A stretch of 64,000 nt of DNA, from contig CACGWW010000001.1 of assembly GCA_902576905.1 (NCBI GenBank), positions 247,001 to 311,000 of the forward strand, read 5' to 3'. Position 1 is the stretch's first letter, and every line of letters starts with the position of its first letter. Source of the DNA: an uncultured Alphaproteobacteria bacterium (GTDB taxonomy: Bacteria > Pseudomonadota > Alphaproteobacteria > Rhodobacterales > Rhodobacteraceae). Of the stretch, positions 1 to 64,000 are shown piece by piece. The notes under the pieces are model-generated. The model was not told the DNA's origin. It did not search any database and saw nothing but the letters and a program-made list of their open reading frames with translations. The translations under genes and the position numbers were made by a program.

Positions 1-794
1 TTATCTGCACTCCCACTGATACACATGTCGATCTTATAAAAAGATTTCTTTATACTAAAAAAGCTGTGTTCTGCGAAAAACCTCTTGATCTAAATTTAAG
101 AAAAGTTAAGAAACTCGTTCAATTAGTTAGCGAATCCAAATCTCAAGTAATGCTCGGGTTTAATAGAAGATTTGACCCTCATTTCGCAAAATTGAAAGCA
201 CATTTAACCAAAAAAGAGATTGGGGTTATTGAGCAAATCACCATAACATCAAGAGACCCAAATCCGCCAACAATTGAATATATTAAACAATCTGGTGGTA
301 TATTTAAAGATATGGCTATCCATGATCTCGATATGGCTGTCTTCTTAGCTGATGAGAAAATACATTCTATCACCGCTTTAGGATCCAATTTTGTAAGCAA
401 AAAAATTGAGCAAGCCGGTGATTACGATACTGCCACTATTTTAATGAGAACCATTTCTGGAAAGCAGATTTCAATAATTAACTCACGAAGGGCGACATAT
501 GGTTATGATCAAAGAGTCGAGGTTCATGGGTCGAAAGGAAGTTTAAAAGTTAACAATCCCACTCTCTCGGAGATAGAACTAGCAAAGGAAGCTGGAACAA
601 CTAAAGATAGGTTGCACCACTTTTTTATGACAAGGTACATAGACGCTTACAAAAATCAAATCGACTACTTTGTTGACTGTATAAAAAAACGGTCAATGCC
701 TAAACCTGACAGTTATGATGGTTATTACGCACTGTACTTAGCCGAAAATGCTCTTAAATCTGCTAAAACAGGTAGAACAGTTTATTTGAGCTGA
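1..794 (+). CDS. iolG: Gfo/Idh/MocA family oxidoreductase, probable inositol 2-dehydrogenase, 5' truncated by window edge
   Basis: The frame is open upstream of the listed ORF start (ICTPTDTHVDLIKRFLYTKKAVFCEKPLDLN), giving the family CTP..H and EKP motifs; lies beside iol genes. Confidence 0.8.
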   Translation, partial: ICTPTDTHVDLIKRFLYTKKAVFCEKPLDLNLRKVKKLVQLVSESKSQVMLGFNRRFDPHFAKLKAHLTKKEIGVIEQITITSRDPNPPTIEYIKQSGGIFKDMAIHDLDMAVFLADEKIHSITALGSNFVSKKIEQAGDYDTATILMRTISGKQISIINSRRATYGYDQRVEVHGSKGSLKVNNPTLSEIELAKEAGTTKDRLHHFFMTRYIDAYKNQIDYFVDCIKKRSMPKPDSYDGYYALYLAENALKSAKTGRTVYLS

Positions 795-800
795 TGTTAA

Positions 801-1925
801 CTAAATCTTAATCCACTTTCCACTAAGTGCTGATCTATCTACAGCGTCCATTACTTTTTCTATTTCATATCCTGATTCAAAATTGGGCCAAGTCTCAGTA
901 TCGTGCTCTATTGCGAACAGGAGCATCTGTAGTTCACACATCTTGACATCCATAAATCCTAAACTGTGACCTCCATTAGGCAGAAAGGATTTATAAAAAG
1001 GATGATCAGGACCCGTTAAAATTGTTCTAAAGCCATCGGTGCTTTTCTTTTTTTGTCGTGTAAATAGTTTGATCTCGTTTAGTCTTTCCTGATCAAATAT
1101 TATGGTGCCCTCGGTTCCATGTACCTCCCATGTAAGTCCACATTTTTTACCCCAAGTAACGCGACTGGCTCCGATATGCCCATGTACCCCATTTTGGAAA
1201 TGAATAAGAGCAGAGATCATGTCATCGTTATCAACGGTCTTAGTTTGTTTTCTATTAGTTGGATCCTTTCTTTTTAGGTGTACAATATTTATATCCCCTA
1301 CTACTTTAGATATTGTCGATCCAACTAAAAAGTGCGCCACGCTTATAACGTGACTCAATATATCTCCATTTGCACCAGTACCAGACGCTTTTCTCGACAT
1401 ACGCCACGACCATGGTCTTTTTTTATCGGCCTCATTATCAACATCATAACGACAGAAAAAACCGGCAACGTCGCCAATGACACCAGTTTCTATTAACTCT
1501 CGTGCATGTAATACTGCTGGATTTTTTGTATAGTTGTAACCAATAATTGTTTTGCCTTTGCTCTTCTTAGATGCTGCAAACATTTTCTTGCTATCGGGGA
1601 GATTACTAGACATAGGTTTTTCACACCACACACTTTTTCCCAACTTTAAAGCTGCAATCGCAATCTCGGCATGCGTGTCGTTCGGTGTGCAAACAGAAAC
1701 TAGTTTTACTTCTGGATCGTTAACGACGTCTTGCCAGCTACTTGTATACCGTGAAAAGCCAAGGTCTGTTGCTCTTTGGCTGGCTCTCTTGGGGCTCAAG
1801 TCACAAACTATCTCTAGTCTTGGCCTCAATCCTGTTCCAAAAACTGAAGCAGATCCACTGTAGGCAACTGAATGGGCTTTCCCCATAAAGCCCGTACCGA
1901 TAACTCCTACACCAATACCTTTCAT
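801..1925 (-). CDS. Gfo/Idh/MocA family oxidoreductase
   Basis: N-terminal GVIGTGFMGKAHSVAY Rossmann motif, CTPNDTHAEIA and WCEKPM motifs. Confidence 0.85.
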   Translation of the reverse strand: MKGIGVGVIGTGFMGKAHSVAYSGSASVFGTGLRPRLEIVCDLSPKRASQRATDLGFSRYTSSWQDVVNDPEVKLVSVCTPNDTHAEIAIAALKLGKSVWCEKPMSSNLPDSKKMFAASKKSKGKTIIGYNYTKNPAVLHARELIETGVIGDVAGFFCRYDVDNEADKKRPWSWRMSRKASGTGANGDILSHVISVAHFLVGSTISKVVGDINIVHLKRKDPTNRKQTKTVDNDDMISALIHFQNGVHGHIGASRVTWGKKCGLTWEVHGTEGTIIFDQERLNEIKLFTRQKKKSTDGFRTILTGPDHPFYKSFLPNGGHSLGFMDVKMCELQMLLFAIEHDTETWPNFESGYEIEKVMDAVDRSALSGKWIKI

Positions 1926-2132
1926 ATGACTCTCCTAAGCAAATGACTAATAATTATTTTTTAGTGCGCTCCAAAAACATTTGTTTCCAATCTTGTGTCA
2001 AAATTTTATTACATTTCTTTTATAAGCACCACTTTTGATATTGATTTTGCGTTAATTTAATATTTAACTGTTCAAGGGACTGGATTCTCCAAGATTCTTG
2101 TCTTGTTAAATATAAATGGAGGAAAATTATTC

Positions 2133-3059
2133 ATGAAAAAATTATTAGTTACATTGATAGCGCTAGTTCTATCAACTGGTGTTTCTTTTGGTGCAGATCA
2201 TAAAGCAAACATAATCGTGGTAACTCACGGATCTGATACAGACGCCTTTTGGGGAGTTGTTAGAAATGGAGTTGAGGCTGCAAAAGCAGACACCGGTGCT
2301 GATGTTCAATACAGAAACCCACCAACTGGAGACTTAAACGAAATGGCATCTTTGATTGAAGCTGCTATTGCTCAGAAGCCAGATGGTATTGTCGTGTCAA
2401 TACCTGCACCAGATATTTTAGGTGGACCAATTAAGGCAGCTGTTGCAGCAGGAATTCCAGTTATATCAATGAATTCTGGAGCCGGCGTTTCAAAAAGCTT
2501 AGGTGCTGTAATGCACGTTGGACAACCTGAATATGAAGCTGGTCTAGGTGGCGGCGAAAAAAGCAAAGGGTTGGGTGGAAAGAACTCAGTTTGCTTTAAC
2601 CACGAGCCAATGAATACAGCTCTTAAAGATAGATGCCAAGGTTTTGCTGACGGTATGGGTGAGAAGCTAAATATGGTTGAGGTTTCATCAGATTTCGATG
2701 ATATCAAAAACACCGTTATCGCACATATGTCTTCCAATCCAGATACAGGAGCTATAATGGCCGTTGGTCCTACTGGTTGTGATCCAACTATAGCTGCTCT
2801 TAAGGAAATGGGTAAAGCTGGAAAAGTCGTTTTAGGTTGTTTTGACCTCGGTCCAGCAATTGTGGATGGAATAATTGACGGTACAGTTAACTACGCCATC
2901 GACCAGCAGCAATTTTTGCAAGGCTATGTACCAGTGGTAGTACTACATCTAAATCATAGAAATGGTACTCTTCCAGGTAATTCAATTAACTCAGGTCCAG
3001 GTTTTGTGACAAAGGGAAATGTTGAATTAGTGAAGAAACTAGCAGGAAAAGAAAGATAA
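2133..3059 (+). CDS. sugar (inositol/ribose type) ABC transporter substrate-binding protein
   Basis: Signal peptide MKKLLVTLIALVLSTGVSFGA, periplasmic binding protein type I features; GGAGG SD before ATG 2133; followed by permease and ATPase. Confidence 0.85.
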   Translation: MKKLLVTLIALVLSTGVSFGADHKANIIVVTHGSDTDAFWGVVRNGVEAAKADTGADVQYRNPPTGDLNEMASLIEAAIAQKPDGIVVSIPAPDILGGPIKAAVAAGIPVISMNSGAGVSKSLGAVMHVGQPEYEAGLGGGEKSKGLGGKNSVCFNHEPMNTALKDRCQGFADGMGEKLNMVEVSSDFDDIKNTVIAHMSSNPDTGAIMAVGPTGCDPTIAALKEMGKAGKVVLGCFDLGPAIVDGIIDGTVNYAIDQQQFLQGYVPVVVLHLNHRNGTLPGNSINSGPGFVTKGNVELVKKLAGKER

Positions 3060-3087
3060 GAAGTATACCTCTTTCTTATTTATAACG

Positions 3088-3116
3088 GTCTGGCAAATCA
3101 TAGCGATTTGCCAGAC
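3088..3116 (+). other. intercistronic stem-loop between binding protein and permease
   Basis: GTCTGGCAAATC-ATAGC-GATTTGCCAGAC, perfect 12-bp arms. Confidence 0.75.
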
Positions 3117-3133
3117 TTATTTTAGGGGGACAA

Positions 3134-4192
3134 ATGGCATCTGATGAACGCATACGAGATATCGGATTAATCAGAAGATCTATATCTAGACCAGAGTTAG
3201 GGTCTGTTTTTGGTTTAATAATAATTGTCATTACTTTTATGACGCTTACCTCAATCAGTGGCACCTTTGGAGCAATGTGGCTAAATCCAATTGGAATCCA
3301 GGCATGGGTTGAGCTAGCAGCGTTTGTGGGCATCTTAGCTATCGGTGCCTCTCTTTTGATGATAGCAGGAGAGTTTGATCTCAGCATGGGAGCAAATATT
3401 GCTTTAGCTGGACATAGCTTTGCCATTTTTCTTTTATTTGGAGTGCCTATTGAGTTGGCGATCATTTTAACCTTTATAGAGCTGGCTTTTTTAGGATTTA
3501 TCATTGGAGTAATTGTTGTTAGAACGGGACTTCCCAGCTTTATCGTAACTCTGGCATTTTGGTTTGCTAGTAGAGGGTTCGCAGTTTTTCTTAGCCAAAC
3601 GTTTTTCAATCAATCTAGATTATCTGTGAAGGCAAATCTAAAACCACCTCCAGGAGGTGGAGAGGATCCTACACTGATTGATAACATTTTCGCATTCGAC
3701 AAGGCTTTTGGGGTTCCCTTCGATGCCGAAGTTTATTACTTTATCATTCTTGTATTCATAGTTGCTTTCATTACCAATCGAACACCATATGGAAATTGGA
3801 TCTATGCGTCTGGAGGTGACCCAGTGGCTGCAAGAGCTGTTGGTGTTCCAGTAGCAAGGGTGAAAATTAGCTTATTTATGATCTCGACCTCTCTTGCCTG
3901 TCTCTTAGGTATTTTAACCGTAATGACATCTGGTGCATCAGATCCCAAAGCAGGAGATTTTCGTGAACTACATGCAATTGCAGCGGCGGTTATTGGCGGC
4001 TGTGCATTAACCGGCGGTTACGGCTCTGTCGTTGGAGCAGTTCTTGGGGCATTAATTTTTGCAATCGCAAGCCGAGGAATAAACTTTGTACCTTTTATCG
4101 ACAATAACCTTTTTAGGGTGATGCTAGGAATGCTAATTTTAGGATCTGCTCTTTTAAACCAATTTTTGAGAGACAGGATAGTGAAAGGCTAA
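3134..4192 (+). CDS. sugar ABC transporter permease
   Basis: Multi-pass hydrophobic protein with RbsC-like GEFDLSMG and AAVIGGCALTGGYGSVVGAVLGAL segments. Confidence 0.85.
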   Translation: MASDERIRDIGLIRRSISRPELGSVFGLIIIVITFMTLTSISGTFGAMWLNPIGIQAWVELAAFVGILAIGASLLMIAGEFDLSMGANIALAGHSFAIFLLFGVPIELAIILTFIELAFLGFIIGVIVVRTGLPSFIVTLAFWFASRGFAVFLSQTFFNQSRLSVKANLKPPPGGGEDPTLIDNIFAFDKAFGVPFDAEVYYFIILVFIVAFITNRTPYGNWIYASGGDPVAARAVGVPVARVKISLFMISTSLACLLGILTVMTSGASDPKAGDFRELHAIAAAVIGGCALTGGYGSVVGAVLGALIFAIASRGINFVPFIDNNLFRVMLGMLILGSALLNQFLRDRIVKG

Positions 4193-4199
4193 AGAGACT

Positions 4200-4964
4200 A
4201 TGATCCCATCAATTGAATTTAGGGGTGTATCGAAGTTTTTTGGTAACATAATAGCGCTGAAGGATATATCATTTAAGGTTTTTAAGGGTGAGATAACGGC
4301 TTTATTGGGTGATAATGGTGCAGGTAAATCAACACTAATAAAACTGTTATCTGGGGTCCACATGCCTAGTGAGGGCGAAATACTGCTGAGCGGTGAGCCA
4401 GTGAATTTTAAGTCACCAAGACAGGCTGTGTCTGCTGGTATCGGTACGGTGTATCAGGACTTGGCGTTACAACCTTTGATGAGTGTGACTAGAAATTTCT
4501 TTCTAGGTAGAGAGATTACCAAAGGCTTATTTTTAAATATGCCTCTGATGAATACCATCACAAAAAAGGAAATGGCGAAACTGGGTATTGATGTAGCGGA
4601 CCCAACACAACCGATAGGAACTATGTCAGGTGGTCAAAGACAGACACTAGCGATCGCTAGAGCTATTTATTTTGGAGCCAATGTTCTTATTCTGGATGAG
4701 CCAACTTCGGCCCTCGGACAAAAACAGCAGTTAGAAGTTTTAAGAACTATAAAAAAAGTAAAAGAGTTAGGTGACATAGCGATAATATTCATAACCCATA
4801 ATGATATGCATGCTAAGCTTTTGGGAGATCGTTTTGCTTTTCTGAACAGAGGAAAAGTTTTGGCCGAGGGATCAAGAGACGAAATTGATATGAATAACCT
4901 TAGACCCTTGATGGCAGGTGGTGCAGAGTTAGAGAAACTTGAAACAGAATTCTCTGGAAGATAG
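4200..4964 (+). CDS. sugar ABC transporter ATP-binding protein
   Basis: Walker A GDNGAGKST, signature MSGGQRQ, Walker B VLILDEPTSALG. Confidence 0.92.
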   Translation: MIPSIEFRGVSKFFGNIIALKDISFKVFKGEITALLGDNGAGKSTLIKLLSGVHMPSEGEILLSGEPVNFKSPRQAVSAGIGTVYQDLALQPLMSVTRNFFLGREITKGLFLNMPLMNTITKKEMAKLGIDVADPTQPIGTMSGGQRQTLAIARAIYFGANVLILDEPTSALGQKQQLEVLRTIKKVKELGDIAIIFITHNDMHAKLLGDRFAFLNRGKVLAEGSRDEIDMNNLRPLMAGGAELEKLETEFSGR

Positions 4965-5015
4965 CAGTGATTTAAAAGGGGAAAACATCAGCTTTTTGAA
5001 AGGCTTAAAAGTAAA

Positions 5016-6923
5016 ATGGTTAATCAAAAAAATGATCTTGATGTAATAACAATTGGACGATCTTCAGTAGATTTATATGGAGGGCAAGTTGGAGGACGAC
5101 TGGAAGACATGACGTCGTTCCAAAAATACATTGGGGGTAGTCCTACTAACATTAGCATCGGAGCATCAAGATTAGGTTTGAGATCTGCAGTCATTACAAG
5201 AGTAGGTGATGAGCATTTCGGGCGATTTATTACTGAGCAATTAACTAGAGAGGGTGTAAACACAGAGGGAATTATTATTGATAAGGAACGTTTGTCCGCT
5301 CTCGCTATTTTAGGAATTCGCGATAAGGAACAATTCCCTCTATTATTTTACCGTGAGAATTGTGCTGATATGGGCCTCACAAAGAATGAAATTGATCCAG
5401 ATTTTATTAAACGCTCAAAATGTGTTGTTGTAACCGGTACCCACTTTAGCTCGAAGCAAGTATCAGAAGCTTCGTTCCAAGCAATTAACTATGCAAAAAG
5501 TAATAATGTGCTTGTTGGGTTTGATATTGATTATCGTCCAAACCTCTGGTCCTTAGGCGGTCATGGTGATGGTGAGAGCAGGTTCGAAGAAAGTAAGGTC
5601 GTAACAAGTCATGTTCAAAAAATCATAAGCCACTGTGATCTTATTGTAGGAACGGAAGAAGAATGGCATATAGCAGGAGGAACTCAAGACACATTAAAAG
5701 CGCTTCGAATCTGTCGTGAACTAACACAAGCTATAATAGTCTGTAAAAGGGGCGCCATGGGGTGCACCGTTTTCCCCGATGCTATAATTAACTGGGATTC
5801 AGGTATTTCTGTAAAAGTTAATAAAATTGAGATATTTAATGTCCTGGGTGCTGGTGATGGCTTTATGGCAGGTTTTTTATATGGTTGGTTAAATGACCAG
5901 TCGTTGGAATTATGTGCGAAGTATGCCAATGCATGTGGTGCTTTAGCAGTCTCTAGACATGGATGTGCACCAGCTTATCCATCTAAAATAGAGTTAGAAC
6001 ACTACCTCAAAAATGGTAGCCAGTACTTTTCTTTAAGACAAGATACATTTCTTGAACAACTGCATTGGAGTACAAATCGAAGAAAGAGTTTTGATAACCT
6101 TTTTACTTTGGCAATAGATCACAGAGTGCAATTTAAAAAGCTGGCAGAGGAAAATGAAAAACAAAAAGAGGATATCGCTGTTTTCAAATCAATGGCATTA
6201 GAGGCCTGTTTGGAGGCGCAAAAAACTGAGCGAGAAAATGTAGGTATCCTTTTAGATGAAGAATATGCAGAAAGCTCTTTGCATGCCGCGTCTGATCATG
6301 ACATATGGATTGGTAGACCAATTGAAAAGGCAGGTGTATTTCCTTTAGAATTAACTGAGGAGCCTGATATAGGATCACGACTGGCAAACTGGCCAGTTAA
6401 TCATTGTGTGAAAGTCTTGGCACCCTTAAGAAATGATGATCCAAAAGACATCTATGAACATCAAGTAAAACTTTTAAGTCGATTAGCGCAAGCGTGTAGG
6501 CTTACTAACCATGAACTATTATTGGAGATTATTACAAAAAGAAATGACAAAGCTAGCTCTCCTGAGCAGATCCTATCTCTTATGCAGGAGTTGTATGAAG
6601 AGAATATTTATCCCGATTGGTGGAAACTAGAGCCTATTGAAAATGTCGAGTTTTGGTCAAAAGCCAATGATATCGTACAGCAGTTTGATCCATATGCCCA
6701 AGGAATAATCGTTTTGGGCATGGATGCGCCCTCAGATAAATTGGCCTCAGTTTTTGATCTATGTAAAAATTATAAACACGTAAAGGGGTTTGCAGTGGGA
6801 CGGTCGATATTTTTTGATACAGCCAGAAAGTGGTTTGGAAATAAAATAACTAATCAACAAGCAAAGGATGAGATGTTTAAAAAATTTACTACGCTTATAA
6901 AGTTATGGAAGAGGAAAAATTAA
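5016..6923 (+). CDS. iolC: 5-dehydro-2-deoxygluconokinase fused to C-terminal DUF2090 domain
   Basis: PfkB N-terminal half (GGSPTNISIGASRLG, NVLGAGDGFMAGFLYG) plus about 300-aa C-terminal domain (FTLAIDHRVQFKKLAEEN...GFAVGRSIFFDTARKW). Confidence 0.88.
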   Translation: MVNQKNDLDVITIGRSSVDLYGGQVGGRLEDMTSFQKYIGGSPTNISIGASRLGLRSAVITRVGDEHFGRFITEQLTREGVNTEGIIIDKERLSALAILGIRDKEQFPLLFYRENCADMGLTKNEIDPDFIKRSKCVVVTGTHFSSKQVSEASFQAINYAKSNNVLVGFDIDYRPNLWSLGGHGDGESRFEESKVVTSHVQKIISHCDLIVGTEEEWHIAGGTQDTLKALRICRELTQAIIVCKRGAMGCTVFPDAIINWDSGISVKVNKIEIFNVLGAGDGFMAGFLYGWLNDQSLELCAKYANACGALAVSRHGCAPAYPSKIELEHYLKNGSQYFSLRQDTFLEQLHWSTNRRKSFDNLFTLAIDHRVQFKKLAEENEKQKEDIAVFKSMALEACLEAQKTERENVGILLDEEYAESSLHAASDHDIWIGRPIEKAGVFPLELTEEPDIGSRLANWPVNHCVKVLAPLRNDDPKDIYEHQVKLLSRLAQACRLTNHELLLEIITKRNDKASSPEQILSLMQELYEENIYPDWWKLEPIENVEFWSKANDIVQQFDPYAQGIIVLGMDAPSDKLASVFDLCKNYKHVKGFAVGRSIFFDTARKWFGNKITNQQAKDEMFKKFTTLIKLWKRKN

Positions 6924-6925
6924 AA

Positions 6926-8773
6926 ATGAAAACAGTTAAATTAACTGCAGCGCAGGCTCTGGTAAAGTGGATGATTGCCCAGAAGATTGAACAATTTGAT
7001 GGATCGTTTGAAATGGCTTTCAAAGGTGTGTGGGGAATATTTGGTCACGGTAACGTTGCTGGCATAGGTGAGGCTTTAGAAAAGCATAAATCCGAACTTC
7101 CGACTTATAGAGGGCATAACGAGCAAGGCATGGCCCATGCGGCATTAGCATATACAAAAGAGATGCGAAGGAGAAGGTTTATGGCCGTCACATCATCTAT
7201 TGGTCCTGGAGCAACCAACCTAGTAACAGCAGCGGCATTAGCTCACGTTAATAGGCTACCAATTCTTTTACTACCAGGTGATATCTTTGCTGACAGACGC
7301 CCTGACCCAGTACTTCAACAGGTTGAAGATTTTGAGGACGGAACTGTATCTGCTAATGATTGCTTCAGACCGGTCAGCAGATATTTTGATCGAATAACTA
7401 GGCCCGAACAATTACTCAATGCGTTACCAAAAGCCATGTCTATTCTTACTGACCCAGCTATGGCTGGCCCTGTAACTCTTGCGTTTTGTCAAGATGTCCA
7501 AGCCGAAGCCTATAATTATCCAGAATCTTTTTTTGAAATTGTTCACTGGAATGTCAGAAGAATTCAACCAGACCGAAGAGAGATAGAGAGGTTGGCTAAC
7601 TCACTAAAAAAGTCAAAAAAACCTGTAGTAATCGCTGGTGGAGGAGTAAAATATAGCGATGCGCAAAACGAACTAAAGAAATTTTTAGATCTAACTAAAA
7701 TACCACTAGTGGCAACACAAGCTGGAAAATCAGTCTTGGTAGAAAAAGATGAGCAGAACCTCGGATCTATCGGAGTGACAGGTTCTAGTTCAGCCAATGC
7801 AATTATATCAGGTGCAGATCTCGTTATTTCCGTAGGAAGTCGGTTGCAAGATTTTACTACAGGCTCCAACGGACTAATAAAGGCTCCGGTATATTCCATA
7901 AATGTTCAGGCACATGATCTAACTAAACACAAGTCCATACCTGTTCTGGGGGATGCTAAGGAGACACTCCAATTGCTGAGAGCGCAAAGCATAAATTATA
8001 AGGTTAGTGCAGACTATATCGCGCATTATTCTCGAGCAAAGTCGAATTGGACAAAAGACGTAGACAAAGTAACTTCTACTAGTTTAACGAACAGTCTACC
8101 TGCCGACAGTCAAGTAATCGGAGCAGTAAACCGAAGTGTGCCAGAAAACACAATCGTAATAGGCGCGGCAGGGTCAATGCCAGGAGAACTACATAAACTC
8201 TGGAGAGTTTTAGATCAAGATACGTATCATATGGAATATGGGTATTCTTGTATGGGATATGAGGTTTCAGCTGGTATTGGAGTAAATCTCGCTGCACCTA
8301 ATAGACCAAATGTAATTTTTGCAGGCGATGGCTCTTACCTAATGATGAATTCGGAACTCGCTACCGCCGCAATGATGGGCGTTTCAATGACTCTCATCCT
8401 CACAAATAATAGAGGTTATGGTTGTATTAATCGCTTACAAAAAGCTTCTGGGGGGACCGAGTTTAACAATCTGTTTTCAGACTCTAAATTCGAGAATCAG
8501 ATAGAAATTGATTACGTTTCTCATGCAAAATCTATGGGAGCTGAAGCCACTCATGTGTCCGACATAACTGAATTGGAGAGAGAGGTTAAAAGCGCAATTT
8601 CAAAAAAGGGCGTCAATGTTATAGTGATAGATACAGATCCAAATATAAGTACTGAGGAAGGAGGTGCTTGGTGGGATGTGGCCATTCCAGAAACTTTCAT
8701 AGATAATAGCAAATCAGATCTTTCAAAGAAGTATTTAGTGGCTAGAGCAATACAAGACAAAGGATCCAAATAG
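6926..8773 (+). CDS. iolD: 3D-(3,5/4)-trihydroxycyclohexane-1,2-dione acylhydrolase (ThDP enzyme)
   Basis: ThDP-enzyme architecture (YRGHNEQGMAHAA, GDGSYLMMNSELATA) in iol context. ATG 6926 preferred over the listed 6905. Confidence 0.9.
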   Translation: MKTVKLTAAQALVKWMIAQKIEQFDGSFEMAFKGVWGIFGHGNVAGIGEALEKHKSELPTYRGHNEQGMAHAALAYTKEMRRRRFMAVTSSIGPGATNLVTAAALAHVNRLPILLLPGDIFADRRPDPVLQQVEDFEDGTVSANDCFRPVSRYFDRITRPEQLLNALPKAMSILTDPAMAGPVTLAFCQDVQAEAYNYPESFFEIVHWNVRRIQPDRREIERLANSLKKSKKPVVIAGGGVKYSDAQNELKKFLDLTKIPLVATQAGKSVLVEKDEQNLGSIGVTGSSSANAIISGADLVISVGSRLQDFTTGSNGLIKAPVYSINVQAHDLTKHKSIPVLGDAKETLQLLRAQSINYKVSADYIAHYSRAKSNWTKDVDKVTSTSLTNSLPADSQVIGAVNRSVPENTIVIGAAGSMPGELHKLWRVLDQDTYHMEYGYSCMGYEVSAGIGVNLAAPNRPNVIFAGDGSYLMMNSELATAAMMGVSMTLILTNNRGYGCINRLQKASGGTEFNNLFSDSKFENQIEIDYVSHAKSMGAEATHVSDITELEREVKSAISKKGVNVIVIDTDPNISTEEGGAWWDVAIPETFIDNSKSDLSKKYLVARAIQDKGSK

Positions 8774-9573
8774 TGAGCAAGCTCCTAATTAATCCAGATT
8801 TGAAATCTATGAGATTACATAACATCACTCCTTCGAGTGCTGGCTGGAAATATGTTGGATTAGAGGTTTATAAAGCTGTTAAAGGAAATAAGTTCTCTAG
8901 AAATGGTGACTCACGGGAGGTCTGCGTTGTGTTATTAAGTGGAGAAATAAACTTTTTTTTAAATGGAGAAGAAGTTGGGAACTTTAAAGGCAGAAGTTCA
9001 GTTTTTGATAACGAGGCACCTTTTGCGTTTTACTGTCCAGCCAATCATAGCTTTGAAATAAATACACTTACAGATTGTGAGTTTGCTTATTGCACCGCAC
9101 CCGGCTTAACTCAGGATCAGGAATTTCGCGTAATTATACCAGAGAAAATGGAAAAAGAAAAAAGGGGGGAAGGTTCCAACACTAGATATGTTTGCAACAT
9201 ACTTCCAGAAACTGAGCCAGCTGATAGCTTATTAGTAGTTGAGGTTATTACTCCATCAGGAAACTGGTCCTCCTATCCGCCTCACAAACATGATCAGGAC
9301 AATTTACCAACAGAGTCCTATCTTGAAGAAACGTACTATCATAGAATAGATCCTTCGCAAGGATACGTAACCCAACGCGTATACACGGACGATTTGAGTA
9401 TTAATGAATCCATGTCGCCCTCTGATAAAAGTGTCGTACTAGTTCCGGCTGGCTATCATCCAGTTGGTGTCCCACATGGGTATAAAAGTTATTATTTAAA
9501 TGTAATGGCAGGTCCCAAGAGAGTTTGGAAGTTTAAAAACGATCCAAATCATGATTGGATAGTGAATAAATAG
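8773..9573 (+). CDS. iolB: 5-deoxy-glucuronate isomerase
   Basis: WSSYPPHKHDQDNLPTESYLEETYYHR and YHPVGVPHGYKSYYLNVMAGP motifs; GTG start overlapping the iolD stop. Confidence 0.9.
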   Translation: MSKLLINPDLKSMRLHNITPSSAGWKYVGLEVYKAVKGNKFSRNGDSREVCVVLLSGEINFFLNGEEVGNFKGRSSVFDNEAPFAFYCPANHSFEINTLTDCEFAYCTAPGLTQDQEFRVIIPEKMEKEKRGEGSNTRYVCNILPETEPADSLLVVEVITPSGNWSSYPPHKHDQDNLPTESYLEETYYHRIDPSQGYVTQRVYTDDLSINESMSPSDKSVVLVPAGYHPVGVPHGYKSYYLNVMAGPKRVWKFKNDPNHDWIVNK

Positions 9574-9593
9574 ATTGTTTTAAAGAAAGTGAG

Positions 9594-10499
9594 TTGTATA
9601 TGGAGGTAAAGCTTGGTATGTCACCAATCTCATGGACTAATGATGATTTACCTGAACTTGGAGGTGATACGAGTTTAGAAACATGCTTAAAAGAAACACG
9701 ATTGGCTGGATTTTCAGGTACTGAGCTGGGTGGAAAATTTCCAAAGACCCCTTCTAGCCTTAAAGAAGTTTTAGAAGAGCATGAATTAAAGCTTATTTCC
9801 GGTTGGTATTCTGGCACAATGCTAAATAATAATCTAAAAGACGAAAAAATTAAACTAGATGAAACTTTAAATTTATTTGCCGAAGTTGGTGCGAGCGTTT
9901 TAGTTTATGGTGAAACGTTCAATACAGTTCAAAACAAAAAGAATATACCCTTGAATTCGAGGCCGAGATTATCCGAATTTGATATTAAGCAATACGGCCA
10001 AGATTTAGGTGATCTAGCCGATTATTGCTTAGACAAAGGCGTACCATTGACCTTTCATCACCATATGGGTACAGCCGTAGAGACACAAAATGAGATCGAG
10101 CAATTAATGAATAGCACTAGAGACTCAGTTGGTCTTCTTCTAGACACAGGACATCTTCTATTTGCCGACGGTGATTATGATAAAATTATTTCTAATTATG
10201 GGGATAGAATAAATCATATTCATACAAAAGATATTAGAAAGGACGTTTTCAACAATGTGGATAAAAGTAAAGATAGCTTTTTAGACTGTGTATTGGATGG
10301 CGTGTTTACAGTGCCAGGAGATGGTTGCATTGATTATCGAAAATTTATCAAACGGCTTAAAGATATTAGATACAAAGGTTGGATAGTGATTGAAGCAGAG
10401 CAAGATCCTCTGAAAGCCAATCCATTTGAGTACGCAAAAAAGGGTTTCAATACCTTAGTTTCCTACTTAGAAGAATATGATTTTAAGATAGTTTCCTAA
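9594..10499 (+). CDS. iolE: myo-inosose-2 dehydratase / sugar phosphate isomerase-epimerase family
   Basis: LGMSPISWTNDDLPELGGDTSLETCLKETRLAGFSGTELGGKFP typical of IolE; AP-endonuclease-2 fold. Confidence 0.88.
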   Translation: MYMEVKLGMSPISWTNDDLPELGGDTSLETCLKETRLAGFSGTELGGKFPKTPSSLKEVLEEHELKLISGWYSGTMLNNNLKDEKIKLDETLNLFAEVGASVLVYGETFNTVQNKKNIPLNSRPRLSEFDIKQYGQDLGDLADYCLDKGVPLTFHHHMGTAVETQNEIEQLMNSTRDSVGLLLDTGHLLFADGDYDKIISNYGDRINHIHTKDIRKDVFNNVDKSKDSFLDCVLDGVFTVPGDGCIDYRKFIKRLKDIRYKGWIVIEAEQDPLKANPFEYAKKGFNTLVSYLEEYDFKIVS

Positions 10500-10504
10500 G
10501 TTTA

Positions 10505-11476
10505 ATGACCATCGAATTACCCATAAAATTAAAACAACGAATGGCAAAGGGTAAATTTGTAATTGTAGGAAGAGCTGGAATGGACCTTTACCCTAAACCA
10601 GCCAATAAACAAACGAGTGAAGCTGGTACATTTATCTCTGATTTGGGGGGATCTGCTGCAAACATTGCTGTTTCTATTTCCAAACTCGGAGGTCGTTCTA
10701 AAATTATAACTGTGGTCTCAGACGATGAAATTGGTGATTTTGTTTGGAAAAAATTAGAAGAGCATAAAGTAGATACCTCACTAGTAACCAAGTCTCAAAA
10801 TAATAATGCTCGTACATCACTTGCAATAGCAGAGATAAGAGAAGAGCCAAAGGTCGTTATCTATCGTAATAATGCCGCTGATCTTTTGATAGATAAACAA
10901 AATATTGATAACTTAAATCTAGAGAATTATGCCGGTATTGTGATCACTGGAACTGCGCTTTCGGATGAACCATCGAGATCGACAATAAACCTACTTATCG
11001 AAAAATCAAAAAATGCAAAATGCCCAGTTATATTCGACGTTGATTACAGAGCAAATGCTTGGACTTCAATATCATTGGCATCCGCTGAACTTCGAGGAGT
11101 TGCAAAAATAGCTGATATGTGTGTTGGCAATAGAGAAGAGTTTGAAATAATGTTTGAACAAACGGATTTACGAAAGGTCAGTGCTAATTTTAAACCAAAC
11201 CAAATAGTGTTATTCAAAAAAGGAGCTGATGGTTGTGACATTATTTTAGATGGTGAAACGGAGTCATATACCGTGTTTAAAGTGAAAGCAAAGAAACCAT
11301 ACGGAGCTGGTGATGCGTTCTTAGGTACAATTCTTCACTCACTCTCAAATGGATTAAGTTTAGAATCAGCTATAAAAAGAGGTAACGCGTCTGCAGCTAT
11401 TGTCGTTTCGAAAGAAGGATGCGCATCGGCAATGCCCAATCTTAACCAGCTAATTGAATTTATCGAGACACATTAG
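10505..11476 (+). CDS. PfkB family carbohydrate kinase, second IolC-like kinase without DUF2090
   Basis: GGSAANIAVSISKLGG and PYGAGDAFLGTILHSL motifs. Confidence 0.85.
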   Translation: MTIELPIKLKQRMAKGKFVIVGRAGMDLYPKPANKQTSEAGTFISDLGGSAANIAVSISKLGGRSKIITVVSDDEIGDFVWKKLEEHKVDTSLVTKSQNNNARTSLAIAEIREEPKVVIYRNNAADLLIDKQNIDNLNLENYAGIVITGTALSDEPSRSTINLLIEKSKNAKCPVIFDVDYRANAWTSISLASAELRGVAKIADMCVGNREEFEIMFEQTDLRKVSANFKPNQIVLFKKGADGCDIILDGETESYTVFKVKAKKPYGAGDAFLGTILHSLSNGLSLESAIKRGNASAAIVVSKEGCASAMPNLNQLIEFIETH

Positions 11477-11485
11477 GAGTATAAA

Positions 11486-12325
11486 TTGCACATACCGCCC
11501 CATGACAATGATAATAGACCCATAATTGATATAAACGATGCAAAAGTTCCATACGCTTTTTTCAATAGGGTTACTTTAAATAGAGATGAAGAATTTGTAT
11601 ACGAATTAAAAGAGTATGAGAGCTGCATTGTCCCTGTGACAGGGAGTATTATTGTGAATGTCTATTCTTTGGACGAACGTTTAATAGGTAATCGGATGAA
11701 TAACGTTTGGGACGGAGAGCCTGAGGGGGTATATGTGCCAACGGGTTTAACCGCAAAAATAAAATGTGCCTGTGACCAAGCGGAAATTTTTATTGCGGGA
11801 GCCAAGTATTCAGAGCAATTACGGCCATTCTATATTATGGGAGAAGACGTGGATGTAGTTCAATATGGTTCTGACGACACCAAAACTCATAGAAAAATTA
11901 AACATATCTTAGGACAAAAACAAAATGGAAAAGTTGGTCGCCTATTAGTTTCTGAGCTTTTTACTGTCGGTAAAGGTGGATGGTCAGGGTTTCCACCCCA
12001 CAAACACGATACTGATAGAGATGGTGAAACACACCATGATGAAGTCTACAACTTTAGATTCGATCCTAAGGAAGGATTTGCTCTTCAATTATTGCAAGGA
12101 GAAAATAAAAAGGTTGGAGATGCGCATCATATAGTGGATGGATCAACTTTTGTAATTGATAAGGGGTATCATCCTTGTGTGGTCGCTCCAGGTTATCAGA
12201 TGTACTATTTCACAATTTTAGCCGGTAAATCTCAGAGATCTTTAGTTCAATATTTTCAACCTGAATATAGCTGGCAAGTCGAAACTATACCTGGCATTAA
12301 AGATATGATAGCCAAATTTAAATGA
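11486..12325 (+). CDS. second IolB-like (5-deoxy-glucuronate isomerase family) protein
   Basis: GWSGFPPHKHDTDRDGETHHDEVYNFRFDPKEGFALQ and GYHPCVVAPGYQMYYFTILAG; TTG start after AGGAG. Confidence 0.82.
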   Translation: MHIPPHDNDNRPIIDINDAKVPYAFFNRVTLNRDEEFVYELKEYESCIVPVTGSIIVNVYSLDERLIGNRMNNVWDGEPEGVYVPTGLTAKIKCACDQAEIFIAGAKYSEQLRPFYIMGEDVDVVQYGSDDTKTHRKIKHILGQKQNGKVGRLLVSELFTVGKGGWSGFPPHKHDTDRDGETHHDEVYNFRFDPKEGFALQLLQGENKKVGDAHHIVDGSTFVIDKGYHPCVVAPGYQMYYFTILAGKSQRSLVQYFQPEYSWQVETIPGIKDMIAKFK

Positions 12326-13155
12326 CCTTATCTACACTTAGCCAAGAGCTTCATGTTGCTAGAAGCAAGAGGTACGCACTTGCAGGTTTAGTTATACTGG
12401 GATGGGAAGATGCAAAATATTATGTAAAGGCAGCAGAAGAAATTAACTGCCCAATTATCTTGCAAGTTGGACCAAATTGCCGCGAAAACACTCCTATAGA
12501 AATAATGGGGCCGATGTTAAGAAAACTTGCAGAAGATGCATCAAATAATATCGTAACTCTATTGGACCACTCTACTAATTTAAAAGAGTGCGAAAGAGCT
12601 CTAGATAATGGCTTTTCATCAATTATGTTTGATGGGTCAAACATGGAACTTAATGAAAATATTGACATGACATGCAAAGCCGTGGAGCTTGCAAAAAATT
12701 ATGGAGCATCTGTAGAGGCAGAGCTGGGAGTTGTTGGTTACGATCAAGGGATAAAATCTAAGTTTACTGAACCGAAACTTGCACAAAAATTTTATGCAGC
12801 TACGAAGGTAGATGCTTTAGCAATTTCTGTTGGAAACACTCATCTCGAACAGGAGAAGGCAACAGAAGTCGATACCAAACTAGTCTCTCAAATTGAAAAA
12901 TTTGTAAAGTGCCCACTCGTTATTCATGGCGGGTCCGGTATAAAGACCACCCAACTTCATTGGTTAGCAAAAAATACTGCCATTTGCAAAATTAATATAG
13001 GAACACAATTAAGACAGGTTTTTGGAGAAAATCTGAGGGAATACTTATTAAATAACCCAACTATTTTTGATAGGATTGAAATTCTTTCTCACGTATATGA
13101 GAAGATAATACCTACCACAAAGAAAATAATCTTGAATCTAAGGCCAGATAAATAA
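12322..13155 (+). CDS. class II fructose-bisphosphate aldolase family (IolJ-like)
   Basis: TLLDHSTN, VEAELGVVG, AISVGNTH and VIHGGSG zinc/phosphate motifs. Confidence 0.85.
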   Translation: MTLSTLSQELHVARSKRYALAGLVILGWEDAKYYVKAAEEINCPIILQVGPNCRENTPIEIMGPMLRKLAEDASNNIVTLLDHSTNLKECERALDNGFSSIMFDGSNMELNENIDMTCKAVELAKNYGASVEAELGVVGYDQGIKSKFTEPKLAQKFYAATKVDALAISVGNTHLEQEKATEVDTKLVSQIEKFVKCPLVIHGGSGIKTTQLHWLAKNTAICKINIGTQLRQVFGENLREYLLNNPTIFDRIEILSHVYEKIIPTTKKIILNLRPDK

Positions 13156-13178
13156 CTTTACAAAATAAGGGCATTTAT

Positions 13179-14217
13179 TTAATTCAAGATCCTTTCACAG
13201 TCTGTATCTTTGAGTAAGTTAAGTACTTTTGTTTGATGTTTGTCACCAAGACTTCTGAACTCTTCACGAATCCATTTTAAACATTTTACTTGATAGGGAA
13301 ATGTTCTTTGTTCCCACTCACTACCTAAAATTTCTGTACTCCATTTTTCTTCACCACTATTAAAAGCTTCTTCGTTCTTAAGCATAGTTGGGACATATGT
13401 CTTTCCAACTTCACGGAAGATATTTTTAACAGTTTCGGGAAGCTTTGAGTCACTGATCCAATCTTCGCTATCAGGTTCTAATCCAGACAGGTCTTCAGTT
13501 TTTCCTACCCATGCCATAGTCCGCATTGAGTTTTTCTCAATTATAGAGCGAGGTGTGGGATCAAATCCTACCAGCTGGCTTAACTGTCCAAAGAAAGCAA
13601 AATCTGCAGAAGATGGACGGGATCCAAGCAAAAAGGGGAAGTTAATGAAATGGTTCTCCAATATGCTTATAATTTTTTTGAAACATTGGTCTATGAGAGG
13701 CGCTGTTTTTTTGTTCGATCCTACAACCCAAACCCTTCCAAGTTGGCGTTGTGCTATTTTTTCTTTTTTTATGACTAAGTTCCTCGTTTGTAAGTGTGGA
13801 GTTTGCATACAGAGGTAACAGCGTACCCGCATTGTCAATGTCCTTGTCATCATACCATCTGTAATGAAACATAAATTTTGTTCCCCACTCATCACCATAA
13901 TCTTCAAGTAAGTAATTTAAAAACCTCAAAACTGGGTTTGAGGGGATAGTGCTGCGGCTCATGAATTTGCTCTCTAGCTTTCTAATGATAGGGGTTGAGT
14001 CAGTAACTGCCGTAATTTTCTTTTCAGAATTTTCAAATAAGAATGTTGGGTGTAAAACTGGCTTAGGTTTTTCAATATTGTTCCGGTCTAAATATTCGTC
14101 TGGCTCTCCCCAGATAATTTTATACGGGATATGCTTATACCTTAATAAGGCAACCATCTTTCGTGTGTAGGGTGATCCGTTGTTACCAATTAATTTTATG
14201 GGTGCTTTGATGATCAT
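13179..14217 (-). CDS. glutathione S-transferase family protein, interrupted by a 1-nt frameshift
   Basis: N-terminal GST domain (LIGNNGSPYTRKMVALLRYKHIPYK) in one frame, C-terminal domain (HFINFPFLLGSRPSSADFAFFGQLSQL) in another. Frames join at the A7 run complementary to 13764-13770. Confidence 0.8.
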
Positions 14218-14255
14218 AAAATTTTTCCTTTGTGTAAAATATGTATCTTACTAAC

Positions 14256-16337
14256 CTAATTTTGGTGAAATAAATTTATGTTAGCTTTTTCAATTTTTTG
14301 ATTGAGATTAGAATACCGTAAATTTAAAAAAACTTTTTTAAGTGCTTCTCGTAATACTCTTTTGCTCCCAATTAAGCAGACATTTTGCTTCCCTCTTGTG
14401 ATTGCCGTATATATCAATTTCCTTGTAAGCATTATGCGATGATCATCCACTATTGGCATCACAACGTTTGGGTATTCAGAGCCTTGACTCTTATGAACCG
14501 TTATAGCATACGCTAAATCTAAATAATCTATTTTATTGTTATGAAAGAGTTTCATTTCTCCATCAAACTCCACTCTAATATTTTTTCCAACTTTATTTAC
14601 AACGTAACCAATATCGCCATTTCTAACATCAATATCATAATCATTTTGTGTACATATCACCTTATCCCCTGCACAAAATTGTATTTCTTTTTCACCCTCC
14701 ATTTTTGAAAAAACCTTTTCACCATTAGGGTTATATTTTTTTTGCATAATTGAATTTAAATTTATAAGACCACTAGAATAACGGCGCATTGGGGAAAGAA
14801 TTTGTGTTTTTTCAAAATCTATACTGCCGTTTTTATTCCCGGTAAAAAAATCAACTACTTCAATAATTTTTTCGACAACTTGACCCTTGTCAACTTCTAC
14901 AAATGAAAAGCCTGAGCTAGAAAAATCTGAAGAGAATTCTATTAACTCGCCTTTATTTATTGCTCTAGCTACTTTTGGGATCACGCTATCAATGCCTTGT
15001 CGAAATTGCTTTGATAATCTGCTAACAACAATTTTTTTTGATCTTATTAAATCTAAAAATGGTTGCCCTGCACCGACAGGAGGTAGTTGGTCAACGTCTC
15101 CAATTAAAATAAGTTGTGACCTTAAAGGTAGCATTTTGACCAAATCATTGAATAAATTTATATCGATCATGGAGGATTCATCCACAATCAAAGTATCAAA
15201 CTCAATTTCCTTTGCTGATGAATCTATCATCGCTTTTAGCATGTGAATTGTCGATGGTTGAAATTTTTTTAATGCTTGATTTTCTGCTATTCGTTTTGCC
15301 GCTCGTCCCGTCGGAGCACAGATACGAATTGTCTTTCTAAAGCCGTTGACTAAAACTTGAGCGAGGCCTTCTATAATTCTTGTTTTACCTGTTCCTGGGC
15401 CACCAGTAATAATCGAAACTCCTGCTTCTAATGAATTTTGGATTGCTTGCACTTGTTCTTCTGATAAAGGATTGGTGGCATTTTTGTTAGCCGAAAACTG
15501 CTTGCCCTTTATTGGTTTGAAATTATCTTTTATCAAACAGATCTGTTGAGCAATATCATTGTCTCGTTCACATGCTTCTATGGTTTCTAAAAAATTTTTA
15601 TCTTGCACTTTAAAATTATTAAATAAATGCTCATGGCTGTTAATAGCCGTTTGAATTGTTTCAATGTCATTTTTTGTTATTTCTTGAGTTCTCAGTAAAA
15701 CCCTTTCTAAAGGCCCACAGGTATTGCCACGTTCGGCTTCACTTTGCATCAGTGCATGTCTCGTAGCAGCAACTATTTTTTGATCTAAAGAAACTTCAAT
15801 TCCAAAAATGGAAATAATACTCTCTATCTTATCGAAGCTGAGTCTAGGAATTTTTTGAAGCACCATATATGGATCTTTATGTATTTCAGCAAAAAACTTA
15901 TTCCCAAACTCTTCTTTAACAAATTTCTTTTGTGTATATGAAAAGCCAATTTGTGAAAATAATATTTCAAACCCTGAGTTTTCATAATCTAGATCCCATC
16001 CTCCTAATAAAGCTTCGGAAAGTTTCTTTGACGTTTTTTCTTCAAGTATGTTTACATTGCGCTCATGTAAATACTTGATAACTGTCATCCCAATATTCTG
16101 CGCTATGGTATCAGCATTCTTTGGTCCAATACCCTGAAAGTTTTTATTAGACAAATATTTCTTTAGCCCCTCTATTGGTTCTTCTTTTAAAATTATTTGA
16201 GTTCCCAAGGGCACGTCATCTTTATTCAAAGGCACAAAATAAAAACCATCACGAGAGGTTGCAGTGTTTTCTGCTACAACGCTCTCACAATTTAAAGGCT
16301 CTGGATTACCATCAAAATAGCTTATTACAGCAATCAA
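14256..16337 (-). CDS. RecD-like ATP-dependent DNA helicase
   Basis: Walker A ITGGPGTGKTRII, LIVDESSMID, LIGDVDQLPPVGAGQPF, ITVHKSQGSEYPNVVMP, LIYTAITRGK. Confidence 0.9.
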   Translation of the reverse strand: MIAVISYFDGNPEPLNCESVVAENTATSRDGFYFVPLNKDDVPLGTQIILKEEPIEGLKKYLSNKNFQGIGPKNADTIAQNIGMTVIKYLHERNVNILEEKTSKKLSEALLGGWDLDYENSGFEILFSQIGFSYTQKKFVKEEFGNKFFAEIHKDPYMVLQKIPRLSFDKIESIISIFGIEVSLDQKIVAATRHALMQSEAERGNTCGPLERVLLRTQEITKNDIETIQTAINSHEHLFNNFKVQDKNFLETIEACERDNDIAQQICLIKDNFKPIKGKQFSANKNATNPLSEEQVQAIQNSLEAGVSIITGGPGTGKTRIIEGLAQVLVNGFRKTIRICAPTGRAAKRIAENQALKKFQPSTIHMLKAMIDSSAKEIEFDTLIVDESSMIDINLFNDLVKMLPLRSQLILIGDVDQLPPVGAGQPFLDLIRSKKIVVSRLSKQFRQGIDSVIPKVARAINKGELIEFSSDFSSSGFSFVEVDKGQVVEKIIEVVDFFTGNKNGSIDFEKTQILSPMRRYSSGLINLNSIMQKKYNPNGEKVFSKMEGEKEIQFCAGDKVICTQNDYDIDVRNGDIGYVVNKVGKNIRVEFDGEMKLFHNNKIDYLDLAYAITVHKSQGSEYPNVVMPIVDDHRIMLTRKLIYTAITRGKQNVCLIGSKRVLREALKKVFLNLRYSNLNQKIEKANINLFHQN

Positions 16338-16457
16338 TGCGCCTACTCCATTTTTGTTAATAATTTTGCTACTTACAACCGCTTACCAGACAAATTTACT
16401 ATACACAAATTAGCCATTTGCGATATATTTGATTAATAGTTCTTTATATAAACTTCT

Positions 16458-18337
16458 ATGAGAGCAAAATCATTAACACCATAAATAGAAAAATAGCAGT
16501 TATTTTTGCCACTGACGTCGTTGGTTATAGCAAGCATATGGAAAAAAATGAGAATGAGTCAGTAAAAACTCTTCGCGCGTGCGAAAATATTCTTAAAGAT
16601 CTGTTCAAAAAATATGAAGGGCGTCTCTTTAATTCTGGTGGCGACTCTTTCTTTGCCGAATTCCCTAGTGCCGTATCAGCTGTTGAATGCGCATCTGAAT
16701 TCCAAGGACGTCTAAGAGAATTTTACTCTCAGAATAATCTTCCAATTAAGTTGCAATTTCGAGTTGGAATACATATGGGTGACGTAATAAAAGAGAAGCG
16801 AAATCTTCTTGGAGATGGCGTTAATATTGCAGCAAGACTAGAGGCCTTGGCTCAACCTTCAGGAGTAACGATTTCCAAGTCAATATTTGATTTAGTTAAA
16901 GGAAAAGTAAATTTACCCTTCAATGATCTTGGTTTACAAAAAGTCAAAGAAAATGAATTTCACGCCTATGATATTCTTTTGAGTAAATCGCAAAAACGAA
17001 CTCTAAGAACATTTTCAAATCCGATACTACGAAATTTAGGTATTGTAGCCTCTGTATTCGCAGTAGTAGTTATTGGAATTATTTTGTATCTCCAATCAGA
17101 TACAAAACCAGTAAGCAAAATTCAAATGATGCCAACGGATAAACCCTCAGTTTTGGTCATTCCATTTGAAAATCAAACTGGGAAATCTGATAATGACTTC
17201 ATAGGATTTGGAATAACAAGTAATATTATCTCTACCTTATCAATTAATGACTCAATATTGGTATCTTCCTCTAGCACTGGTAAATATGTTCAAGAGAAAA
17301 ATTTTTCTGATAGCGAGATATTAGAAAACTATGGCATTCAATATCTTTTAAGAGGAGATGTTCAGGGTGCTGAAGGAACCTATCGCGTTTCCTTACAAAT
17401 GACTGATCTCAAAAAGAGTGAGGTTGTATGGTCAAAACTTTTTGACTTTAAGGAGTTAAAGGAACTTTTTCCTGTTCAAGAAAAGATAAGTATAGCCATT
17501 TTGGAGCAGATGAGAGTTAAGACAAGCGGATCACAGTTAACCCAGAAAAATTATTTCACTAACCCAGAGGCGTATAGACATTTTCTCAATGCATGGGCTG
17601 CTTTTGACCTTAAAACGGTGGAGGGAAGTGAAAAAGCCGAAAAGCTATGGAAAAAGGCCATAGAGCTAGATCCAAACCACCGACGATTAAATTTTATGAT
17701 GGCATGGGTTCATTGGAGAAAAGTCACTATGAGAATGTCTGATGATCCCAAAAGAGATATGGAAAAGGCCTATTCTATTGCATTAAATACAATTGATGAG
17801 TTTCCTGATTGGGCAACGCCTAAAACTTTAGCAGGCATGATCGAATTATTTTTAAAAAAGTATGACAAAGCCTGTAGTAGAATACCCACATTGATAAAGG
17901 AAGTAAAAGATCTTTCAGATTTAGCCACAGCCAATATAGTTATTCACTCCTGTGGTAATCTAGGAGAAGCAATAGAAAACTATGAAAAAATAATGTTGTC
18001 GAATCCCCACCATGCGGCATGGATATTTTATATGTACAATCACGCTTTAATTGAAAATAAACAATATGAGAAATCTGAGAGCTTCGCTCTTATGAAATTA
18101 AATGAAAAGCATAATTGGAGTGGGGTTGACCAAACATTATATTTGCAGCTTGCTTATCTGTACGAGTTGAAGGGAAGTAAGAAGAAAGCAAAAAAAATGT
18201 TCGAGCTACATAAAGCCATCGACGGAAAGGGTAAAACAGGTGAGATTATTCATAAAGAATATATTACTGCGCGTGATAAAACATATCTAAACGAGTTAAT
18301 ATCTGCCCTCAAACCTTATGGGCTAACGGAAAAATAA
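16458..18337 (+). CDS. class III adenylate/guanylate cyclase with TM segment and TPR-rich C-terminus; apparent 1-nt indel near the start
   Basis: Catalytic INRKIAVIFATDVVGYS lies upstream of the listed ATG (16538); FNSGGDSFFAEF, GIHMGDV, GDGVNIAARLEALA. One extra A in 16466-16469 joins ATG 16458 in frame. Confidence 0.82.
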
Positions 18338-18361
18338 AAATACACTTTTACAAGCATACAT

Positions 18362-18389
18362 CTTGTAATTTTTTTTTTAGTACCCATCT
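18362..18389 (+). promoter_or_regulatory. candidate RpoH (sigma-32) promoter for hsp20
   Basis: CTTG (18362-18365) - 17 nt - CCCATCT (18383-18389), close to the alphaproteobacterial CTTG-N17/18-CYTATNT pattern. Confidence 0.55.
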
Positions 18390-18396
18390 GAAAAAT

Positions 18397-18418
18397 GTAG
18401 ACGCCTAATGGGGTCTAC
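18397..18418 (+). promoter_or_regulatory. 5'-UTR hairpin I upstream of hsp20
   Basis: GTAGAC-G-CC-TAAT-GG-G-GTCTAC: 8 bp with one internal G/G mismatch. Confidence 0.7.
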
Positions 18419-18426
18419 TCACATAA

Positions 18427-18447
18427 ATCTTGCTTAATAAAGGAGAT
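18427..18447 (+). promoter_or_regulatory. ROSE-like RNA thermometer hairpin sequestering the Shine-Dalgarno of hsp20
   Basis: AUCUUGCUU-AAUA-AAGGAGAU: 8 bp with a single bulged G (G18432) opposite the SD; UUGCU motif; ATG begins at 18452. Confidence 0.72.
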
Positions 18448-18451
18448 AATA

Positions 18452-18901
18452 ATGAATAGTTTAAGCACACTAAGAAGTGCCTTACAGGCATTTGACACTA
18501 ATACATTTTCACCCTTTGCCGTTGGTTTTGATAAGACGTTTGATCGCCTTTGGGATTACGCAGCGCACCAGAGTGACACTAATGTGGGGTTTCCCCATTA
18601 TAACATCGTGCAACACGATGATTATAAGTACACAATTGAAATGGCATTAGCCGGCTACAATAAATCTGATATAGACGTTGAACTAGCGGACGGCGTTTTG
18701 ACAATCAAATCAATGAAAACAGTTGAAGAGAGCGACAAAAAAGTCTATCGAGGTATCGCTTCCAGAAATTTTACTCGTAAATTCACTTTAGCCGACGACA
18801 TAATCGTTAAAGACGGGGCTTTAAAAGACGGAATGCTCTCAATTGAATTAGAGAGAGTAGTTCCAGAAGAAAAGAAGCCGCGTCTTATAAAAATTAAATA
18901 A
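18452..18901 (+). CDS. ibpA: Hsp20 / small heat shock protein
   Basis: Alpha-crystallin domain (YTIEMALAGYNKSDIDVELADGVLTIKS...YRGIASRNFTRKFTLADDI...GMLSIELERVVPEEKKPRLIKI). Confidence 0.92.
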   Translation: MNSLSTLRSALQAFDTNTFSPFAVGFDKTFDRLWDYAAHQSDTNVGFPHYNIVQHDDYKYTIEMALAGYNKSDIDVELADGVLTIKSMKTVEESDKKVYRGIASRNFTRKFTLADDIIVKDGALKDGMLSIELERVVPEEKKPRLIKIK

Positions 18902-18909
18902 AATAAACA

Positions 18910-18933
18910 GGGAGGGGGTAACAGCCCTCTCCC
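18910..18933. terminator. hairpin between convergent hsp20 and hemG
   Basis: GGGAGGGG-GTAACAG-CCCTCTCCC followed by ACTTTT. Confidence 0.6.
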
Positions 18934-18943
18934 ACTTTTAAAG

Positions 18944-19463
18944 TTATAAAACTTCCTTCGCAAAATTTGCAACTTTGTTCCAGTCAGTAAACTCATACGT
19001 CTGGCTAGTATCTGTTGGACCTTTTGTTATAAGCATAATAAATCGAATAATTAGGCGATCTAAAAACCTGTAACTAGGATAGTCAATCCTTCCTGCAAAA
19101 ACTGCTAATTTATCCGGTTGCCACCCCGATAATTCTAAGAATTTTTTCATATAAGGATTAGTATTTGGTTGGTTTTTTTCCTTTTTTCTAGCAACAACAT
19201 TTACTGTGAAAAACGCAGTGGATTTTTTTTGTAGCTCATCTCTGTTTACTTTAACAAACTCATATACTAGCGGATTATGTTTTCCATATCTAATGCTGGC
19301 TCCAATCACTATTTTTGAGTATTGAGCCAAATCAATCTCGGGAGCGTTTTCTATTCCACATAGAGTTATTTCCGATTTTCTCTTTGAGAAATCAATTATT
19401 CGGTCACAAATCCTTTTTGTTTGCCCATCCGTAGTAGAATATATAATGAGGGTTTTTTTTCAT
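18944..19463 (-). CDS. hemG: flavodoxin-like protoporphyrinogen IX dehydrogenase, start codon displaced by a 1-nt homopolymer indel
   Basis: Full reading KKTLIIYSTTDGQTKRICDRIIDFSKR...AQYSKIVIGASIRYGKHN...FAGRIDYPSYRFLDRLIIRFIMLITKGPTDTS. The ATG at 19461-19463 is 1 nt out of frame across A8. Confidence 0.82.
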
Positions 19464-19551
19464 TTATGACAAATTTTCTATCATGTTCGAAAATATTTTA
19501 TCATTTTTTTTTTTTATGTGAAATTTTTGTCATATTTTTTTTAAAAATAAT

Positions 19552-19560
19552 TGCTATAAT
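19552..19560 (+). promoter_or_regulatory. extended -10 promoter
   Basis: TGCTATAAT matches TGnTATAAT, in a very AT-rich intergenic region. Confidence 0.55.
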
Positions 19561-19593
19561 AGTACATTATTTGAACTAAAAAAGGAGGGACCA

Positions 19594-20214
19594 ATGAACA
19601 TAGTATCTATTAGAGAAGTAACACCTGACGTAGGTAAAGAAAAATTAGCTGAGCTCAGATTTAAGAGAGGAAGCGAAATACTTGCCAAGCATGGAGCAAC
19701 AACTCGCTTGTGGAAAGTGATTGTTGGGCAGGGTGTTGGTGATTTAGTCCTTATGAGTATGTATGAGTCATTTTCAAAGGGCGCGACAGCTTTCCAAAGT
19801 TTTTCTGGAGACTCTGACATGGCTGCACTCATGGATGAACGCTCAGCGAGCCCCGCAGGAGAACTAAGAGGTCCGAACCTTTTTAGGATGGCTTATGGAG
19901 CTCCTACCAATCCTCCGAGACCAATACTTGTTCAACGCATGTATCACATGCCTCGAAAAAATCTTTCGAAGGCTCTTGAACTTGCACCTGAAATGGATGC
20001 GCTTACGAAAAGTCTTGATGTTTCAATGGGAGTTGGTGTGCCTATGTTGGCCTCAGACCATGAGATGATGGGCGTGGTTTATCGATTTAACTCGCTAGAA
20101 CATTGGGGGACATCAGTAGACGCAATGTCACAAAACCCAGATTTTGCCGCTCTAGTTGAAAAAGCTAACGATTTAGGAGCGCTTAAATCTTCACGCATGT
20201 TGATGCATATTTAA
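19594..20214 (+). CDS. uncharacterised protein, possibly two tandem dimeric alpha-beta-barrel-like domains
   Basis: GGAGG SD; both halves look like about 90-aa ABM/NIPSNAP-type units (MNIVSIREVTPDVGKEKLAE... / ILVQRMYHMPRKNLSKALE...). Confidence 0.65.
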   Translation: MNIVSIREVTPDVGKEKLAELRFKRGSEILAKHGATTRLWKVIVGQGVGDLVLMSMYESFSKGATAFQSFSGDSDMAALMDERSASPAGELRGPNLFRMAYGAPTNPPRPILVQRMYHMPRKNLSKALELAPEMDALTKSLDVSMGVGVPMLASDHEMMGVVYRFNSLEHWGTSVDAMSQNPDFAALVEKANDLGALKSSRMLMHI

Positions 20215-20224
20215 AAGCGATTTC

Positions 20225-20257
20225 GCAGACGGGTGGACTTTTTGTCTATCCGTCTGC
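20225..20257. terminator. stem-loop between convergent genes
   Basis: GCAGACGG-GTG-GAC-TTTTT-GTC-TAT-CCGTCTGC, about 14 pairs including wobbles. Confidence 0.6.
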
Positions 20258-20274
20258 CTATAGAACCAAATAAA

Positions 20275-21276
20275 CTATTTTAATTTTATAAGAACACTAC
20301 CCTTTCTACCAGGAGTTAATGTAGCATCATGAGATAATGCACATTCCTCAAGGTTAAAAACACCACCAACCGCCATCTTAAGAGCACCGTCTGAATGAGC
20401 ATCATGTAACGCTTGTATAGCAATATCTCGGTCTTGCTTAGGCAAAATATAAATCAGTGCAATATTAATCTTTAAAGCCTTGAAAAGGTAGGGTCCAAAA
20501 GGAAATGTAGGGTTCATATTTTTTGCACCCCCATACAGAGAAATCTCTCCATTTTGTCTGACAATCTTGTGCAAGAGATTTACATTCTCCCCAAATTCCA
20601 CTTCTATAGCTCGGTCAACTCCTGCAGGACATATGTCTAAAATCTTTTTGGATAAATTGGGATCTCTATAATCAAATACATGGTCTGCACCCGCATCTCT
20701 AATGTGCTCGAACCCGTTTTCAGATCCAGAGGCGATTACATTTGCACCAGACCACCTGGCCAATTGTATGCACGTATGTCCTACTGCCCCCGCTCCTCCA
20801 GATACAAACACTGTTTTCCCTTTAAGTGGTCCATCTCCCAGCGTGCAATACGAAGCAGTTAGTCCAGGAATTCCCAAACAAGCACCCGTTTCAAAAGACA
20901 TATCACCTGGCATTTCGACAGCTTGAGTACTTGGAACCGTAATATACTCTGCTGCAGTTCCGTTTGGTCGTTGCCATTGACCGTTCCAAATCCACACTCT
21001 TTGTCCAATTCGACTTTCTTGAACGCCCTCTCCAACAGCACTGATAACCCCAGAGCCATCGGAGTTTGGAACGATCTGCCCAAACTGTGGTTTAGTAACT
21101 CCAGGCCGATTTCCTGCTCTTGACTTTGCATCTGATGGGTTGGAACCAGAGAATTGGAGGGAAACTTGTACCTCACCTTTACCTGGTTTTGGAATCGGTA
21201 GTTCTTTTAATTTTAAAACATCAGTAGATATACCGAATTCACTATAGGTTATTGCTTTCATCATACTCGTGCCCAT
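20275..21276 (-). CDS. zinc-type alcohol dehydrogenase / NADPH:quinone reductase family
   Basis: MKAITYSEFGISTDVLKLKELPIPKPGKGEVQV, VFVSGGAGAVGHTCIQLARWSGANVIA. Confidence 0.88.
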   Translation of the reverse strand: MGTSMMKAITYSEFGISTDVLKLKELPIPKPGKGEVQVSLQFSGSNPSDAKSRAGNRPGVTKPQFGQIVPNSDGSGVISAVGEGVQESRIGQRVWIWNGQWQRPNGTAAEYITVPSTQAVEMPGDMSFETGACLGIPGLTASYCTLGDGPLKGKTVFVSGGAGAVGHTCIQLARWSGANVIASGSENGFEHIRDAGADHVFDYRDPNLSKKILDICPAGVDRAIEVEFGENVNLLHKIVRQNGEISLYGGAKNMNPTFPFGPYLFKALKINIALIYILPKQDRDIAIQALHDAHSDGALKMAVGGVFNLEECALSHDATLTPGRKGSVLIKLK

Positions 21277-21388
21277 CTTTAATATTCCTATTCTTCTCTT
21301 TATGTTTAAATTAGTAGCAGAGGATTTGCCTCAGGTGATTTGAATATACTACATGATTAAGTGAATTGTAATTTGATTGTACTAAAAA

Positions 21389-22028
21389 ATGAAAAGCTGG
21401 GCATTATTAGAAACTGAAATTAATTCTCAATACTCAAAAAGGTTTGAAAAGTTTGGGCCTACAGCTAAAGGAGTTTTTTTGGGCTTCAACTGCGCGTCAA
21501 GAAAAACGATTTGATCTAATCCTCGAGGAAATTCAAAAAATTTCAAGAAACCATATTGTGTTGGAAATTGCTGATATTGGTTGTGGATACGGTTCCTTCG
21601 CTGATTATCTAAATAGAAACCATAATAGAATTAAGTTTAACTATGAGGGATTTGATATTAATTCAAAGTTTATAAAACATTGTCGTAGTAAGTTTACGGA
21701 GGCGAATCTTAGATTCATAATCGATAGCAAACCATCATCAAAAAAGGACTTTGTAACTATGTCTGGTACTTATAACCTAGCTACAACAAAAAACGTTTCA
21801 TTATGGGAACAGTATCTATTTAGTTGCCTATCTGAATGCTGGTCCTACACAAAAACTGCTATGATTTTTAACTTACAAACATCAAAAACAAGCAAAATTT
21901 CGTCACAAAATATTTATTACGCAAATGCGTCAAAAGTTATCGATTTTTGCGTATCAAAGTTAGGTCCAACTCGAGTTGTGAGAGATAGTAGTCTAGAAAA
22001 TGATACAACCTTTACGGTTGTAAGATAA
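21389..22028 (+). CDS. SAM-dependent methyltransferase, frameshifted near the N-terminus
   Basis: MKSWALLETEINSQYSKRFEKFGPTAKGVFWASTARQEKRFDLI is restored if T7 at 21474-21480 is T6; ADIGCGYGSFADYL SAM motif. Confidence 0.8.
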
Positions 22029-22036
22029 AAACTTTC

Positions 22037-23494
22037 TTATTCTTTTTCAGTTTCAAAAAGCAGTGATAGTTGTCTGATATTTTCTTCTCCGCTTTGATCC
22101 ATTAGGGTAGTTGGATAATCACCCGTAAAACAGTGATCCGTGTAACTTGGGCTTTGGGGATCTCTTCCATCTTTATGACCCATTGCACGGTATAGACCAT
22201 CAATGGATAAGTATGCTATACTATCAACGTCTAACATATCCCTTATTTCATCTAGTTTGTTATTTGCCGCTAGTAAATTTTCTTTTACAGGCGTGTCAAT
22301 CCCATAATAATCTGGATACTTTATAGGCGGTGCAGCTATACGCATATGTACCTCACGGGCTCCTGCATCCCGCATCATTCTAACAATTTTTATAGATGTA
22401 GTACCTCTAACTAGTGAATCATCAACTAATATTACCTTTTTCCCATCAACTAAAATCTTATTAGCGTTATGCTTGAGTTTGACAGAGAATGCTCTTATAG
22501 ACTGCTGGGGTTCGATAAATGTTCGACCAACATAGTGGTTTCTAATAATACCGGTTTCAAAAGGTATCTCGGACTGTTCTGCATAGCCTATCGCAGCCGG
22601 CACCCCACTGTCTGGGACAGGAATAACCATATCAGCCTGTATAAAAGACTCCTTGGCCAGTTCTTTACCAAAGCCTTTCCGACATTCGTATACACTTAAT
22701 CCTCCTACGATACTGTCGGGTCTTGAGAAATAAATATACTCGAAAATGCATGGCCTTGGTTTGACTTGTGGAAAGGGTTTAATACTCTCGATAGTATTGT
22801 CAGTAATTACCACAATCTCACCATTTTCCACCTCTCTAATAAACTTTGCACCAATAATGTCTAAGGCGCAGGTTTCTGAAGTCAGTATATAGTTTCCGTC
22901 TAATTGACCAAGCACCAGCGGCCTAATTCCCAACGGATCTCTTACTCCAATTAATTTTTTGTTTGTTAATGCAACTAAAGCGTAGGCACCTTCAATCTGA
23001 GAAAGTGCATCGATAAATCTTGAAATTGTATTACCTTTTTTTGATCGGGCTACCAATTGAAGGATTGTTTCCGTGTCCGATGTCGATTGAAAAATGGCAC
23101 CTTCTTTTTTCAACTCATGTCGTAACGTGAGGCCATTTGTAAGGTTTCCATTATGAGCTATTGCAAAGCCTCCAACTGTAAGATCAGCAAAGAGAGGTTG
23201 CACATTTCTAAGAACCGTACCTCCAGTAGTTGAATACCGAACATGGCCAATCGCTGTATTTCCAGAAAGCCTATCTATAACGCTTTGTTTCGTAAAATGT
23301 TCACTTACTAAGCCTATTCTTCTTTCTGCATGGAAATGGTTTTTATCAAACGTAACAATTCCCGCGGACTCCTGCCCTCTGTGCTGGAGGGCGTGTAATC
23401 CAAGCGTCGTTATTGCAGCTGCATCATCGTGCCCATATATCCCAAAGACACCACATTCGTCTTTTGGCCGATCATCGTCAAGCTGATGGTACAC
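22037..23494 (-). CDS. purF: amidophosphoribosyltransferase
   Basis: DECGVFGIYGHDDAA, LHALQHRGQESAGIVTFD, VILVDDSLVRGTTSIKIV. Confidence 0.95.
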   Translation of the reverse strand: MYHQLDDDRPKDECGVFGIYGHDDAAAITTLGLHALQHRGQESAGIVTFDKNHFHAERRIGLVSEHFTKQSVIDRLSGNTAIGHVRYSTTGGTVLRNVQPLFADLTVGGFAIAHNGNLTNGLTLRHELKKEGAIFQSTSDTETILQLVARSKKGNTISRFIDALSQIEGAYALVALTNKKLIGVRDPLGIRPLVLGQLDGNYILTSETCALDIIGAKFIREVENGEIVVITDNTIESIKPFPQVKPRPCIFEYIYFSRPDSIVGGLSVYECRKGFGKELAKESFIQADMVIPVPDSGVPAAIGYAEQSEIPFETGIIRNHYVGRTFIEPQQSIRAFSVKLKHNANKILVDGKKVILVDDSLVRGTTSIKIVRMMRDAGAREVHMRIAAPPIKYPDYYGIDTPVKENLLAANNKLDEIRDMLDVDSIAYLSIDGLYRAMGHKDGRDPQSPSYTDHCFTGDYPTTLMDQSGEENIRQLSLLFETEKE

Positions 23495-23628
23495 ATATCC
23501 TCCATTTTTAGTAACTTTGTTACCTTAACACAATGAGCTTAAAGAAAAATCACTTAAATTAGAGGTATTATTAATTTTCCTTTACAACGCGTTTTTTTAG
23601 TTCTAATCGAGAACTTAAGAAGGAATTT

Positions 23629-24859
23629 ATGATGTCGTCACCAGCTGTCTCGAAAAAACAAAAAAAAAATAAAAATTTTTTACTGATCGTTGTAGCAGCA
23701 TCCTGTCTAGTTGCAGCAATGTTTGGGAGCCGAAACTCACTCTCACTTACAATTGAGGGTATTGATCAATCTCAAACGCTAAATTATCTACAAATCAGTT
23801 TCGCATTTGCGCTTGGCCAGCTAGTGGTAGGCGCTATATCGCCATTTGCTGGAATGATAGCAGACAAATATGGGTCTGGTAAAACTTTAACTGTGGGTAT
23901 TTTACTGGGTCTTTTAGGTATTATCTTAATACCTTATTCCACTACGGCATTTACTTTATCAATTTCACTAGGTGTTATTTCTTCTATCGGATTAGGTGTT
24001 GCTGGACTTCCTGTAGTGCTTGCCTCCGTAAATAGACTTATTCCCCAAAATAAAGTTGGAATGGCATTTGGTTTGGTAAACGCTGGTCAATCGTTAGGGC
24101 AACTAATTTTAGCTCCACTCGCGGGATTTATAATTGTAAATTTTGGTTGGATTTTGTGTATTTTATTTTTATGCACAGTTTTATTATTGGTATTGCCTTT
24201 TTCTTTCACTCTTAGATCAAGGACAGATACGAAACAGCCTAGTAGTGTTCAAACAAAAAGCTTATCAGAGACACTGAGAATTGCCTTTAATACTCCAAGC
24301 TATATTTATTTGGTTGTAGGTTTCTTCGTGTGTGGATTTCATGTTGCCTTTATAGCTACCCATATGCCAGGTGTCATTCAGGTTTGTGGGTTACCACCGA
24401 CAGTCTCTGGCTGGTCGTTAGGCCTTATTGGTCTTTTCAATATTGTAGGAAGTATATTTGCTGGTTGGTATATATCAAAAAGGAGCATGCGAATTTTTCT
24501 TGCTTATACGTATTTTGCTCGATGCATAATTGTACTTTTATTTCTTGCATCACCTAAAGACCTAATATCCATTATTTTGTTTTCTGCCGCCTTAGGGCTA
24601 ACCTATTTTTCTGTTATTCCGGCAACTGCTGGGTTGGTAGGAAAAATGTTCGGTCCACAATTCATGGCAACACTTTTTGGCTTCGCTCTCTTTTCGCATC
24701 AGATTGGTGGCTTTCTTGGGGCATATCTTGGAGGATACTTTTTTCAGTGTTACAGGAGATTATACTACTGTTTGGCTTCTTGATGCAGCTCTTGCAGTTT
24801 TTGCTGCTCTTATTCACCTGCCTATAAAAGAGAAGCTAGTCTATTCGGAAGTAACTTAA
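23629..24859 (+). CDS. MFS transporter, frameshifted near the C-terminus
   Basis: 12-TM MFS protein; ...GGFLGAYLGGYFF continues as SVTGDYTTVWLLDAALAVFAALIHLPIKEKLV in the next frame across T6 at 24739-24744. Confidence 0.85.
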
Positions 24860-24874
24860 TCTTTATATAAATTG

Positions 24875-25657
24875 TCAAGTCAAGATCCCATCGAGATAGC
24901 CTTTCATGAATTTTTGAAAATCATCTTTATTATATAAATTCATCAAGTGTTTGTGTGACTTTGGAAAATCTTTCTCAAAATTTTTTGATATAATCTCATA
25001 TCCCTGTTCGTTAATAATGGTCCGGCGGTCTCGTTCTCTCAAAAATTGTGCCACGTCACAGACAAAAGAGATATCAGCTATCGTCAAATAGGATCCAGAG
25101 ATAAACTTTCCTGTTGAAAGGGCATTTTCTATACCTCCAATATAGAATGAATAGGCTGCTTTCATCCTGTTATAGAACTGATCATTTAATGACTTTAATT
25201 CTAAAACATATACCTGAAATTCTCTTGAAAAGACGAGATTTGCATCAAGAAAACTGTCTATTCGGGATTGTAGATAGGGATCATTATCTCCATAAAGTGA
25301 TGTAACATTTGAACTACGAGCCACTGCGCGCATTATACTATTCGACTCAAAGATACCTATTGACCCATCGTTATTGAAACCGGCGGGCACCGTACCAAAG
25401 GGATGCTTTTCAAGAAAGCTATCCGTTTTGTAAAGACTACCTTTAAATCCTCTTTTACCCTGTCTTTCAAAGTGCTTTATGTCATCAAGTTCTAAATTAC
25501 TTAGCTTCTCGGCATCAAAGTCCCATAACCAATCAACTAAATTTTTTGGTTTATCACCCAAGACCTTTACTTTAACACGACCAAGTCTTCCAGTGATTAG
25601 GGACTTCCATACCCTTGGATTTGGTAGGTAAGAGAATATTCTGATTTTTTCGCTCAT
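24875..25657 (-). CDS. glutathione S-transferase family protein
   Basis: GTVPAGFNNDGSIGIFESNSIMRAVAR and FISGSYLTIADISFVCDV GST motifs. Confidence 0.82.
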   Translation of the reverse strand: MSEKIRIFSYLPNPRVWKSLITGRLGRVKVKVLGDKPKNLVDWLWDFDAEKLSNLELDDIKHFERQGKRGFKGSLYKTDSFLEKHPFGTVPAGFNNDGSIGIFESNSIMRAVARSSNVTSLYGDNDPYLQSRIDSFLDANLVFSREFQVYVLELKSLNDQFYNRMKAAYSFYIGGIENALSTGKFISGSYLTIADISFVCDVAQFLRERDRRTIINEQGYEIISKNFEKDFPKSHKHLMNLYNKDDFQKFMKGYLDGILT

Positions 25658-25706
25658 TTATTTTCTACATGACTTTAATTTTTTGGTTGAGAACTAGGTC
25701 TCATCT

Positions 25707-26345
25707 CTACTTTTTTGTAAGAATTGATCCCAGCTCACGTTTAGTTTTCTCAAATACCTCAACCGACTGTTTAGAAATTTTCCCAATATTTTTGACGTCA
25801 TCGAGCCGTCGGTCCAAAAAATACTCCGACTCTCCAATCGTTCGGTTCTCCTTTGCAAGCCAGTGCGCTAAAGTGGAAGAATATACTCCCGACAAAATAA
25901 GTCTTTTTGAGTAAAATGTTCCTCCACTTGATGTATCGCCTGCTATTTCCCAAATTTTATTAGATGTTTTCATTACTTGGGTTAATGCATCATAGGCATT
26001 TCTTGGCTGCGCCATAAAAAACAAAGACGTTTTGATGATACTTTTGTAATTTTCAGATGCTTTTAACCTTGATAAAATAAGCGTCTTTACAGTATCGGTG
26101 GTTCCCAAATCTTTATTGTTTTCGGCATTAAATATTACATACATATCCTCATCTAATTTATCATTGAATGTACTGATGATATTAGAAATTTTATTGTCAA
26201 AAAGAGTCTGTAATTCTTTTTTATTGGAATTTTTTGCTTTTTTGGCAGTTTTTGCAGCTTCATATAAAGCATTCCATGTCCACCCGAGGTTTGGAACTTG
26301 GTCGAGCATTTTCATCATTAAATTTTTTTTAAGACTAATTTCCAT
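25707..26345 (-). CDS. COQ9 family protein (ubiquinone biosynthesis)
   Basis: TSNKIWEIAGDTSSGGTFYSKRLILSGVYSSTLAHWLAKENRTIGESEYFLDRRLDDV. Confidence 0.82.
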   Translation of the reverse strand: MEISLKKNLMMKMLDQVPNLGWTWNALYEAAKTAKKAKNSNKKELQTLFDNKISNIISTFNDKLDEDMYVIFNAENNKDLGTTDTVKTLILSRLKASENYKSIIKTSLFFMAQPRNAYDALTQVMKTSNKIWEIAGDTSSGGTFYSKRLILSGVYSSTLAHWLAKENRTIGESEYFLDRRLDDVKNIGKISKQSVEVFEKTKRELGSILTKK

Positions 26346-26423
26346 AATGTGTGCGTAAATTAGGATTCTAGTAGTTGATTACAATATAACTTAATTCTCT
26401 CTGCCTAAATTAAAAATAATTTT

Positions 26424-27309
26424 TTATCCATCTTTTTTGTGTGCAAATATCAAGAATAAAGACAGAAAACAAAGTGTTACAATAAAACCAGAGAATTCCT
26501 GTAACGACAAATACTGGCTAAGAATTAAAAGTGCTATAATCGTTGCAAAAAGAGGTTCTGTTAAAGCTAAAACAGAGGCGGTTGTTATACCGATAGCCTT
26601 CGAGCCAATAAAAAAGAGAACATAACTTAAGACATAAAATATGCCATTACCTAGTATACCTAGCCAACCATAGTTATTGGTAGGAAGCGAAAGATCCACA
26701 GGTATCAATAATATATATATTATTAACGCAACCACACTGAAAAAACTCAACTGTAAGTTTATCGTAACAGAGCCTATCTCATCCACTAACTTCCCTGTGA
26801 AGTATATAAATGCGATAAATAATAAGAGACCTATAATACTGATAAATATACCGTAGAGACTTGTCCCTGATGGTTCATCTAAAATTAGGATGCCAAGACC
26901 TAATAGAACACCTATAATACTAAACCATTGAGTGCGTGATAAATGTTCTTCTCCTTTAATTGTTGTAATAAGGGCTACCCCGATGGGAAACAGATAAATA
27001 ATCATTAAGACAAGAGCGATGCTAATGTAACCAATAGCATAGTATGTTGATGCGATTAAACAAACTGAAATAATACTGACAAATATCAATATAGGAACTT
27101 TTTTTCTATCTACAAAAATAGGTTCCCGCAGACCATATGTTAAAGGAGCTAGAATTATCAATCCTATAAGACATCTGGACATTAGCAAGACCATTAGAGA
27201 TACGCCACTATCCAAAGCAATTTTTGCCGACGTCGGAACGAAGGCAAAAAAGAATGACGACAATAATACAATTGCTATTCCATTCCATCGCTTATTTAGT
27301 AACTTAATC
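26424..27309 (-). CDS. EamA/DMT family transporter
   Basis: About 10 TM segments; FAFVPTSAKIALDSGVSLMVLLMSR and ASVLALTEPLFATIIALLIL. The listed ORF extends to 27440; MIKLLNKRW is a likelier start. Confidence 0.8.
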
Positions 27310-27438
27310 ATTATAATTTTAGTGGTTAGTTTAACTACTAGTAAAGTACAAAATGCGGTTTGTATAATTGTTTGTTGTTTACGTCCGCTCTGTTTAAACT
27401 CTACACTTAAACAATTATAGTGATACTTCTGAGAGCTC

Positions 27439-28323
27439 ATGAAAGAAAATATTGTTTACATAGTGAATCCGAAATCAGGAAAGCTATCTAAGACAAAAAA
27501 AATCCGCATAATTGAAAATATAGATCCTAGTACCAAACCAGAAATAGTTTTTTCACAGTCCTTAGAAGATGCTGGCAAAAAGGCTCAGGAGTTTATGTTG
27601 AAGAAATATTTAGTCGTGGCCTGTGGAGGTGATGGCTTTATTAATACAATTGCCCAAAAAGCAATAGATTACGCTTGTAATATCGCCCTTCTTCCGTTTG
27701 GAAGAGGTAACGACTTTGCTAGATCTCTTGATCTCAATACACTGGAAAAGGCTATTGATGCAATAAGGGGTCGCAACTTTAAGTCAGTTAGATATTTAAA
27801 CGTTGTCTTTTCGGATAATAACCGGATCTCGCTTACGAATGCTGGGGTTGGATTATTAAGTGAGGCTTCATTTCGTGCTTCACAGATTTCTGTTCTTAAA
27901 GGGGCACTATTATATGCATCTGCTGCATTAATAAGCTTCATTAACTTAAAAACACATAAATATGTTGTTACCACTGAGTCCCAAAAAATGGAGATGAACA
28001 ACCTTATATTAGCAGGGGCTGCGTCAGAATATACCGGCGGTGGGATGTATATTGCTCCCGATGCAAAAAAGTTCCGAGACAAATTAAACTTATTGTTTGC
28101 AAAGAAACTTAGTCGACTTCAAGCCGTAAAATTATTAATTATGGTCTTCTCTGGAAGGCATATATTCCATCATGCAGTGACAAATACTCACGTTCGGAGC
28201 GTAAAAATAGAAAGTCTCACCTCAGATAAGTGGAGCTGGATTGTCTCTGGAGATGGAGAATACTTAGGGGAATTACCTGTAACAATTCATTTAGGCAAAA
28301 AGGCACTAAAAATCGCCCGTTAA
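27439..28323 (+). CDS. diacylglycerol/lipid kinase family protein
   Basis: IVNPKSGKL, VACGGDGFINTIAQ, LLPFGRGNDFARSL. Confidence 0.88.
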   Translation: MKENIVYIVNPKSGKLSKTKKIRIIENIDPSTKPEIVFSQSLEDAGKKAQEFMLKKYLVVACGGDGFINTIAQKAIDYACNIALLPFGRGNDFARSLDLNTLEKAIDAIRGRNFKSVRYLNVVFSDNNRISLTNAGVGLLSEASFRASQISVLKGALLYASAALISFINLKTHKYVVTTESQKMEMNNLILAGAASEYTGGGMYIAPDAKKFRDKLNLLFAKKLSRLQAVKLLIMVFSGRHIFHHAVTNTHVRSVKIESLTSDKWSWIVSGDGEYLGELPVTIHLGKKALKIAR

Positions 28324-28358
28324 TGTGAATATGTGAATAAGATAGTATTTATATTATA

Positions 28359-28760
28359 CTAAGCATCAAAATCACCATATTTTTCACTATCAATAATATC
28401 TGGATGACCATTTTTAACTTTTGGTTGAAAGATAGTTCCAGAAGCTCCATAAATGTAGACATTTCCTGCTTGCAAATTTGGCTGAACGGGTTTTCGGTTT
28501 TCATCCAAGACATCGATTACCACTTTTTTAACGATACTTTTAGCCCTGAATATCATGCAAATATACACATCTCCATCCTCTTCTACAAAAATGACATTTG
28601 AAGCACTTGCTTCTTGGGTGATTTGTTTCTCCAAAATGGTTAAAAATTTTTTTCTTTTGGCAATGGTTGTTAAATATTTTTTTGCCATAAAATACCAGTT
28701 TATTTCTACCAATCGACCAAGTAACTTTTCTCTTTCAATAAGTAATTCATTTTCTGACAT
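28359..28760 (-). CDS. conserved hypothetical protein translationally coupled to a PqiA-like gene
   Basis: 133-aa ORF; TAATG overlap with the upstream gene at 28758-28762. Confidence 0.55.
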   Translation of the reverse strand: MSENELLIEREKLLGRLVEINWYFMAKKYLTTIAKRKKFLTILEKQITQEASASNVIFVEEDGDVYICMIFRAKSIVKKVVIDVLDENRKPVQPNLQAGNVYIYGASGTIFQPKVKNGHPDIIDSEKYGDFDA

Positions 28761-29173
28761 TATTTCATACTCTTCATAGTCCAGTGATTTACATAACTTA
28801 CAACCAGTGCTGCAAACAAAAAATAAAACCCTTTCAATAGACTGACCTCAAAGAAATAGGACAATTGAGAGGAAAAGAGAAGAAAGCTTATTAGGAATAC
28901 GTCAACCATAGCCAATTTATGTAAATTTAAATTTTTCAGTCTAGTAAATGGTACGAAATTCGTACAAAGCCTCATAAAAGGGATCAAAATACCAAAAGCT
29001 AAAATCGTTCCACCAAGCAGAAAATTTTGTTGGTCAAATAGAGCAATTATTAAGTTATAAATTGAAAACTCTTCCTTAAAAATCCAGAATTCCTGTATCC
29101 TTGCGAAAGGAGAAAATATTCCAAAAAAAAGAAGTATAGCCTCAACGGCTGAAAGGATAATTGTTATTAACAA
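28760..29173 (-). CDS. paraquat-inducible protein A-like membrane protein
   Basis: 4 TM segments; FGIFSPFARIQEFWIFKEEFSIYNLI, LNLHKLAMVDVFLISFLL. Start uncertain (TTG 29173 suggested; listed ORF runs to 29308). Confidence 0.6.
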   Translation of the reverse strand: MLITIILSAVEAILLFFGIFSPFARIQEFWIFKEEFSIYNLIIALFDQQNFLLGGTILAFGILIPFMRLCTNFVPFTRLKNLNLHKLAMVDVFLISFLLFSSQLSYFFEVSLLKGFYFLFAALVVSYVNHWTMKSMK

Positions 29174-29288
29174 ATAGGGCCGACCCTTAAATAATTTATG
29201 ATATAGTCTTAATGAATAAATTAACTTTATTAGTAACGCAACTGCTTCGTTCGTTGTTTGGGCTGAACTTAAAATTAGGAGACACCCC

Positions 29289-29988
29289 ATGGAGAAATCT
29301 TTCCCCAAACTGGATCTCGTGTATTTTAAAATGCGCGCGTTTACAGAATCTATACAAATGCAATTATGCTACGGAAACGTTCCCTATACCTATCATATGG
29401 CGTGGGAATATTTTGAGAAATCTTGGCCGGAAATGAAAAAAGAAATTGGGTTTGGTCAGCTACCTGTTCTTATTATAGATAACCAAACCACAATTTGGCA
29501 AAGTGGCTCAATAATGCGATATACAGCTAAACTAGCGAATACCCTTCCTGCGAATGAGAAAGACCGAGCAATAGCTGACGCTATATTTGAGTCAAGCCAA
29601 GAGCTATTCCAACCCCTCAACGCGACAATAAACTTTAAGACGGGAGAGGAATATGAAGATCTCAAGAAGACAATTTTATCCGGTTTTGAGCCAAAGATAT
29701 TTTATTTCAATAAATATTTAGAAAGCGACAAAAGAGGTCCATTTTTTTCTGGGAGAGAATCCTTCATACTGTGATTTCGGGGTATACCATCAATTATCAA
29801 TGATTCGAGTTCTTGAGCCCACTATCTTCGATGATTGGCCCAAAATAGTGAGCTTTTTTAATGCAACAGAAAATCTTAGTGGCGTATCCGAATATCTAAA
29901 TAGCCGGCCCGAACTAGTTGGAATTAAAGAAGAGCCAAAGCTCATTCTTAAAGGTAAAGCTGTGCCGACAGGGATGATGCCAGATTAG
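29289..29988 (+). CDS. glutathione S-transferase family protein, frameshifted near the C-terminus
   Basis: KLDLVYFKMRAFTESIQMQLCYGNVPY...; removing one T from T7 at 29742-29748 gives RGPFFLGENPSYCDFGVYHQLSMIRVLEP. Confidence 0.82.
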
Positions 29989-30016
29989 TAGTTTGGAGTT
30001 TAAAAATTTTTTAAAA

Positions 30017-31297
30017 CTAAATCTTTTCCAGTTTACACCAATCGGCTATGAATAAAGCTATTGTCTTTGTAATTTTCCTAACGGAACTCAAGCTTACTCT
30101 TTCATCGAAACCATGAATGTTTTCTGAATATGGCCCATATACTAGGCAGGGGCAATCCCCATATACCATAAACACCCTTGCATCCAGGTATGCAGGACTA
30201 ATAAAGCTCTTCATATCTCCTTCGTAAGCAAGAAAATGTGCCTCACCTAATACTTTCTCAGCATCCGTACCCTCTTCTAAAACATAGCCTTTTGCAAAAA
30301 ATCCATTCCACTCAATTTGAGGAGGATTATTTGAGAGAAAGGCATCATTCAATGAAGCTTCTCTAATGCATTTTTCTATTTCTAATGATTTCTCCTTTGG
30401 GTCCCAATCAGGAAAAATTGAAATCCGACAGTCAAACTCACACCAAGATGGGACAGAGGAGGCCCAGTCACCTCCCTTAATTTTACCAACATTAAAATTT
30501 ATAGGGTGTTCAGTATCTTCATAATATTTAAAATTTGTCTTTTCTGCATTCCACGCCTCCTCAAGTTTTCTTAATGCTTTTATTATTGGAAAGCATGCTT
30601 CAATTGCATTTTGACCAGATCCTGCTTCTCTTACATGCACAGGCAAACCTTTTACACTTACCTTAAACCATAAAACACCAACATTTCCTCTAACTAATTT
30701 ATCATCTACCGGTTCTGGAATGATTGCAGCTTCAGCATTATATCCTCTTACCAAACATGCTAGCGCACCATTTCCTGTACATTCTTCCTCTACTACCGAC
30801 TGAATATGAACACGTGCAGCCGGTTGGTAACCTAGGTTTCTTATGGCATCCATAGCAAATATGTTTGCAACGATGCCCGCTTTCATATCTGCACCTCCCC
30901 TACCGTACATCCAATCGCCTTCAATCGCTGGATCAAAGGGGTTGCGTGACCACATTTCATAAGGTCCCTCTGGAACCACATCAATATGCCCATTAAGTAT
31001 AAGAGATCTGCCGATCTCTTTTTGAGGTCTATGGGTGCCAACTATATTTATTGCATTTGAATAATCTACCTTTACTGGTGAAAATCCTGGGTGATCTTTA
31101 ATGTCTTCCACATTTACCGTCCACCTATCAAGTGCATAATCTCGCTTTGTCAATTCATCAAAGAGAAAATCTTGAGCTGTATGCTCTTGGCCACGTAAAG
31201 AAGGAAATCTAGTTAATTTTTGAGTGAACTTTATTTGATCATCAAAAAGTTTATCAACTTCATTGTTTATTCTTTCGGAAAGCTCTTTTTCAATCAT
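30017..31297 (-). CDS. ArgE/DapE family M20 deacylase
   Basis: LILNGHIDVVPEGPYEMWSRNPFDPAIEGDWMYGRGGADMKAGI, VVEEECTGNGALACL. Confidence 0.9.
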   Translation of the reverse strand: MIEKELSERINNEVDKLFDDQIKFTQKLTRFPSLRGQEHTAQDFLFDELTKRDYALDRWTVNVEDIKDHPGFSPVKVDYSNAINIVGTHRPQKEIGRSLILNGHIDVVPEGPYEMWSRNPFDPAIEGDWMYGRGGADMKAGIVANIFAMDAIRNLGYQPAARVHIQSVVEEECTGNGALACLVRGYNAEAAIIPEPVDDKLVRGNVGVLWFKVSVKGLPVHVREAGSGQNAIEACFPIIKALRKLEEAWNAEKTNFKYYEDTEHPINFNVGKIKGGDWASSVPSWCEFDCRISIFPDWDPKEKSLEIEKCIREASLNDAFLSNNPPQIEWNGFFAKGYVLEEGTDAEKVLGEAHFLAYEGDMKSFISPAYLDARVFMVYGDCPCLVYGPYSENIHGFDERVSLSSVRKITKTIALFIADWCKLEKI

Positions 31298-31380
31298 TAA
31301 AATAAGGTATCCCTGTGACCTTTTTTTATACTAAACTATAACATTAATAATTGCATCTCAGTTTTAGTAAGGAACATAAA

Positions 31381-32055
31381 TTGTCTACTATCAATATTGA
31401 AGAAAGCTGGAGAAAGCGGCTGATTGATGAGTTCAAAAAACCTTACATGCGACAGTTAAGTGATTTCTTGAAGACGGAAAAAAAGGTGGGAAAGGAAATT
31501 TTTCCAATAGGATCAGAAATCTTTTCGGCGTTTAACTTTACTCCATTTGAAAAGGTAAAGGTCGTAATTTTAGGCCAAGACCCCTACCATGGGAGGGGAC
31601 AAGCGCACGGTCTAAGTTTCTCCGTAAAAGATGGTGTTCAACCGCCCCCATCTCTAGAAAATATCTTCAAAGAGTTAAAATCAGATATCGGCTTAGCCCG
31701 ACCTAAGTCAGGAAGCCTTGAAAAGTGGGCGAAAGAAGGTGTTTTGCTGTTAAATACTGTATTGACCGTTGAAAAGAGTAAACCAGCATCCCATCAGAAT
31801 AAGGGCTGGGAAATCTTTACTGACAAAGTACTTTCTTTATTAAATGAAGAAAAAACAAATTTGGTGTATATTTTATGGGGAAAAAAGGCCCAGGAAAAAG
31901 GAACCTTTTTAAACGGGGATGCAAATCTAATTATAAAAAGTGCTCACCCTTCACCATATTCAGCTGCAAATGGATTTTTTGGTTCAAAACCATTTTCAAA
32001 AACAAACGAATATTTAGATGACAATGGTCTTTCTTTTATTAATTGGGAACTGTGA
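31381..32055 (+). CDS. ung: uracil-DNA glycosylase
   Basis: VVILGQDPYHGRGQAHGLSFSV and SAHPSPYSAANGFFGSKPFSKTN; TTG 31381 with AAGGAA SD preferred over listed 31351. Confidence 0.95.
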   Translation: MSTINIEESWRKRLIDEFKKPYMRQLSDFLKTEKKVGKEIFPIGSEIFSAFNFTPFEKVKVVILGQDPYHGRGQAHGLSFSVKDGVQPPPSLENIFKELKSDIGLARPKSGSLEKWAKEGVLLLNTVLTVEKSKPASHQNKGWEIFTDKVLSLLNEEKTNLVYILWGKKAQEKGTFLNGDANLIIKSAHPSPYSAANGFFGSKPFSKTNEYLDDNGLSFINWEL

Positions 32056-32082
32056 ATAGTTATTAAGATATTAATGTATAGT

Positions 32083-32091
32083 TGGTATAAT
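32083..32091 (+). promoter_or_regulatory. extended -10 promoter
   Basis: TGGTATAAT matches TGnTATAAT, upstream of ATG 32120. Confidence 0.5.
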
Positions 32092-32119
32092 AGAAGTGAA
32101 AATAATTTAGGAGATAAAA

Positions 32120-32443
32120 ATGAAAGTAATAGCCTTAGCAAAATATAATGAGTCAGCATGGAAGGGTATGATTGGAAGCAGTTATGCTGAAAGAAGAAAA
32201 GTAATGGAAGCTGTTGTGACTAGCGCAGGCGCAACACTTACAGATATGATGTTCACTCGTGGTCAATACGATATCGTAGTCACCTTCGAAGTTCCATCCG
32301 AAGATGTTGCTTTAGGCGCGGCCATTGCCGTTAATGCTAGCGGTGCAATCAAAGAACTCGTAACGCTCAGCGAGATTGACATAGATAGCGCTCTCAAGAC
32401 GGCGAAGAGTGTTGCTAGTGCCTACTCTCCTCCAGGAACCTGA
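32120..32443 (+). CDS. GYD domain-containing protein
   Basis: AGATLTDMMFTRGQYDIVVTFEVPSEDVALGAAIAVNASGAIKELVTLSEID. Confidence 0.85.
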   Translation: MKVIALAKYNESAWKGMIGSSYAERRKVMEAVVTSAGATLTDMMFTRGQYDIVVTFEVPSEDVALGAAIAVNASGAIKELVTLSEIDIDSALKTAKSVASAYSPPGT

Positions 32444-32452
32444 TTACAGGCT

Positions 32453-33559
32453 CTATGACCAATCCTGTATTTCTGGATAAAACCGTTTTCTCCACTCCAA
32501 GACTTTTGGATTCATAACTTTCATCCAAAATTGTGGGATTAAACTCATAAGCACCATCAAAGGATAGCCAAAAGGTAACTGAGGCGCATCGCCTGCATCA
32601 TATGATTGGAGATGTTGATATTTCTTGTTTGGTCTCGCGTGGTGGTCAGAGTGCTTTTGAAGATTAATTAGCAAAAGATTACTCGCGAGGTCGTTAGCAT
32701 TCCAGCTATGATGCGGGCGAGTAGGCTCAAACTTTCCATTGTCTAACTTCTGTCTAACAAGACCGTAGTGCTCGATGTAATTTACGACTTCCAAATGTAG
32801 TACCGCAACTAAAGCTTGTATGAAAAAACATATAGCGCCGAGCATTCCACCGATTAGGGTAGCTAGCAATAGAAAGAAAAGCATGAGCCCAAAATAAATA
32901 AAAAAAGGATTTTGAAAATCCCAAAAAGGCAAGTTTTTTTTCTGCAATAGCTCCTTTTCTGTGTTCCAAGAAGACAACAAACATTCGGGAATAACACGGA
33001 TAAAAAATTTATAAAAGTTTTCCCCATATCTTGCAGTGACCGCATCTTTGCGTGTTCCAACGTGCCGGTGATGAACGAGAACATGTTCCGTTCTAAAGTG
33101 GCCATACAACGACATCCCCATTAAAAGATCTGATAAAAATCTCTCAATCCTTGTTTTTTGATGCATAAGCTCATGTGCGAATACAATGCCGACTGCTCCT
33201 GATATTATGCCTTGAACTATCATAAGAAAAAATGCTTCCGTACCGCTGAGATGGTCAAACATAAATATTGCCATTAAACTGCCAAAGATCAAAAAGAACT
33301 GCATGGGAACCCAACCATAAAGAATATATTTATATCGATCCTCCGATCCAGCACTATTCTCGGTGGGCTTAATTAGCTTTTTTCCTATCAAAGCATCAAA
33401 AAATGTAATCACTACGTACCCAAATATAGGCACAAGAAGTATTGTCCATCCCCCGAATATCCACGAGATTATCATTAATGGTGCAAATATATACGGGAGA
33501 CCGAACTGAAAAGCCGGCGTTATTTCGCTCGTGAAGTTTTCTGTAGCAGTGCTGTTCAT
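32453..33559 (-). CDS. alkB: alkane 1-monooxygenase (integral membrane di-iron fatty acid desaturase/hydroxylase superfamily)
   Basis: His boxes HELMHQKTRIER, EHVLVHHRHVG, LQKHSDHHARPNKKYQ; NYIEHYGL. Confidence 0.92.
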   Translation of the reverse strand: MNSTATENFTSEITPAFQFGLPYIFAPLMIISWIFGGWTILLVPIFGYVVITFFDALIGKKLIKPTENSAGSEDRYKYILYGWVPMQFFLIFGSLMAIFMFDHLSGTEAFFLMIVQGIISGAVGIVFAHELMHQKTRIERFLSDLLMGMSLYGHFRTEHVLVHHRHVGTRKDAVTARYGENFYKFFIRVIPECLLSSWNTEKELLQKKNLPFWDFQNPFFIYFGLMLFFLLLATLIGGMLGAICFFIQALVAVLHLEVVNYIEHYGLVRQKLDNGKFEPTRPHHSWNANDLASNLLLINLQKHSDHHARPNKKYQHLQSYDAGDAPQLPFGYPLMVLMSLIPQFWMKVMNPKVLEWRKRFYPEIQDWS

Positions 33560-33673
33560 CTATCCCCCTCCATAGAGATAAAAAGTATTTAGTTAATTTC
33601 AAGGATCATAGTTATACTTTAATTTGAAGATAATTTCTATTAGTTTTACATTTGAACTAAAAAAGGAGCAAAG

Positions 33674-33715
33674 ATGAGCACAGTAATGAAAAAATCATTT
33701 AAGTTAAGTTGCTGA
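33674..33715 (+). other. possible 13-codon leader uORF (MSTVMKKSFKLSC*)
   Basis: ATG after AAAAAAGGAG; stop TGA overlaps the downstream ATG (TGATG at 33713-33717). Confidence 0.4.
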
Positions 33716-34353
33716 TGTCTAATAATTCAATTGATTTTTACATCGACATAAAAAGTCCCTATGCCTACTTGGCTTTAGACCCTGCGATAAAGATATTTGG
33801 TCAACTGGGATTACAGTGGAATTTATTGCCATACACTCTGGATATTGCTGACTATTTAGGAAGCGCAACGGTCAATAACCAAGGGAAGATAATCTCTTCA
33901 AATAGAACAGCACATCAGTGGCGCAGAGTTAAATATTCCTACATGGATTGCAGAAGGATGGCTAATCTACAAGGGAAAACAATTTTAGGTACTCAAAAAA
34001 TTTGGGATAGCTCATTATTTTCTATGGCTCATTTATGGGTCAAAGAAAAATCGGAAAAAACTTTGTTGCCTTTTTTGCGCGAGTCTTTCCAATTGTTTTG
34101 GAAGAGAGAGCTAGACATAGGAAATGAAAAAGTGCTTTTAAATTTAATCGACAAATTTCAACTTGATAGCACTGATTTCATATCTTGGAAGAGCAACAAT
34201 CAAAACTGTGTGACCTCTTTAATGGATACCGCACTATCTATGGGAATATTTGGGGTGCCAACCTTTGTCTTTGAAGAAGAAATATTTTGGGGAAGCGAAA
34301 ATTTAGCTCTTATTAGTGCAAAGGTTACGGGAGATTACTCAGCTTTAACTTAA
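33715..34353 (+). CDS. DsbA-like / 2-hydroxychromene-2-carboxylate isomerase family protein
   Basis: IDFYIDIKSPYAYLALDPA thioredoxin-like N-terminus; GIFGVPTFVFEEEIFWGSENL C-terminus. Confidence 0.82.
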   Translation: MSNNSIDFYIDIKSPYAYLALDPAIKIFGQLGLQWNLLPYTLDIADYLGSATVNNQGKIISSNRTAHQWRRVKYSYMDCRRMANLQGKTILGTQKIWDSSLFSMAHLWVKEKSEKTLLPFLRESFQLFWKRELDIGNEKVLLNLIDKFQLDSTDFISWKSNNQNCVTSLMDTALSMGIFGVPTFVFEEEIFWGSENLALISAKVTGDYSALT

Positions 34354-34517
34354 GTTTTTTTAAATCCTTTTTTTGTGGCCTAAGTCTCTTATTGATGCGA
34401 AGAGGACGAACCAATAAAATCTAATTTTTGCGTAGATGCCTTTTCGTGATTTGAGCAAATCGTATTTTTCTAGTCCACATTTTGTTTTTATAAAATAATT
34501 CATAAAAGTTGCATTCA

Positions 34518-35122
34518 TTATTTATTTTCGTAAAGTTCACGTTCATACATTTCTATAATGTCGTTTTCTTTTTTTATTTCACAATTTAATCCTGTCTGAT
34601 CTTCAATCATTTCATAAAGCGTGGGTATGGGTCTTGTATCAGGCCAGCTTTCAGGCTTCCATAGACTTGATCGAAGTAGTGCTTTGCCGCAATGCAGAAA
34701 TATTTTTTTGGTTTAATAACTGTAACTGTCTTTGGCAAATTGGATTTTAATTTATGTTTTTCAAAAACTTTTGGCTCATTTGATACCGTAGCTTTCCCTT
34801 GAACTCTAAGTGTTTCTGCTACCTTTGGAATGAAAAATATTAGGGATACTGTTGCGTTTTTAGAAATATTTAGAAGCCCGTCAATCCTATTGTTTCGAGA
34901 TCTGTCAGCTATTTCGATGCGATCATCAGATATCACTTTAACAAAACCTTTTGGATCACCTTTGGGTGAGAGATCAATATCTTCACCGTCAAAAGTCCCC
35001 ATGACCAGAAAATTTGATGCATTTATGAAACTGACACTATGTGGATCCAAGCTTTTCATAATCTTCGCAGATGCTTTCTCAGTAGCAGGACCATAAAGAT
35101 TTCTTAATTGAATTTCATCCAT
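34518..35122 (-). CDS. pyridoxamine 5'-phosphate oxidase-like FMN-binding protein, frameshifted
   Basis: Inserting one A in the A7 run (complement of 34703-34709) gives KPKKIFLHCGKALLRSSLWKPESWPDTRPIPTLYEMIEDQTGLNCEIKKENDIIEMYERELYENK*. Confidence 0.82.
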
Positions 35123-35201
35123 CGTGCATCTTTTGTAGTTGAAACAGTTTGATAATAAACTATTTTGAAGTAAGCAATACAAAAAACAAGAGGTATGAAA
35201 A

Positions 35202-35594
35202 ATGAGCGTCGAACTTTATTATGTCTGTCTATATGGACTTCTAATCATAGCAACTACACTTGTCCAACAGCTCACCAGCTTGGCAAACGTTGGAATTATG
35301 CCCGTGTTTAGTAGTCGAGAAGGCGTAAATTTTTCAGGTATGACCGGACGATTAGAGCGTGCTATTTTAAATTGTGTGATAGCATTCGCAATGATAGGTC
35401 CAGCAATCCTCGCACTTGCAATGACCGAAACCAGCAGTGCAAATACTAAACTGGCTGTTCAAGTTTTCTTTTGGTCACGCATCGTTTATGTAATCGCATA
35501 CGGATTCAATATCATTGGATTAAGATCTGCAGGTTGGGTTGCGAGTTTATTAAGCATCCTCTATTTGTATTGGTCAGCAATGTCGATCAGCTAA
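35202..35594 (+). CDS. MAPEG family membrane protein
   Basis: 4-TM protein, TGRLERAILNCVIAFAMIGPA...FFWSRIVYVIAYGFNI. Confidence 0.8.
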   Translation: MSVELYYVCLYGLLIIATTLVQQLTSLANVGIMPVFSSREGVNFSGMTGRLERAILNCVIAFAMIGPAILALAMTETSSANTKLAVQVFFWSRIVYVIAYGFNIIGLRSAGWVASLLSILYLYWSAMSIS

Positions 35595-35638
35595 CTTTTG
35601 GAAATGGACAACAATCTTATTAGAAAATAGAGAGCTTT

Positions 35639-37111
35639 ATGGAAGCTATAGATCAGCTGATCAATTACAATAGAACGACTGGTTTACTCCAATCCGTAGC
35701 GGGTAGAAATGCTTGGGATCAGGAGACAATGATGCCATCTAAGAGTGGAAATTCTCGAGCGATGGAGATGGGTGCACTTGAAGAAGTTATCCACGATAGA
35801 AAAAAAAATTCAATAGTCAGAAAGTTATTGGAACAAGCCGAACCTAAAACACCTTTTCAAAAAAGAGCTTACACACTAATAAAGAGAGCCTTTGACAGAG
35901 CAGAAGCTATACCAAGCAAACTCGCATCGGATTTGGCTGCAACCACATCCTTAGCTCAAATGGCCTGGCAAAAAGCTAGACAAAATAACGATTTTTCTGA
36001 GTTTTCACCTCACTTAAAGAAGGTAATTGATTTAAAAAGAGAAGAGGCTTCCCTTCTATCTCCCAGTGGAGATTTATACGATGGGTTAATAAATGATTAC
36101 GAATTTGGAATGACAAAAAAAGAGACCTCGAGTATTTTTGAAGAAATGAAGCCAAGACTTTTAGATTTGCGGCAGAGAATAAGTGAAGCAAAACTTTTCA
36201 AACCTGTATTAGAAGGTGACTTCAATACTGAAAAACAATTAAAACTCGCCCATGAAATAGCAAAGACATTTTTCTATGACTTTGATAGAGGAAGGATTGA
36301 TATTGTAGCGCATCCTTTTTGTTCAGGTGGTGGGGATGATGTACGAATTACTACCCGAGTCGATAATAATGACCCATTTAACTGTTTATACAGTACTATT
36401 CACGAAGTGGGGCACGCTTGCTATGAACAAAACGTCTCTTCAGACTTTTTACACTCGCCTCTCGGTTCTGGCGTATCTTTAGGCATTCACGAAAGTCAGT
36501 CTAGGATATTTGAGAACCAAATAGGGAGATCTAGGCAATTTACTAGGTGGCTGTTTAAGAAAATGAAAAGCTATTTTGGAGAATTTGGCATTAGAGATGA
36601 AGAAGAATTCTACCGTTTGGTTAATAAGGTTGAAACCGGTTTTATTAGAACTGAAGCAGACGAAGTTCACTACAATCTACATATTATGCTTCGCTTTGAG
36701 CTCGAATTAGAGGTAATTGGAAAAAATTTGGAAGTTCCGGATTTGCCCGAGGCCTGGAATGCAAAATTCAAGGAATATTTTGACCGTGACGTTGAAAAAG
36801 CCTCTGATGGAATTCTCCAGGACGTGCATTGGTCAATCGGTGCATTTGGGTATTTTCCAACCTACACTTTAGGTAACTTAAATGCCGGTTGTTTATTTGA
36901 AAAGATGCAAAAAGATATTCCTGGTCTTGCAGACGGATTTGAGAAGGGTGATATGTCATTAGCAACCACTTGGTTAGCAGAGAACATACATCAGCATGGA
37001 AGCCTATACGAGCCTGCTGACCTGATCAAAAAAGCTACAGGAAAGGCTTTTACGCCTGAGCCCTTTTTGAATTATTTAGATGAAAAGTTTTCCGATATAT
37101 ACGAGGTCTAA
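35639..37111 (+). CDS. carboxypeptidase Taq (M32) metallopeptidase
   Basis: TIHEVGHACYEQNV (HExxH), GIHESQSRIFENQIGRS, NLNAGCLFEKM. Confidence 0.92.
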   Translation: MEAIDQLINYNRTTGLLQSVAGRNAWDQETMMPSKSGNSRAMEMGALEEVIHDRKKNSIVRKLLEQAEPKTPFQKRAYTLIKRAFDRAEAIPSKLASDLAATTSLAQMAWQKARQNNDFSEFSPHLKKVIDLKREEASLLSPSGDLYDGLINDYEFGMTKKETSSIFEEMKPRLLDLRQRISEAKLFKPVLEGDFNTEKQLKLAHEIAKTFFYDFDRGRIDIVAHPFCSGGGDDVRITTRVDNNDPFNCLYSTIHEVGHACYEQNVSSDFLHSPLGSGVSLGIHESQSRIFENQIGRSRQFTRWLFKKMKSYFGEFGIRDEEEFYRLVNKVETGFIRTEADEVHYNLHIMLRFELELEVIGKNLEVPDLPEAWNAKFKEYFDRDVEKASDGILQDVHWSIGAFGYFPTYTLGNLNAGCLFEKMQKDIPGLADGFEKGDMSLATTWLAENIHQHGSLYEPADLIKKATGKAFTPEPFLNYLDEKFSDIYEV

Positions 37112-37593
37112 TCTCTAAAATTTATAAATTGTAAAGGAAGAGGTAAATCGAGCTTTTTTGCTAACGAAATAACTTCCTGAAGACTATCTTTCTTTTGCCC
37201 TGAAACCCTAAGCTCATTACCTTGTATTTTTACCTGCACTTTTAACTTACTCTGCTTGACAGAAGAAATAATTTTCTTTGATGTGTCTTGTTCAATCCCC
37301 TCAAGCAAATCATAGTTTTGCCTTACTCGATTACCTGAAGCGCTTTCCGTTGATTTAACTTTGAGAGCTTTGGGGTCTATACCTCTTTTAACAAAATGGC
37401 CTATTAAAAGTTCGTTAACTTGCTTTGCTTTCAAGTCATCTTCTGTTTCTACAGTTAACGAGTTCTCATTTCTCTCAATATCGGTCTTCGAACCTTTAAA
37501 ATCATATCGCTGGTTGATCTCTTTACTAGCATTAAAAATCGCATTCTCAACTTCCTGCATATCCAATTTACTAACAATATCAAAACTAGGCAT
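37108..37593 (-). CDS. yajQ: YajQ family nucleotide-binding protein
   Basis: MPSFDIVSKLDMQEVENAIFNASKEINQRYDFKGSK. Confidence 0.93.
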   Translation of the reverse strand: MPSFDIVSKLDMQEVENAIFNASKEINQRYDFKGSKTDIERNENSLTVETEDDLKAKQVNELLIGHFVKRGIDPKALKVKSTESASGNRVRQNYDLLEGIEQDTSKKIISSVKQSKLKVQVKIQGNELRVSGQKKDSLQEVISLAKKLDLPLPLQFINFRD

Positions 37594-37752
37594 TTCCTCT
37601 AAACTCCCTTGACCATAAAAAATTGCTTTGTTGTCATTTTACAATAAATAAACCCTAAATTTAACTCATATTTAGATTCAGAAAAATTACAATATTTTTA
37701 AGTCTCACAATGATGTATGATAAAAACTTCGAGTAGAGCCGGATAATTTATA

Positions 37753-39171
37753 ATGGAAAAGCAAAATAAAAAATCAGAGCCTAGCTTTTATGTAAATTTT
37801 AAGAAAGTTTACGCACGTAATATAGACAGCAATATAAGCTTGCTAAATTTTTTGAGGCATAATTGTAAATTTACTGGGACAAAAGAGGGGTGCTCAGAGG
37901 GAGACTGTGGCGCATGCTCTGTGTTGATTTTTGATGAAAAAGGATCCTTAGCGCCAGTAAACGCTTGTATTTTAAAGGTGGGACAAATAATTGATAAAAA
38001 TATAGTAACAATTGAAGGTGCTAGCAAATTAAGCTCTGCTGACCCTTTAATTCAAGCACTAAACTCCGAGGCGGCGTCGCAATGTGGGTTTTGCACACCT
38101 GGCTTTGTAATGGCAGCGCTTGCATTAAAAGAAAAACATAAAAGCCCTTCTGAGAGAGTTATCCATGACTCTCTATCTGGAAACTTATGTCGCTGTACAG
38201 GGTATAGACCAATAGTGAACGGGATCCAATCTCTCAAAGAAAAAATAAAGTTTCCAATGCCCATAAATAGTAAAGGCTCAAAATTAAAGACCGCAATTTT
38301 TGGAAAGACAACTTACATCTACCCAGACTCTAAAAAAGAACTAATTGAATTCATATCAAAGGAAAAAAATTATACTGTTTTGTCTGGAGGCACAGACTGG
38401 AACCTTGAAGCGGAAGACTCCAATTTTAAAGAACAGAAAATATTATTTCTGAATAATATTAAAGAAATGTCTACAATTAAGACCAAGACTTCATCTTTTG
38501 AAATAGGCGCTTGTGTTACACTATCTAAATTCGAAGAGTTATGCCGTGAATTTTTCTCCCCCTTTCTGGATACGATTATTAGATTTGGTTCTCCACAGAT
38601 TAGAACAGCCGCAACAGTTGGAGGGAATCTTGGGACATCGAGCCCTATTGGTGACCTAGCTCCCCTATTTTTCGTATTGGAGGCTGAGTTGTCTCTACTC
38701 GGTCCAAAAGGAGAAAGAACTATTCCGATTAAAGATTTTTTTAGGGGATATAGAAAAAATGCTCTAAAACGCAATGAGCTTATATACAAGGTTAAGGTAC
38801 CAAAAACAAAAAAGGAAGATTCAATTTTTTCTTGGAAGCTATCAAAAAGGTATGATCAAGATATATCAACTTTATCGCTGGCAGCCAAATTTAAGATGGA
38901 TAAAAACCACACTATAGAAAATATTATTTTATCTGCAGGGGGCGTAGGACCCACGCCTTTATTATTAGATAAAACGAGTAAATTATTAAAGGATAGTAAT
39001 CTACGCTTTAACCAAAACTCTCTAATAACTGCTTTAAGTCATGATATTTCTCCAATAAGTGATCTTAGAGGGACAGCAAATTATCGATCGGCTGCAATGG
39101 TTGGATTGATAAAAAAAATGCAAAGATCCGTCATAAGTGGTGAGAAACAACATTCGATAATGAGTATTTGA
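37753..39171 (+). CDS. xdhA: xanthine dehydrogenase small subunit (2Fe-2S / FAD)
   Basis: GTKEGCSEGDCGACSV, QCGFCTPGFVMAALAL, NLCRCTGYRPI, FAD-domain LSGGTDWNLE. Confidence 0.92.
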   Translation: MEKQNKKSEPSFYVNFKKVYARNIDSNISLLNFLRHNCKFTGTKEGCSEGDCGACSVLIFDEKGSLAPVNACILKVGQIIDKNIVTIEGASKLSSADPLIQALNSEAASQCGFCTPGFVMAALALKEKHKSPSERVIHDSLSGNLCRCTGYRPIVNGIQSLKEKIKFPMPINSKGSKLKTAIFGKTTYIYPDSKKELIEFISKEKNYTVLSGGTDWNLEAEDSNFKEQKILFLNNIKEMSTIKTKTSSFEIGACVTLSKFEELCREFFSPFLDTIIRFGSPQIRTAATVGGNLGTSSPIGDLAPLFFVLEAELSLLGPKGERTIPIKDFFRGYRKNALKRNELIYKVKVPKTKKEDSIFSWKLSKRYDQDISTLSLAAKFKMDKNHTIENIILSAGGVGPTPLLLDKTSKLLKDSNLRFNQNSLITALSHDISPISDLRGTANYRSAAMVGLIKKMQRSVISGEKQHSIMSI

Positions 39172-41495
39172 TGGCATTAGATAACAAAAATAATATTTCA
39201 GTTGGAAAGTCGCACTACCAAGACTCGTCTTTTAGACAACTTACGGGAAGAGCCGAGTACATAGACGATATTCCATTGTCAGAAAATACTTTGCATGGAG
39301 CTCTTATCCTCTCAGAAATACCATCTGGTATGATAACTTCTATTGAGACCGAAAAAGCAAAAAAATTTGATCCAAGCATTACAGTTATCACAGCAAAAGA
39401 CATACCTGGTAGGAATGATATAGCGCCTATTTTTACAGATGAGCCAATTTTTGCAGAAAAAGAGGTGACTTATGTAGGCCAACCCATCGGGCTCATCGTT
39501 GCTTCATCAATGGAGAGAGCAAGGGCAGCCGTAAATGAAGTGCAGATTGTCTATAAAAAAGATAAAACACCGATATTAGACTTGGATTTAGCATTCAAGA
39601 AAAAAAACTTCTTTTTAAAACCAATTCACTTTGAGAGAGGTAACGCAAACGAACAGATTAAGCAGGCACCCCATAAACTTGAGGGTTCATTTTCTATGGG
39701 AGGTCAAGATCACTTTTATTTGGAGACACATATTGCTCTTGCCATTCCGCATGAAAACTCTGAGTTCACAATCTGGTCAAGCACACAACACCCAACTGAA
39801 GTCCAGCATGGTGTATCCAACGTTTTAAATATTCCAGCGGCCAAGATCTCTAGTAAGGTCAGGAGACTTGGCGGTGGCTTTGGAGGTAAAGAAAGCCAGT
39901 CAACAATATACGCCGCCATAGCAGCTTTAGGAGCATACATTTTGGATAAGCCTGTTAAGCTTCGTCTTAATCGCAAAGATGACATGGCATCATCAGGAAA
40001 ACGTCATGACTTTGAAGTTAAATACTCCGTAGGTTTCAACAAAAAAGGAAAAATTAAGGGATTAGATATAACATTACTTAGCAATGCAGGTAATGTCTGC
40101 GATCTGTCAGCTCCTGTAATGTCGAGGGCATTGACCCATCTAGATAATTGTTACTCTTTTAAAGATTTTACCGCGCGAGGCTATATATGTAAAACAAACA
40201 CCGTTTCTAACACAGCGTTTAGAGGCTTTGGTGGCCCTCAAGGAATGCTTGCAATTGAGACTATTCTTGAAAGAGTTTCTCGATTTCTAGAAATCGATTT
40301 AGATGCACTTAGACATGAAAATTATTATTCCCTTAAAAATGGAATTAAAACACCGTATGGGCAAATAGTTAAAAATATTAAAATTGAGAAATTGATAAAT
40401 GAGATGGAAACTTTCGCAGGTCTAGAAAAAAGAAAGCTTCTTGTAGAAAAATTTAACACATCGCAAATTAATAAAAATCAACCTTACAGAAAAGGAATTG
40501 CCTTCATGCCTGCCAAGTTTGGGATATCTTTTAATAAAGTATCCTTAAATCAAGCAGGTGCTCTAGTCCATGTATACACAGATGGTTCGGTGAGACTCAA
40601 TCATGGAGGAACAGAGATGGGACAAGGCCTATTTATTAAGGTGGCTCAGGTTGTCTCAGAATGTTTCAACATTCCTATCGACTATGTACATATTTCTGGA
40701 ACAAATACGGATGAGGTCCCAAACACCTCAGCTACAGCTGCATCGTCTGGCTCCGATATTAATGGTATGGCTGCGTGGAAAGCAGCTACTGTTATTAAAC
40801 AGAGAATGCTTAAACACGCAAGCAAAGTTTTTCAAAAGCCACCCTCTTCCATTGAATTTAAGAACGGTCTGATATTAAGCGGAAATAAAAGCATGACCTT
40901 TAAGGAATTAGCGTTTTCCTGCTGGGAAAATCGCATATCTCTTTCGTCAACGGGCTTTTATAAAACACCAAAAATCTCATGGGATCAGGAAAAATTTAAG
41001 GGAAGCCCCTATTTTTATTTTACATGGGGAGCAGCAGTATCCGAAGCCATTATAGATATTGATACAGGAGAAAGTCGAATACTTAGGGCAGACATCATTC
41101 AAGACTGTGGAACCTCTCTCAACCCCCTAATTGATAGAGGGCAGATAGAAGGAGGTTTCATCCAGGGTATAGGATGGCTAACATGTGAAGAGCTATATTT
41201 TAATTCAGAAGGCAAACTTTTAACTCTTGGCCCCTCAACGTATAAAATACCTGGAAGCCGAGATGTACCACCTGAATTTAATATTAAGCTATTAGAGAAT
41301 ACTCCTAATGAAGAGAAGACAATATTTAGATCTAAAGCTGTCGGTGAGCCCCCTTTATTACTATCGATTTCTCACTTTTTGGCTTTGAAAAATGCCGTCT
41401 CAATGGCTAGCGAAACATCAAATGCAGATTTATTAAATGCTCCCGCGACACCTTCAAAAATTTTAGCTGCGGTGCATAATGATCACTCTATGTAA
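39168..41495 (+). CDS. xdhB: xanthine dehydrogenase molybdopterin-binding subunit
   Basis: RRLGGGFGGKESQ, NTAFRGFGGPQGM, GTEMGQGLFIKVAQV, SKAVGEPPLLL. Confidence 0.93.
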   Translation: MMALDNKNNISVGKSHYQDSSFRQLTGRAEYIDDIPLSENTLHGALILSEIPSGMITSIETEKAKKFDPSITVITAKDIPGRNDIAPIFTDEPIFAEKEVTYVGQPIGLIVASSMERARAAVNEVQIVYKKDKTPILDLDLAFKKKNFFLKPIHFERGNANEQIKQAPHKLEGSFSMGGQDHFYLETHIALAIPHENSEFTIWSSTQHPTEVQHGVSNVLNIPAAKISSKVRRLGGGFGGKESQSTIYAAIAALGAYILDKPVKLRLNRKDDMASSGKRHDFEVKYSVGFNKKGKIKGLDITLLSNAGNVCDLSAPVMSRALTHLDNCYSFKDFTARGYICKTNTVSNTAFRGFGGPQGMLAIETILERVSRFLEIDLDALRHENYYSLKNGIKTPYGQIVKNIKIEKLINEMETFAGLEKRKLLVEKFNTSQINKNQPYRKGIAFMPAKFGISFNKVSLNQAGALVHVYTDGSVRLNHGGTEMGQGLFIKVAQVVSECFNIPIDYVHISGTNTDEVPNTSATAASSGSDINGMAAWKAATVIKQRMLKHASKVFQKPPSSIEFKNGLILSGNKSMTFKELAFSCWENRISLSSTGFYKTPKISWDQEKFKGSPYFYFTWGAAVSEAIIDIDTGESRILRADIIQDCGTSLNPLIDRGQIEGGFIQGIGWLTCEELYFNSEGKLLTLGPSTYKIPGSRDVPPEFNIKLLENTPNEEKTIFRSKAVGEPPLLLSISHFLALKNAVSMASETSNADLLNAPATPSKILAAVHNDHSM

Positions 41496-41998
41496 ATCTC
41501 ATTACCATTGCGTTGAAAAAAAACCTCTCTTAAATTTTCTTTGCCTGCATCCAATGCTGATGACCTATCGATAACCAAAAAATCTTGAGCTGTATTAACG
41601 AGAAGTGGAAAATGCCAAACTTTTGGATTGTAATTTATACCTACATCACCTGGCACTTCGAAATACTTGATCGAAGAAAGATCTGGGGATCCGTCCTTAT
41701 CATTTGCCACGACTACTTGCCAATCTATTTTTTGTATTGGCATAAAAGCTTGAGACGCCAGAGGGTGCATCTCCAGATAATCAATTTTTATCGGTCTTTT
41801 TCTAGGAGTAGCAGAAAATATTGAAATGATTGGATTAGCTTTTCTGTCAAGTAATTGTACTGTCGCTACCTCATCAAACCTCTCACAATATCCCTGATTT
41901 ATCAGAAATTTATTATTTTCCATCCCTTTTGAAATTACATCACCAAAAGGTTCAAATAACTTCTGGCTTACGGTCAGCTTTTCTAAATTAAAATGCAT
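41483..41998 (-). CDS. allA: ureidoglycolate lyase
   Basis: FEPFGDVI, EMHPLASQAFMPI, GVNYNP-like GINYNPKVWHFPLL. Confidence 0.88.
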   Translation of the reverse strand: MHFNLEKLTVSQKLFEPFGDVISKGMENNKFLINQGYCERFDEVATVQLLDRKANPIISIFSATPRKRPIKIDYLEMHPLASQAFMPIQKIDWQVVVANDKDGSPDLSSIKYFEVPGDVGINYNPKVWHFPLLVNTAQDFLVIDRSSALDAGKENLREVFFQRNGNEIYIE

Positions 41999-41999
41999 T

Positions 42000-42971
42000 T
42001 TAGCTTATTGGTTGACCAAAAATTCGAAATCTCGAAACTCCCCCATCAGGATAGATGTTTAACCTCACGTGGGAGACCGTTTTTTCGTGTAAGAAATCAT
42101 TTTTTCCAAAGTTATGAATAAAGTCTGGTTTGCATTTTTTCTCATCTAAAAAAAATTCCCAGTTACTAGAAGCTTCAAATGCTTTTATTTTGTCTTTTTC
42201 ATTTTTTAAATCAATTGTTTGAATTGAAGCTCTATCTGGAAAATTACCCTTGAAGTGACAGGTATCTATTTCTACATTCGAAATCAGCCCAGGTGTTCCT
42301 AATTCAATGATTATAAAATCATTTCCAGGGACACGCCTACGCCGAGTCTCCCACCCGTCACCCATTGTAGTTCCTCTACCTTCAGACAGGAGAGCGTTTA
42401 CGTTGCCATAGTGTGCGTTATTATACCCAACGATTTTGCCTCCATTTTTTAATGCAGATAATTCTAAATCTTTAGACAGATCCTGAGAAAAGGGAATAAG
42501 ATCTCCAAAAAGTCTAAGCCGCGCTACGCCTCCATCTGGGAAAATATTTAATCTTACATAGGTTACATTTTGATTTTTTAGGAGCTTAAATTCATTAATG
42601 TGATCTCCTTTCAAAATCTGTTTTTCAAGAAGTGTGTGCCAGTCTAAAGATCCTCCTTCATAACTATGGTTAGATGAGAAATCTAGCGAGGCAGCTGGCG
42701 GATAGTTCCCAGTAAAATGACTAGTATCAATTATTACATCCTCTATAGAACATCTGCCTCCTAAGCCAATTATAGCCCAGTCGTTTCCCTCTACTCTTTT
42801 TCTACGGCTTTCCCAACCATCCATCCATTTTCCATGATCATCATATTTATCGTCAATGAAAATGGGGTCAGAGTCATTTAACATTCGATCACATTTTGCA
42901 AAAAAGTCGTCAGACACATCAATGATTTTTGCCCCTGCTTTCGGTGATGCCAAATTAACCTTTTTTGACAT
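42000..42971 (-). CDS. alc: allantoicase
   Basis: Two internal repeats: GKWMDGWESRRKRVEGNDWAIIGLG...DTSHFTGNYPP and GDGWETRRRRVPGNDFIIIELG...DTCHFKGNFPD. Start 42971 suggested; listed ORF starts 43025. Confidence 0.92.
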   Translation of the reverse strand: MSKKVNLASPKAGAKIIDVSDDFFAKCDRMLNDSDPIFIDDKYDDHGKWMDGWESRRKRVEGNDWAIIGLGGRCSIEDVIIDTSHFTGNYPPAASLDFSSNHSYEGGSLDWHTLLEKQILKGDHINEFKLLKNQNVTYVRLNIFPDGGVARLRLFGDLIPFSQDLSKDLELSALKNGGKIVGYNNAHYGNVNALLSEGRGTTMGDGWETRRRRVPGNDFIIIELGTPGLISNVEIDTCHFKGNFPDRASIQTIDLKNEKDKIKAFEASSNWEFFLDEKKCKPDFIHNFGKNDFLHEKTVSHVRLNIYPDGGVSRFRIFGQPIS

Positions 42972-42984
42972 TATTAATTTGTCT

Positions 42985-43894
42985 TCATTTTTCATGTGGT
43001 AGCACCTTTCTCCAATGCCTCGCAATTCCTATTCTAGTTGTAAACCAGACATCGCTGAATGACTGAATGTAATCAACAAACTTTTTTAGTGCCGGGAACC
43101 TTCCCGGTTTTCCAATTATACGGCAATGAAGTCCAATGTTCATAATCTTAGAACCTTCATGTCTTTCTTCGTATAGACAGTCAAAACTATCCTTAAGATA
43201 ATTAAAAAAATGCTCGCCATTATGAAATCCTTGTGGAGTTAGAAATCTCATGTCATTAGTATCAAGAGTGTAAGGTATAATTAAGTGCGGTTTTTTTTGT
43301 CATTTTAGACCAAAATGGTAAGTCATCACTATAGTCATCTGAGTCATAAAGAAAGCCTCCTTCTTCACAAACCAAATCTCTTGTATTCTCTGAGGTACGA
43401 CCTGTGTACCAACCCATAGGTCTTTCTCCACAAATTCTTTTTTGAATCTCTATTGCTTTTTGCATGTGCTCTTTTTCAGTGGCTCTGGGCACATCTTTGT
43501 AATTTATCCATCTTAGTCCATGGGAACAAATCTCATGATTATCTTTTAAAATTTGATCTACAATTCTTGGATTCTCTTCCAAAGCTTGTGCTACAGCAAA
43601 AATTGTTATCGGAATTTGTCTTTCTCTGAAGAGTTTTAAAATTCGCCAAACTCCGGCTCTAGTACCATATTCATATAAACTTTCCATCGACATATGTCGT
43701 TGACCAAAAAATGGCTCGGCACCTATGATCTCTGAAAGGAAAGTCTCGGAATGCTTATCTCCATAGATGATTGAATTTTCACCACCTTCTTCTAAGTTCA
43801 AAACAAATTGAACCGCCAACTTTCTACCCCCTGGCCAGCTAAAGTGGGGAATTTCGCCATGGTAACCTTCTAGATCTCTGAGTTTTGTTTCCAT
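42985..43894 (-). CDS. puuE: allantoinase, polysaccharide deacetylase family (PuuE type), frameshifted
   Basis: N-terminal ORF GYHGEIPHFSWPGGRKLAVQFVLNLEEGGE...; removing one A from A8 (complement of 43291-43298) gives MTKKPHLIIPYTLDTNDMRFLTPQGF, joining the C-terminal ORF. Confidence 0.88.
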
Positions 43895-43897
43895 GTT

Positions 43898-45133
43898 TCA
43901 CTTCTCTTCTCTTAATATTTCCTCAATCTTATGAAAAAGGTTTGCGTACAATAATCGCTCTTTGTCTTCTAAAAAAGTAATGTTGCCAGGTGGCATCGCC
44001 CTTGATGCTGCAACCTGCTTATAAATAGTTTCATAGTTATTAATCAAGTGACTGAATTCGCTCAAATAAACCCCCTTAGGAGGTTTTTTCATTCCTTCCC
44101 AAGATGGCTCCATAATATGGCAAGTGGAACATTTATAAGCCGTCACTTCCATTATATTTCCTTTGAATTCTTTTGAAAACGAGCCTTCGATTAGGCTTAG
44201 TTTTTCTGGCGTTAGTTGATCCAACCTGGGTTCGTCAACTTCAGACAACATTAGAGAACCCCATGATAGGATTACAATTGGAACAGCAACCCAATATGGG
44301 GTCCTATTACCAGCGTGTCTCTCATTAAAAAAATGTCTAACAAGGCCTCCTATAATAATGGTCAATACAATTATTACCCAAGAATAGGAGGTAGCATAGG
44401 CGGTAGGATAATGATTTCCGATCATTATAAAGATTACAGGAAGGGTCAAATAGTTGTTGTGAAGAGATCTTTGTTTTGCACGGCTACCAAATTCAGGGTT
44501 GGGTGTCTTCTTGGCGATTAATTGTGCTACAACTTTTTTCTGACCTGGAATAATTACCATCAGAACATTTGCTACCATTATCGTACCAAGAGTTACTCCC
44601 ATCTGCATAAAAGCCCCTCTCGAACTTAGTAATGAATAGGATGCCCAAGACAAAAATGCAAAAAATATTAATAGTACGATTGACAATACTAAATTAGATT
44701 TGCCAACCAGCAATCTGCATATTAGATCGTATATCACCCATCCAAATATAACTCCGGCTATTGATATTAAAACAGCAGCAGTTTTGGATAATTCAATTTT
44801 TTCATAATCAATTAGATATAGTTCAGCACCAAGATAGTATACGAGTATGAATAGCGCTGCACCGGTAATCCATGTAGCATAAGCCTCCCACTTAAACCAA
44901 GTTAAGTGATCGGGTAGATGATTTGGAGCCACGAGATATTTTACCAAATTATAAAAACCACCTCCATGAACTTGCCAAGCCTCTCCATGTGCCTCTTTAG
45001 GCAATGAGGGTGATTTTCTTAGACTTAGGTCGAGCGCAATAAAATAAAAGCTAGATCCTATCCATGCAATTCCAGCAATTACGTGAAACCATCGAACCAT
45101 AAATTCTATCCACTCAAGATAATCAAAATTCAT
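43898..45133 (-). CDS. puuD: urate hydroxylase PuuD with C-terminal cytochrome c domain
   Basis: Multi-TM N-terminus WFHVIAGIAWIGSSFYFIALD; heme motif YKCSTCHIMEP. Confidence 0.9.
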   Translation of the reverse strand: MNFDYLEWIEFMVRWFHVIAGIAWIGSSFYFIALDLSLRKSPSLPKEAHGEAWQVHGGGFYNLVKYLVAPNHLPDHLTWFKWEAYATWITGAALFILVYYLGAELYLIDYEKIELSKTAAVLISIAGVIFGWVIYDLICRLLVGKSNLVLSIVLLIFFAFLSWASYSLLSSRGAFMQMGVTLGTIMVANVLMVIIPGQKKVVAQLIAKKTPNPEFGSRAKQRSLHNNYLTLPVIFIMIGNHYPTAYATSYSWVIIVLTIIIGGLVRHFFNERHAGNRTPYWVAVPIVILSWGSLMLSEVDEPRLDQLTPEKLSLIEGSFSKEFKGNIMEVTAYKCSTCHIMEPSWEGMKKPPKGVYLSEFSHLINNYETIYKQVAASRAMPPGNITFLEDKERLLYANLFHKIEEILREEK

Positions 45134-45135
45134 GC

Positions 45136-45489
45136 TTAACTACCTCGATAGGTACTGTAGCCGAACTTAGATAGTAACAGAGGGACATGATAGTGTTGCT
45201 TTAAGTCATTAATTTGAAAGCAGATAGAAATATTATCAAAAAATAAATCCATTTCTTTGACTTTATGTTTTGCCACCAAATATTTTCCAGCATGAAATAC
45301 CATTTCATACCATCCTTCTCGAATATTAGACTTATCAAATATTGGCTTATTTAATCTTCCATCAGAATTGGTTACAAAATTAGCAATCAATTCTTTCCTG
45401 TCTGACTGCGTAGTATAAAAACTAATTTCAAGTGCATCCGCAGGTTTTCCTAGCGTCAAATCTAAAACATGTGTGGTAAGACCTGTCAT
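45136..45489 (-). CDS. uraH: hydroxyisourate hydrolase
   Basis: LTTHVLDLTLGKPADALEISFY and C-terminal HYHVPLLLSKFGYSTYRGS. Confidence 0.93.
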   Translation of the reverse strand: MTGLTTHVLDLTLGKPADALEISFYTTQSDRKELIANFVTNSDGRLNKPIFDKSNIREGWYEMVFHAGKYLVAKHKVKEMDLFFDNISICFQINDLKQHYHVPLLLSKFGYSTYRGS

Positions 45490-45566
45490 TTATTAAAAGC
45501 TTTTTTTTTGTCGTAAATACATGGTAACTATAACGAGACAAAAAACAACCAAAGAAAAGGCAAACT

Positions 45567-46049
45567 TTGGAGCAAGAAAAATTCATTAGGCATTATGGCA
45601 GTTTGTATGAAAATTCACCTCATATAGCGCTTGCAATATACGAGCACCAGCTTTTGGATAGGATGTCACCCTTGGAAATACTGAGCTTAATGAAGGATTA
45701 CGTAACCAAGATGGATCATTCATCCAAAATGAAACTAATTTTAGAACATCCGGAATTAGGTATTAAGAAGGGACAACAGAACAACCTAACAGCCCATTCA
45801 AAGAATGAACAAACCCGGGCTGGTCTAGATAATCTTTCTGGAAGTGAATATAATCTATTGAGCAGGTTAAACAAAGACTACATGAATAAATTCAAATTTC
45901 CTTTTATTATCGCTGTTTCAGGCTTAAACAAAGAAGAAGTATTTAGAAATATTCAGGCGAGGCTACAAAATACTGTTGAAACGGAGTTTGATACAGCTAT
46001 AGAGGAGATACACAAAATCGCAGAAATAAGGCTGAAAAATCAGCAGTAA
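45567..46049 (+). CDS. uraD: 2-oxo-4-hydroxy-4-carboxy-5-ureidoimidazoline decarboxylase
   Basis: FIRHYGSLYENSPHIA, HPELG, EQTRAGLDNLSGSEYNLLSRLNKDYMNKFKFPFIIAVSG. Confidence 0.92.
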   Translation: MEQEKFIRHYGSLYENSPHIALAIYEHQLLDRMSPLEILSLMKDYVTKMDHSSKMKLILEHPELGIKKGQQNNLTAHSKNEQTRAGLDNLSGSEYNLLSRLNKDYMNKFKFPFIIAVSGLNKEEVFRNIQARLQNTVETEFDTAIEEIHKIAEIRLKNQQ

Positions 46050-46051
46050 GG

Positions 46052-47338
46052 TTATTTAATTTTTTTACCAGCAATAAATACCGAGTCTATCGCTCGATCA
46101 TCTCCTAAGGTCTGAAGGATGAATAGTTCTTCTCCAATTGTTGTACATTTTTCCATTCTATGTCTCATTAAAGGAGTACTTTTACTGTTTAAAACTATCA
46201 AATCAGCATAGTTTCCTGTCTTGATTGTTCCGATTTGATGCTGAAGTCCTAGACACTCTGCATTACCCATGGTTGACCAAAAGTATGAAGCTAGGGGATT
46301 TAGGCTATAGTTTCCCAATTGCTGAATTTTGTACGCTTCGTCCAGCGTTCTTAACATTGAGAAGGATGTGCCGCCTCCTACATCTGTCGCTATTGCGGTT
46401 CTTACTCCTTTTTCTTCTAACTCTCTAAATTTAAATAGCCCACTTCCAAGAAATAGGTTTGATGTTGGGCAATGGACAGCAATAGACTTTGTTTCTTTCA
46501 TTCTCTCAATCTCGTTCATTTCCAAGTGAATAGAATGAGCTAATAATGTTTTGTTCGAGAGCAACTTATATTTGTCATAGATAGATAAGTAATCTTTTTG
46601 ATCTGGAAATAGTTCCAGTGTTGTTTTTATTTCGTCGATATTTTCAGATAGATGCGTTTGCACATAACATGATTGATTTTCAGTACATAAGGTTTGAGAA
46701 ACTTCCATCAACTCAGGAGTGGAGGTTATTGCAAATCTAGGTGTTATAGCATATTTGCAACGGCTGACATTATGCCACCTACTAATTATCTCTTTGCTAC
46801 TTAAATAGCTTTTATCTGCTTTCTCTAGAACTGTATCAGGTGCATTTCTATCCATCAACACGTTACCAGCAATAACACACATGTTTCTTCTATGCGCTTC
46901 CTGAAATAGATATTCTACTGAATTAGGGTGCACTGATCCAAATGAAACGGAAGTTGTAATACCATTATGATTTAATAAATCTAAAAATATTTTTGACTCT
47001 CTTTCACAATGATTATCATCAATAAATAAGCTTTCGTTTGGGAAAGTATATTTATTCAGCCATTCAAGTAATTTTGTTCCATATGAAGCGATTACCTGTG
47101 TTTGGGGGAAATGATTGTGTAGATCTATGAACCCAGGAAAGATTATTTTAGATCCAAAATCTACTGTTTCGGTATTCTCGTATTTCTTACTAAGTTTGGA
47201 ATAATCGTCAACTTCAATGATAATTCCCTTATCATCAAATGCTACTCCTCCTTTTTCTAGATAGATGTAGCTACCAGTATCACTAATATCTTCTGGTTTC
47301 CTTAAAAACGAAAAAATTCTTCCTTTAAATATTTTCAT
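46052..47338 (-). CDS. guaD: guanine deaminase
   Basis: FPGFIDLHNHFPQTQVIASYGTKLLEWLNKYTFPNE, VQTHLSENIDEI, HCPTSNLFLGSGLF, ATDVGGGTSFSML. Confidence 0.94.
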   Translation of the reverse strand: MKIFKGRIFSFLRKPEDISDTGSYIYLEKGGVAFDDKGIIIEVDDYSKLSKKYENTETVDFGSKIIFPGFIDLHNHFPQTQVIASYGTKLLEWLNKYTFPNESLFIDDNHCERESKIFLDLLNHNGITTSVSFGSVHPNSVEYLFQEAHRRNMCVIAGNVLMDRNAPDTVLEKADKSYLSSKEIISRWHNVSRCKYAITPRFAITSTPELMEVSQTLCTENQSCYVQTHLSENIDEIKTTLELFPDQKDYLSIYDKYKLLSNKTLLAHSIHLEMNEIERMKETKSIAVHCPTSNLFLGSGLFKFRELEEKGVRTAIATDVGGGTSFSMLRTLDEAYKIQQLGNYSLNPLASYFWSTMGNAECLGLQHQIGTIKTGNYADLIVLNSKSTPLMRHRMEKCTTIGEELFILQTLGDDRAIDSVFIAGKKIK

Positions 47339-47357
47339 TTTTTACCAAATCTCCAAA

Positions 47358-47383
47358 AAAAAGGCCCTTGAGAGGGCCTTTTT
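47358..47383 (-). terminator. rho-independent terminator downstream of the BMP-type ABC transporter operon
   Basis: AAAAAGGCCCT-TGAG-AGGGCCTTTTT. Confidence 0.8.
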
Positions 47384-47400
47384 CCAATATCAAATTTACC

Positions 47401-48483
47401 TTATTGCGGGATGTCACCCTCAATACCTTCAACATAGAAGTTCATGCCTAGTAAAGTACCCATATCAGCTGTTTCGCCAGCTTTTAGCCATGGCGAACCA
47501 TCTTGCTTGTTGATTGGACCTGTAAAGGAATGAAGTGTTCCTGAAGCAATACCATCTCTTATTTCCATGGCCTCTTTCTTTACACTGTCTGGAATCTTAT
47601 CGGAAAGAGGTCCAATAATGACCATGCCCGCTCCAATTCCATCGAAAGTTTGCTCAGCACCCTTCCAAGTTCCGTCCATACCCTGTTTAACCTTTTTTAC
47701 ATAATATGGAGCCCATCCATTGATAATAGCCGTCAAATGAGCATTAGGACCAAAGGCACTCATATCGGATGCCTGACCAAAGGCATACACACCCGCTTCT
47801 TCAGCGACGGTCATTATAGCAGAACTATCAACGTGCTGTAATATGACGTCTGCACCCTGGGAAATTAAGGTTTTTGCGGCATCAGCCTCTTTAGCAGGGT
47901 CATACCATGTGAAAATCCAGATAACTTTGAATTCCACATTTGGATTAGCTTTCTTTGCGGCAAGATAAGCAGAATTTATTCCTCTAACAACCTCAGGAAT
48001 GGGATATGATGCGACATATCCAATTGTATTGGATTTGGTCATCTTTCCTGCAATATGTCCTGCCACTGTTCTGCCTTCATAGAATCTCGCACTATAAGTT
48101 GAGACATTATCGGCAGTCATATATCCAGTGGCATGTTCAAATTTTACATTTGGAAACTTCTTTGCAACATTTAGCACGGGTTCCATGTAACCAAAAGACG
48201 TAGCAAAAATCATATCTGCCCCAGAGAGAGCCATTTGGGTCATTACGCGTTCAGCGTCAGCACTTTCTGGAACATTTTCTTGGAAGACTGTTTCTACTTT
48301 ATCTCCGAAAGCCTCATCCACAGCTTTTCTCCCAACGTCATGTTGATAATTCCAACCGTGGTCCCCTGGAGGACCAATATATATAAAGCCTACTTTATAA
48401 TCCGCCGCAATAGCGATACTTGAAGTAATCACCATTGATATGAATAAACAAGAAGCTGAAAAATATTTCAAAAATTGTCTCAT
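47401..48483 (-). CDS. BMP family ABC transporter substrate-binding protein (nucleoside/purine type)
   Basis: Signal peptide; VGFIYIGPPGDHGWNYQHDVGRKAV. Confidence 0.9.
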   Translation of the reverse strand: MRQFLKYFSASCLFISMVITSSIAIAADYKVGFIYIGPPGDHGWNYQHDVGRKAVDEAFGDKVETVFQENVPESADAERVMTQMALSGADMIFATSFGYMEPVLNVAKKFPNVKFEHATGYMTADNVSTYSARFYEGRTVAGHIAGKMTKSNTIGYVASYPIPEVVRGINSAYLAAKKANPNVEFKVIWIFTWYDPAKEADAAKTLISQGADVILQHVDSSAIMTVAEEAGVYAFGQASDMSAFGPNAHLTAIINGWAPYYVKKVKQGMDGTWKGAEQTFDGIGAGMVIIGPLSDKIPDSVKKEAMEIRDGIASGTLHSFTGPINKQDGSPWLKAGETADMGTLLGMNFYVEGIEGDIPQ

Positions 48484-48507
48484 ATTCTCTCCATTTTTAA
48501 ATAAGTT

Positions 48508-49440
48508 TTATGTTATCGTCACAAACGATCTACCTAAACATCCCGGAGCTCCCCTATTCCCGCGGAATCGACTCATTGATATTACCACTAAAGCTAATAT
48601 CGTTGCAAGATATGGAGCCATAGATAATAACGCGATGTTTATATTTACCCCAATTGCTTGCAAGTTTAGCTGAAGAATTGTTATACCGCCGAAAATATAG
48701 GCTCCTATAAGTAACGGAAAGGGTCTCCATCCCGAAAATACAACGAGAGCAAGGGCAATCCAGCCTGCCCCAGCCGTCATTCCCTCTGTCCATTGTGGAA
48801 CTCTCACGAGTGATAGATATCCTCCTCCAACTCCGGCCATCGCTCCACCAAAAGTAATAGCCAAAAACCGGATAGTTACTACTCTGTAACCCAATGAATG
48901 TGCTACATCATGATCTTCCCCTACTGATCTGAGGATAAGCCCTGCTCTCATACGATTAAGAAAGTACCAAATCACTAGCACAGATATTAGCGATAGATAA
49001 ACTATCAAATCATGTTGGAAAAACATTGTTCCGAGTATTGGGATTTCACTTATAAATGGAATTGAAATGGTTGAAATTTGTGGTGATTTTATACCAGTGT
49101 AAGGGTGACCCATCAGAGCTGCTATTCCCAGCCCAAAAATAGTTAAGGCTAGGCCTGACGCCACCTGATTAGCCTGCATTATCAAAATAATAAATGCGAA
49201 TAGTAGAGAAAGAAGTGCTCCCGCCATTGCAGCCGCCATCATCCCAATATAGGCAGACCCAGTTTCTACTCCAACTATAAAACCGGTTACCGCACCTATT
49301 ATCATCATTCCTTCGACACCGAGGTTCAAGACACCTGATTTTTCAACAATCAACTCCCCAAGAGCAGCTAGAACAAGCGGTGTTGAGGCCACGATTAGGC
49401 TAGCAACCAAGACAGCGAAATTAATTTCCGAAAGATCCAT
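48508..49440 (-). CDS. ABC transporter permease
   Basis: LAALGELIVEKSGVLNLGVEGMMIIGAV signature of nucleoside-type permeases. Confidence 0.9.
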   Translation of the reverse strand: MDLSEINFAVLVASLIVASTPLVLAALGELIVEKSGVLNLGVEGMMIIGAVTGFIVGVETGSAYIGMMAAAMAGALLSLLFAFIILIMQANQVASGLALTIFGLGIAALMGHPYTGIKSPQISTISIPFISEIPILGTMFFQHDLIVYLSLISVLVIWYFLNRMRAGLILRSVGEDHDVAHSLGYRVVTIRFLAITFGGAMAGVGGGYLSLVRVPQWTEGMTAGAGWIALALVVFSGWRPFPLLIGAYIFGGITILQLNLQAIGVNINIALLSMAPYLATILALVVISMSRFRGNRGAPGCLGRSFVTIT

Positions 49441-50520
49441 TTACTTATTTCCTTTGAGTTTTATTTTGTAATGAACAAAGAGATCAAATGAGAGCAAGAA
49501 AAATAATAGCATTCCCTGGAAAACCTGGATTGCAGCAGCTGGTAAATTAAGCATGAATTGCGTAAGCTCTCCCCCAACATAAGTTAGTGCCATAACTATA
49601 CCAGCGAAAAAAATGCCAATAGGGTTTAGCCTGCCAAGAAATGCTACTATTATAGCCGTGAATCCGTAGCCGACATTAAAGTCAATGTTGATCTGTCCCG
49701 CAGGTCCAGCTACTTCCATTATTCCAGCCAAACCAGCTAAACTTCCAGACAAAGTTAAACAAAGAAAGATGAGCTTGTTAGGGTTATCGCCAGAAAAACC
49801 TGACGCTTTTGGGGAGTTTCCCAGTAGCTTTATTTTGAACCCCAGGCTGTGCCGAAATAATAGCACGTAGAAAAAAATGACCATCAATAAAGAAAGTAGC
49901 ACTCCCAGATGTATTCCAGTTCCCGCAATAATCTCAGCGTTTGAGGCTGATGTGTATTGGTTCAAATTACGAGAACCAGGAAACCCAGCACCATCCGGAT
50001 TTCTTAAAAATCCCAATGATGCAAGAGCTAGAATTTGCTCCGCTACATATACTAACATTAGAGAAACTAGTATCTCGTTGACTTGGAACTTGACTTTCAA
50101 AAAAGCTGGAATCATTGACCATAAAAATCCTCCTATGACACCGATTAGTATCATTGCAGGAAAAATAACAATACTTTCCAACGGATAAAAAGAAAGTGCA
50201 AATGATGCACCAAATATGGCTCCCATAATGTACTGACCCTCTGCTCCTATATTCCAGACATTTGCTTTGAAGCCAACAGAGAGACCAAGCGCGATCAAAA
50301 TCAAAGGAGCCCCTTTTATAAAAATTTGTGGAATAGAGTATGTTGAAAATGTTTCGCTCATTAAAGGATCCCAAAATATCATTTTTATAGCGGCAAAGGG
50401 ATCTACTCCTAAAAAATAAAATAGTATTCCTCCAACTATCATCGTAAGCCCAACGGAAAATAATGGGCCTAGCAAAGAAAGAACCGGAGAAACATTTTCT
50501 CTCGGAATTAGCTTAAACAT
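49441..50520 (-). CDS. ABC transporter permease
   Basis: KANVWNIGAEGQYIMGAIFGA, VGYGFTAIIVAFLGRLNPIGI. Confidence 0.9.
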   Translation of the reverse strand: MFKLIPRENVSPVLSLLGPLFSVGLTMIVGGILFYFLGVDPFAAIKMIFWDPLMSETFSTYSIPQIFIKGAPLILIALGLSVGFKANVWNIGAEGQYIMGAIFGASFALSFYPLESIVIFPAMILIGVIGGFLWSMIPAFLKVKFQVNEILVSLMLVYVAEQILALASLGFLRNPDGAGFPGSRNLNQYTSASNAEIIAGTGIHLGVLLSLLMVIFFYVLLFRHSLGFKIKLLGNSPKASGFSGDNPNKLIFLCLTLSGSLAGLAGIMEVAGPAGQINIDFNVGYGFTAIIVAFLGRLNPIGIFFAGIVMALTYVGGELTQFMLNLPAAAIQVFQGMLLFFLLSFDLFVHYKIKLKGNK

Positions 50521-50531
50521 AAAGCATACCT

Positions 50532-52046
50532 CTAATCACTTATACCACCCATTATTGCACCGATTTCATCTGTTTTTATATCCATAGTGTTGGTCGGTAT
50601 TGAAAGATTCCCATTTGTCAAAAAAGCAACCTTATTTGATATTTCAAGGATCTCATCCAAGTCTTGGCTTATTAAAATAATAGCAGCACCTGTATTTGCT
50701 ATATCAACAATTGCCTGTCTTATATTTGCCGCTGAGAGAGCATCTACACCCCATGTAGGTTGGTTTACTATGAATAAGGAAGGTTTTTGCCCAATCTCTC
50801 TTCCAACAACAAACTTCTGGAGATTACCACCAGACAGTGAAGAAGCAAGCGCACTTACACCAGTGGTCTTTACGTTAAATTTCTCAATTATTTCATTCGT
50901 ATATGCATTTAATTCACCAAAATCGATAAAACCCATTTTCTTTTGAAAGCGTTTTTTTGGGTCTGTTATAAGGCTATTATCCAATAAATTGAGATTTCCA
51001 ACGGCCGCATGTCCAAGTCTTTCTTCGGGAGCAAAAGCCAACCCAATTTCTCGCCTTTCTCGAGGATTGAGCATTTCAATATCATTATCCATATATTTGA
51101 TCGAAACATTCCGATCTTTTTTCTCTCCCGTGAGAATTTGCATTAGCTCTTCTTGTCCATTACCCGCAACTCCTCCAATGCCTAGAATTTCAGACTGATT
51201 AACTGCAAGATCAATATTTTTTAATGTCACTCCAAACTGTGTATCAGGTTTAACTTCATTTATTTTTACCGAAAGAACTTTGTTACTTTTATTTGTTGCC
51301 ACTGGACGTTTAGGTTCGAATAATGATTGGCCAACCATTATCTCTCCGAGCTCTCTTGGTGTCATTTTTTTTGGATCATACTCGCCAACTATTGCGCCTT
51401 TTCTAAGAACAGATGCTGTGTCACATAAATCGGCAATTTCCTTTAACTTGTGTGATATGTAAAGAATAGAAGTACCTTCACTAGCCAATTTTTTCAAAGT
51501 CTTAAATAAGCTCTCACATTCAAATGGTGTGAGAACCGATGTTGGTTCGTCCATGATCAACAGCTTGGGCTTTTGTATCAAAGCACGGATAATTTCAACT
51601 CTTTGCCGTTCTCCAGCTGATAAATCTCCTATGAAAGAGGATAAATTTACTTCTAGGCCATAACTTTCAGATAACGTTATTACACTCGCATGGAGTTCCT
51701 TTTCTCCAAGCTCCTTATCTAATCCCACTACTATATTTTCAAAGGCCGTCAGAGGTTCAAATAACGAAAAGTGTTGAAATACCATACCAACGCCTAAGGC
51801 TCTTGCATCCTTTGGACTCTTTGGGGAATATTCCTTATCTGAAAACGTCATACTACCGGTATCTGGCTGAAGTAACCCATAGATGATTTTTACAAGCGTA
51901 GATTTTCCAGCTCCGTTTTCGCCTAATAATGCATGGATTTGGGAAGTTCTTACATTTATAGAAATGTCGTTATTTGCCCTAACGTTTCCAAATTCCTTAT
52001 TTATTGCTCTGCACTGGAATAAAGTATTTTCAATTTTATTATTCAA
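50532..52046 (-). CDS. ABC transporter ATP-binding protein, two ATPase domains
   Basis: GENGAGKSTLVKII, LSAGERQRVEIIRAL, second half APEERLGHAAVGNLNLLDN and LSGGNLQKFVVGRE. Confidence 0.93.
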   Translation of the reverse strand: MNNKIENTLFQCRAINKEFGNVRANNDISINVRTSQIHALLGENGAGKSTLVKIIYGLLQPDTGSMTFSDKEYSPKSPKDARALGVGMVFQHFSLFEPLTAFENIVVGLDKELGEKELHASVITLSESYGLEVNLSSFIGDLSAGERQRVEIIRALIQKPKLLIMDEPTSVLTPFECESLFKTLKKLASEGTSILYISHKLKEIADLCDTASVLRKGAIVGEYDPKKMTPRELGEIMVGQSLFEPKRPVATNKSNKVLSVKINEVKPDTQFGVTLKNIDLAVNQSEILGIGGVAGNGQEELMQILTGEKKDRNVSIKYMDNDIEMLNPRERREIGLAFAPEERLGHAAVGNLNLLDNSLITDPKKRFQKKMGFIDFGELNAYTNEIIEKFNVKTTGVSALASSLSGGNLQKFVVGREIGQKPSLFIVNQPTWGVDALSAANIRQAIVDIANTGAAIILISQDLDEILEISNKVAFLTNGNLSIPTNTMDIKTDEIGAIMGGISD

Positions 52047-52203
52047 CTTGCGTGTCTTTTAATTAGTTGGATTTAAGTAGTGTAGGAACTTTGTCACAGT
52101 TTAACCACTGAAAAACTACCGAGGCGTTAATATATTGCCTTGGATACTTAATTAGCATATCTTGTGTCTAGTACTCTATCAACAACAATATAAGGAGAAA
52201 TTG

Positions 52204-53526
52204 ATGAGTAATTCAAATATAAATAGTCAATACGCAGATCCAAATATGACACCACCATTAGGAGAAGCTAGCGCCTTGGGACTTCAACACGTCCTTGCTA
52301 TGTTTGCTTCTAATGTTACTCCATCGGTAATAGTGGCTGGTGCTGCAGGATTGGCATTTGGAGGAGCAGAGCAGATCTATTTAATTCAAATGGCTATGCT
52401 TTTTGCCGGTATAGCAACACTATTTCAAACAGTCGGTTTTGGACCAGTGGGTGCAAGGCTACCTATCATGCAAGGAACTAGCTTTGCTTTTGTGGGCGTA
52501 TTAGCAGGTATTGCCGCAACCCAAGGTCTATCCGTTGCATTAACATCCTGTATAATAGGAGGTGTAATTCACTTTCTACTTGGTGCTGTAATTAAAGACA
52601 TCAGGTGGCTATTTCCACCACTAGTTACGGGGCTAGTTATCCTAGCAATTGGCCTTTATTTAATTCCAGTTGCAATCAAGTATGCCGCTGGAGGCGCCGC
52701 AAAATTCCAAATGGAAGCGGAAAGCTTTGGCTCTCTAATGCATTGGAGTGTAGCAGGTGCTGTTGTAATTGTCGCATTGATATGTAAGTTTTTTGGGAAA
52801 GGCTTAATATCGAATGCGGCTGTATTAATTGGTATAATAGCTGGTTACATCCTTGCCTTTGCGCAAGGAATGGTCAACTTTGCACCCGTAGCTAAAGCGA
52901 GTTGGTTTTCCGGCCTCACACCATTACCTTATGGCTTTGAATTCAGTCTCGGTGCTGTAATCGCAGTTACATTGGTTTGTATCGTTTCTGCGATAGAGAC
53001 AGTCGGAGACACATCAGCAACTACAAAGGCTGGGGCAGGTAGAGAAGCAACCGATAAAGAAATTTCAGGTGCAACATATGCCGATGGACTGGGTAGCGCT
53101 GTAGCGGGAGTTTTTGGAGGGTTACCAAATACCTCATTTAGCCAAAACGTCGGTATAGTAGGTATGACAGGGGTTATGTCTCGTCATGTAGTGACAATTG
53201 GAGCAATAGTTTTGGTTGTCTGTGGCCTGATTCCAAAAATAGGTGCAATTATAGCCTCTATGCCACTTCCAGTATTAGGCGGCGGTGTTATAGTTATGTT
53301 CGGAATGGTGGCAGCAGCCGGCCTAAATGTATTAAGTGAAGTTAAACTTAATAGAAGAAATATGGTTATAATCGCTGTTTCATTGGCTGTAGGGTTAGGC
53401 TTGAATTTAGTACCTTCCGCGGTTCAATATCTTCCAGGTGTAGTAAAAGTGTTAGCTACTTCAGCTGTCGCACCAACAGCTATAGTCGCAGTCATACTTA
53501 ATTTAGTTTTACCAGAGGAAGACTAA
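52204..53526 (+). CDS. NCS2 family uracil-xanthine / purine permease
   Basis: GLQHVLAMFASNVTPSVIVAGAAGL, ETVGDTSATTKAG, GLPNTSFSQNVGIVGMTGV. Confidence 0.93.
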   Translation: MSNSNINSQYADPNMTPPLGEASALGLQHVLAMFASNVTPSVIVAGAAGLAFGGAEQIYLIQMAMLFAGIATLFQTVGFGPVGARLPIMQGTSFAFVGVLAGIAATQGLSVALTSCIIGGVIHFLLGAVIKDIRWLFPPLVTGLVILAIGLYLIPVAIKYAAGGAAKFQMEAESFGSLMHWSVAGAVVIVALICKFFGKGLISNAAVLIGIIAGYILAFAQGMVNFAPVAKASWFSGLTPLPYGFEFSLGAVIAVTLVCIVSAIETVGDTSATTKAGAGREATDKEISGATYADGLGSAVAGVFGGLPNTSFSQNVGIVGMTGVMSRHVVTIGAIVLVVCGLIPKIGAIIASMPLPVLGGGVIVMFGMVAAAGLNVLSEVKLNRRNMVIIAVSLAVGLGLNLVPSAVQYLPGVVKVLATSAVAPTAIVAVILNLVLPEED

Positions 53527-53534
53527 AATCGAAA

Positions 53535-53565
53535 AATAAGGGCAGTAGTAAATACTGCCCTTATT
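53535..53565. terminator. bidirectional rho-independent terminator
   Basis: AATAAGGGCAGTA-GTAAA-TACTGCCCTTATT, perfect 13-bp arms between convergent genes. Confidence 0.88.
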
Positions 53566-53595
53566 ACTTAAAAAAATGGCTTAGATACTAGCTGA

Positions 53596-54057
53596 TCATT
53601 GCTTCCATCGAGCACTTTCATATCCTTTACCACTGTTAGCTATAATAGAATTTTCATGGGCCTCCAGTAAAAAATCTAAGTTTAAATCGCAGTTTTTGTA
53701 GCCTTCGCTAATCACATTGAAATACTTTCTAGATGGTGGAGCAATGCCATATTTTCCAACCATAATATAGGTCATTGCTGTCACCTGAGTGGCATCTAAT
53801 ATGACATTTAATTCCTTCTTATCGTATAACTGTGGATAGTCTTCATAAATATCCAGAGCTTTTTCACACTCCTCAGTGATTTGAAAAACTCCTACAGGTA
53901 CATGTTTACCTAAATCTTTTTCAATAGTAGCGACCGACTTAAATATTAGTCTCCAGTCTTTCAGCATTGTATTTCCCAGATATCTTGCATCGGGGCACCT
54001 GTCCGCCATTTGTCGATGGTTTAAATTCGATCCGTATGCCAAATATATTTTTGTCAA
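53596..54057 (-). CDS. gamma-glutamylcyclotransferase family protein
   Basis: KIYLAYGSNLNHRQMADRCPDARYLG. Confidence 0.88.
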   Translation of the reverse strand: MTKIYLAYGSNLNHRQMADRCPDARYLGNTMLKDWRLIFKSVATIEKDLGKHVPVGVFQITEECEKALDIYEDYPQLYDKKELNVILDATQVTAMTYIMVGKYGIAPPSRKYFNVISEGYKNCDLNLDFLLEAHENSIIANSGKGYESARWKQ

Positions 54058-54162
54058 CTATTTCTCCTAATGAAGACATTTATTGGTCTATCATGAATAG
54101 GAAATTACGAGTAGTATTATTACCAACTAATAGTATTTATTGTTATAAAGGGAGTTCTCTAA

Positions 54163-54395
54163 TGGTTGACCAGATGTGGGGTTTATTCCTATATTCTGTA
54201 GTAAGTGGCATTGGGTTCGATGTATCGCATTCTATTAGTGATCTGAATCGATCCTATCTAACAAAAAATGCATGTGTTGAAGCTGCAAAATCACTGAATA
54301 AAAAACCGAATCGTGATAAACAAATTGGGCTTGATAACGGTGTTAGCCTCCGTTACGTCTGTCTACTAAAGCCTAGCAAGGATCCTACTACTTAG
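54163..54395 (+). CDS. small hypothetical protein
   Basis: ATG 54163 MVDQMWGLFLYSVVSGIGFDVSHSISDLNRS...; part of longer open frame 53967-54395 that overlaps the ggct gene antisense. Confidence 0.35.
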
Positions 54396-54450
54396 AAAAT
54401 TTACTGTAAGAAAAAAAGCAATTTTTTAGATTTTTCAATGAGATAGTGCC

Positions 54451-54471
54451 TGTGGATAAAATTGTTGATAA
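54451..54471 (+). promoter_or_regulatory. DnaA-box-like pair
   Basis: TGTGGATAA (complement of consensus TTATCCACA) and TGTTGATAA (one mismatch) 12 nt apart in an AT-rich intergenic region. Confidence 0.4.
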
Positions 54472-54677
54472 AAAAGCTATTGACTTGACCAGTTAAATTA
54501 AAGCCTTTTTTTGAGTTTGACTGAGAATCAGTAGCAAATTTCTAAGTTATTGATTTAAAGCACTTTTTTTATCTTTTATGTCTTTTTGTGAGGATTATTT
54601 TTTAAAAATATCTTTTTGAGCACGATTCTAAACCGTCGTGGACAAAACGAATCAAACATAAAAGTTTTCTTTTATTA

Positions 54678-55745
54678 TTATAGTTGATAATTCGGTGTTG
54701 ACAGTGATATTTTTTTCTCGTCATCAGTCATTTCTTCAGGAATTTCTTCAAAAAGGGGTGAAGACAGATACCTTTCTCCAGTATCAGGCAACATACACAA
54801 AATACTTGAGTCAGGTGGGGCATCTTTTGCAACTTCCATAGCAATTGCAAATGTTGAACCTCCCGATATTCCTGTAATAATTCCTTCCGCTCGCGCTAAT
54901 CTTTTTGCCCATGTAATTCCTTGCTCACCGGAAACGGGAAGCAACTTGTCAAAATAGTTATTATCTATGGCCTCCTGCAGAACAAATGGTATAAAATCTG
55001 GTGTCCACCCCTGGATCAAATGGGGATTCCAAGAAGAGTGACTTGTAGCTGGTGTATTGTCGGAATGTCTATCTTGCTTCAATTCACTCCCAATCAAAGC
55101 TGCGTTTTCCGGCTCGGTTAAAATTATTTTGGTTCCAGGACTTTTTTCTCTTAATACCCGTCCCACACCGGAAACAGTTCCTCCAGTACCATACCCACTA
55201 ACCCAATAATCCAATCCAACATCCGAGAAGTCGTTCAAAATCTCTTGTGCTGTGGTATTTTGATGTATTTCTGCATTTGCTTCTGTTTCAAATTGTTGTG
55301 CAAAAAACCATCCATTTTTTTCGGCCAGCTCTTTTGCCTTATTATACATTCCAAAACCCTTTTCGGCTCTGGGCGTCAAAACAACTTTGGCACCCAAATA
55401 TCTCATAATTTTCCTTCGCTCTATCGAAAAACTGTCTGCCATAGTCACGACAAGCGGATAGCCCCTAGCCGCACACACCATTGCTAATCCGATACCCGTG
55501 TTGCCACTTGTTGCTTCGACTACTGTTTGGCCTGGCTTGAGCAAGCCTTTTTGCTCAGCATTTTCTATAATACTTATTGCTAGACGGTCCTTGACTGAAC
55601 TGGCGGGATTAAAAAACTCAGCTTTGACATACATATTTACATGCTTGGGTGCTAGAGTATTTATTCTTATGCAAGGCGTATCCCCTATAGTTTCTGTTAC
55701 GCTCTCATAAAGCTTGCTTTTTCCTTTAGTTGTTCGCTTTTCCAA
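54678..55745 (-). CDS. cysK: cysteine synthase A family PLP enzyme
   Basis: NPASSVKDRLAISIIENAEQKG, VEATSGNTGIGLAMVCAARGYPLV, GYGTGGTVSGVGR. Confidence 0.9.
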   Translation of the reverse strand: MEKRTTKGKSKLYESVTETIGDTPCIRINTLAPKHVNMYVKAEFFNPASSVKDRLAISIIENAEQKGLLKPGQTVVEATSGNTGIGLAMVCAARGYPLVVTMADSFSIERRKIMRYLGAKVVLTPRAEKGFGMYNKAKELAEKNGWFFAQQFETEANAEIHQNTTAQEILNDFSDVGLDYWVSGYGTGGTVSGVGRVLREKSPGTKIILTEPENAALIGSELKQDRHSDNTPATSHSSWNPHLIQGWTPDFIPFVLQEAIDNNYFDKLLPVSGEQGITWAKRLARAEGIITGISGGSTFAIAMEVAKDAPPDSSILCMLPDTGERYLSSPLFEEIPEEMTDDEKKISLSTPNYQL

Positions 55746-55763
55746 TTTTTCCTCCGTTTGATA

Positions 55764-57068
55764 TTATCTTTCGTCAATTACTCTTACAGCCTTTCCTTCC
55801 GACCTTGGCACCGAGCCTTTTTTTCCAACATTTACCTCAATGCTTAACCCCATGATGTCCTTTACACGTTTTTTCAGGTTAGCAGACAAATTTTCCACAT
55901 AGGATTGTTCCACATCTTCTGACTTGTAGTGCTCAGTATACACTATCATCTTGTCCATCCTTCCATCCTTAATCAGTTTAATTTGAAAATGAGGGGATAA
56001 ACTATCTATTTTTAATAATTGTTCCTCAATTTGCGTGGGGAAAATATTTACTCCTCTAATTATCATCATATCATCGCTACGGCCGGTTATTTTTTCCATC
56101 CTGCGCATAGACCGCGCGGTACCCTTCATCAATTTTGTTAAATCCTTGGTCCTGTATCTAATTATAGGAAAGGCCTCTTTACACAAAGATGTAAAAACCA
56201 ACTCACCTTTCTCCCCATCCTCTAAAACATTTTCAGTTTCCACATTGATTATCTCTGGATAAAAATAATCTTCCCAAACGTGTAAACCGTCTTTTGACTC
56301 AACACACTCATTAGCCACTCCCGGTCCAAGTACCTCTGATAGTCCATAAATATCGACTGCATGCATATCAAATTGCGACTCAATCTCGCGACGCATAGAG
56401 TTTGTCCAAGGCTCAGCTCCGAAAATACCAACTTCCAATGAAGATTTCTTAGGGTCTAAACCCTGTGCTTTGAATTCATCTAAAATAGATAGAATGTAAG
56501 AGGGTGTAACGGTTATAGCTTTAGGCATAAAATCGTTGATCAGCTGTACTTGTCTTGCTGTCATACCACCAGAAACTGGGATAACCGTTAATCCCATTTT
56601 TTCAGCCCCTCCATGCAAGCCCAGGCCACCAGTAAACAGCCCATAACCATATGCATTATGAAGCATATCTCCCTTTTTCATGCCCGAGGCACGTAGACAT
56701 CGCTCAATTAAGTGCTCCCACATTTCCAAATCATTTTTCGTGTAAGCAACAACTGTCGGTTTTCCTGTGGTGCCGGATGAAGCATGTATTCTAGCAATAT
56801 CCTTTAATTTGTGTGCAAACATATTAAATGGATAGTTCTTTCTAAGATCTTCTTTTGTTGTAAATGGGAATAGCTTTATATCCTCCAAATATTTCAAATC
56901 ACTAGGATGAATTCCGATTTCATCGTATTTTTTTTTGTAAAATGCAACGTTCTTATAGGCGTGATAGACAGACCACTTTAATCTAACAAGTTGTAGGGCT
57001 TTTATTTCGTCAATAGATGCAATCTCGATTGGTTCCAATTCGTGTTTTTTTGGAGTTAAATCCCTCAT
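55764..57068 (-). CDS. paaK: phenylacetate-CoA ligase
   Basis: RIHASSGTTGKPTVVAYTKNDLEMW, YGLSEVLGPGVANEC, RSDDMMIIRGVNIFPTQIEEQLL. Confidence 0.94.
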   Translation of the reverse strand: MRDLTPKKHELEPIEIASIDEIKALQLVRLKWSVYHAYKNVAFYKKKYDEIGIHPSDLKYLEDIKLFPFTTKEDLRKNYPFNMFAHKLKDIARIHASSGTTGKPTVVAYTKNDLEMWEHLIERCLRASGMKKGDMLHNAYGYGLFTGGLGLHGGAEKMGLTVIPVSGGMTARQVQLINDFMPKAITVTPSYILSILDEFKAQGLDPKKSSLEVGIFGAEPWTNSMRREIESQFDMHAVDIYGLSEVLGPGVANECVESKDGLHVWEDYFYPEIINVETENVLEDGEKGELVFTSLCKEAFPIIRYRTKDLTKLMKGTARSMRRMEKITGRSDDMMIIRGVNIFPTQIEEQLLKIDSLSPHFQIKLIKDGRMDKMIVYTEHYKSEDVEQSYVENLSANLKKRVKDIMGLSIEVNVGKKGSVPRSEGKAVRVIDER

Positions 57069-57072
57069 TCAT

Positions 57073-57498
57073 TTATTCCTTAAAGTTTTGCCCACCGATC
57101 GTTCTTGAAAGTCCTCTGAACTCGGCTATTTTCTGTTTCTTGTTATTAAAAACGGAAACATCATAAATCCCTGATCGGCCAGTTCGACTAACCTCTCTAG
57201 CCTTTGCTATCAGCTTTTCACCTTTTTGCGCGGGCGCTATAAAAGTAATCATATTATTTTGGGCAACTGCCGCTTGATTATAGCTGTTACAGGCAAACGC
57301 AAAAGCACTGTCTGCAAGGGTAAAAATAAATCCTCCGTGGCAAATGTCGTGCCCATTGAGGTGTTTCTGCTTTACAATTAAACTTAAATCAGCTTTTCCA
57401 GGGGCTATGCTTTCTATTTTTATTCCAATTCCCTTAGAAGCTTTATCTTTCTTCCACATTGTCTCTGCAGATTTTTTTGCTCGTTCTAAAGGCGTCAT
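57073..57498 (-). CDS. paaI: hydroxyphenylacetyl-CoA thioesterase PaaI
   Basis: NGHDICHGGFIFTLADSAFAFACNSYN; start chosen at MTPLERAKK (listed ORF begins 57618). Confidence 0.88.
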   Translation of the reverse strand: MTPLERAKKSAETMWKKDKASKGIGIKIESIAPGKADLSLIVKQKHLNGHDICHGGFIFTLADSAFAFACNSYNQAAVAQNNMITFIAPAQKGEKLIAKAREVSRTGRSGIYDVSVFNNKKQKIAEFRGLSRTIGGQNFKE

Positions 57499-57663
57499 AC
57501 CACCATTCCATTGTATCGAAAATTGGACTTGCGTTAGATTAACATTAGATAAAATGTTAACACAATTTTTTTTGGTATTATTTTCTGGTTGGTATTGAAG
57601 AGCACCCTTTTTTAACATATAAAATATTTATAATTAACTATATGTAAATGATAGGCAGATATT

Positions 57664-58635
57664 ATGGCTAAAGAACATAACGAAAAAATAGCTTCTTTAA
57701 AAGAATTTCAGGAAAAAATCGATCGAGATGAAAAAATAGAGCCAAAAGACATTATGCCTGAAGCCTACAGAAAAACATTGATCAGACAAATAGGACAACA
57801 CGCGCATTCAGAGGTTGTGGGTATGCTTCCAGAGGGAAACTGGATCACTCGAGCCCCTACACTTAGAAGAAAGTTATCGCTTTTAGCGAAAGTGCAAGAC
57901 GAAGCAGGTCATGGACTATACCTTTATTGCGCTGCCGAGACTCTTGGAAAATCAAGAATGGAAATGACCCAAGAGCTTTTATCCGGAAAAGCAAAATACT
58001 CATCAATCTTTAATTACCCTACTCCTACATGGGCTGATATTGGTGCCATTGGGTGGCTTGTCGACGGTGCAGCAATAATGAACCAAATTCCCCTTTGCCG
58101 ATGTTCATATGGTCCGTACGCGCGAGCAATGATAAGGATATGCAAGGAAGAAAGTTTCCACCAACGGCAAGGATATGAAATAATGCTTACCCTAGCTAAA
58201 GGAACGAAAGCACAGAAAGAAATGGCACAGAGAGCCTTGAACAGATGGTGGTGGCCAAGTGTTATGATGTTTGGGCCCAGCGATGCTGATAGTCCTAACA
58301 CTGAAAATTCTGTAAAATGGAAAATAAAGAGATACACAAACGATGAGCTACGGCAGAAATTCGTGGATGCTATCGTTCCTCAGGCCGAAAAAATCGGCCT
58401 TACCGTTCCCGATAAAGATTTGAAGTGGGATAAAAAAAGAAATAATGGCCAAGGTGGCTATGCATATGGAGAAATAAATTGGGACGAGTTTTGGAGAGTA
58501 GTAAGAGGGGATGGTCCGATGAACAATGAAAGGATATCTGCCAAACAAAAAGCTTGGAACGAAGGTAGCTGGGTAAGAGCTGCAGCACATGCACATGCTT
58601 TAAAGAAACAAGTTGCCTTACAGGCTGCTGAATAA
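57664..58635 (+). CDS. paaA: 1,2-phenylacetyl-CoA epoxidase subunit PaaA
   Basis: [43 protein letters not shown]. Confidence 0.95.
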
Positions 58636-58927
58636 ATTGGTTAGTGAGGAAAAAGAAACTATCCTCTGGGAGGTATTTATCCAGCCAAAAAATGGCCTGT
58701 CACATCGTCACTGTGGATCAATTCATGCTCCAGACCGCGAAATGGCAATATTATCTGCGAGGAACGTATACAGTCGTAGGGGAGAGGGACAGTCAATTTG
58801 GGTGGTAAGATCTATTGACATAGTATCTTCTGATCCTGATGAGAAAGAGGAAACTTTTAGTTCTGACGATAAAATTTATCGCCATCCCACTTTTTATGAT
58901 GTTCCAGATGATGTAGGTCACATGTAA
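58613..58927 (+). CDS. paaB: 1,2-phenylacetyl-CoA epoxidase subunit PaaB
   Basis: [47 protein letters not shown]. Confidence 0.93.
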
Positions 58928-59694
58928 TGAAAAGTAATATGGCCGATATGGTTTTTGAAGGTCTACTGAGAATAGCTGATGACAATCTAATATTAGGCCA
59001 TAGAACATCAGAATGGTGTGGACATGCCCCCACGCTCGAAGAAGATCTTGCACTGCCAAATATCGCTCTGGACTTAATTGGACACGCGCAAACATTGTAC
59101 TGCTTGGCGTGTGAAATAAATTCAAGATATAAAAATGAGGATCAATTAGCGTTCCTGCGACTCGAGCATGAATATAAAAATTTATTGCTTGTTGAGCAGG
59201 AAAACGGCGATTTTGGAAATACTGTCTTACGCCTTTTCTATTTTTCTACCTTTATGAAATATTTTTGGGAGAAAGTGAAAATTGAATGTTGCTATACAAA
59301 GCTAAAGGAATTCTCGGAGAAGGCATTTTTGGAAACTTCCTATCATTCAAAATACGCGTCTCAATGGGTTGTCACGCTGGGCGATGGCACAGATGAAAGC
59401 AATTTAAAAATGTCTAACGCTATTGCAAACTTAGAACCTTTCTTAGGAGAACTTTTTAATAATGACGATTTTACTGAAATGTGCTCGCAAAATGATTTCC
59501 TTCCCGAACCAACATCAATATTTGACAGTTGGAAAAATGAAGTTAAGGGTATTCTACAAAAAGGGAATTTAAATTTTCCAGACATTATTTTAAAAAAAAG
59601 AGGTGGACGGAAAGGTGAACATAGTGAGGCATTTGGTTACTTACTTTCAGACCTACAATATATGCAAAGAGCGTATCCAAACTCAAGTTGGTGA
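58927..59694 (+). CDS. paaC: 1,2-phenylacetyl-CoA epoxidase subunit PaaC
   Basis: ADDNLILGHRTSEWCGHAPTLEEDLALPNIALDLIGHAQTLY. Confidence 0.93.
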   Translation: MKSNMADMVFEGLLRIADDNLILGHRTSEWCGHAPTLEEDLALPNIALDLIGHAQTLYCLACEINSRYKNEDQLAFLRLEHEYKNLLLVEQENGDFGNTVLRLFYFSTFMKYFWEKVKIECCYTKLKEFSEKAFLETSYHSKYASQWVVTLGDGTDESNLKMSNAIANLEPFLGELFNNDDFTEMCSQNDFLPEPTSIFDSWKNEVKGILQKGNLNFPDIILKKRGGRKGEHSEAFGYLLSDLQYMQRAYPNSSW

Positions 59695-59696
59695 AT

Positions 59697-60179
59697 ATGG
59701 AAAAAGGCACTGAAAAAGCATGGGATGTCTTAAAAGACTTGACCGATCCTGAATTACCCTTCCTAACATTAGACGATTTGGGAGTAATCAGAGAAATTAA
59801 GCGCAACGACAAAAACCATGTGGTTACTATTGCTCCAACCTATATTGGATGCCCAGCTATTTCAGTCATTGAGGAAAAGATTGCCAGTGAATTAAAAAAG
59901 ATAGGTATATCAGCCATAATTGAAAAGTCATTTTCGCCACCATGGAGCTCAGATTGGATTTCTGAAAATGGGAGGAAAAAAATGGAGAAGTTTGGAATCT
60001 CACCCCCACACCCTAGGAAGGCAGATACTGTTGGTGAACCCTTATTAAAAGATGTCAAGTGTCCACAATGTACATCTTATAGAACCGAAAAGGTATCTGA
60101 ATTTGGCTCAACAGCATGCAAGTCACTATATAGATGCTTGGATTGCAAAGAACCCTTTGATCATTTTAAGTGTGTTTAA
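59697..60179 (+). CDS. paaD: phenylacetate degradation protein PaaD
   Basis: DLTDPELPFLTLDDLGVIREI, APTYIGCPAI, CPQC...CKSLYRCLDCKEPFDHFKC. Confidence 0.92.
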   Translation: MEKGTEKAWDVLKDLTDPELPFLTLDDLGVIREIKRNDKNHVVTIAPTYIGCPAISVIEEKIASELKKIGISAIIEKSFSPPWSSDWISENGRKKMEKFGISPPHPRKADTVGEPLLKDVKCPQCTSYRTEKVSEFGSTACKSLYRCLDCKEPFDHFKCV

Positions 60180-61244
60180 ATGGTCAAACAAACATTTTAC
60201 GATCTTAAAATAAACTCAATCAAGAGAGAGACAGCGGGCAGCAGTAGAATAAAATTTAGTCTACCCAACTCTCTGCATGAGAAATTTGATCATAAACCTG
60301 GTCAATATATCAGTGTCAGATTCAATATGAAAAAAGACGACCACACTAGAACCTATTCCATCAGTTCTGAACCCAATAAAAACTTTATTGAGATAGGCGT
60401 CAAACATATAAAAAATGGTATGTTTTCAGAATTTCTTAAAACAAAAAAAATAGAGGATGTAGTCCAAATATCTAACCCAGATGGTAGTTTTGTTGTTAAT
60501 AGCGAAAACGCAAATCATCTCCTACTCATAGCGGCTGGATCAGGGATTACTCCAATTATGTCTATCTTAAAGTCTACACTAAGAAGAAATAACAAATCGA
60601 GAATAACACTTTTATACTCAAATAAAACGTACGCCGATATGATGTACAAAACAGAAATACAGGATATAAAAGATAAGTATCTTGATAGGTTTTTAATTTT
60701 TAACTTTTTTTCAAGAGAGATCCAGAGCACAGAATTTCTGAATGGACGAATAACACAAGATAAAATAGCTTATTTGAGCGAAGCAAATCTTATTGATCTG
60801 GAAGATTTAGATCAATGTTTTATTTGTGGACCATTAGATATGACTGAACGCTTGCAATCATATTTAAAAGACAAGGGAGTGGCAGAAAAAAAAATTACGA
60901 CTGAATTATTTTTTGTGGCTAAGGATAAAAATATAGAAGATATTTCCCAAAATTTAGATACTGGGGAGAGTAAAATAGAGCTCCTAATAGACGGAAGTAA
61001 AAAATCTTTTCTTATGAGTAAGAATGACGATTTTATAGATAAAGCTAACCAAAATGGAATTAATGTGCCTTATTCTTGTAAAAACGGCATGTGCGCAACT
61101 TGTAGATGCAAAGTAAGTTCTGGTGAAGCAAGAATGAAAAAGAACTACTCTTTGGAAGAATGGGAAATAAAAAAAGGATTTGTGTTGTCGTGCCAATTAG
61201 AACCAATAGACAAAGAAATATCTCTTGATTTTGACATCATATAA
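60180..61244 (+). CDS. paaE: 1,2-phenylacetyl-CoA epoxidase reductase PaaE
   Basis: FNR-type domain (RTYSISSEP, LLIAAGSGITPIMSIL) and C-terminal 2Fe-2S CKNGMCATCRCKV. Confidence 0.94.
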   Translation: MVKQTFYDLKINSIKRETAGSSRIKFSLPNSLHEKFDHKPGQYISVRFNMKKDDHTRTYSISSEPNKNFIEIGVKHIKNGMFSEFLKTKKIEDVVQISNPDGSFVVNSENANHLLLIAAGSGITPIMSILKSTLRRNNKSRITLLYSNKTYADMMYKTEIQDIKDKYLDRFLIFNFFSREIQSTEFLNGRITQDKIAYLSEANLIDLEDLDQCFICGPLDMTERLQSYLKDKGVAEKKITTELFFVAKDKNIEDISQNLDTGESKIELLIDGSKKSFLMSKNDDFIDKANQNGINVPYSCKNGMCATCRCKVSSGEARMKKNYSLEEWEIKKGFVLSCQLEPIDKEISLDFDII

Positions 61245-61342
61245 ATGACAAATTAAACCCTCTAATCATTACTTAAATTTATTTTCTCAATTACTTGCGT
61301 TTTATAAGATATCACTGTTAATATTCTATTTATCAGGGGGAT

Positions 61343-63796
61343 ATGATGAGCGAATTACCTTCACAAGCAAGAGTGGTTATAATAGGTGGTGGCGTTGTAG
61401 GGGTATCTTGTGCCTATCATTTAGCAAAAGCTGGTTGGACCGATTGTGTTTTGCTTGAGAAAAATGAGCTTACAGCTGGCTCAACATGGCATGCAGCCGG
61501 CAATGTTCCCACATTTTCCACCAGCTGGTCCATTATGAATATGCAACGATATTCTACAGAATTATACAGTAACCTTGGTGACGAAGTTGATTATCCAATG
61601 AATTATAATGTCACAGGGTCGATAAGATTAGGGCATAGTAAAGAGAGAATACAGGAATTTCAAAGAGCCAAAGGAATGGGGCTCTATCAAGGAATGAACA
61701 TAGAGATTTTGGATAATAACGAAATCAAGAAGTTGTATCCTTTTATAGAAACACATGAAATACAAGGCGCTCTATATGATCCTGCAGATGGCGATATTGA
61801 TCCTGCCCAGTTGACGCAAGCCTTAGCAAAAGGAGCAAGACAGCTTGGTGTTAAAATTGTTCGGTTTTGCTCAGCTGAAGGTATTAACAAAGAAAATGAT
61901 ATGTGGGAATTAATCACTGAGAAAGGCTCCATCTCAGCAGAAATAATAGTTAACGCTGCTGGATATTATGCCCAGAGAGTTAGTGAATGGTTCATCCCTT
62001 TCGGTGGCCGAAGAATTCCCATGGTTTCGATGAGTCACCAATATGTAATTTCTGAACAAGTAGAAGAACTCGAGAAATGGACGGCAAATACTGGTCACAA
62101 ACTGCCTTTATTACGAGACGTAGATTCCTCTTACTATTTAAGACAAGAAAAAAATGGTTTTAATCTTGGACCTTATGAAAAAAATTGTCGAGCTCATTGG
62201 TGTACAAAAGATGATCCCCTTCCCGAAGACTTCAGCTTTCAGCTATACCCAGATGACCTTGAGAGATTGGAATGGTACGTGGAAGACGCGATGAAAAGAG
62301 TCCCTCTTCTTGCTAAAGCGGGGGTATCAAAAGTAATAAACGGACCAATTCCGTATACTCCGGATGGGAATCCACTTATAGGCCCTATGCCAGGCGTGAG
62401 AAATGCATTCGAAGCCTGTGTGTTTACTTTTGGCATTGCCCAAGGTGGAGGAGCGGGCAAGGTCTTGGCAGAATGGATTACAGAGGGAACAACTGAATGG
62501 GATATGTGGTCCTGTGACCCCAGACGTTTTACCGATTTTACTGACCAAGAATATTGTATTGAAAAAGGCAAGGAAATTTATGGTCATGAGTATGGGATGC
62601 ATTTTCCTCATATGCGATGGCCCGCAGCTCCTGATAGACGTTTGTCTCCAATTCATGCAAAAATTCTGGGCTTAGGCGGTCAGATGGGTTGCTATAATGG
62701 ATGGGAAAGAGCCAATTGGTTCGCAAAAGAAGGTGATGATATTTCTATAGCATCGGCTCAAACATGGGAAAGAAATGGCCCATGGGAAAAAAGGGTGAAA
62801 GAAGAATGCGAAGCGGTAAGAGATGGCGTAGGGGTTTTAGATCTACCTGGGTTTTCTCGCTTTGAATTAAAAGGAAAAAATTGTCAAGATTTTCTAAGTA
62901 GGCTGATTGTAGGCAATCTACCATCCACAGGCAGGATTAGCCTTTCCTACTTTAGCGATCACAGAGGAAGAATACTCACGGAAATGTCTATCATGAAACA
63001 TTCTAATGAGCATTTTACTTTAATAACTGCTGCAGCTGCGCAATGGCATGACTATGAATTATTATTGAGGTCGATAGACCCAAATAGTGACATTACCCTT
63101 GAAGATAAAAGCCAGGAAGTTGGAACTCTAATTGTGACAGGACCCAAAAGTCGAGATTTATTTAATAAGATTGTAGATGCTGATCTTTATCTTCCCTGGT
63201 TGTCACACCAAAAAGCTTTCATAAATAAAATGCCGGTAGTTATGGCTAGGGTATCATTCGCTGGGGAACTAGGGTGGGAAGTTCACGTTCAGAACAAGTA
63301 TCTAAATCCTATTTATGATCAAATACTGTCTCTAGGCGCTAAGCCTTTTGGGATGTTTGCATTGAATTCACTTAGAATAGAAAAGGGGTATAGAGCTTGG
63401 AAGGGAGACCTATCCAGTGATTACTCAATCCTTGAAGGAGGACTAGAAAGATTTGTAAAGTTTGACAAAGATATTGATTTTATTGGCAAGCCAGCACTGC
63501 TTAAGGAAAAGCAAGAAGGTAGCAAAAAAAGCTTTGTAACTTTAAAGGTAAAAGCGAACGGTTTTGATGCTCCTTACATGTCCACCCTTTGGCATGACGA
63601 CAAAATTGTTGGAGAAACCACTTCCGGCGCATGGGGATACAGAGTAAACCATTCTATAGCCTTAGGTATGCTTCGCACAGATCTTTGTGATCCAGGAACT
63701 CAGATTGAAGTGGAGATCTATGGGGAAAGATTTGATGCAACCGTTCAAGACAACAAACCTCTCTGGGATCCTGATAATAAAAGACTTAGACAATGA
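61343..63796 (+). CDS. FAD-dependent oxidoreductase with GcvT-like C-terminus (dimethylglycine/sarcosine dehydrogenase family)
   Basis: RVVIIGGGVVGVSCAYHLAKAGW, GSTWHAAGNV; C-terminal aminomethyltransferase-like GELGWEVHV, SLRIEKGYRAWKGDLSSDYSILEGGL. Confidence 0.9.
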   Translation: MMSELPSQARVVIIGGGVVGVSCAYHLAKAGWTDCVLLEKNELTAGSTWHAAGNVPTFSTSWSIMNMQRYSTELYSNLGDEVDYPMNYNVTGSIRLGHSKERIQEFQRAKGMGLYQGMNIEILDNNEIKKLYPFIETHEIQGALYDPADGDIDPAQLTQALAKGARQLGVKIVRFCSAEGINKENDMWELITEKGSISAEIIVNAAGYYAQRVSEWFIPFGGRRIPMVSMSHQYVISEQVEELEKWTANTGHKLPLLRDVDSSYYLRQEKNGFNLGPYEKNCRAHWCTKDDPLPEDFSFQLYPDDLERLEWYVEDAMKRVPLLAKAGVSKVINGPIPYTPDGNPLIGPMPGVRNAFEACVFTFGIAQGGGAGKVLAEWITEGTTEWDMWSCDPRRFTDFTDQEYCIEKGKEIYGHEYGMHFPHMRWPAAPDRRLSPIHAKILGLGGQMGCYNGWERANWFAKEGDDISIASAQTWERNGPWEKRVKEECEAVRDGVGVLDLPGFSRFELKGKNCQDFLSRLIVGNLPSTGRISLSYFSDHRGRILTEMSIMKHSNEHFTLITAAAAQWHDYELLLRSIDPNSDITLEDKSQEVGTLIVTGPKSRDLFNKIVDADLYLPWLSHQKAFINKMPVVMARVSFAGELGWEVHVQNKYLNPIYDQILSLGAKPFGMFALNSLRIEKGYRAWKGDLSSDYSILEGGLERFVKFDKDIDFIGKPALLKEKQEGSKKSFVTLKVKANGFDAPYMSTLWHDDKIVGETTSGAWGYRVNHSIALGMLRTDLCDPGTQIEVEIYGERFDATVQDNKPLWDPDNKRLRQ

Positions 63797-64000
63797 CCAT
63801 ACCAGCAGAGGCAAGAATTGTCATTATTGGTGGCGGTATATCAGGGTGCTCACTTGCCTATCACCTTGCAAAAATAGGTTGGAAAGACATCATTCTTTTG
63901 GAAAGAAAAAAACTGACCTCGGGAACCACATGGCATGCAGCAGGGCTTATAGGCCAACTAAGACCAAACTTAAATATGACACGTTTGGCAAAATATTCCG
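63793..64000 (+). CDS. second FAD-dependent dimethylglycine/sarcosine dehydrogenase-like protein, truncated by window edge
   Basis: MTIPAEARIVIIGGGISGCSLAYHLAKIGWKDIILLERKKLTSGTTWHAAGLIGQLRPN; ATGA overlap with the upstream gene. Confidence 0.85.
   Translation, partial: MTIPAEARIVIIGGGISGCSLAYHLAKIGWKDIILLERKKLTSGTTWHAAGLIGQLRPNLNMTRLAKYS

Follow-up and report, generated by a model that had tools for sequence, protein, structure and literature searches.

The hsp20 gene in the window, the 64,000-nucleotide stretch of an uncultured Rhodobacteraceae genome analyzed here, very probably has an RpoH-dependent promoter and, downstream of it, a ROSE-type RNA thermometer; we infer promoter use, melting, and temperature control. 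Judged by its sequence, the element is of a known kind, a new and very AT-rich ROSE example that has diverged too far to be recognized by the curated RNA database. Conservation and covariation show, at the level of sequence, both the existence of the two-hairpin RNA and selection on it, whereas sequestration of the Shine-Dalgarno (SD) sequence is deduced from its pairing in the second hairpin. Under heat stress, RpoH levels would rise and hsp20 would be transcribed from CTTG-N17-CCCATCT. Of the two hairpins at the start of this mRNA, the first (hairpin I) would be stable and the second (hairpin II) labile; in hairpin II, UCUUGCUU would pair with the SD, leaving a bulged G and including a U.G pair. 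Hairpin II would block ribosome binding in the cool and open on warming, with hairpin I remaining folded, and Hsp20 would then be produced. Standard RNA annotation misses this element, which is part of a predicted module of heat-gated promoter and thermometer in uncultivated Alphaproteobacteria of the ocean (a habitat read from isolate names).

The hsp20 locus and its RpoH-type promoter

The window belongs to a draft genome of 1.69 Mb in 46 contigs, which we compared with 21 congeners. Its hsp20 gene (18452..18901, + strand) specifies an IbpA-like small heat shock protein of 149 aa with a Pfam HSP20 domain (PF00011, 63.9 bits, E 1.6e-17); the best NCBIfam model is IbpA, at 116 bits and under that model's cut-off. 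The ATG is at 18452, and AAGGAG stands 6 nt upstream of it. Orthologues are present in 17 of the 22 congeneric genomes (protein identity, 85 to 100%). The upstream neighbor, on the same strand at 16538-18337, encodes a protein with an adenylate/guanylate cyclase domain and TPR and ends 114 nt before hsp20.

An earlier note on this DNA, made from the letters alone, had proposed an RpoH-like promoter and two hairpins with a bulged G at 18432, and its coordinates for all of these were correct on rereading. The −35 element CTTG (18362..18365, + strand) occurs in 17/17 orthologues with a spacing of 17 nt to the −10 element (18 in one). The latter reads CCCATCT in the window (18383..18389, + strand) and CCCATNT, without exception, in the 17 orthologues, all of which have it 61 to 63 nt from the ATG. 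In divergent members, this invariance stands against an identity of about 0.6 in the spacer and 0.39 in the upstream flank. RpoH-family sigma factor genes, of which the window's genome has two copies, were found in 22/22 congeneric genomes. The region thus combines what defines an RpoH (sigma-32) promoter, i.e., CTTG, a spacer of about 17 nt, CCCATNT or CCTATNT, and an encoded cognate sigma factor, in line with what the note had read from a single sequence. The strict pattern occurs 13 times in the 1.69-Mb genome, versus 4 times for the reversed control. Only the matches of hsp20 and of one other locus (L054, 133 nt ahead of a 455-codon ORF) precede a sizeable ORF, the others lying mostly within or antisense to genes.

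A sister promoter, CTTG-N17-CCTATAT, is found in the dnaK leaders of the genus (L079-L093). Since CTTG-N17/18-CCTATAT promoters precede rpoH (L168, G000:C3) as well as dnaK, sequence suggests that RpoH may control its own gene. Upstream of groES (L062-L078), a conserved TTGACAAGCAAAAATTCTTGCATAAAT-like stretch precedes groESL in most of the genus; it is sigma-70-like, with an ACAAG..CTTG inverted repeat, and follows neither the CIRCE nor the RpoH pattern.

A covarying hairpin followed by an invariant one

Hairpin I (18397..18418, + strand) begins 7 nt past the −10 element and would lie at the mRNA 5′ end. The earlier note had its stem and place right but read a 1x1 G.G mismatch into it. Such an internal loop is possible in the window sequence only; the orthologues read GCC-N5-GGG, and therefore the shared form is GUAGAC-(bulged G18403)-CC-UAAUG-GG-GUCUAC, with loop UAAUG and a single bulged G18403. 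Orthologous leaders, on which the note had made its proposal depend, do hold compensatory changes in this hairpin. Five of its eight pairs have changes on both sides in the genus alignment, where the stem appears as GUAGAC/GUCUAC, GUGGGU/GCCUAC, GAAGGU/GCCUUC, and UCGAAC/GUUUGA. Paired cells amount to 99.2%, versus 95.8% in shuffled alignments (0/500), and slid controls all fall at 35 to 57%. Among 23 distinct sequences, another family included, 133/138 outer pairs are formed, compared with a mean of 84.5 after shuffling (0/20000). For these covariation counts we used the genus alignment and explicit parsing, because a MAFFT alignment of the two families had shifted hairpin I by one column.

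Hairpin II, the ROSE hairpin (18427..18447, + strand), has the form AUCUU-(bulged G18432)-CUU/AAUA/AAGGAGAU. Its arms, AUCUUGCUU at 18427-18435 and AAGGAGAU at 18440-18447, enclose the loop AAUA, and it ends 4 nt before the ATG. The predicted pairing sequesters the SD, AAGGAG (18440..18445, + strand), and places the bulged G18432 within UUGCU (18430-18434). The CUUGCUU/AAGGAG pairing with one bulged G, already recognized in the note, is borne out by the letters, and all 16 paired letters plus the bulged G are invariant in the 17 orthologues. As hairpin II never varies within the genus, it shows no covariation there. The sole change of this kind comes from a distant relative (L124), which has UCGCU for UUGCU, turning the U.G pair into C-G and supplying the alternative C of the U(U/C)GCU signature that the note had invoked. 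The bare core TTGCTT-N2-8-AAGGAG recurs about 5 times per genome, versus about 2 for the control, and the case for hairpin II therefore depends on its position, extended pairing, and conservation. The folding z-score of the leader is −3.3.

In the ViennaRNA model, the SD of the isolated leader is 92 to 95% paired at 10 to 25°C. Folding across temperatures, as proposed in the note, predicts that the isolated leader opens only gradually, from 0.92 paired at 25°C to 0.82 at 42°C, which counts against the thermometer.

Relation to known thermometers

The structure is that of a ROSE-type element, i.e., a heat shock gene leader (18397-18451) directly ahead of the hsp20 start, a U(U/C)GCU-SD pairing that leaves a bulged G, and a further stable 5′ hairpin, here hairpin I. 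The four consecutive U opposite the SD that define fourU thermometers are absent from the anti-SD, UCUUGCUU. A cmscan of 133 nt aligned all three Rfam ROSE models on the same strand and at the exact spot where the note had expected them. The matches cover the full models, with a bulged G in both hairpins, but scores of 27.5 bits for ROSE_3 (RF02523; E 3e-4), 21.7 for ROSE (RF00435), and 13.8 for ROSE_2 (RF01832) lie below the gathering thresholds of 43, 45, and 65, respectively. The element therefore falls short of ROSE_3 membership, and nothing in the whole window reaches an Rfam gathering threshold. By its sequence-derived structure the element is ROSE-type, but its scores are too low for the curated Rfam models to pick it up.

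Among the closest parallels is Pseudomonas ibpA, for which sigma-32 transcription and a two-hairpin ROSE in which hairpin II alone melts have been proven experimentally (Krajewski et al., PMC3669281). Both systems share a sigma-32-type promoter, just two hairpins, a U(U/C)GCU anti-SD with a bulged G, and an IbpA-type small heat shock protein. The description of the leader as a minimal variant was thus correct, yet this architecture is already known from ibpA (PMC3669281). Unlike ibpA, the window element is alphaproteobacterial and AT-rich, its hairpin II is mostly closed by A-U pairs, and its temperature response is predicted only. ROSE-like elements were later extended to ABC transporters (PMC11342760). 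In the ROSE-like thermometer of Providencia stuartii oppF, deleting the bulged G lowers heat induction (PMC11342760); the window shares with it a UUGCU/SD stem with a bulged G, but oppF is an ABC transporter gene, not a heat shock gene.

The RNA element in a second family

A second family (G044, L117-L123), whose Hsp20 is about 50% identical, keeps both hairpins. Its hairpin I stems differ (GUAUU/GAUAC, ACAUC/GAUGU), while it shares AAUCUUGCUU...AAAGGAGAU with the genus, and the anti-SD AAUCU(U/C)GCUU is kept even though the surrounding spacer changes. This family is without an RpoH-type promoter and instead has a sigma-70-like TTGACA-N17-TATATT upstream of hairpin I. Persistence of the RNA element under different transcriptional control supports, on sequence grounds, an independent posttranscriptional role for it. 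In some members, a TTGACA-TTA-TGTCAA palindrome lies upstream of hairpin I and is possibly a repressor site.

Alternative readings

The promoter of the second family raises the possibility that translation alone is heat controlled and that the hsp20 promoter of the window is not RpoH dependent. We consider this unlikely: CTTG and CCCATNT recur without change, at fixed spacing, in all 17 orthologues, and CTTG-N17-CCCATAT precedes hsp20 in yet another family (f98; L137, L139, L140). Conversely, transcription alone might respond to heat; the hairpins would then shield the 5′ end of the transcript, and the match between SD and anti-SD would be incidental. The location of hairpin I right at the predicted 5′ end would fit this reading, as would the proposal of Krajewski et al. 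that such a hairpin may stabilize the transcript (PMC3669281) and the abundance of the bare hairpin II core. However, the anti-SD arm is invariant in noncoding sequence and is kept across families and differing promoters, which makes purely transcriptional control very improbable.

Another reading retains ROSE but adds a built-in competitor. On warming, the anti-SD arm UGCUUAA (18431-18437) would swap to the complementary UUAAGCA in codons 4-6 (18461..18467, + strand), a candidate competing hairpin that would place both the SD and the start codon in an open loop; the first codons would thus capture the anti-SD, and the coding sequence would be selected for the switch. With 60 nt of coding sequence included in the fold, warming from 15 to 37°C lowers predicted SD pairing from 0.96 to 0.55 and raises that of the UGCUUAA/UUAAGCA hairpin from 0.01 to 0.40. 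Synonymous recodings show a mean drop in SD pairing of 0.09, and 0/400 (one run) or 0.7% (another) match the native drop, but the effect is weaker at other coding lengths (10% at 30 nt, 4 to 5% at 90 to 120 nt). In nine other congeners, 0 to 2% of recodings match the native sequence, versus 16 to 25% in the outgroup family. The competing fold is predicted in 17/17 orthologues, which as close kin are not independent tests, and the pairing is missing in the other family with the thermometer. Codons 4-6 are also the least synonymously variable triplet window (rank 1 of 147), but groEL of the genus likewise top-ranks start-proximal synonymous constraint, which weakens this conservation as proof of a coding-region switch. 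The switch itself appears in the folding model only, and because the groEL start shows the same constraint, we keep it as a possible but doubtful rival. A coding-region competitor would be the one possibly new feature, for which the modeled folds are suggestive. It would resemble the E. coli cspA-type leader (PMC4166951) in its mutually exclusive folds involving coding sequence, but cspA permits translation in the cold, whereas the competitor proposed for the window would release the SD as the temperature rises.

ROSE-type leaders in other lineages

The two-hairpin ROSE fold was searched for more widely with a covariance model (R1) built from genus sequences alone, which revealed it in several other AT-rich lineages. 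R1 matches 26/385 genomes of the class at E ≤0.05. Besides the window, the gene downstream of the match is hsp20 in 16 cases, rpoH in 4, and dnaK in 1; another four matches look like chance. The Rfam ROSE gathering threshold was reached by 0 of 20 loci scanned. Within the genus, the leaders of the second hsp20 (L043 and orthologues), groESL, dnaK, and rpoH have neither a ROSE element by inspection nor a convincing R1 match. Weaker R1 matches (15 to 20 bits) had been candidates for further genus copies; the five inspected, three orthologous ones at 19.8 bits and two at 18.6 bits, lie within other reading frames or at their ends, without a ROSE hairpin, and were rejected.

The rpoH matches concentrate in the order of G126, represented by a single family (f90) of 43 genomes. 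R1 matched 10 of these genomes, in nine directly ahead of rpoH, and NCBIfam confirmed the gene identity for three representatives. The U(U/C)GCU...AGGA motif stands ahead of the ATG in 27/30 rpoH loci examined in this order. Its ROSE-type two-hairpin rpoH leaders, in which hairpin I covaries and each hairpin has a bulged G, come from the set L170-L175, L177, L146, L147, and L178-L207, and folding yields two bulged hairpins in most rpoH leaders. Among these leaders, 23 distinct versions of hairpin I could be parsed, each with a single bulged nucleotide (G in 22, A in 1). Their outer pairs form in 115/115 cases, versus 88.9 when shuffled (0/5000); since choosing hairpins by parsing favors paired stems, it is this contrast and not the 100% that counts as evidence. 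If true, a ROSE element ahead of rpoH would bring the entire heat shock response of these organisms under the control of a ROSE thermometer. A search of literature that took in few subscription papers found no report of ROSE ahead of rpoH in Alphaproteobacteria. Bradyrhizobium has a heat shock gene cluster containing rpoH1.

Two more rpoH cases occur in other families (L138, L142). A single dnaK leader (L148:1501-1562, G213) is also ROSE-type, with AUAAUUUGCCU/AGGAGAUUAU, one bulged G, and a UGCC..GGGG hairpin I; it folds with a long SD hairpin that includes the bulged G.
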